Positions 1 through 21,394 of a DNA stretch of 21,394 nt are shown here, piece by piece. The notes below the pieces were generated by a model that saw nothing but the letters and a program-made list of their open reading frames with translations, was not told where the DNA came from and did no database searches. The DNA is from a virus, in IMG/VR virus record IMGVR_UViG_3300034019_000106, positions 1-21,394 of that record; one strand, given 5' to 3'. Numbering within the stretch: the stretch's first letter is position 1; the number at the start of each line of letters is the position of its first letter. A program made the translations under genes and the position numbers.

Positions 1-1
1 G

Positions 2-106
2 TCAGACTACGCAGCGCAGCAGGCTCAACCTCAAGAGCAGCCTCAAGAGCAACCACAGGAGCAGGCTCAACAACCCCCCGGCTATCAACCATACCCACAA
101 CAGTAA
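2..106 (+). CDS. C-terminal end of a Gln/Pro-rich phage protein (possibly portal), partial
   Basis: An open frame enters from the left edge and ends at TAA 104-106, giving 34 residues composed almost entirely of Gln, Pro, Glu and Ala, ending in PYPQQ. It stops 3 bases before the next start, so it belongs to the same operon. Its place just upstream of the scaffold and capsid genes is where phages usually carry the portal gene, and many portal proteins have flexible Gln/Pro-rich tails. That identity is inferred from position only, since no folded domain is in the window. The peptide QAQQPPGY near its end recurs near the start of the protein at 7915-8379. Confidence 0.6.
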   Translation, partial: SDYAAQQAQPQEQPQEQPQEQAQQPPGYQPYPQQ

Positions 107-109
107 ACT

Positions 110-562
110 ATGGACACAGAAGAAATTGTCGAATCGCCCTTAGTTAGAGAATGCGGTACTTGTACTCAGTGCTGCGAGGGCTGGCTGAACACCACGGTGT
201 TTGGGAACGAGATGAAGAATGGGCAAGGATGCCCATACGTGTGCCCGACGGGGTGCGGGGTGTATGACAAACGCCCCTATGACCCATGCCAAGGCTTTAA
301 GTGTGCGTACTTGATGGATGAGGCGTTCCCGTTGTGGATGCGGCCTGACATATCGAATCTTATCTGCTACTCGCACGAGGTCAACGGTATTCCGTACTAC
401 AGGGCTGTGGAGACCAACGCTACGCTATCAGCACGAGTGCTTAATTTCATCACTCGCTATGCTATAGACTACGAGTTGAACATGCTTTATGAGTTCGAGC
501 GCAAGTTACACTTAATAGGCACCCCCGAGTTTATAGCTGCTATGACTGAGGAAGACGAATGA
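110..562 (+). CDS. YkgJ-like cysteine-cluster protein
   Basis: 150 aa. The first 65 residues hold nine cysteines: C15, C18, C21 and C22 form the CxxCxxCC signature of the YkgJ/UPF0153 family of putative Zn- or Fe-chelating proteins, followed by C41, C45, C49, C60 and C65. The C-terminal half is helical with few distinctive residues. Family members are thought to bind a metal ion or an Fe-S cluster, but their biochemical role is poorly defined. It lies between a possible portal gene and a co-chaperonin gene, so it may act in virion morphogenesis or simply travel with the module. Its stop overlaps the next start (ATGA at 559-562), which suggests coupled translation. The family call is fairly secure; the function is not. 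Confidence 0.75.
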   Translation: MDTEEIVESPLVRECGTCTQCCEGWLNTTVFGNEMKNGQGCPYVCPTGCGVYDKRPYDPCQGFKCAYLMDEAFPLWMRPDISNLICYSHEVNGIPYYRAVETNATLSARVLNFITRYAIDYELNMLYEFERKLHLIGTPEFIAAMTEEDE

Positions 563-744
563 AAACCGCATTAGATATATTGCGCGACGAGTTACAAGAG
601 ATGGTTGATACGAGAAGTGAGATCATCGCATACGGGGAAGTCGCAGACTTTCCTGCGTATAAGTATTTGGCTGGAGTGATTACGGGTCTAACTCTGGCTA
701 GGGAACGTGTACTAGACCTGCAAAAACTTGAAGAGGATATGTAA
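559..744 (+). CDS. Small helical hypothetical protein
   Basis: 61 aa, rich in charged and aliphatic residues (starts MKTALDILRDELQEM), and predicted by eye to be two helices with a short break around Phe-Pro-Ala. There is no cysteine, signal peptide or membrane segment. The start overlaps the preceding stop (ATGA) and its own stop overlaps the next start (TAATG at 742-746), so it is locked into the operon on both sides. Small genes of this kind are common in phage head modules. No function can be assigned from sequence. Confidence 0.7.
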   Translation: MKTALDILRDELQEMVDTRSEIIAYGEVADFPAYKYLAGVITGLTLARERVLDLQKLEEDM

Positions 745-1133
745 TGTCTGTAGCTAACATTGATGTAGAAAAGACGAAGGCAACAAGCGACAAATTGGCC
801 GCCCAACTGCCAGACCCTGTGGGGTATAAAATCCTCGTAGTCAAGCCTGAAATTGAGGAAAAGTCTGAGGGTGGGATTATAAAACCACATGAGTTTCTTA
901 AAAAGGAAGAAGCCGGTGCAGTTGTAGGGTTCGTTCTGAAAGTTGGGCCTATGGCTTATCTGGATGAGGAGAAATTCCCTACTGGCCCGTGGTGTAAAGA
1001 AGGCGACTTCGTGCTGATCGGCGCGTATCGTGGCTCTAGGTTTTCTGTGAATGGAAAGGAGTTCATCATGGTAAACGACGATATGATTGAAGGCACAGTA
1101 TCTGATCCTCGCGGCATCAACCGCGCTTACTAA
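744..1133 (+). CDS. GroES-like co-chaperonin
   Basis: 129 aa and resembles Cpn10/GroES. PVGYKILVVKP (residues 25-35) matches the first beta strand. KSEGGIIKP (40-48) matches the GroES mobile loop, whose Gly-Gly-Ile segment binds GroEL. AGAVVGFVLKVGP follows as the next strands, and KEGDFVLIG (85-93) matches the conserved Gly-Asp-x-Val strand. It is longer than host GroES (about 97 aa), with an extra N-terminal extension and an insert before the GDFV strand, like phage versions such as T4 gp31. By analogy with gp31 it would cap host GroEL and help fold the phage capsid protein, which fits its position three genes upstream of the major capsid gene. The fold call is good; the partner is inferred. 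Confidence 0.8.
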   Translation: MSVANIDVEKTKATSDKLAAQLPDPVGYKILVVKPEIEEKSEGGIIKPHEFLKKEEAGAVVGFVLKVGPMAYLDEEKFPTGPWCKEGDFVLIGAYRGSRFSVNGKEFIMVNDDMIEGTVSDPRGINRAY

Positions 1134-1143
1134 AAGGTGATTT

Positions 1144-2058
1144 ATGGCAGACGCATACGAAGACGACGAACTTGAAATTGCCGTTGGCGACAGTGAAGAA
1201 CTAGAGATTGAAATTGTAGATGACACTCCCGAAGAAGACCAAGGCCGCACTAAGCTTGCTGAAGGCGCGGAGCAGGAAGAGGAGATGGACAACTATTCTG
1301 AGAAGGTGCAGAAACGCATCAATCAGATCAACCATAAGTATCATGATGAGCGGCGCGAAAAAGAAAGGCTGGCTAGAGAGCACGCAGAAGCTATTCGCAT
1401 CGCGCAGTCATTCCAGAGCCGCGTTCAAGAGCTAGAGCAGACGCTATCTTGGGGGCATCAGGAGTATACGAAGGAAGCTGAGGGTAGGCTAAACTATCAG
1501 CAGCAACTAGCACAGGACAAGTATCGTAAGGCTTTCGAGACTGGAGATACTGACGGCGTACTAGAAGCGCAGAATGAACTCTATGAGCTAGCCTTCCAAA
1601 AGCAGCGGCTGTCTACCATGACTCCGCCTATACCAGAACCGCAGCAAGATTATTCTTTACAACAGGAAGATAATGCTGTATACAGTAATCCACAACCAGT
1701 ACCGCAAGCACCTGCTAGGGACTATAAAGCCGAGGATTGGGCGAGTAGGAACCCTTGGTTTGGTAAAGATGAAGAGATGACTGCCTTCGCTTACGGACTG
1801 CACGAGAAATTAGTCAAATCCGGTGTAGACCCTACTTCTGATGAGTATTATCAAAAAGTAGACTCCCGCCTCCGGGAAATTTTCCCAAAAAACTTCGAGC
1901 GGCCTAAGAAGTCGTCGCCTGTGGCATCGGTAGGTAGAACCTCCGCACCAAAAAAAGTCACATTGTCGGCATCAGAGGTAGCAATCGCTAAGCGCTTAGG
2001 GTTAACCCCAGAGCTATACGCGCAATACAAGCTTAAAGGAGCAACCATAAATGGCTAA
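1144..2058 (+). CDS. Scaffolding-like head assembly protein
   Basis: 304 aa. The first 50 residues are strongly acidic (runs of Glu and Asp). Residues about 52-165 are charged and heptad-like, consistent with a long coiled coil. A Gln/Pro-rich linker follows, then a basic C-terminal region rich in Lys and Arg. An acidic, helical protein with a basic C-terminus directly upstream of the major capsid gene is typical of phage scaffolds, which direct procapsid assembly through the C-terminus. RBS-like AAAAGGTGA lies upstream of the ATG. The 3' end overlaps the next gene by 8 bases in another frame. The call rests on composition and position rather than on a signature motif. Confidence 0.7.
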   Translation: MADAYEDDELEIAVGDSEELEIEIVDDTPEEDQGRTKLAEGAEQEEEMDNYSEKVQKRINQINHKYHDERREKERLAREHAEAIRIAQSFQSRVQELEQTLSWGHQEYTKEAEGRLNYQQQLAQDKYRKAFETGDTDGVLEAQNELYELAFQKQRLSTMTPPIPEPQQDYSLQQEDNAVYSNPQPVPQAPARDYKAEDWASRNPWFGKDEEMTAFAYGLHEKLVKSGVDPTSDEYYQKVDSRLREIFPKNFERPKKSSPVASVGRTSAPKKVTLSASEVAIAKRLGLTPELYAQYKLKGATING

Positions 2059-2509
2059 CACCACTGGTAGAACAAACCGTTCAGTAGAAACCCGCGAGAA
2101 AGAAGCCCGCGCCGTATCTTGGAAGCCCGCGCACGACCTGCCCGTGCCGGAAGCGCAAGATGGGTACGTCTTCCACTGGAAGCGTGTTTCTATTATGGGT
2201 CAGCCTGATCCGGCTAATATGGCCCGCGCTAGGCGCGAGGGCTGGGTTCCTTGCCAGATGGAAGATCATCCAGAAATGGCCTCCGACTTCCTAGCCTTTG
2301 GCTTGCAAGGTACAGGGCTTATTGAAATTGGTGGACTCGTCCTCTGCAAAACCACTACGGAAAATTCTGAAGGACGCAAAGGTTACTACGGCAATTTAGC
2401 TCAAGCGGCGATGGAGTCTGTTGATAACAACTTCCTCCGCGAAAATGATCCACGGATGCCTCTCTTCTCTGAGAAATCATCTAAAGTCTCTTTTGGTCGC
2501 GGTTCCTGA
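2051..2509 (+). CDS. Conserved-looking head-module protein, function unknown
   Basis: 152 aa, mixed alpha/beta, with no membrane segment. It begins with a polar, basic stretch. Central residues include FHWKRV, then a segment about replacing or checking residues in the form ARREGWVPC, and a C-terminal half containing ENDPRMPLFSE. A strong Shine-Dalgarno AAAGGAG lies inside the end of the scaffold gene and supports this start. It is followed by a 36-base gap holding AGGAG for the next gene. Comparable proteins appear near capsid genes in metagenomic phages as far as I recall, but I cannot name a function. A minor virion or assembly factor is the likeliest role by position. Confidence 0.7.
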   Translation: MANTTGRTNRSVETREKEARAVSWKPAHDLPVPEAQDGYVFHWKRVSIMGQPDPANMARARREGWVPCQMEDHPEMASDFLAFGLQGTGLIEIGGLVLCKTTTENSEGRKGYYGNLAQAAMESVDNNFLRENDPRMPLFSEKSSKVSFGRGS

Positions 2510-2545
2510 TAAATCTGGGGCCGTATTAAAATTTAGGAGTTCTAT

Positions 2546-3181
2546 ATGGCATATCCTGCAAATATGGCCCCCCAAGGTTTCCTTCCTGTAAACCTTATTG
2601 GTGGTCGTGTATACAACGCCGGTATCCGGCAGATTCCGATTGCTTCTGGGTACGCTCAGAACATCGGTTATGGCGATTTGGTTGCCTACACCACTGACGG
2701 CACGATTGTTCGTGTTGATACTTCTTCTGGCGCTAAAGCTACCTTCGCTGCAAAGCCGATTGGTATCTTCCTCGGCTGCCAGTATTCCCAGTCTACGGGT
2801 CTGAAGTACACTTTGGATTCTCAGTATTGGCCCTCTGGTACGGCTTCTACGGATGCTATGGCATTTGTTTGTGAAGACCCCGATGCGATCTTTAAGATCA
2901 CCATCACCAATGCTTCCGGCGTGCTGTACACTTCTAGTGGTGCTACGCAGTCTACCGTTGGTCTGAACATCGGTTATTACCAGCCTGCTACTTTGGTGAA
3001 CACCGTTACTGGCAACAGTACGGTATCTGCTAACTTCGCTTCAGCAAATACCACCAACACTCTGCCACTGCGTGTTGTTGATCTGGTAAGGGACACCGCT
3101 CTGTCTGATGGTACGTACCAGCAAATCCTTGTTACGTTCAATGCTGGGTTCCATTTCTATCGTCAGACCACTGGCATCTAA
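2546..3181 (+). CDS. Probable capsid decoration or head structural protein
   Basis: 211 aa, rich in Gly, Ser, Thr and Ala and in alternating beta-strand patterns, with no signal peptide or membrane segment. It starts with Ala-Tyr-Pro-Ala and a conserved-looking stretch (NLIGGRVYNAGIRQIPIA), then a Gly/Asp strand typical of decoration proteins (GYGDLVAYTTDGTIVRV). It sits immediately upstream of the major capsid gene, with AGGAG 7 bases before the ATG, which suggests high expression. Position and composition point to a virion surface protein that stabilises the capsid. It could instead be a minor head protein. Confidence 0.65.
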   Translation: MAYPANMAPQGFLPVNLIGGRVYNAGIRQIPIASGYAQNIGYGDLVAYTTDGTIVRVDTSSGAKATFAAKPIGIFLGCQYSQSTGLKYTLDSQYWPSGTASTDAMAFVCEDPDAIFKITITNASGVLYTSSGATQSTVGLNIGYYQPATLVNTVTGNSTVSANFASANTTNTLPLRVVDLVRDTALSDGTYQQILVTFNAGFHFYRQTTGI

Positions 3182-3194
3182 GGAGTAATAATCA

Positions 3195-4109
3195 ATGGCT
3201 GCTATTTCACGCGCACAACTACTTAAAGAACTGCTCCCCGGTCTGAACGCCCTGTTCGGCCTTGAGTATGATCGTTATGGCGAAGAATATAAGGAACTCT
3301 TTGAGACCGAAAGTTCTGAGCGTTCCTTTGAAGAAGAGCAGAAGCTGTCCGGTTTCGGCGCAGCTCCTGTAAAGAACGAAGGCTCCGCTATCGCATACGA
3401 TAACGCTCAGGAAGCATGGTCTACCCGATACACCCACGAGACTATCGCTCTGGGCTTCTCCCTCACCGAAGAAGCTATTGAAGATAACCTGTACGACTCA
3501 CTGTCTGCTCGTTACACCAAAGCGCTTGCTCGTGCGATGGCCTACACTAAGGAAATCAAAGGCGCATCCATTCTGAACAACGGCTTTAACGCGAACTACA
3601 AAGGTGGTGACGGTAAAGAACTGTTCAGTAACGCGCACCCGCTGACCTACGGTGCAACCATCTCCAACATCCCTTCTACCGCTGCTGACCTCAACGAAAC
3701 CTCGCTTGAGAATGCAGTCATCCAGATTTCCCTCTGGACTGACGAACGCGGTCTGCTCATCGCAGCAAAGCCCAAGAAACTGATCCTACCTCCTGCATTG
3801 CAGTTCGTAGCTACTCGTTTGCTTGAAACTGAACTGCGTGTCGGCACCACCGATAACGATGTCAACGCTCTGAAGAACAACGGTGCAATTCCGGGTGGCT
3901 TCACGATCAACCACTTCCTGACCGATCCGAATGCTTGGTTCCTGACGACCGACGTTCCTAACGGCCTGAAGCACTTCGTTCGCGCTCCGCTGAAAACTTC
4001 AATGGACGCAGACTTCGATACCGGCAATGCTCGCTACAAGGCTCGTGAGCGTTATAGCTTCGGTTGGAGTGACTACCTCGGCGTATTCGGTTCTACCGGA
4101 TCAAGCTGA
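3195..4109 (+). CDS. Major capsid protein, HK97 fold (Mu gpT-like)
   Basis: 304 aa. The N-terminus is helical and charged (residues about 1-50). Then come a region with Tyr-Asp-Asn-Ala-Gln-Glu-Ala-Trp and the long helix SLTEEAIEDNLYDSLSARYT, followed by ALARAMAYTKEIKGASILNN, where Ala-Asn-rich segments lead to a Gly-rich loop and the strands PKKLILPPAL. This pattern is typical of the Mu-like major head subunit group. AAGGAG lies 8 bases upstream of the ATG. Three hairpins directly follow the stop, consistent with an abundant, stabilised transcript. It assembles as hexamers and pentamers around the scaffold at 1144-2058. The size fits this group. Confidence 0.85.
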   Translation: MAAISRAQLLKELLPGLNALFGLEYDRYGEEYKELFETESSERSFEEEQKLSGFGAAPVKNEGSAIAYDNAQEAWSTRYTHETIALGFSLTEEAIEDNLYDSLSARYTKALARAMAYTKEIKGASILNNGFNANYKGGDGKELFSNAHPLTYGATISNIPSTAADLNETSLENAVIQISLWTDERGLLIAAKPKKLILPPALQFVATRLLETELRVGTTDNDVNALKNNGAIPGGFTINHFLTDPNAWFLTTDVPNGLKHFVRAPLKTSMDADFDTGNARYKARERYSFGWSDYLGVFGSTGSS

Positions 4110-4120
4110 TAACAGCTTGA
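4101..4120 (+). other. Perfect hairpin spanning the capsid gene stop codon
   Basis: TCAAGCTG and CAGCTTGA pair perfectly over 8 bp around the loop ATAA. The capsid TGA stop (4107-4109) lies at the stem/loop junction. There is no T tract, so it is not a terminator by itself. It is more likely an mRNA 3' stabiliser or ribosome-release-coupled structure. Confidence 0.6.
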
Positions 4121-4129
4121 AAAGCAAAG

Positions 4130-4148
4130 GGTTGGGAGTTTCCCAGCC
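4130..4148 (+). other. Second hairpin downstream of the capsid gene
   Basis: GGTTGGGA and TCCCAGCC pair over 8 bp (one G-U wobble at position 3) around the loop GTT. It is followed after 4 bases by the terminator hairpin. It has no T tract of its own. Confidence 0.5.
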
Positions 4149-4152
4149 GAGC

Positions 4153-4182
4153 GAAGGGGCCATTCGGCCCCTTTTCTTTTTT
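4153..4182 (+). terminator. Rho-independent terminator after the head operon
   Basis: AAGGGGCC (4154-4161), loop ATTC and GGCCCCTT (4166-4173) form an 8-bp stem, extended by a G-U pair. The stem runs into TTTTCTTTTTT. This closes the transcript carrying the capsid gene and lies only 3 bases before the next promoter's -35 box. Confidence 0.9.
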
Positions 4183-4185
4183 CTG

Positions 4186-4214
4186 TTGACACTCCCCAAT
4201 AATCTTAGTATAAG
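4186..4214 (+). promoter_or_regulatory. Sigma-70 promoter for the gene at 4259
   Basis: A perfect -35 box TTGACA (4186-4191), a 17-base spacer and -10 box TATAAG (4209-4214, 5 of 6 consensus bases). Initiation is expected near 4221, leaving a leader of about 40 bases with GAGGG before the ATG at 4259. A second promoter at 5420-5448 shares the sequence TAGTATAAGAG, one variable base, then GTTAAAT. Confidence 0.85.
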
Positions 4215-4219
4215 AGTGT

Positions 4220-4237
4220 TAAATTTGGCCTATTTTA
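4220..4237 (+). promoter_or_regulatory. Imperfect dyad at the start site, possible operator
   Basis: TAAATTTGG followed by CCTATTTTA is an inverted repeat with 7 of 9 positions matching. It begins five bases after the -10 box, so it covers the expected +1. The second promoter has a dyad at the identical offset (5454-5469), which suggests a shared operator or 5'-end mRNA element. Confidence 0.4.
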
Positions 4238-4258
4238 TAGATTTTACATGAGGGCAAC

Positions 4259-5386
4259 ATGGCAAAAACATTAGCCAGCCGAGGTGGAAAACGGTGCTTT
4301 GCTGAAGGGGAAAGCGTAAAAGCCACGGGAAGAACTAAGAAAACTTCTGGTAGGGGGCTTGGGCCTAGAGGCCGCGCTGTGTCTTTCAAACCCCTAGACG
4401 ATGCTAAGAAAACTCCCGGCAAAGCCCTTGTGCCTAGGGGCAGGTACGATGTAACAACCACTGGCGATGCGAAGAAATCTCCCGGCAAAGCACTTGTACG
4501 CAGGGCTAGCTCCGATGTAACAACCACTGGCGATGCGAAGAAATCTCCCGGCAAAGCGCTTGTACCTAGGGGCAGGTACGGTGTAAGAACCACTGGCGAT
4601 GCGGCGAAAGCTACAGGCAAAGACCTTGCACGCAGAGGTAGCTCTGATGTAGCCCGTCCGGGGCGTCCTAGCATAGATGTTGACCTCAGACGGACTCGGA
4701 TAGGGCAGGAAAAAGTGATTGGCTCTGGGGCTGGAGAAAACATAGACCGCACCAAAATTTCTAGGCAGGCTCGTGCAACGTCGGAAAAGCCCGCTGGCTC
4801 TGGGGCGTCCCGTATAGGAAGAGCGGCATCTCGCACTCTTGGCGGGCTGGGGCTTATGGCCTACAGTTCTGATGTTGGGGCAGGGTCGGACAAGCCTCAA
4901 TACTATCCGGGGGAAGGGCTGAAAGCAAAGGAAAAGGCTAAGGAGCGAGATACATCAAGCAATGATTACTCATCTCAGTTAAAAAAGTACAGAGATTCTG
5001 CGCCCGCCTCAGCATCTTCATCCCCAAAAGCTTCCGCCGCATCATCTTCATCTTCGTCTTCGTCTTCACCAGCAAAACCTACTGCCAGCACGCCTAGGAA
5101 GGCCGCTGAGAAACCCTCTGCGAGAGCCTCGGCATCTACTTCCACTAAGCCTGTACGCCGTCAGGTAAGTAGTAAGCGGGCTAGTGCCGCAGAAGATAAG
5201 TTCATGTCTGAGCTAAAAGCTTCTGCGAGCAAAATGAAGTCCGCTATTTCCGACATGGCAGAAAAAACAGGCAAAATGAAAGAGAAAACTACCGCTTTGT
5301 CTCGTAGCTTCAAAAAGGGCGGTTCTGTCAAAAGTTGTTGCGATGGTCGCGCTCAGCGCGGTCGCACAAAAGGGAAGATTAGGTGA
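4259..5386 (+). CDS. Basic repeat protein with KGG/TKGK C-terminal tag
   Basis: 375 aa, strongly basic and mostly low complexity. Residues about 25-135 are tandem 22-residue repeats built on Lys-Lys-x-Pro-Gly-Lys-Ala-Leu-Val; the last four units alternate between two subtypes. Residues about 136-235 are basic with a short Gly/Leu patch. Residues about 240-320 are a Ser/Ala/Pro/Lys linker including a run of nine serines. A Lys/Met-rich helix follows, then the C-terminal peptide KKGGSVKSCCDG and RAQRGRTKGKIR. The gene has its own promoter and terminator (a moron-like layout). Composition resembles histone H1-like or protamine-like proteins, so a DNA-binding or internal virion role is possible. 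The C-terminal tag is shared with 6515-6817 and 6827-7915. I do not recognise a family. Confidence 0.8.
   Translation: MAKTLASRGGKRCFAEGESVKATGRTKKTSGRGLGPRGRAVSFKPLDDAKKTPGKALVPRGRYDVTTTGDAKKSPGKALVRRASSDVTTTGDAKKSPGKALVPRGRYGVRTTGDAAKATGKDLARRGSSDVARPGRPSIDVDLRRTRIGQEKVIGSGAGENIDRTKISRQARATSEKPAGSGASRIGRAASRTLGGLGLMAYSSDVGAGSDKPQYYPGEGLKAKEKAKERDTSSNDYSSQLKKYRDSAPASASSSPKASAASSSSSSSSSPAKPTASTPRKAAEKPSARASASTSTKPVRRQVSSKRASAAEDKFMSELKASASKMKSAISDMAEKTGKMKEKTTALSRSFKKGGSVKSCCDGRAQRGRTKGKIR
4400..4663 (+). repeat. Four 66-bp tandem repeats in the basic protein gene
   Basis: In-frame units at 4400-4465, 4466-4531, 4532-4597 and 4598-4663, each encoding 22 residues. Units 1 and 3 contain PRGRY while units 2 and 4 contain a Ser-Ser-Asp version, so the array is also a 132-bp dimer repeated twice. 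A more diverged copy precedes it at about residues 25-47. Confidence 0.85.
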
Positions 5387-5392
5387 TTAGGG

Positions 5393-5418
5393 AAAGGGGC
5401 TTCGGCCCCTTTCTTTTT
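5393..5418 (+). terminator. Rho-independent terminator with TTCG loop
   Basis: AAAGGGGC (5393-5400), loop TTCG and GCCCCTTT (5405-5412) form a perfect 8-bp stem closed by the very stable UUCG loop, followed by CTTTTT. It ends the single-gene cassette. The T tract is only one base away from the next -35 box. Confidence 0.92.
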
Positions 5419-5419
5419 G

Positions 5420-5448
5420 TTGACATGTGCTAAAAACCCTAGTATAAG
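5420..5448 (+). promoter_or_regulatory. Sigma-70 promoter for the downstream structural operon
   Basis: TTGACA (5420-5425), a 17-base spacer and TATAAG (5443-5448). Same boxes, spacer length and flanking core (TAGTATAAGAG) as the promoter at 4186-4214, though the spacer bases differ. It would drive 5538 onward. No further terminator is visible to the end of the window. Confidence 0.85.
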
Positions 5449-5453
5449 AGAGT

Positions 5454-5475
5454 TAAATCCGGGGATTTATTTTTT
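5454..5475 (+). promoter_or_regulatory. Dyad plus T run at the 5' end of the transcript
   Basis: TAAATC (5454-5459), CGGG and GATTTA (5464-5469) form a 6-bp inverted repeat followed by six T. It begins five bases after the -10 box, the same offset as the dyad at 4220. It could be an operator, a 5' stabilising hairpin or a weak attenuator. A smaller inverted repeat, TGCC/GGCA, lies further along the leader near 5487-5496. Confidence 0.4.
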
Positions 5476-5537
5476 GCCTAATCGACTGCCCCGGCAGATT
5501 CGCACACAACGATAGGCGCAAGTGCAAGGATACAAAT

Positions 5538-5978
5538 ATGGCATTCGCTACATTCTCTGGCCCTGTTCGTTGCGGTACTGTTAAAGACGCTCCGGGTGTA
5601 AACACTGGCTGCATTGTTCTTTCTCAGACTGCCGCTCTTGGTCTTACTACCAGCACCCCGTTCATTCTTCCGGCTGGTGCACAGATTCTCAACTTCTACA
5701 TCGACGTTACCACGACGTTCACCACTAGCGCTACGCTGGCTGTTGGCGATGGCACCACTGTTAATAAATACGTAACGGCAATCACCACCCCCGCTGCGGG
5801 TCGTCAGACCAACACTCCTACCGCTGCTCAGATTACTGCTATGTCCAATATCGGTACGACTGATGTGACGGTAACGGTGACTATGGCTGGCACGACTGCG
5901 ACTGCAGGTGCAGGGTTCATCACTGTTGTATACGTACAGCATCTGTCTGATGGCGCACAGGTTCCTCCCTCTGCATAA
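5538..5978 (+). CDS. Beta-rich virion structural protein, unassigned
   Basis: 146 aa, dominated by Thr, Ala, Gly and Val in alternating strands, a composition usual for phage decoration, neck or fibre-base proteins. It has two cysteines near the N-terminus (residues 12 and 25), no signal peptide and no membrane segment. The RBS-like AAGGA lies about 7 bases before the ATG. It is the first gene of the second structural transcript, after a leader of about 80 bases. The role is inferred from composition and context; I do not recognise a named family. Confidence 0.65.
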   Translation: MAFATFSGPVRCGTVKDAPGVNTGCIVLSQTAALGLTTSTPFILPAGAQILNFYIDVTTTFTTSATLAVGDGTTVNKYVTAITTPAAGRQTNTPTAAQITAMSNIGTTDVTVTVTMAGTTATAGAGFITVVYVQHLSDGAQVPPSA

Positions 5979-5991
5979 GTAGGAGATAGCC

Positions 5992-6273
5992 ATGCAAACT
6001 GATGTTTTATCAGCTAGCACTACGTCCACCGTCAATCTAGTAGCTACACGCTGCCGGGTCAAAGGGATTTGGATAAGCCACGGAGCCACCGCAGGTACGG
6101 CTGTTTTCTACGATTCAGCTTCTACGGGTACTTCGCTTACCAACATCACTTTGAACACCGCAGGTGTACTCAACGACGCATACATCCCCATACCGGGCGA
6201 AGGCGTTCTGTTTCAGAACGGCGTGTATGTAGTTTTAACCAACGTGGTGAGCGTCACTATTTTCTACGCCTGA
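5992..6273 (+). CDS. Small beta-sandwich virion protein, unassigned
   Basis: 93 aa. Alternating hydrophobic strands are separated by Ser/Thr/Gly turns. The segment IPGEGVLFQNGVYVVLTN near the C-terminus, ending in the strand VTIFYA, resembles small phage structural proteins seen often in aquatic phages. Strong RBS TAGGAGA lies upstream. It follows 5538-5978 by 13 bases and both are Thr/Ser-rich, so they probably work in the same virion substructure. No enzyme motif is present. Confidence 0.6.
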   Translation: MQTDVLSASTTSTVNLVATRCRVKGIWISHGATAGTAVFYDSASTGTSLTNITLNTAGVLNDAYIPIPGEGVLFQNGVYVVLTNVVSVTIFYA

Positions 6274-6278
6274 CGGTT

Positions 6279-6515
6279 ATGACAGAGCCACAGATCATAG
6301 TTGATGCAGTAATCGCCCTAGTCGGGGCACTGTTTGGTTGGTTGTTCAAGATGGTCTGGGATGCCATTAAAGAGCTTCAAAGAGACATCAAAGAGACCAA
6401 CCAGACGCTCCACGAAAGCTACGTAAGGAAAGACGACTACCGTGTTGAGATTGCCGAAATCAAAGGCATGTTCAACCGAATAATGGACAAGTTAGAAAGC
6501 AAGGTGGACAAATAA
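6279..6515 (+). CDS. Membrane-anchored coiled-coil protein
   Basis: 78 aa starting at ATG 6279, five bases after the preceding stop. A longer in-frame reading from 6069 would overlap the previous gene almost completely and is unlikely. Residues about 7-27 (IVDAVIALVGALFGWLFKMVW) form one transmembrane helix. The rest is a charged heptad-type coiled coil ending in LESKVDK. This layout resembles XhlA/haemolysin-like accessory proteins and some phage lysis or membrane-tethering proteins. It may assist lysis although it lies far from the endolysin/holin pair, or anchor a DNA-injection component. The stop overlaps the next start (TAATG). Confidence 0.7.
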   Translation: MTEPQIIVDAVIALVGALFGWLFKMVWDAIKELQRDIKETNQTLHESYVRKDDYRVEIAEIKGMFNRIMDKLESKVDK

Positions 6516-6817
6516 TGACCCGCGCATCCCGTGGTATTTCCAACATCCAAGAACACGCCAGAGGCAACAAGATGAAGAAGAATATGATTAAGAACAAGGA
6601 AAGCGCTAAAGTCGCTATCAAAAAGAAGCGCCCAATGGCCCCCGGTATGGGGGATATGAGTGTAGGCTCCGCTCGCTCAGGCAACCTGAAAAACATTCCG
6701 GGTATGGGTGGTATGAAGGCGGGCATGAAGTCTGGTGGCTCCTGTAAAGGATATGCCAAAGGTGGCTCAGTTGACGGCGTAGCCCACAAAGGCAAGACCA
6801 AAGGCAAAATCTGCTAA
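6515..6817 (+). CDS. Small basic protein with KGG/TKGK C-terminal tag
   Basis: 100 aa, very basic: Lys/Arg-rich and helical for residues 1-42, then a Met/Gly/Pro-rich middle with repeated PGMG and GMGGMK, then [12 protein letters not shown] and [12 protein letters not shown] at the C-terminus. The last 19 residues match the C-terminus of the protein at 4259-5386 (KGGSV, Asp-Gly, Ala, Lys/Arg-Gly, TKGKI), although the rest of the two proteins is unrelated. Translation is coupled to the upstream gene through TAATG. No known family is evident. A nucleic-acid-binding or capsid-associated minor protein is an inference from charge and context. Confidence 0.7.
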
Positions 6818-6826
6818 GAGGTAGAG

Positions 6827-7915
6827 ATGGCAAAGAAAGTAAACAAGCCAAGCGGCGGCCCTCCTACTAAGGTGTATGCCCCGCCTAGAGCTGGCGGCGG
6901 TGCCCCTACTAAGATGTTTGGCCCTAAAGGTGGTGGCCCTAAAGGTGGTGGTGGCGGTGGTGGCCCTAAGCCTGTCAAGCCGACTACGACCACTAAGCCT
7001 GTCAAGCCGACTACGACCACTAAGCCGGTTAAGCCGACTACGACCACTAAGCCTGTCAAGCCGACTACGACCACTAAGCCTGTCAAGCCTGTCAAGCCGA
7101 CTACGACCACTAAGCCTGTCAAGCCTGTCAAGCCTGTCAAGCCGACTACGACCACTAAGCCGGTTAAGCCGACTACGACCACTAAGCCTGTCAAGCCTGT
7201 CAAGCCTGTCAAGCCTGTCAAGCCGACTACGACCACTAAGCCTGTCAAGCCTGTCAAGCCTGTCAAGCCTGTCAAGCCTGTCAAGCCTGTCAAGCCTGTC
7301 AAGCCTGTCAAGCCTGTCAAGCCTGTCAAGCCTGTCAAGCCGGTCAAGCCGGTCAAGCCGGTCAAGCCTGTCAAGCCGACTACGACCACTAAGCCGGTAA
7401 CGCCCGCTCCAGCTCCAGCTCCAGCTCCAGCTCCAGCTCCTGCGCCCGCTCCAGCTCCAGCTCCAGCTCCTGCGCCAGCTCCTAAGCCGGTAACGCCAGC
7501 TCCTGCGCCTACTACACCTGCTAAGCCGGTAACGCCAGCTCCTGCGCCTACTACACCTGCTAAGCCGGTAACGCCTCCTCCTGCTCCACAACCTCCGGTA
7601 GCTCCGCCTAAGCCGGTAACGCCAGCTCCTGCGCCAGCTCCTGCGCCAGCTCCTGCGCCAGCTCCTGCGCCAGCTCCTGCGCCAGCTCCTGCGCCAGCTC
7701 CTGCGCCAGCTCCTGCGCCAGCTCCGGCACCTACAGCGCTTCCACCGCCTCCTGCTGGAGTCAGAGGGATGCACGACTTCGGCGCTCGTCAGCTTCTGAA
7801 GAAAGGCGGTATCGCGGCACTGGGTGGCAACAAGGGAATGGAAAAAGGCAAAGGTGGTAAACCACGCGGTGTTGGCCTAGCCCAGAAGGGTTGGGGCAAA
7901 GGGAAGATGCGGTAA
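6827..7915 (+). CDS. Lys-Pro-Val / Pro-Ala repeat protein with KGK C-terminal tag
   Basis: 362 aa. Residues 1-47 are Gly/Pro/Lys-rich. Residues 48-188 consist of Lys-Pro-Val units interrupted by Lys-Pro-Thr-Thr-Thr-Thr, including 15 Lys-Pro-Val units in a row. Residues 189-302 are Pro-Ala arrays with two 13-residue units. The end (about 303-362) is non-repetitive and basic, finishing [15 protein letters not shown] then WGKGKMR. Such Pro-rich sequence should form an extended polyproline-II rod, like the Lys-Pro and Glu-Pro region of TonB. No signal peptide or membrane segment is present. RBS-like AGAGGT precedes the ATG. The C-terminal tag relates it to 6515-6817 and 4259-5386. The function is unknown; a flexible or rod-like virion appendage or a spacer protein are possibilities. 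Confidence 0.75.
6968..7390 (+). repeat. 9/27-bp tandem repeat array encoding KPV and KPVKPTTTT
   Basis: Contiguous in-frame repeats of AAGCCTGTC (9 bp) and of a 27-bp unit that adds AAGCCGACTACGACCACT. Positions 7238-7372 hold 15 consecutive 9-bp units. A few units carry CCG instead of CCT (for example the three just before 7372), so copies are not fully homogenised. Copy number could change in steps that keep frame. Confidence 0.95.
7403..7732 (+). repeat. Pro-Ala coding repeat arrays (6, 12 and 39 bp units)
   Basis: 7403-7483 is made of GCTCCA and GCTCCTGCGCCA type units. 7484-7561 is two identical 39-bp units encoding [13 protein letters not shown]. 7622-7732 is mostly a 12-bp unit GCTCCTGCGCCA. 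All lengths are multiples of 3. The two outer arrays use different dominant codons, which suggests separate expansion. Confidence 0.9.
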
Positions 7916-8379
7916 TGGCTGGCGGTGGACAACCACAAGGACAGGCCCAACAACCCCCCGGCTATGCCGGGGGCGGGCCGCTAAACGCACCATTGCAGTT
8001 CGGTAAGCAAGTGAATCCTATGCCCCAGTTCAATACGCAATCGGGGTATAACAATTTCGCTTCGCCCAACTCGAACTTCATGCAGTACCCACAGCAAGGG
8101 CAACCCAACCAACCGAACCCTCCGGCGTTGAACAACAATGTGCCGCCTGTGCAAAACGTCGGCGGCCCGGATATTGGAGGGCCATACCCGCCTGTAGAAA
8201 TGGGGTTTGACCAAAGCGGTAGCGATGGTGGCGTCGGCGGTCATCCTGCCGACCAAATGCAGAACCCACTACAACAGTGGGGGAAGCCACCCAGCATTAG
8301 TCAATACATGTCTCCACAAGGACTGCAAATTCAAGGCGATCCTAACGCAATGCTTGTGCGAAGACCTCAACAAAGGTAG
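7915..8379 (+). CDS. Gln/Pro/Asn/Gly-rich low-complexity protein
   Basis: 154 aa from ATG 7915, which overlaps the upstream stop (TAATG). An in-frame ATG at 7891 lies inside the previous gene and is less likely. The protein is rich in Gln, Pro, Asn and Gly throughout, with few charged residues and no clear fold. It carries QAQQPPGYAGGG near the start, nearly the same as QAQQPPGYQPY at the end of the protein at 2-106. A GC-rich hairpin lies at codons 14-20. It may be a disordered virion or assembly protein. Function unknown. Confidence 0.65.
   Translation: MAGGGQPQGQAQQPPGYAGGGPLNAPLQFGKQVNPMPQFNTQSGYNNFASPNSNFMQYPQQGQPNQPNPPALNNNVPPVQNVGGPDIGGPYPPVEMGFDQSGSDGGVGGHPADQMQNPLQQWGKPPSISQYMSPQGLQIQGDPNAMLVRRPQQR
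7955..7973 (+). other. GC-rich hairpin early in the coding sequence
   Basis: CCCCCGGC (7955-7962), loop TAT and GCCGGGGG (7966-7973) form a perfect 8-bp stem, all G-C, about 40 bases into the gene. No T tract follows, so it is not a terminator. It may slow translation or be a by-product of the Pro/Gly codons. Confidence 0.45.
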
Positions 8380-8385
8380 CCGATA

Positions 8386-9177
8386 ATGGCATCAGGAAGT
8401 ATTGTTTCTTCTATCTCAAGAGTTGGGCGCTACGAGCCTTTCGACTTGCAGGTCTCTCGTGGGCAGATTACAGGGCACACAACGGTCTATAAGTTTGGGT
8501 ACTCTACTGTAATTGACGGCACGTTATTCCCTGTTTGGAACATAGCGGCTAATCGCGTGTACCGAACTACCGCTGCAACGATGACTGTATCATCGAGTTC
8601 AGCCAACGACACATCACCTTCTGGTACAGGCGCACACATTGTTCTGATCGAAGGCTTGGATCAAAACTACAACCCTATCTCAGAGCAGGTCACGCTGGCA
8701 GGGCAAACAGCGGTAACTACGACTAAGACCTACCTGCGCGTAATAGGGATCACGGTCATTGATAAGGGCGTAAACGGCGGCAACGTCGGTACGATTTATG
8801 TCGGCACTGGTACTGTAACCACAGGCGTACCAGCTGTTGTGCACGAATTGGTACCTCCCGGCTTCAACAAAGAAGCCTCGGGGGTTTACACCGTTCCCGC
8901 AGGCTACACGGCTTACTTCAGAGTAGGCGGGTTATCAGGGCAGGACACTGGTGCTGGGTATGTTACGGGTCGATTGGTAATTAGCAACCAAGGTTCGCCA
9001 TTCATAACATCAGCCGTAACAGTGTTTGCCACAGGGCAGGTCAACTATGACTTTCCTTATCCTATTGCTATACCAGAGAAATCTGACATAGAGGCTAGAG
9101 CAATCACATCTAGCGGTACCAATACAGTATCCTCTTATTTTGGTATGATCCTCATTAAGAACGACGGGCAAACCTAA
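8386..9177 (+). CDS. Beta-rich virion structural protein
   Basis: 263 aa. The segment TLFPVWNIAANRVYRTTAATMTVSSSSAND followed by GTGAHIVLIEGLDQNYNPISEQVTL is a pattern I recognise from many aquatic phage structural proteins of uncertain role, with SSSAND, GTGA and EGLD as its recurring words. The C-terminal part has further strands, including GYTAYFRVGGLSGQD, FPYPIAIPEKSDIEARA and a final FGMILIKND. No catalytic motif or membrane segment is present. It lies between the repeat-protein cluster and the small basic genes. It is probably part of the neck, baseplate-like collar or fibre attachment. Its stop overlaps the next start. Confidence 0.7.
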   Translation: MASGSIVSSISRVGRYEPFDLQVSRGQITGHTTVYKFGYSTVIDGTLFPVWNIAANRVYRTTAATMTVSSSSANDTSPSGTGAHIVLIEGLDQNYNPISEQVTLAGQTAVTTTKTYLRVIGITVIDKGVNGGNVGTIYVGTGTVTTGVPAVVHELVPPGFNKEASGVYTVPAGYTAYFRVGGLSGQDTGAGYVTGRLVISNQGSPFITSAVTVFATGQVNYDFPYPIAIPEKSDIEARAITSSGTNTVSSYFGMILIKNDGQT

Positions 9178-9335
9178 TGGCTAAAGAAATTTGGGACAAA
9201 CCGAGACCGAAAGGATTGGACAAACCAAAGAAACTAAGTTCGGCTAAGAAGACTGCGGCTAAGGCTATGGCTAAGAAAGCAGGTCGCCCCTACCCGAATC
9301 TCGTTGATAACTTAAGGGCTGCGAGGAAGAAATAA
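9177..9335 (+). CDS. Tiny basic phage protein, MAK-type
   Basis: 52 aa, starting MAKEIWDKPRPKGLDKPKK and ending AGRPYPNLVDNLRAARKK. It is roughly one third Lys/Arg, with an alanine/lysine helix in the middle. The C-terminal Gly-Arg-Pro-Tyr-Pro-Asn-Leu-Val-Asp-Asn segment is one I recall from very small genes in T7-like and other aquatic phages, always unnamed. The start overlaps the preceding stop, and its stop overlaps the next start (TAATG on both sides). The coding reading is supported by this tight coupling and by the recurring C-terminal segment. Function unknown. Confidence 0.75.
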   Translation: MAKEIWDKPRPKGLDKPKKLSSAKKTAAKAMAKKAGRPYPNLVDNLRAARKK

Positions 9336-9595
9336 TGGCTAAGTCACCAGCATGGACTAGAGCAGAAGGTAAGAACCCGAAGGGTGGTCTCAACGCAAAG
9401 GGTCGCGCTAGCGCTAAAGCTCAGGGTATGAACCTGAAACCCCCTGCGCCGAAACCGAAAACCAAGAAGGACGCCAGCCGCAGGAAATCCTTCTGCGCTC
9501 GCATGGAAGGCATGAAGAAGGTCAACACTTCTGCGAAAACTGCTAAAGACCCGAACAGCCGCATCAATAAATCTTTGAGAGCATGGAACTGCTGA
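9335..9595 (+). CDS. DUF6321-like small basic protein
   Basis: 86 aa, starting MAKSPAWTRAEGKNPKGGLN and then AKGRASAKAQG, a pattern I associate with DUF6321 proteins of phages. The middle is Lys/Pro-rich. A conserved-looking SRRKSFCARMEGMKK and a C-terminal RINKSLRAWNC follow. The net charge is strongly positive. Translation is coupled to the upstream gene by TAATG. Family members have no known function; they may bind nucleic acid or act in head completion. The family name is from memory and could be wrong. Confidence 0.75.
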   Translation: MAKSPAWTRAEGKNPKGGLNAKGRASAKAQGMNLKPPAPKPKTKKDASRRKSFCARMEGMKKVNTSAKTAKDPNSRINKSLRAWNC

Positions 9596-9596
9596 C

Positions 9597-10301
9597 ATGA
9601 GCACATCAGGTACGGCATCGTGGAACCCAGACATGACCGAGATCATCGAGGAAGCATTTGAAAGATGCGGAGTCGAGGTCAGGACAGGATACCAGTTCCG
9701 CACAGCAAGACGCAGCCTCAACCTATTGTTTCAAGAGTGGGCCAACAAAGGACTCAATCTCTGGACTATAGAGCAGGGCCAAATCTCGTTGACCGCAGGC
9801 ACTGTGCAGTACAACCTACCTGAAGATACCGTAGACATCATTGAGCATGTAATTCGGCAGAACCCCGGCAGTGTCGCGAACCAAGTTGACCTTCAGATAG
9901 CCCGAGTTGCGTTACCGACCTACGCATCTATCCCCAATAAGCTAGCTACCGGAAGACCTATACAAATCTATGTGGATCGAGTCTCTCCTATACCGCACGT
10001 TAAAATATGGCCTACTGCTAGTGATAATAGTTACACTCTTGTCTATTGGCGCTTACGTCGCATCCAAGATGCAGGACAATCAGGTGCTAACACAATGGAT
10101 ATACCGTTTAGGTTTACGCCCGCCCTCATCGCAGGGTTAGCCTATTATCTGGCATTGAAGACTCCTGACGCTATGGATCGTATTGCGGCGTTGAAAGAGC
10201 TGTATGATGAGGCGTATGACCTAGCCGCGCAGGAAGACAGAGATCGCGCTCCGGTGCGGTTTATCCCGCATATCGGCTACGTTGGCGGCAGGGGTTGGTA
10301 A
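9597..10301 (+). CDS. Head-tail adaptor protein
   Basis: 234 aa. The N-terminal helices contain MTEIIEEAFERCGVEV and ARRSLNLLFQEWANKGLNLWTIE, a pattern typical of phage adaptor/tail-tubular proteins (P22 gp4 or T7 gp11-like groups). A beta-rich middle follows (GTVQYNLPEDTVDIIEHVI and RPIQIYVDRV). The C-terminal helices include ALIAGLAYYLALKTPDAMDRIAALKELYDEAYDLAAQEDRDR, as in the other adaptors. Such proteins form a ring beneath the portal and receive the tail or nozzle. The gene starts 2 bases after the preceding stop and ends directly at the next start. The role is well supported by pattern; the exact sub-family is less certain. Confidence 0.75.
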   Translation: MSTSGTASWNPDMTEIIEEAFERCGVEVRTGYQFRTARRSLNLLFQEWANKGLNLWTIEQGQISLTAGTVQYNLPEDTVDIIEHVIRQNPGSVANQVDLQIARVALPTYASIPNKLATGRPIQIYVDRVSPIPHVKIWPTASDNSYTLVYWRLRRIQDAGQSGANTMDIPFRFTPALIAGLAYYLALKTPDAMDRIAALKELYDEAYDLAAQEDRDRAPVRFIPHIGYVGGRGW

Positions 10302-10628
10302 ATGGGCGGCAGATTTGCCAGTGAGAAAAGAGCGTTTGGTTTCTGTGACCGTTGCGGGTTCAGATACGATTTACCGAAGCTCAAAACTTACGTAGTCCTC
10401 GGCAAAATTGTAAACCAGAGGGTCTGTCCTGAGTGCTGGGAAATAGACCACCCGCAAAACTGGGTCGGTATTATAGGCTCCCGTAAGGCCGCAGATGATC
10501 CGCAAGCACTACGCAATCCAAGACCCGATACAAACCTCAATGCTTCCCGTGGGTTTTTTGCTTTCAATCCTGTCGATACTCAGCAGGTTGATTTTACGTT
10601 GAACGATGTATTTGTTAAAATTACTTAG
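10302..10628 (+). CDS. Zinc-ribbon protein, phage structural-module type
   Basis: 108 aa. [10 protein letters not shown] (C15, C18) and [10 protein letters not shown] (C42, C45) give two CxxC knuckles separated by 23 residues, a probable zinc ribbon. It is followed by PQNWVG, then [14 protein letters not shown], which I recall as a recurring phrase in this type of phage protein. The tail is beta-rich. It directly abuts the adaptor gene. A role in head-tail joining is suggested by the location only, since zinc ribbons also bind DNA or RNA. Confidence 0.75.
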
Positions 10629-10639
10629 AGGTAATTGAA

Positions 10640-10876
10640 ATGGCTAAAGATATGTGGGAAGGTTCCAGCAAAGACATTTCGCAGGACAAAAAGCTTGCGA
10701 AGAAACACAAGATGTCTTTCAGTGACTGGGAGAAGTCCCCGATGGATAAGAAGCACGACAAACAGAAGTCTATGAAAGGTCTGAAGAAAGGTGGCCCGAC
10801 TTCTATGGATCGCAAGAAATTCGGCAAGAACATGTCTCGTGCGATGAATCAGAAATCTTCTGGAAGAGGTCGCTAA
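10640..10876 (+). CDS. Small highly basic protein with KKGG motif
   Basis: 78 aa, mostly Lys, Ser, Asp and Met. The N-terminus is [20 protein letters not shown], then [22 protein letters not shown], then MKGLKKGG and a C-terminal basic helix ending SSGRGR. No cysteine or membrane segment is present. The internal LKKGG resembles the Lys-Gly-Gly of the tagged proteins (4259-5386 and 6515-6817), but the following residues differ. The RBS is AGAGGTAA. The stop overlaps the next start. It probably belongs to the same class of small basic accessory proteins. Function unknown. Confidence 0.7.
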
Positions 10877-11055
10877 TGGCTAAATACGACACCAGCAAGC
10901 ACACTGAGGGTACTGAAGAGTATCGCGGCATCAAGGACGTACCGCAGCCGCATGGTAACGGCTACCCGAACAACATACCGAACACCAAGACGGTTAAGAT
11001 TCGCGGTACGGGCGCAGCCACCAAAGGCACCAAGTGCAGCAATAAACTAGGCTAA
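10876..11055 (+). CDS. Tiny protein with C-terminal RGTGAATKG motif
   Basis: 59 aa, starting [21 protein letters not shown] Pro/Asn/Gly-rich middle is followed by KTVKIRGTGAATKGTKCSNK. The Arg-Gly-Thr-Gly-Ala-Ala-Thr-Lys-Gly segment is one I recall from small phage proteins, and it aligns loosely with the C-terminal tags of 4259-5386, 6515-6817 and 6827-7915 (Gly-x-Ala-x-Lys/Arg-Gly). Coupled to the previous gene by TAATG. The homing endonuclease gene begins 3 bases after its stop. Function unknown. Confidence 0.75.
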   Translation: MAKYDTSKHTEGTEEYRGIKDVPQPHGNGYPNNIPNTKTVKIRGTGAATKGTKCSNKLG

Positions 11056-11058
11056 AAT

Positions 11059-11874
11059 ATGAGGTACGGGAGCGTCTATATTTTGACTAATCGAATCACC
11101 CATTGTCAGTACGTGGGGCAGACGATCCAGCCTGTAAAAGCTAGATGGCGGGCGCATGTAGCAAACGCAAAAAAACCCAAATTTGACATTAGTAGAGCGA
11201 TTAGCATTTATGGCGAGCGTGCCTTTAGCATAGTGGAAGCCTACATAGCTTTTGACAAAAATGGGCTTGATGCTGCTGAAGTAGCGTTGATAGCGGATTT
11301 GGCCCCCGCTTACAACATGACTAAAGGTGGTGCGGGTAGTCCCATTAGAATAACTCCTTATGAGTTACGCGCAAAGCGCTCTTACGCCGCTAAAAAGCGC
11401 TGGGCTGATCCTAAATGGAGGGCGACCACTATAGCTAAAATGGCCGCTGCTGTCTCTTTAGAGGCTAAGCAGGAGCAAGGCAAAAAGCTGATACAATTCA
11501 AGGGTGGGGTTAAACGTTGGGAAGGGCATGTGAAAAAAGGACGCACGCTAAAGTCTCGTTCTGAAACCGTTAAGAAGTCATGGGGCGATCAGAATGTGCG
11601 GGCCAAGCGGATAGAAGGGATAAAAAAAGCGGTCAGCGATCCAGCGGTTAAGGCTAAATTACTACTGAATTTACAGAAACCACAACCAAAAGAGGCTAGG
11701 GATAGGACGGCTAGGGCAAAATACAAGCCTGTGTACTGCCCAGAACTTCAAGTAACATTTATATCCAGAAAACATGCAGCAGCGCATTTTGGTGTGACTA
11801 GAGAGACTATCCATTGCGCTATAACAAAACCGCATAAAATAAAAGGTCTTTATTCTTTAGTCGGACAGATTTAG
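11059..11874 (+). CDS. GIY-YIG homing endonuclease, free-standing (Seg-like)
   Basis: 271 aa. The N-terminal nuclease domain (about 1-92) has VYILTN (Y7) and QYVGQT (Y18, G20) as the GIY and YIG parts, basic RWRAH (29-33), and the catalytic-type Glu E74 in AAEVALIADL, then YNMTKGG (85-91). The middle (about 100-215) carries repeated Lys-Lys-x-Trp-x-Asp-Pro units of NUMOD3 type that contact DNA. The C-terminal 45 residues (FISRKHAAAHFGVTRETIH) look like a NUMOD1/IENR1 helix-turn-helix. It cuts a specific DNA site and spreads by repair. It sits between structural genes with 2-3 base junctions and no intron features. Its codons favour AAA, ATA and TTA more than its neighbours, consistent with separate acquisition. 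Confidence 0.92.
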   Translation: MRYGSVYILTNRITHCQYVGQTIQPVKARWRAHVANAKKPKFDISRAISIYGERAFSIVEAYIAFDKNGLDAAEVALIADLAPAYNMTKGGAGSPIRITPYELRAKRSYAAKKRWADPKWRATTIAKMAAAVSLEAKQEQGKKLIQFKGGVKRWEGHVKKGRTLKSRSETVKKSWGDQNVRAKRIEGIKKAVSDPAVKAKLLLNLQKPQPKEARDRTARAKYKPVYCPELQVTFISRKHAAAHFGVTRETIHCAITKPHKIKGLYSLVGQI

Positions 11875-11876
11875 CT

Positions 11877-12512
11877 ATGGACTATCTTAGCCTTAGAACT
11901 GCCATACAGCAATTCACAGAAGTTGACGAACCTACGTTCGTCGCTAACATCCCTGTGTTTGTTCAGAACACCGAGGTAATAGTAAACAACAGCGTCCAGC
12001 TTCCTGCGTTTAGGCAGACTACCACTCTATCGACCGTAGCAAGCAATCAGTACGTGACGCTGCCTTCTGGGTTTCTGTCTATGTTCTCGGTAGCAGTTAT
12101 TGACCCTACAGAGGGGTACGTATACCTGCTGAACAAGGATGTGAACTACATCAGAGAAGCCTATCCGTTTCCAGCGACTACCGGCCTTCCCACAACCTAC
12201 GCGCTGAACGATGCAACTCAAATAGCGCTGGGGCCGACGCCTAATGCCGTCTACTCGCTGAACGTAAATTACTACGCTTACCCACCGAGTATCGTAACCG
12301 CAGGGACGAGCTGGCTGGGAGTCAACTTTCCGAATGTGCTGCTCTGGGGTACGCTGGTCGAAGCGTACATCTACCTCAAAGGCGAGCCTGAACTGATTCA
12401 AACCTATCAAGCCAAATTCCAAGAAGCTATGGCAGAACTGAAACAGTTGGGTGATGGTAAGAATAGAGGTGATACATACCGTAAAGGGCAAGTCAGGGAT
12501 ATGGTGACGTAA
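11877..12512 (+). CDS. SU10-like adaptor protein
   Basis: 211 aa. The N-terminus MDYLSLRTAIQQFTEVDEPTFVANIPVFVQNTE is helical and resembles the adaptor proteins of SU10-like short-tailed phages. A beta domain follows (LPSGFLSMFSVAV, NYIREAYPFPATTGLPTTYALND), then the C-terminal helices LLWGTLVEAYIYLKGEPELIQTYQAKFQEAMAELKQLGDG. In SU10 the adaptor ring links portal to nozzle. Together with 9597-10301 the phage appears to have two adaptor-type proteins. The stop overlaps the next start by TAATG. The sub-family name is from memory of the pattern. Confidence 0.75.
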   Translation: MDYLSLRTAIQQFTEVDEPTFVANIPVFVQNTEVIVNNSVQLPAFRQTTTLSTVASNQYVTLPSGFLSMFSVAVIDPTEGYVYLLNKDVNYIREAYPFPATTGLPTTYALNDATQIALGPTPNAVYSLNVNYYAYPPSIVTAGTSWLGVNFPNVLLWGTLVEAYIYLKGEPELIQTYQAKFQEAMAELKQLGDGKNRGDTYRKGQVRDMVT

Positions 12513-12946
12513 TGGCTATTACCCAAAGTATTGTTTCGACATTCAAATCCGAACTATTCCAAGGCGTGCACAACTTCGCCACTGGCGGAGACACATTCAA
12601 GATTGCCTTATACACGGCTAGCGCCGATCTGAACTCTTCTACGGTAAGCTACACGGGCACCACGGGTGAGGTGCCTAACGGCAGTGGATACACCACGGGC
12701 GGAAACGTCTTAACAGGCCAAAGCATCGGGCAAGCAGGAACAACCACCTTCATAGACTTCAATGATTCTGTGTGGCTAGCGGCGTCATTCTCTGCGGCAG
12801 GAGCGTTGATCTATAACGACTCAGCTGTAGGCAAACCTGCGGTAGCGGTGCTCAATTTCGGCGGCACATACATGCCGACCAACAACACATTCACGGTGCA
12901 GTTCCCTCCCGCCACCAGCACGACAGCAGTAATCACAGCGACCTAA
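12512..12946 (+). CDS. Conserved phage structural protein
   Basis: 144 aa. The pattern SFKSELFQGVHNF-type start (here TFKSELFQGVHNFATGGDTF), followed by KIALYTASADLNSSTVSY, GYTTGGNVLTG, DFNDSVWLAASFSAAGALIYND and AVAVLNFGG, is a widespread family of beta-rich phage proteins found near tail fibre genes. Its role is usually given as structural or tail-related without direct proof. It lies immediately before the large fibre gene and could serve as its attachment point. The translational start is fixed by the TAATG overlap with the adaptor gene. Confidence 0.75.
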   Translation: MAITQSIVSTFKSELFQGVHNFATGGDTFKIALYTASADLNSSTVSYTGTTGEVPNGSGYTTGGNVLTGQSIGQAGTTTFIDFNDSVWLAASFSAAGALIYNDSAVGKPAVAVLNFGGTYMPTNNTFTVQFPPATSTTAVITAT

Positions 12947-12958
12947 CAAGGAATATAC

Positions 12959-15784
12959 ATGGCAATTCGTTACCCCCTAGTCCTGAACGGCACTACCATT
13001 GAAGAGCTTCAACTCGCTGACTCTATCGACTTCACCTCAGCGTCTATCTCAGGAGACCTGACGTTCACGGGTACCGGCGCTAGGGTAAAGGCTAATTTCA
13101 GTGACCCTATCGCAACCAATCGCCTGCTGTTCCAAACCTCAACAGCTAACAGCACTACGCTTGTTGGGATCATGCCTAATGGCACTGGCAGCACTTCAGG
13201 TATCTATGGCGTCAACAGCTCGACGTTGACCAATGCTTCATATTTCGACCTGCGCGTGTCGGGTTCCGGTAACGATGTTCGTCTGACTTCCGACTACTAC
13301 GGTGCGGGCACGTACCTACCTATTACGTTCTACACAGGTGGCCTAGAACAAGTACGCATAACGGCGAACTCTGGTGCTCCGGCAGATTTCCAATTCAGCC
13401 AGTCCGGTACGCGGATAACGGGCGACTTCAGTAACGGCACTGCCGCTAACCGTGTGTTGTTCCAGACCTCTACCGCTAACAGCCCTACGGCTGTGGGTAT
13501 CATGCCCCGTGGAACGGGCACTACGTCTATCATCTACGGCACCAATAGCTCTACCCTTACCAACGCATCCTACTTTGATCTGCGGGTATCCGGCTCTGGT
13601 AACGACGTTCGCCTATCTGCTGACTACTACGGCGCGGGAACGTACCTGCCTATTACGTTCTACACGGGCGGTGCTGAACGAGTACGGATTGATACTGCGG
13701 GTAACATAGGGCAAGGCTTAACGAGCGTCACAACTACAGGGTTTACTGGCGGGTACATTGCAAAAAGCTCAACCGCTTTTGGGCCTCAGCTCGTTTATGA
13801 AAATGCAACAAATGATTCTAGCGGCCCTTACTATATTCTACAAAAGGGAAGAGCGGGTGCCATCGTTCAATCTGGCGACACTTTAGGAAATTTCCAGCTC
13901 CGTGGATTTGATGGCACTAATTTTATACGAGGCGCATCCATAGAAGCCGCAGTAGACGGCACCCCCGGCACTAACGACATGCCCGGAAGGTTGGTGTTCA
14001 GCACAACGGCTGATGGTGCTTCTACTCCTACGGAGCGGATGCGGATTGATAATGCGGGTAGGGTGGGTATTGGATCAACCTCGCTAGCTGGATATGGCGT
14101 GCGGTTATCCAGAACCATTACGGGAAGCACTTTTTCTTATGGTTATTTTATTGACTCAACTAACGACGCGACGGTTTCAAATACGTTTATCGGCTATGGG
14201 TCAAATTTGGCAACCGCTAATGCGGTAACAAATGTTCGTCAATACTCAGCGGCGCAAGCTACGTTTACAGGAGCGGTTACAAACCAATATGGTTTCTTTG
14301 CCGACTCCTCTCTCACAGGAGCCACCAACAACTACGGCTTCTACTCAAACATACCCTCCGGCACAGGGCGCTGGAATTTCTACGCTAACGGTACGGCTGA
14401 CAACTATTTTGCTGGCGCTGTTGGGGTTGGAGGTGTGCCTTATGCCGGGGCTTCCGTAGTTGTTTCAAAAAGCATCACAGGCTCAACCGCAGGTATTGGC
14501 ATAGCTGTTGACGGCACCGCACAATCTGATGTAACCAACTCATGCCAGTCGTTTTTATCGCAAGCCAAAACAGCAGCGGCGGTCTTTACTCTAGGTAACT
14601 ACTATGGTTTTAGAGCGCAACAAGCTTCTTTTGGGGCTGGATCAACGATTACAAATCAATACGGATTTGCCGCTGATAGCAGCTTAACAGGAGCCACCAA
14701 CAACTTCGGCTTCCACTCCAACATACCCTCCGGCTCAGGCCGCTACAACTTCTACGCGGCAGGCAATGCTAGTAACTACTTTGCGGGTAATGTCGGTATA
14801 GGCGGTGATGCTAGTGTTGCCTTGGAGACATTTGCCAATGCAACAAACTGGGTAAGGAATAACTCTGCGGCGGGCATCCCTATTTTTGCTGCTTATCGGT
14901 CAAACGGGACAATATCGTCCAAAACAGTCGTATCTTCTGGTGATGAGGCGGGGCGCTTTGACGTACGTGGATTTGACGGTACTAACTTCATTCAGCTTGC
15001 GCAAATTAACTTTCATGTTGATGGTACTCCCGGCACCAACGATATGCCGGGGCGCATTGTTTTCCAAACAACGGCTGATGGGGCGTCTAGCCCGACTGAA
15101 AGAATGCGGATAAGCAACGCGGGCAATGTGGGTATTGGGCAAACCTCGCCCGCGTCAAGACTGCATGTTCGACAGGATCAAGACGGCACCACTAGAACCA
15201 TTATTCAAAATAGGAATGGTTCAGGCACGCCATTGTCAGAACTAACCTTTATAACTAGCGCTTTTGATTTTTCAGATAATAGATACGCTTATATCCAGTC
15301 AGGCGGCGGCAGCAGCACATATCTTTCTTTTGGTACTTGTAATGCAAGTACACCCACTGAAAGGATGCAGATTGCAGCAAATGGTTATGTGGGAATAGGC
15401 ACTGCCCCCGCCGCCCCTTTCCATGTACAAACAGCAGTCACTTCAAGTACCGCTATTATAGCAAACACAGGGGGCACTGAATGCTTTTTTATTCTAAGAA
15501 ACTCAGTCACTACCTCTAACAACACTAGAATAGGTGCAATTAGCGCAGATTTGACCCTCACTACGGGCGGAACCGAAAGGGTGCGGGTTACGTCAACCGG
15601 AAATATCCACGGCACCTCTGGCACAACCGCTATGACAGACGGGTTCTTCTACATACCATCGGCTGCTGGCGCTCCGTCTGGTGTACCCACTGCTATCGCA
15701 GGTCGAGTACCGATGTATTATGACACCACTAACAACAATTTTTACGTTTATAATGGGGCTTGGAAGAAAGTTCTGTTGGCTTAA
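12959..15784 (+). CDS. Tail fibre protein, modular with duplicated blocks
   Basis: 941 aa, beta-rich, Gly/Asn/Thr-dominated, with repeated shaft phrases such as ERMRI-x-x-x-G-x-VGIG that are typical of phage fibres. Three pairs of internal duplicates cover much of its length (267-, 207- and 156-bp pairs; see the repeat entries). The C-terminal 50 residues contain AGRVPMYYDTTNNNFYVYNG, a common terminal knob of aquatic phage fibres. No S74 peptidase chaperone is present. It is the probable host-recognition protein. RBS AAGGA precedes the ATG. The fibre role is inferred from repeats and composition. Confidence 0.85.
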   Translation: MAIRYPLVLNGTTIEELQLADSIDFTSASISGDLTFTGTGARVKANFSDPIATNRLLFQTSTANSTTLVGIMPNGTGSTSGIYGVNSSTLTNASYFDLRVSGSGNDVRLTSDYYGAGTYLPITFYTGGLEQVRITANSGAPADFQFSQSGTRITGDFSNGTAANRVLFQTSTANSPTAVGIMPRGTGTTSIIYGTNSSTLTNASYFDLRVSGSGNDVRLSADYYGAGTYLPITFYTGGAERVRIDTAGNIGQGLTSVTTTGFTGGYIAKSSTAFGPQLVYENATNDSSGPYYILQKGRAGAIVQSGDTLGNFQLRGFDGTNFIRGASIEAAVDGTPGTNDMPGRLVFSTTADGASTPTERMRIDNAGRVGIGSTSLAGYGVRLSRTITGSTFSYGYFIDSTNDATVSNTFIGYGSNLATANAVTNVRQYSAAQATFTGAVTNQYGFFADSSLTGATNNYGFYSNIPSGTGRWNFYANGTADNYFAGAVGVGGVPYAGASVVVSKSITGSTAGIGIAVDGTAQSDVTNSCQSFLSQAKTAAAVFTLGNYYGFRAQQASFGAGSTITNQYGFAADSSLTGATNNFGFHSNIPSGSGRYNFYAAGNASNYFAGNVGIGGDASVALETFANATNWVRNNSAAGIPIFAAYRSNGTISSKTVVSSGDEAGRFDVRGFDGTNFIQLAQINFHVDGTPGTNDMPGRIVFQTTADGASSPTERMRISNAGNVGIGQTSPASRLHVRQDQDGTTRTIIQNRNGSGTPLSELTFITSAFDFSDNRYAYIQSGGGSSTYLSFGTCNASTPTERMQIAANGYVGIGTAPAAPFHVQTAVTSSTAIIANTGGTECFFILRNSVTTSNNTRIGAISADLTLTTGGTERVRVTSTGNIHGTSGTTAMTDGFFYIPSAAGAPSGVPTAIAGRVPMYYDTTNNNFYVYNGAWKKVLLA
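13094..13360 (+). repeat. Fibre duplication A, copy 1 (copy 2 at 13424-13690)
   Basis: Two 267-bp in-frame copies exactly 330 bases apart. Both encode Phe-Ser, then LLFQTSTANS or VLFQTSTANS, then NSSTLTNASYFDLRVSGSGND and YYGAGTYLPITFYTGG. Many differences are silent, so the duplication is old but the protein is held constant. Confidence 0.9.
13877..14083 (+). repeat. Fibre duplication B, copy 1 (copy 2 at 14942-15148)
   Basis: Two copies of exactly 207 bp (69 residues). Both encode RGFDGTNFI, VDGTPGTNDMPGR, TTADGAS-x-PTERMRI and VGIG; the residues between these vary. Confidence 0.9.
14279..14434 (+). repeat. Fibre duplication C, copy 1 (copy 2 at 14651-14806)
   Basis: Two copies of exactly 156 bp (52 residues). 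Both encode TNQYGF, ADSSLTGATNN, GF-x-SNIPSG, then NYFAG and a VG-GG end. The stretch encoding LTGATNN and NIPSG is close to identical at the DNA level. Confidence 0.9.
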
Positions 15785-15802
15785 TCAACTTAGGAAACAC
15801 AA

Positions 15803-16150
15803 ATGGCAATAGCAATCGAATGGATCATCACCCGTCTGGAAGTCGTAAACAAAGACGGCCTTAACAATGTCGCTATCCAAGCATGCTTCGATGTCAAAGG
15901 GTCAGATGGAGACCTACAAGGGTTTACGCAAAGCGATGTATCTTTTGGCAATCCTGATCCTTCTGCCTTTACACCTATTGAGCAGGTGACGAAGGAGCAG
16001 GCGGTTGCGTGGACAAAGAAGGCTCTGGGTGATAGAGTAAAGGAGTTCGAGGATCGCGTTATCGAGCAAATTGAAAGACAGCGCACCCCGCAACCGCAAT
16101 CAATCGTCCTACCATGGATGCCAACCAACGAATCTGAAAAGGTCGCATAA
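15803..16150 (+). CDS. Small conserved phage protein downstream of the fibre
   Basis: 115 aa, starting MAIAIEWIITRLEVVNKDGLN with a beta-hairpin pattern, then a Gly/Asp loop and a charged helix (KEQAVAWTKKALGDRVKEFED) ending in a Pro-rich tail with LPWMP. I recall similar proteins as unnamed tail-module proteins of phages. RBS TAGGAAAC lies upstream. The stop overlaps the next start (TAATG), so it is translated with the 51-aa gene that follows. A tail assembly or minor tail role is inferred from position only. Confidence 0.65.
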   Translation: MAIAIEWIITRLEVVNKDGLNNVAIQACFDVKGSDGDLQGFTQSDVSFGNPDPSAFTPIEQVTKEQAVAWTKKALGDRVKEFEDRVIEQIERQRTPQPQSIVLPWMPTNESEKVA

Positions 16151-16305
16151 TGAAAGAAATCTCTCTGTTCCTTACCGTCGATGAAGTCAACGCTATTCTG
16201 GCTGTGCTGGGCGATCTGCCTACCAAGTCAGGAGCATTCCCTCTGGTCTTAAAGATCAAGGAGCAGGCTGAAGAGCAGGTAAAGTCTGACGAAAGCGAAG
16301 CGTAA
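16150..16305 (+). CDS. Small helical phage protein
   Basis: 51 aa, MKEISLFLTVDEVNAILAVLGDLP then a helix to the C-terminus rich in Glu and Lys. The pattern (short strand, then Asn-x-Ile-Leu-x-x-Leu-Gly-x-Leu-Pro, then Ile-Lys-x-Gln-Ala) is familiar as a very small phage protein accompanying genes like the preceding one. The start is fixed by the TAATG overlap. Function unknown. Confidence 0.7.
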   Translation: MKEISLFLTVDEVNAILAVLGDLPTKSGAFPLVLKIKEQAEEQVKSDESEA

Positions 16306-16316
16306 GGAGTAACGAG

Positions 16317-16688
16317 ATGGCCTTTGGCTTAAGTTCTAAGTCCTTGAAACGCCTTGGAGGGGTGCACCCTGACTTGGTGAAAGTCGTCAAACGCGCTATT
16401 GAGATCACACCTATTGATTTCGTAGTGATTGAAGGCTTACGGACGAAAGAGCGCCAGCAATATCTGGTAGCCAAAGGCGCATCCAAAACCATGAACTCCT
16501 ACCATCTCACAGGCCATGCAGTAGACATAGCGCCACTCGTAGATGGGCAGGCAAGTTGGGATTGGAAGTATTACAGAGAACTAGCCCCTGCGATGAAGCA
16601 GGCGGCTAAAGAATTGGACGTAGATATTACTTGGGGCGGGGATTGGAAGAAATTCCCCGATGGCCCGCATTGGCAGATACCGAGATGA
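16317..16688 (+). CDS. Endolysin, M15-family zinc peptidase
   Basis: 123 aa. SYHLTGHAVDIAP (61-73) supplies H63 and D70 of the M15 S-x-H-x-x-G-x-A-x-D motif. DGPHWQ (115-120) supplies D115 and H118. The H-to-D spacing of 7 and the D-x-x-H pair match T5 endolysin (H66, D73, D130, H133), with H63, D70 and H118 as zinc ligands and D115 as catalytic base. The family cuts L-Ala-D-Glu or cross-link peptide bonds in peptidoglycan. No signal peptide is present, so it needs the holin encoded next, whose start overlaps its stop (ATGA). RBS AAGGAG upstream. At 123 aa it is compact, with no separate wall-binding domain. Confidence 0.9.
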   Translation: MAFGLSSKSLKRLGGVHPDLVKVVKRAIEITPIDFVVIEGLRTKERQQYLVAKGASKTMNSYHLTGHAVDIAPLVDGQASWDWKYYRELAPAMKQAAKELDVDITWGGDWKKFPDGPHWQIPR

Positions 16689-16870
16689 AACTGAACTCCT
16701 TCACGCAATGGCTTCTTGATCGACTGCAAGAAAAGACCTCGTGGTACGCCATCATAGGGTTTCTAGCCTCAGTGAATATCCATTTCAACTCTGAGCTTAC
16801 TCAGAGTATCGTAGAGCTGGCAGCAGCCACCGCTAGTGTTGTAGCGTTCGTTACCAAAGAGAAGAAATAA
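16685..16870 (+). CDS. Putative holin
   Basis: 61 aa from ATG 16685, overlapping the endolysin stop by ATGA. A longer in-frame start at 16631 lies inside the endolysin gene and is rejected. The sequence has a basic/amphipathic N-terminus, a hydrophobic stretch at about 20-33 (YAIIGFLASVNIHF), a short polar turn, a second at about 42-56 (IVELAAATASVVAFV), and a basic C-terminus KEKK. Two weak membrane helices plus a charged tail and adjacency to the endolysin fit a small holin that permeabilises the inner membrane. Confidence 0.7.
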   Translation: MKLNSFTQWLLDRLQEKTSWYAIIGFLASVNIHFNSELTQSIVELAAATASVVAFVTKEKK

Positions 16871-16871
16871 G

Positions 16872-17339
16872 ATGCCTAGTACCTATTCTCCCAATTTACG
16901 CTTAGAGCTTATTGGTTCCGGTGAACAGCAGAACGTCTGGGGTAACTCTACCAACAACAACCTCGGCACGCTGATAGAGAATGCTATCTCCGGTTACATT
17001 GAAATCCGTATGCCAGATTCTGACTACACTTTATCCGCGTTGGACGGTGCAAATGATGAAGCGCGTTCTATGTCGATATGGCTTACACCGTTTTTTACGC
17101 TTACCGCACCCAGAAATCTGATCGCCCCGGCAGTGCCCAAAGTATACATCATAGCGAATGCTACTGACGGCGGTTTTGCTGTAGGCATATCATCTGGTGG
17201 TGGATCACTAGGCGTTTACATACCCAACGGCACCACTCGGGTTGTCTTTTGCAATGGGGTAGATTTCTTCTACGCAGGAGCATACGAGCTTGAGGTTTTG
17301 ACTCGCGCTGGGACTATTGCCGAAGTCGGACTTAAGTAA
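16872..17339 (+). CDS. Fibre-like or tail protein with NLRLELIGSGE start
   Basis: 155 aa. The N-terminal phrase MPSTYSPNLRLELIGSGEQQ followed by NVWGNSTNNNLGTLIENAISGYI is one I recognise from tail fibre-like phage proteins, where it may bind the tail. A beta-rich C-terminal part follows, with no catalytic motif. It begins 1 base after the holin stop. Compared with full fibres it is short, so it is either a compact accessory fibre or a fibre-base protein that recruits others. The function is an inference. Confidence 0.65.
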   Translation: MPSTYSPNLRLELIGSGEQQNVWGNSTNNNLGTLIENAISGYIEIRMPDSDYTLSALDGANDEARSMSIWLTPFFTLTAPRNLIAPAVPKVYIIANATDGGFAVGISSGGGSLGVYIPNGTTRVVFCNGVDFFYAGAYELEVLTRAGTIAEVGLK

Positions 17340-17350
17340 GAGGTTACAAC

Positions 17351-19702
17351 ATGCCCTTACAAGCACTTCAGTTCAGACCCGGAGTCAGTCGAGAATCTAC
17401 CAGCTATTCCAACGAAGGGGCGTACTACGCCTGCGACAAAATTCGGTTTCGCTCAGGCTTCCCAGAGAAAATCGGCGGCTGGGTACAGCAAGGTGCACCA
17501 TTTGACGGCGCTTGTCGGCACACGGTTGAGTGGATAGGACGGCGTGACTTTTTACTTCTTGGCGTAGGCACAAACCAAAAATACTACATATACAGTGGCG
17601 GGATTTTCTATAACATAACACCTATTCGTGCGACCTACACACTGGGGGCGAACCCTTTTCTACCTATTTACTCTACGCTGTCTGCAAGTATTTCTGACAG
17701 CGCTACTACCATTCCAGTTACAAGTGGTACCTCTTTCACCCGTGTAACACCCTACGTCATCAGAATTGATGCTGAGGAAATCTATGTAGCCAATGCTAGC
17801 GGCAACAGCCTGTACAACTGTGTCAGAGGCTATAATGGCACAACGGCGGCGGCGCATTCTTCAGGCGTTACAGTCGCAAGTTCTTGGGTGGTTGTAGCGA
17901 GCACCGCAAATGGCGCAGAATTGGGTGATTGGGTAACTTTTAGCGGCGCTACGACCTTTTCCACCTATACACTGGCGCAGCTTAATAACGAAGTCCGTAT
18001 CGGTGCCACCGACCTAAACTACATAGCCTTTGACATAAACACCCTGAGCACTTCAGCCACTGCGGGGGGTGGCAGTTCGGTTGTTGCAGAGTATCAGATT
18101 CATGCTGGCGCAGCATATTCTATTTTGGGTGCGGGTTGGGGTGCTGGCCCTTGGCAGTCATTAGCCTATGGTACAGCTTTCTCTACATTAACTGCTACGG
18201 TCAATAGCAGCGCGACGACACTCGCTGTTGCTAGCACTGCGTCTTTTTCTGCCTCTGGGTACCTGATGGTGGACGCGGAATTGATGGCTTATACATTAGC
18301 CTCCCCCACTTCACTTACTGTTGTGCGGAGCGCTACAAATGCTAAAGGGCACATGGTAGGTGCCTCAGTCTATGACGTTGTGTACACAGCGGTAGGCAGA
18401 GCGTGGAATACTGCTTACACTTCCGCCCTATCCTCAGCGACTGTACGGCTCTGGAGTGGTGACACCTTTGGACAAGACCTTGTTTACAACTACGTTAACG
18501 GCCCTATTTACTACTGGGACGCAGTGGCTAACATGTCTGTTACAGGTATTGTCCTAGCCCCCGGAGTCGATATACTAGACCTCGCTGGTGCTGATGGCTA
18601 CGCGCCCACTGTCGCGATCAGGGTTTTGGTGACTGACGAACGGTACATAGTCGCGCTAGGTTCGCCCGATACCGCTACAGCGGGGACTACCCTTCAAGAC
18701 CCACTTATGGTTAGTTGGTGCAGTCAAGAACGCCCTGACATCTGGAACCCTGCTGACATCACTAATACAGCGGGCAATCAGCGCTTGACGTATGGAAGCA
18801 GAATAATCACTTCCGAAAAGACGCGACAAGAGACCCTGATCTGGACAGACTCCGCGTTGTACTCTATGCGCTATTTGGGGCCGCCCTACATCTTCGGGTT
18901 CAGCGTAATGTCTAGCGCGGTCTCCATTGCATCTATGAATGCGGTGGCTACGGCGAATGGTGTAACCTACTGGATGGGGTTGGATAAGTTCTATGTGTAC
19001 ACCGGACAGGTAGACACACTGCCTTGCTCACTGCGGCAGTACATATTCGAGGACATCAACAACAATCAGCTAGATCAAGTCTACGCTGGTACCAACGAGC
19101 GCTACAATGAAGTCTGGTGGTGTTACCCTTCGCTTGATGCCCTGAATAATGACCGCTACATAGTATACAACTACCTAGAAAGACTGTGGTACTACGGCAC
19201 TATGCCTCGCACTTCTTGGTACGACTCACATATTAGAACCTATCCTGTCACTACCACTTACGACCTCACTACGGAAACGGGGCGCATGTTCTATCAAGAA
19301 TACGGTGCAGATGATGGCTCAACTAACCCACCTAGCCCAGTCAATGCGTATATTGAGAGTGCAGACTTTGATCTTGGTGACGGCGGAAATCAGTTCTCGT
19401 TTGTAAAGCGCATCATCCCCGACGTAGATTTTATCGGCTCGAACAACACCACGCCATCTGTAACCATGACGTTGCAGGCTAGAAACTTTCCGGGCGTGGG
19501 GGTGATTACCAGTCCGATGCAGGATGCCAGCGCGGGTGTACTAGGGGCTAAGGTATCTACACAGGTATACAACTACACTACTCAGTCATGGATAAGGCTA
19601 AGAGGCAGGCAGGTCATATTCCGCGTAGAGAGCAATCAGCTCGGGGTGCAGTGGCAGCTAGGCACACCACGCCTTGAAATCCAGCCCGACGGCAAACGGT
19701 AA
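17351..19702 (+). CDS. Nozzle-like / tail tubular structural protein
   Basis: 783 aa, Tyr/Trp/Thr-rich beta protein beginning LQALQFRPGVSRESTSYSNE, then GAYYACDKIRFRSGFPEKIGGW and a blade-like DFLLLGVGTNQKYYIYSGG. These repeated blade phrases suggest a beta-propeller, as in P22 gp10 and SU10-type nozzle proteins. Two inserted modules of a common phage repeat occur at residues 109-176 and 279-343. The second half carries CSQERPDIWNP, GVTYWMGLDKFYVYTG and ERYNEVWWCYPS, a pattern I recall from such proteins. It likely forms the tail nozzle below the adaptor. The sequence-level family is fairly clear to me, while the structural role is inferred. Confidence 0.75.
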   Translation: MPLQALQFRPGVSRESTSYSNEGAYYACDKIRFRSGFPEKIGGWVQQGAPFDGACRHTVEWIGRRDFLLLGVGTNQKYYIYSGGIFYNITPIRATYTLGANPFLPIYSTLSASISDSATTIPVTSGTSFTRVTPYVIRIDAEEIYVANASGNSLYNCVRGYNGTTAAAHSSGVTVASSWVVVASTANGAELGDWVTFSGATTFSTYTLAQLNNEVRIGATDLNYIAFDINTLSTSATAGGGSSVVAEYQIHAGAAYSILGAGWGAGPWQSLAYGTAFSTLTATVNSSATTLAVASTASFSASGYLMVDAELMAYTLASPTSLTVVRSATNAKGHMVGASVYDVVYTAVGRAWNTAYTSALSSATVRLWSGDTFGQDLVYNYVNGPIYYWDAVANMSVTGIVLAPGVDILDLAGADGYAPTVAIRVLVTDERYIVALGSPDTATAGTTLQDPLMVSWCSQERPDIWNPADITNTAGNQRLTYGSRIITSEKTRQETLIWTDSALYSMRYLGPPYIFGFSVMSSAVSIASMNAVATANGVTYWMGLDKFYVYTGQVDTLPCSLRQYIFEDINNNQLDQVYAGTNERYNEVWWCYPSLDALNNDRYIVYNYLERLWYYGTMPRTSWYDSHIRTYPVTTTYDLTTETGRMFYQEYGADDGSTNPPSPVNAYIESADFDLGDGGNQFSFVKRIIPDVDFIGSNNTTPSVTMTLQARNFPGVGVITSPMQDASAGVLGAKVSTQVYNYTTQSWIRLRGRQVIFRVESNQLGVQWQLGTPRLEIQPDGKR

Positions 19703-20010
19703 TGGCTAACAAAAACAACGTCCCTTCTCCGGTACTACCCATACCTCCGATTGAGTACGACGTTCGGTACATGCAGGCCCTCGTCAGAACCCTCACCTAC
19801 TTCATGCAGCAGCAGGACAATCCGGGCCTCATTCGTGGTGTGTCCATAGAGCTAGGTAATTCTATAGCCCCCGATCCTGATGTAGTAATAGACACCCTCG
19901 CGTACAATTCAAACGTCGTAAAGATCACTATTGCAGCACTACCAACAAGCGCCACAGGTCTTGATCCGGGCCAGATTTGGAATGACTCAGGCACTTTGAA
20001 AATAGTCTAG
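19702..20010 (+). CDS. Small conserved phage protein with SATGL-type C-terminus
   Basis: 102 aa, with a Pro-rich start (PSPVLPIPPIEYDVRYMQAL), a helix LVRTLTYFMQQQDNP, and a C-terminal ALPTSATGLDPGQIWNDSG then TLKIV. The last phrase is one I recall from many phage structural and fibre-associated proteins. The start overlaps the nozzle-like gene's stop (TAATG), so the two are co-translated and may interact. No enzyme motif. Function unknown; tail or injection accessory is likely. Confidence 0.7.
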   Translation: MANKNNVPSPVLPIPPIEYDVRYMQALVRTLTYFMQQQDNPGLIRGVSIELGNSIAPDPDVVIDTLAYNSNVVKITIAALPTSATGLDPGQIWNDSGTLKIV

Positions 20011-20018
20011 GAACACAC

Positions 20019-21394
20019 ATGGCATACACATCTACAGCTAAAGGACTTGCAGCACTAGGTCGCGGTGGAGATAACACCCTGATGCACGTAGGAAAAAACG
20101 AGCTAGCGGGTCTTCAGCATGTGCTCGGCAGAGAGCTGACGGTGAATCCAGAGACAGGGTTACTAGAAGCGTTCAGCCTTTCCGATATTCTGGTGCCTCT
20201 GGGTATAGGTTTAGCCGCCGCTGCGACAGGTGGCGCTGGTGCGGCTGCTTTGGGCGGTGGAGCGCTGACTTCTACTGCTATAGGCGCGACCACAGGTGGC
20301 TTGACGCAAGGCGCTATCAACAAGATGCAGGGTAAAGATTTCGGCGCGGGTTTTGCCGGAGGTGCCCTCACTGGTGGTATAAGCGGCTATGGCGCTGCTG
20401 ACCTTGCTGGTGGCCCTATGGGGGCGGCGACTCCTGCGGCGCAGCTTCCCGCTCCGGCTAATTTTTCCAATACAGTACCGAGCAATCTTCTAACTAAAGC
20501 GGGTGTGCCCGCACCTGCAATGCAGGCTCCCGTAGGGCCGATGTCGCCTGTCACCCCTAAACCCATAGTTCCTACGCCTGAAACCCCCTCTTTCACTGAT
20601 GCCTTGACTAAGCAAGGCTCAGCTATGCTCAAAAATGCGGGAGATTTGATTAAGCCTATTGGTATGGGGGCGATGCTGGGCAGTGGGATAACTTCTGCTA
20701 TGAACGAGAGTGCAGTAAACGCACAGAACCTACGGCAGCAAAAACTGGCGAGGCAGCAAGCTGAGCAAGAACAGCAACAATACTTTTCTAGCCTTGGGTA
20801 CCCTCTACAACCGCTGAGTAACTTGACTTCTCAAAGCCCTAACGAGCAACGCGGCAACACTCTCGATATTATTCGCGGGTATGCAGAAGGAGGGACTACA
20901 GACTTACGGCGCGTAGTGGGTGGGGTACCCATCAAGACTTCAATCCCAGCGCAACATATAGATACTTTCGCTAACGCCGATCTAAATAATGAACTGAAGA
21001 AATTTCAAGGCATTAAGAGCTTTGCACAAGGCGCGTTGGTTAATGCCACGCCCGCCCCTGAAGAGGGGATGCACCCTCTGTCGATGGTTCCGCAAGCCCG
21101 CCCGCAGCTAGGAGCCACTCCTGTTAAGCGAGAAGTTGTTGGCTATGATGAAGGTGGGCTATTAGATGGCCCCGGCGATGGAATGAGTGATGATATTCCT
21201 GCCAGCATAGAAGACAAAGAAGAAGTCCGAGTGGCTGATGGCGAGTTTGTTATTCCGCCCGAGATTGTACGCATGATCGGTGATGGCGACCCAGAGAAAG
21301 GGGCTAAGCTGCTAGATCAACTACTGCCTTTGGTTCGTCAAGCTGCACATGGCAAGAAAGAGCAGGTAAGTCAAGATGCTGGTAAACTAGCCGC
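20019..21394 (+). CDS. Internal virion / tail protein with DGEFVIPP domain, truncated by the window
   Basis: 458 residues visible from ATG 20019 (RBS TAGGAA); it stays open to the right edge. Residues about 60-130 are Gly/Ala-rich with hydrophobic runs (IGLAAAATGGAGAAALGGGA), a possible membrane-penetrating segment. A Pro/Ala linker and a Gln-rich coiled segment (about 235-255) follow. From about 290 come GYAEGG, later GYDEGG (375-380), then GPGDGMSDDIPA and ADGEFVIPPEIV (406-417) and GAKLLDQLLPLVRQAAHG. This GDGMSD plus DGE-x-VIP block occurs in many internal or tail-tip phage proteins. It probably acts in DNA ejection. The C-terminal part is missing here. Confidence 0.75.
   Translation, partial: MAYTSTAKGLAALGRGGDNTLMHVGKNELAGLQHVLGRELTVNPETGLLEAFSLSDILVPLGIGLAAAATGGAGAAALGGGALTSTAIGATTGGLTQGAINKMQGKDFGAGFAGGALTGGISGYGAADLAGGPMGAATPAAQLPAPANFSNTVPSNLLTKAGVPAPAMQAPVGPMSPVTPKPIVPTPETPSFTDALTKQGSAMLKNAGDLIKPIGMGAMLGSGITSAMNESAVNAQNLRQQKLARQQAEQEQQQYFSSLGYPLQPLSNLTSQSPNEQRGNTLDIIRGYAEGGTTDLRRVVGGVPIKTSIPAQHIDTFANADLNNELKKFQGIKSFAQGALVNATPAPEEGMHPLSMVPQARPQLGATPVKREVVGYDEGGLLDGPGDGMSDDIPASIEDKEEVRVADGEFVIPPEIVRMIGDGDPEKGAKLLDQLLPLVRQAAHGKKEQVSQDAGKLA

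Follow-up and report, generated by a model that had tools for sequence, protein, structure and literature searches.

The window, the whole stretch of 21,394 bases that was analysed, is a fragment of an uncultured virus that gave no match to phage records in a megablast of its full length. Its head region carries the following features.

3195..4109, + strand: major capsid protein gene, 304 aa (PHROG 371 'major head protein', 3e-22; Pfam Phage_capsid_4, 4.5e-14)
4153..4174, + strand: left terminator, T1, 3' of the capsid gene (terminator scans)
4186..4214, + strand: left promoter, P1, TTGACA-17-TATAAG (promoter scan; its best match is the right-hand unit)
4259..5386, + strand: gene for a 375-aa basic low-complexity protein, apparently relocated (open reading frame, composition, repeats, tag, homologue in relative L001)
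5394..5412, + strand: right terminator, T2 (terminator scans)
5420..5448, + strand: right promoter, P2, TTGACA-17-TATAAG, predicted to drive the cement operon (promoter scan; -10 spacing in relatives)
5459..5525, + strand: double-pseudoknot RNA leader, A-B-A'-C-B'-C' (fold search, covariation, covariance model)
5526..5530, + strand: Shine-Dalgarno AAGGA, directly after C' and 7 nt before the start codon
5538..5978, + strand: cement (head decoration) protein gene, 146 aa
6827..7915, + strand: second accessory slot, with a PVK-repeat protein gene where L001-type phages have the homologue of the 375-aa protein

The capsid protein is 57-70% identical to those of Planktothrix phage Pag-Yong1, the pelagiphages HTVC023P and HTVC027P and the Roseobacter phages CRP-901 and CRP-902. 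The product of the gene at 5538 shares 31% identity (E 5e-12) with a protein of phage DSL-LC04 that carries the annotation 'cement protein'. Searched alone against the PDB this protein gave no match; a profile of its family matched 7eel_H, 'Cement (decoration) proteins', at E 2e-5, and by this similarity to a solved cement protein it belongs to the same family as the Pam1-type cement proteins (PDB 7eel, which we take to be from phage Pam1).

Two like terminator-promoter units flank the 375-aa gene. In P1 the TTGACA hexamer (4186-4191) and TATAAG (4209-4214) are separated by 17 nt, and the same spacing separates TTGACA (5420-5425) from TATAAG (5443-5448) in P2. A sequence-only reading of this DNA had described both units, and a strict scan of the whole window, in which a terminator was a perfect stem of at least 6 pairs with a T-run and a promoter at least 10/12, recovered the same coordinates. 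On the + strand the scan found no terminator or promoter beyond these two of each, and the sole extra hit was a promoter-like site (10/12) on the minus strand at 10618-10591. Thirty mononucleotide shuffles of the window gave a mean of 0.17 promoters at 11/12 or better and no terminators. A promoter scan that required T at position 6 of the -10 overlooked both promoters because of that requirement, and its site counts were not above those of shuffles. As the window holds no further strong signals, we infer that its other genes lie in long co-transcribed runs.

Relatives were fetched by capsid protein, taking the best 80 of at least 600 matches together with 13 named phage records; the IMG/VR samples are the best matches to the query and not a random set. 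The usual order 3' of the capsid stop was capsid, terminator, promoter, leader and cement gene, and by eye a hairpin with a T-run followed the capsid gene in nearly all relatives displayed. In compact relatives (for example L047 6920-6982 and L009 6920-6978) the -35 of the leader promoter seemingly lies within the capsid terminator hairpin.

In this set the capsid stop and the leader could both be located in 67 relatives, window included. The gap between them was shorter than 150 nt in 51 of the 67 and at least 150 nt in 16, where it ran from 216 to 1742 nt (n=16, window included). The nearest empty relative, L003, has a capsid protein 86% identical to that of the window and a gap of 100 nt. 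The sequence-only reading had proposed a presence-or-absence comparison, and a clean empty site with both edges located was indeed found in these 51 loci; the opposite case, in which all relatives carry the gene at the same place, did not arise, and the 15 other filled loci hold DNA other than the 375-aa gene.

Genes of the GIY-YIG type occupy the slot in L001, L013 and L076, and also in L004, L012, L019 and L052, whose contigs end early; the slot holds an HNH-type gene in L002, L016 and L056, and also in L015 and L078. A small membrane-protein-like gene was observed in L006, and in L002 besides its HNH gene, so that L006 resembles L002 minus the HNH gene. This small gene (L002 7609-7821, L006 6973-7197) is found with or without an HNH gene before it. 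Other genes fill the slot in L005, L053, L060, L071, L089 and L091, and the slots of L050 and L075 contain no clear gene. The gene names given here for individual loci come from reading the translations, and families were tested in bulk: among 22 slot proteins, the window's included, Pfam returned GIY-YIG for 6, NUMOD3 for 5 and DUF723 for 2, and PHROG returned homing endonuclease phrog_314 for 6, endonuclease VII phrog_1035 for 6 and HNH phrog_559 for 2. The record of Caulobacter phage GB2A annotates a homing endonuclease at this site. A further GIY-YIG gene lies elsewhere in the window (11059-11874, Pfam 2.2e-6) and has neither a strong promoter nor a strong terminator to itself.

Judged from these gaps and their contents, the capsid-cement junction is an insertion slot, often with GIY-YIG or HNH endonuclease genes. 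Homing endonuclease insertion beside capsid or decoration genes is already known, as described in parts of PMC2988022 and PMC10448857, and T4 segD (between genes 23 and 24) and segF (between soc and 56) occupy the same kind of site (PMC2988022, in part). Unlike these seg genes, the 375-aa gene encodes no nuclease domain and comes with a terminator-promoter unit that is probably a duplicate. The slot would sit just upstream of a promoter that restarts transcription, where genes could land without breaking either transcript; if so, the slot is insulated at the level of transcription, and both selfish and resident genes can land in it although it lies inside an essential operon.

The left and right units are alike at 30/39 promoter positions. 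Their local alignment scored 40.5, against a best of 20.5 in 2000 shuffles, and the best alignment of the left unit to the units of the 66 other relatives scored 26.5. The left unit is closer to the right unit than to that of any relative, which fits a duplication of the unit with a move of the gene, and the left unit is probably a duplicate of the right, as the sequence-only reading had considered. That reading had also counted the right-hand terminator and promoter as part of a cassette. Here the comparison led elsewhere: we read the right-hand unit as the ancestral, conserved start of the cement operon. It is followed by the structured leader at 5459-5525, which is found across the phage group and had been overlooked.

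The 375-aa protein is basic (84 K+R, 33 D+E) and rich in S, A, K, G and R, with about four imperfect 22-aa repeats near its N-terminus. It matched no Pfam, PHROG or NCBIfam family. Its C-terminus, GGSVKSCCDGRAQRGRTKGKIR, carries the tag GGSVK...DGxAQRGxTKGK. Throughout the group, each phage has several unlike proteins with a C-terminal tag near RADGIAQRGKTRGKMC (29 ORFs), and within the window this tag is found at 5316-5383, 6770-6814 and 7850-7912; it is perhaps a head-targeting or packaging signal. In four contigs that come from other metagenomes the DNA of the gene and both units is 100% identical at all 1349 bases aligned, unlike the capsid gene, which differs at 1-6 positions. In a fifth contig the gene region is 100% identical over 544 bases before the contig ends. 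A peptide-pattern search with the 375-aa protein alone returned the same virus only, in five metagenomes.

We identified one clear diverged relative of this protein, a 283-aa product of L001:4012-4860 (phmmer 6.5e-36, 41% identity over 258 aa), which is 100% identical in four further contigs, L383-L386. Weaker matches to the window's protein in other loci were short tagged proteins (best E 2.6e-4). In L001 and L383-L386 the homologue follows g6515, and the capsid slot is occupied by a GIY-YIG gene; in L001 the homologue lies within the virion operon and has no promoter to itself. The place of the homologue in L001 is a second accessory slot, which holds the PVK-repeat gene (6827-7915) in the window, a GIY-YIG-like gene in L002 and nothing in L006. 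The presence of the homologue there means that the 375-aa gene has moved or been copied between two accessory slots. The length of the PVKPTTTT-repeat protein itself varies among near-identical viruses (362, 377 and 437 aa; window 6827-7915, L083 3502, L085 4085).

On this comparison the 375-aa gene seems to be a resident of the phage that has changed place, not a foreign acquisition. Its change of place could be a move or a copy and may have run in either direction. A virion-operon gene would have entered the slot together with a duplicate of the terminator-promoter unit that lacks the pseudoknot leader, and the 375-aa gene would then be transcribed on its own, free of leader control. The sequence-only reading had instead proposed a moron-like cassette of promoter, gene and terminator, possibly inserted with its regulatory flank. 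Part of that proposal stands, as the promoter and terminator signals are there and relatives lack the gene at this slot, and these are also the features, together with patchy occurrence, that link it to the moron genes of temperate phages (as defined in the abstract of PMC6469090). A moron in the sense of a foreign, dispensable gene is not supported. In contrast to morons, the homologue here is a resident virion-module gene with the shared tag, and we see no sign of lysogeny or acquisition from outside; the GC content of 0.530, against 0.508 for the window, gave no sign of foreign origin, and the left promoter was apparently copied from the resident promoter. We therefore regard a true moron as unlikely.

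The leader that follows P2 consists of helix A (5459-5464) paired with A' (5489-5494), B (5475-5484, with A5481 bulged) paired with B' (5510-5518), and C (5502-5505) paired with C' (5522-5525), so helix C has 4 pairs only. Since B-B' crosses both of the other helices, the two pseudoknots interlock. The fold search covered 95 regions, 10 of which had no fold; 12 were set aside by hand (L004, L012, L015, L035, L044, L052, L063, L088, L095, L097, L098 and L100), and the 73 loci kept correspond to 67 distinct leaders. Some of the hand-excluded regions had scores that were not low (L088 57, L097 46, L100 42.5), L015 scored 39 at its cement gene, and L035 was later matched by the covariance model at E 5.6e-9.

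Dinucleotide shuffles reached the fold score of their own sequence in 2 of 2680 cases. In a MAFFT alignment of the 67 leaders made without structure, 20/21 pairs had changes on both sides. Cells of the alignment paired in 78.1% of cases, compared to 63.7% when shuffled and at most 45.7% when slid, and covariation was 0.477, where shuffling gave 0.248 and sliding no more than 0.192; since the structure was derived from the same rows, the slid control is biased towards the fold. Helix B occurs in 53 distinct versions among the 67 sequences. The linkers are more constant: across 111 distinct cores AC precedes A' in 94, GAC follows A' in 90 and an exact AGA lies between C and B' in 59.

The ends of the leader are closely placed with respect to both promoter and gene. 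In 73/104 distinct relatives a -10 matching 5/6 or better is found 6-11 nt upstream of helix A, compared to 13/490 control windows, and this spacing predicts a transcript start only a few bases from helix A. At the other end the fold stops 6-17 nt before the start codon. Among the 67 leaders the Shine-Dalgarno overlaps C' in 21, starts 0-2 nt after it in 34 and 3-5 nt after it in 10; one leader has no Shine-Dalgarno and in one the contig ends. With the Shine-Dalgarno on or beside C', its position suggests that the ribosome cannot easily bind when C-C' and B-B' are formed.

We found 111 distinct versions of the leader, in freshwater phages, the pelagiphages HTVC023P and HTVC027P, and others. 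In a marine set of 157 loci obtained with the HTVC023P and HTVC027P capsid queries, 99 had no cement match or no capsid stop, and 51 of the 58 with a recognisable cement gene had a fold scoring at least 40 directly before it. A covariance model of helices A and C was used to search 59 sources (551 kb). The match on the window spans 5455-5534 (E 2.6e-10, with the window's sequence within the model), and 37/59 sources matched at the capsid-cement site, 10 of them neither used in the model nor identical to its rows. Elsewhere the model found one place, at E 0.85; 22/59 sources gave no match, including L220 and L254, which the fold search had scored as folds. An independent 17-nt sequence pattern was found at no fewer than 118 viral sites. 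Among the 118 matches listed, 111 have the fold and a start codon and 114 have a capsid gene less than 3 kb upstream; three of the remaining 4 begin near a contig end, and in L338 the capsid gene is about 3.7 kb upstream. In bacterial and archaeal assemblies, matches to a sister pattern numbered 7. Two of them, on contigs binned as SAR86 and Alphaproteobacteria, come with the fold and a capsid gene, and the other 5 lack both. Among the sites located, the leader was found only between capsid and cement genes.

In phage GP4 the MCP and cement protein are present at 540 copies each (PMC9698820, in part). These copy numbers and the profile match to 7eel_H favour translational control of cement synthesis, and we consider it likely, judging from the position of the leader, that it controls how much cement protein is translated and perhaps also stabilises the mRNA. 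The terminator would end capsid transcripts and the promoter restart transcription ahead of the cement gene. The leader, beginning at the predicted transcript start and ending on or beside the cement Shine-Dalgarno, would when folded lock the 5' end and compete with the ribosome, so that cement output would be set at translation and probably also through mRNA stability. Such control would plausibly match a 1:1 need for capsid and cement subunits, a figure that comes from another phage, GP4, and feedback from a head protein may act on the leader. We give a probability of roughly 0.68 to the explanation as a whole, namely a control element at the junction, an insertion slot upstream of it, and a relocated 375-aa gene with a duplicate unit.

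Three other readings of the leader were considered alongside translational control. It is possible, although the odds are against it, that the leader serves mainly to shield the 5' end of an mRNA that is abundant and long-lived, any control of translation being incidental. The short distance from the strong -10 to helix A in 73/104 leaders would leave few unpaired 5' bases, and in T4 the transcript of gene 32, with a pseudoknot at its 5' end, is more stable than any other mRNA of the phage (PMC3014915, in part); a simple hairpin would suffice for protection, however, and interlocked knots whose last helix is on or at the Shine-Dalgarno in 55/67 leaders point to initiation. That the conserved element acts as DNA, as a site of recombination, packaging or replication or as a homing target, we think very improbable. 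The adjoining slot is rich in endonuclease genes, but what is kept is the pairing rather than the sequence, the orientation, promoter and Shine-Dalgarno spacing are fixed, and 51/67 loci carry no insert.

H-type pseudoknot riboswitches such as SAM-II and preQ1-II place a pseudoknot at the Shine-Dalgarno, and in this respect, as in the kept AC, GAC and AGA linkers, our leader is similar. The topology and gene context are different, its helix sequences vary freely, and it precedes a head protein gene in phages of quite different hosts. Rfam covariance models searched over 13 sources at E up to 5 gave no match, riboswitch or other, on any leader; a sub-threshold match to L20_leader in L092 (5349-5487) ends before the leader. 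We give a metabolite riboswitch very little weight.

For the preferred reading, translational control of cement, the closest known system is the leader of T4 gene 32, also a pseudoknot in a phage mRNA leader upstream of a gene whose product is needed in large amounts. The gene 32 element has one pseudoknot, lies about 67 nt ahead of the start codon and is bound by gp32 (PMC3014915, in part), whereas here two interlocked knots lie at the 5' end, stop 6-17 nt before the start and precede another gene; as for a gene 32-type operator, the pseudoknot lies in the leader and is supported by covariation. A 2010 review regarded gene 32 as possibly the sole viral case of autoregulation by a leader pseudoknot (PMC3014915, in part). 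A second phage leader pseudoknot controlling translation would stand beside it if our reading is correct, and the setting of head-protein ratios would become testable. No description of the present leader was found in the literature searched (titles, starts of abstracts, and parts of PMC2864571 and PMC3014915), and the double-pseudoknot leader is apparently undescribed. More tentatively, and with somewhat less than even odds, it may represent a new class of regulatory RNA, a double pseudoknot that clamps the cement Shine-Dalgarno and is bound by cement or capsid protein, making cement production keep step with capsid assembly; some of the phages that carry it would be among the most abundant in lakes and oceans.

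The fold is not universal at this site. It was absent in L088 (where there may be one pseudoknot), in part of L093-L100, and in the marine loci L158, L169, L172, L177 and L179, and its absence from some relatives indicates that the leader is replaceable. By eye, a different pseudoknot is present at the same place in CRP-902 (L093 5480-5540; CRP-901 is near-identical), L172 and L179, which suggests an exchange of one leader fold for a different one. In L136 and L180 helices A and B appear intact by eye and helix C is weak or lost, making these two loci natural partial variants of the leader.

Follow-up and report, generated by a model that had tools for sequence, protein, structure and literature searches.

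A portable terminal peptide on unrelated basic proteins between the capsid and neck genes of a phage lineage

The window analyzed here, the whole stretch of 21,394 nucleotides of viral DNA, is a phage head-neck-tail module with several recognizable landmarks on the plus strand. A GroES-like co-chaperonin that belongs to the head module and marks the lineage (744-1133; phrog_3188, E 1.6e-14) is followed by a 304-residue protein (1144-2058; phrog_28737, of unknown function) whose position upstream of the capsid gene suggests a possible scaffolding role, and by the major capsid protein (3195-4109; phrog_371, E 3e-22; Phage_capsid_4, E 4.5e-14). Among the named relatives identified through the capsid protein are Planktothrix phage Pag-Yong1 (69.5% identity), Pelagibacter phages HTVC023P/HTVC027P, Phage DSL-LC04 and Roseobacter phages CRP-901/902. 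Farther downstream are a probable cement protein (5538-5978), which is weakly similar to the cement protein 7eel_H (E 0.028) and homologous to an annotated cement protein in the relative L003, a DUF6321 protein (9335-9595; PF19846, E 2.3e-21), a probable neck/adaptor protein (9597-10301; phrog_12985), named after homologues annotated as "adaptor" or "tail adaptor" in relatives, and a p78-family protein (10640-10876). No separate protease gene was recognized in the window. A homing-endonuclease-like gene (11059-11874; phrog_314, phrog_19446) separates a 59-residue protein, considered below, from the next structural gene, and the gene at 20019-21392, which has a matching gene in Pag-Yong1 (L004), encodes a C-terminal part (GGLLDGPGDGMSDDIPASIEDKEEVRVADGEFVIPPEIVRMIGDGDPEKGAKLLDQL) resembling another reusable phage protein end.

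The capsid and neck genes border a cassette in which three proteins, also encoded on the plus strand, were described in the earlier note as unrelated low-complexity bodies with aligned C-terminal ends. The positions assigned to these ends (5312-5383, 6755-6814 and 7847-7912) are all in frame and reach the stop codons. According to an independent tag model, which was built from relatives only, with no window sequence, and tested on 167 window ORFs, the alignment is certain for the first two proteins and marginal for the third. The first (4259-5386, 375 residues), whose ortholog is L007:4012-4863, has a Lys/Ser/Ala/Pro-rich body with a 66-nt repeated unit and ends in KKGGSVKSCCDGRAQRGRTKGKIR (iE 2.3e-7). 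The second (6515-6817, 100 residues), with orthologs in L007, L008, L011 and L012, carries the tag with an iE of 5e-8 and is predicted to be disordered, AlphaFold2 yielding no confident structure from a shallow alignment (pLDDT 54, pTM 0.11). The third (6827-7915, 362 residues) consists largely of repeats, namely a long run of KPV and TTTT-KPV units followed by Ala-Pro repeats ((KPV)n, PTTTTK, (AP)n), and its divergent tag is matched, on the last 40 residues, with an iE of 0.093, or 0.0022 without composition correction. The minus strand over this gene is also open for 335 codons. The cement, DUF6321 and p78-family proteins of the window are untagged, the first of them lying inside the same interval.

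On both sides of the first tagged gene (4153-4224 and 5394-5458), a terminator-like hairpin is followed by a TTGACA-N17-TATAAG element, the two copies being 77% identical over 48 nt, and these flanking elements make the gene look like an inserted unit. The close relatives L007 and L008 have similar elements downstream of the capsid gene, but few others do.

A profile of the three window ends matched 70 stretches (iE<=0.01) when 5943 ORFs from relatives selected by capsid protein were searched, whereas the same ORFs gave no match once the body and the last 30 residues had been shuffled separately with composition kept; the iterated profile reached 104 stretches within the capsid-selected loci, again against none after shuffling. 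A chance origin of the shared ends is rejected. In its usual form, KKGG..SSASxRADG[IC]Ax[RK]GKT[KR]G[KR]MV, the tag is C-terminal and comprises approximately 20 residues. The main counts were taken from profile models because the first regular expression demanded Ala and Thr and lost variants such as KGGGIESKGKTKGKM.

No published description of the tag was found in the literature searched, and a search of paper text for its letters returned nothing relevant. Three short tag queries gave no tblastn match in isolated phages, which is weak evidence of absence because only near-exact copies pass at such a length. A scan of bacterial and archaeal genomes returned 110 stretches, approximately the number estimated for chance, and 6 of the 82 matches examined look like real tags (four contigs, three genome bins). 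The tag-bearing contigs in bacterial bins (L225, L222, L268 and L273) are probably mis-binned phage DNA; the contig from which L225 derives is 62.8 kb long, which would suit a phage genome.

Within the capsid-selected loci, 78 of 81 core matches fall no more than 25 residues from the stop, and 45 of the 81 lie exactly three residues from it. The bodies of 297 distinct tagged proteins form 112 clusters, 81 of which are singletons, these numbers being approximate because single linkage at E 1e-3 was used. The bodies are basic (median pI 9.8), and 70% of their residues are disorder-promoting. Two Pfam scans of 248 tagged proteins gave a handful with any family match, the rare recognized domains being DUF6321, two LysM and one DUF6496, and Pfam detected no enzyme on main-tag bodies. 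In addition, the tag follows DUF6321 at the C-terminus in 11 relatives, forms the N-terminus of p78-family proteins in roughly a dozen others, and lies slightly inside the end, before ...MKKGGKAC, on proteins whose first part is a module with the motif SKKQHNF. This distribution, together with the approximately 110 body clusters, indicates a movable element and rejects a single diverged protein family. The DUF6321 profile does not match the tag itself, and in the 3 of 132 scanned tagged proteins that have this domain it precedes the tag.

All four codons occur at the invariant Gly, Ala and Thr residues of the tag; part of these residues is fixed by the pattern that fetched some of the loci, of which the profile counts are independent. 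Since the codons vary freely while the peptide is constant, selection acts on the peptide. Only 3 of 68 tag pairs within genomes are at least 90% identical in DNA, by which recent duplication of tag DNA is rejected, and free codon use and the scarcity of near-identical pairs together argue that selection, rather than recent copying, maintains the peptide. Older copying probably played a part as well, because tags of one genome have a higher codon identity (0.51) than codon usage predicts (0.41). The last tag codons can have a second task as part of the ribosome-binding site of the next gene: if no more than 6 nt separate the stop from the next start, 70% of the tags have GGA or GGG as the Gly codon of the final K-G-[KR] and 43% show an AGGA/GGAG/GAGG motif, whereas with a more distant gene the Gly codon is GGC or GGT in 17 of 18 cases and the motif is absent. 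It might be argued from this dependence on the closeness of the next start that the conservation of the end chiefly reflects a nucleotide signal; however, such a signal accounts for the choice of the last codons only, tags without a close downstream gene retain the same peptide, and every synonymous codon occurs at the conserved residues lying 15-30 nt upstream, a freedom that refutes ribosome binding as the main cause and makes this explanation extremely improbable. The claim that a conserved peptide sits on differing bodies is therefore upheld by approximately 110 body clusters, terminal position, head-module location and peptide-level selection: the tag is real, selected as a peptide, portable and terminal.

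Every one of the 29 capsid-selected loci whose capsid-to-neck interval is complete contains tagged ORFs in it, with one to six per interval (mean 2.55). A total of 74 stretches are located within this interval and 10 outside it, all of the latter being N-terminal tags. Moreover, 118 of 119 contigs retrieved by the tag pattern alone carry head-module markers of the same lineage, the exception being only 1 kb long. Planktothrix phage Pag-Yong1 has a tagged protein (UMO75986.1). A recognized tag was not seen in several isolates of the capsid family (among them DSL-LC04, Roseobacter CRP-901 and Caulobacter RW), so that some members do without it. The genomic place of the tag bears on the possibility that the tagged proteins act outside the virion, the tag sending an accessory set with anti-host or anti-defense functions to a partner in the cell, such as the host polymerase, a chaperonin or the assembly zone, while the position in the late operon is incidental. 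Hypervariable bodies are what accessory genes tend to show, and the first tagged gene is bracketed by terminator-like and promoter-like elements as an inserted accessory gene would be, but the strict confinement between capsid and neck genes in all 29 loci and the lack of any enzyme among main-tag bodies in Pfam make this explanation unlikely.

The 59-residue protein mentioned above (10876-11055, plus strand) had been taken for a carrier of a weaker version of the same tag, with RGTGAATKGTKC as its end. RGTGAATKGTKC does not end the protein, as five more residues, SNKLG, follow it, and the first statement is not supported in that form: the main tag model does not match the protein (iE 1.5; 0.5 on the last 40 residues), whereas a sister tag, present as RGTGAATKG eight residues before the C-terminus, is matched by its own model (the C2-type model, RGxGAAxRG; iE 0.0017, and 0.0009 on the last 40 residues). 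The sister tag, RGxGAAx[RK]G with the consensus RGxGAAxRGxxFxGVF, resembles the main tag in being terminal, often after KGG, and in occurring on varied bodies (129 in 29 clusters), but it has a consensus of its own and its carriers of the 59-residue type are missed by the main model. When RGxGAAx[RS]GxxF, a pattern containing no stop codon, was scanned for, 122 of 123 matches lay no more than eight residues from the stop. Markers of the same wider lineage are carried by 72 of 120 sister-tag loci, and gp51 of Pelagibacter phage HTVC023P ends in a form of this tag. A common origin of the two tags is possible.

The earlier note had suggested a docking, packaging or capsid-targeting role. We infer this to be the best-supported family of functions, because the tagged genes lie only between the capsid and neck genes and because a common body module also begins the jumbo-phage protein CBB_322, which is found in virions. 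This 45-residue module (SKKQHNFMAAVANNPxFAKKVGVPQSVGKDF), seen in L074:5086-5583, L440:3001-3177 and L438:4001-6544, is common to small head-cassette proteins of the lineage and jumbo phages, phiKZ included (72% identical), and resembles the N-termini of PHIKZ165.1 (phiKZ), CBB_322 and GAP32_317. It is predicted as three helices, and no solved fold matched it. Mass spectrometry has detected CBB_322 in jumbo-phage virions, where 30 unique peptides covered 43.6% of it (PMC5259590). A virion location of the proteins carrying this module is thereby plausible; CBB_322, which opens with the module, belongs to a distant jumbo phage and has no such tag, so the observation bears on the module and not directly on the tag.

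Our specific proposal, which we hold tentatively and at slightly less than an even chance, is that the peptide might be a portable virion-incorporation signal for hypervariable basic head proteins. Phages of the GroES/Phage_capsid_4 lineage, an aquatic group, keep a hypervariable cassette from the capsid gene to the neck gene, whose products are small, basic and mostly disordered, and many of them end in the same peptide of approximately 20 residues (KGG, a spacer and then RADGxAx[RK]GKT[KR]G[KR]MV). The tag would bind a single partner that is produced alongside the tagged proteins, most probably the scaffold or else the inside of the capsid shell, and this binding would take any tag-carrying body into the procapsid, where the basic bodies would sit with the DNA, to be ejected with it like the internal proteins of T4. 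The body would be free to change because the tag alone would be needed for loading. The possible scaffolding protein at 1144-2058 is a candidate partner. Tags are more similar within genomes (0.758) than between genomes (0.667; 0 of 2000 permutations), and this likeness, combined with the low DNA identity, is compatible with one shared binding partner. Because of shared descent, the distances between tags correlate with those of all markers tested, and co-variation therefore singles out no partner.

The same low-complexity bodies would also suit external filaments, and the tag might instead anchor a decoration outside the finished head, docking on the capsid or cement protein with the disordered Pro/Thr/Ala/Lys-rich body pointing outward. 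Terminal anchoring peptides are a known means of attaching decoration proteins, the tagged genes adjoin the gene of the cement protein, and bodies such as that of 6827-7915 consist of long, extended repeats. Two sister-tag proteins contain LysM, a domain that binds cell walls, which is compatible with a location inside or outside. Strongly basic bodies, however, suit packaged DNA better than an outer surface, and we think external decoration rather unlikely.

In a wider sense, it is conceivable, although doubtful, that abundant freshwater and marine phages pack fast-changing, disordered, basic proteins by means of a mostly C-terminal loading code and deliver them to the host, that this code exists in at least two sister versions (RADGxAx[RK]GKT[KR]GKMV and RGxGAAxRGxxFxGVF), and that new bodies are recruited by gaining a tag. 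If the tag loads virions, hundreds of unannotated phage proteins would be marked as virion cargo from sequence alone, and the peptide would provide a simple handle for finding phage proteins delivered to the host as well as a short label with which reporter proteins could be put into phage particles. Loading aside, the tag clearly exemplifies a conserved peptide that moves from one unrelated protein to another within one gene interval. Annotation by whole-protein homology overlooks such a moving terminal peptide, as reflected in the few Pfam matches among the tagged proteins.

Several known systems share some features with the tag. The GxxxxGK[ST] motif of P-loop NTPases (Walker A) is present, as G-x4-G-K-T spacing occurs in 92 of 104 unbiased tags, and this spacing and the strongly basic character of the peptide would fit a generic binder of nucleic acids or anions, in which the basic residues or a GxxxxGKT phosphate-binding loop hold packaged DNA. 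However, the motif stands at the end of a chain predicted to be disordered, with neither the strand, helix nor Walker B of a P-loop enzyme and without a Pfam P-loop match, and the P-loop is rejected on fold by the strandless, shallow-alignment prediction for 6515-6817. A role in charge only would not preserve Asp-Gly, Gly-x-Ala and Thr, and Lys is swapped for His, Arg or Leu in nine tags; we consider generic nucleic-acid or anion binding quite improbable. DUF6321 (PF19846) is likewise a short and basic module encoded in this head region, and according to PHROG matches several longer phage proteins have it at their C-terminus, but it has approximately 75-85 residues and a consensus of its own, and rather than being the tag it carries the tag in 11 loci. 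In phage P1, several Dar proteins (DarA, Hdf and others) are packed inside the head and ejected with the DNA, and loading is ordered through DarA-Hdf, with no shared portable tag described in the part of that source available to us (PMC12810830). A further parallel is the capsid-targeting sequence (CTS) of the T4 internal proteins IPI-IPIII, a short terminal peptide common to different small proteins, which is reported to carry almost any protein joined to it into the head (PMC7697877). As in T4, one peptide is found on several unrelated small proteins of a phage (1-6 per interval). The T4 sequence, on the other hand, has approximately 10 residues, is N-terminal and is cut off by the head protease, whereas the tag has approximately 20 residues and is usually C-terminal, only the p78-family tags being N-terminal. 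Without claiming membership of that system, we infer that the tag may be similar to the T4 CTS in role, and it is from this analogy that loading into the procapsid is proposed.
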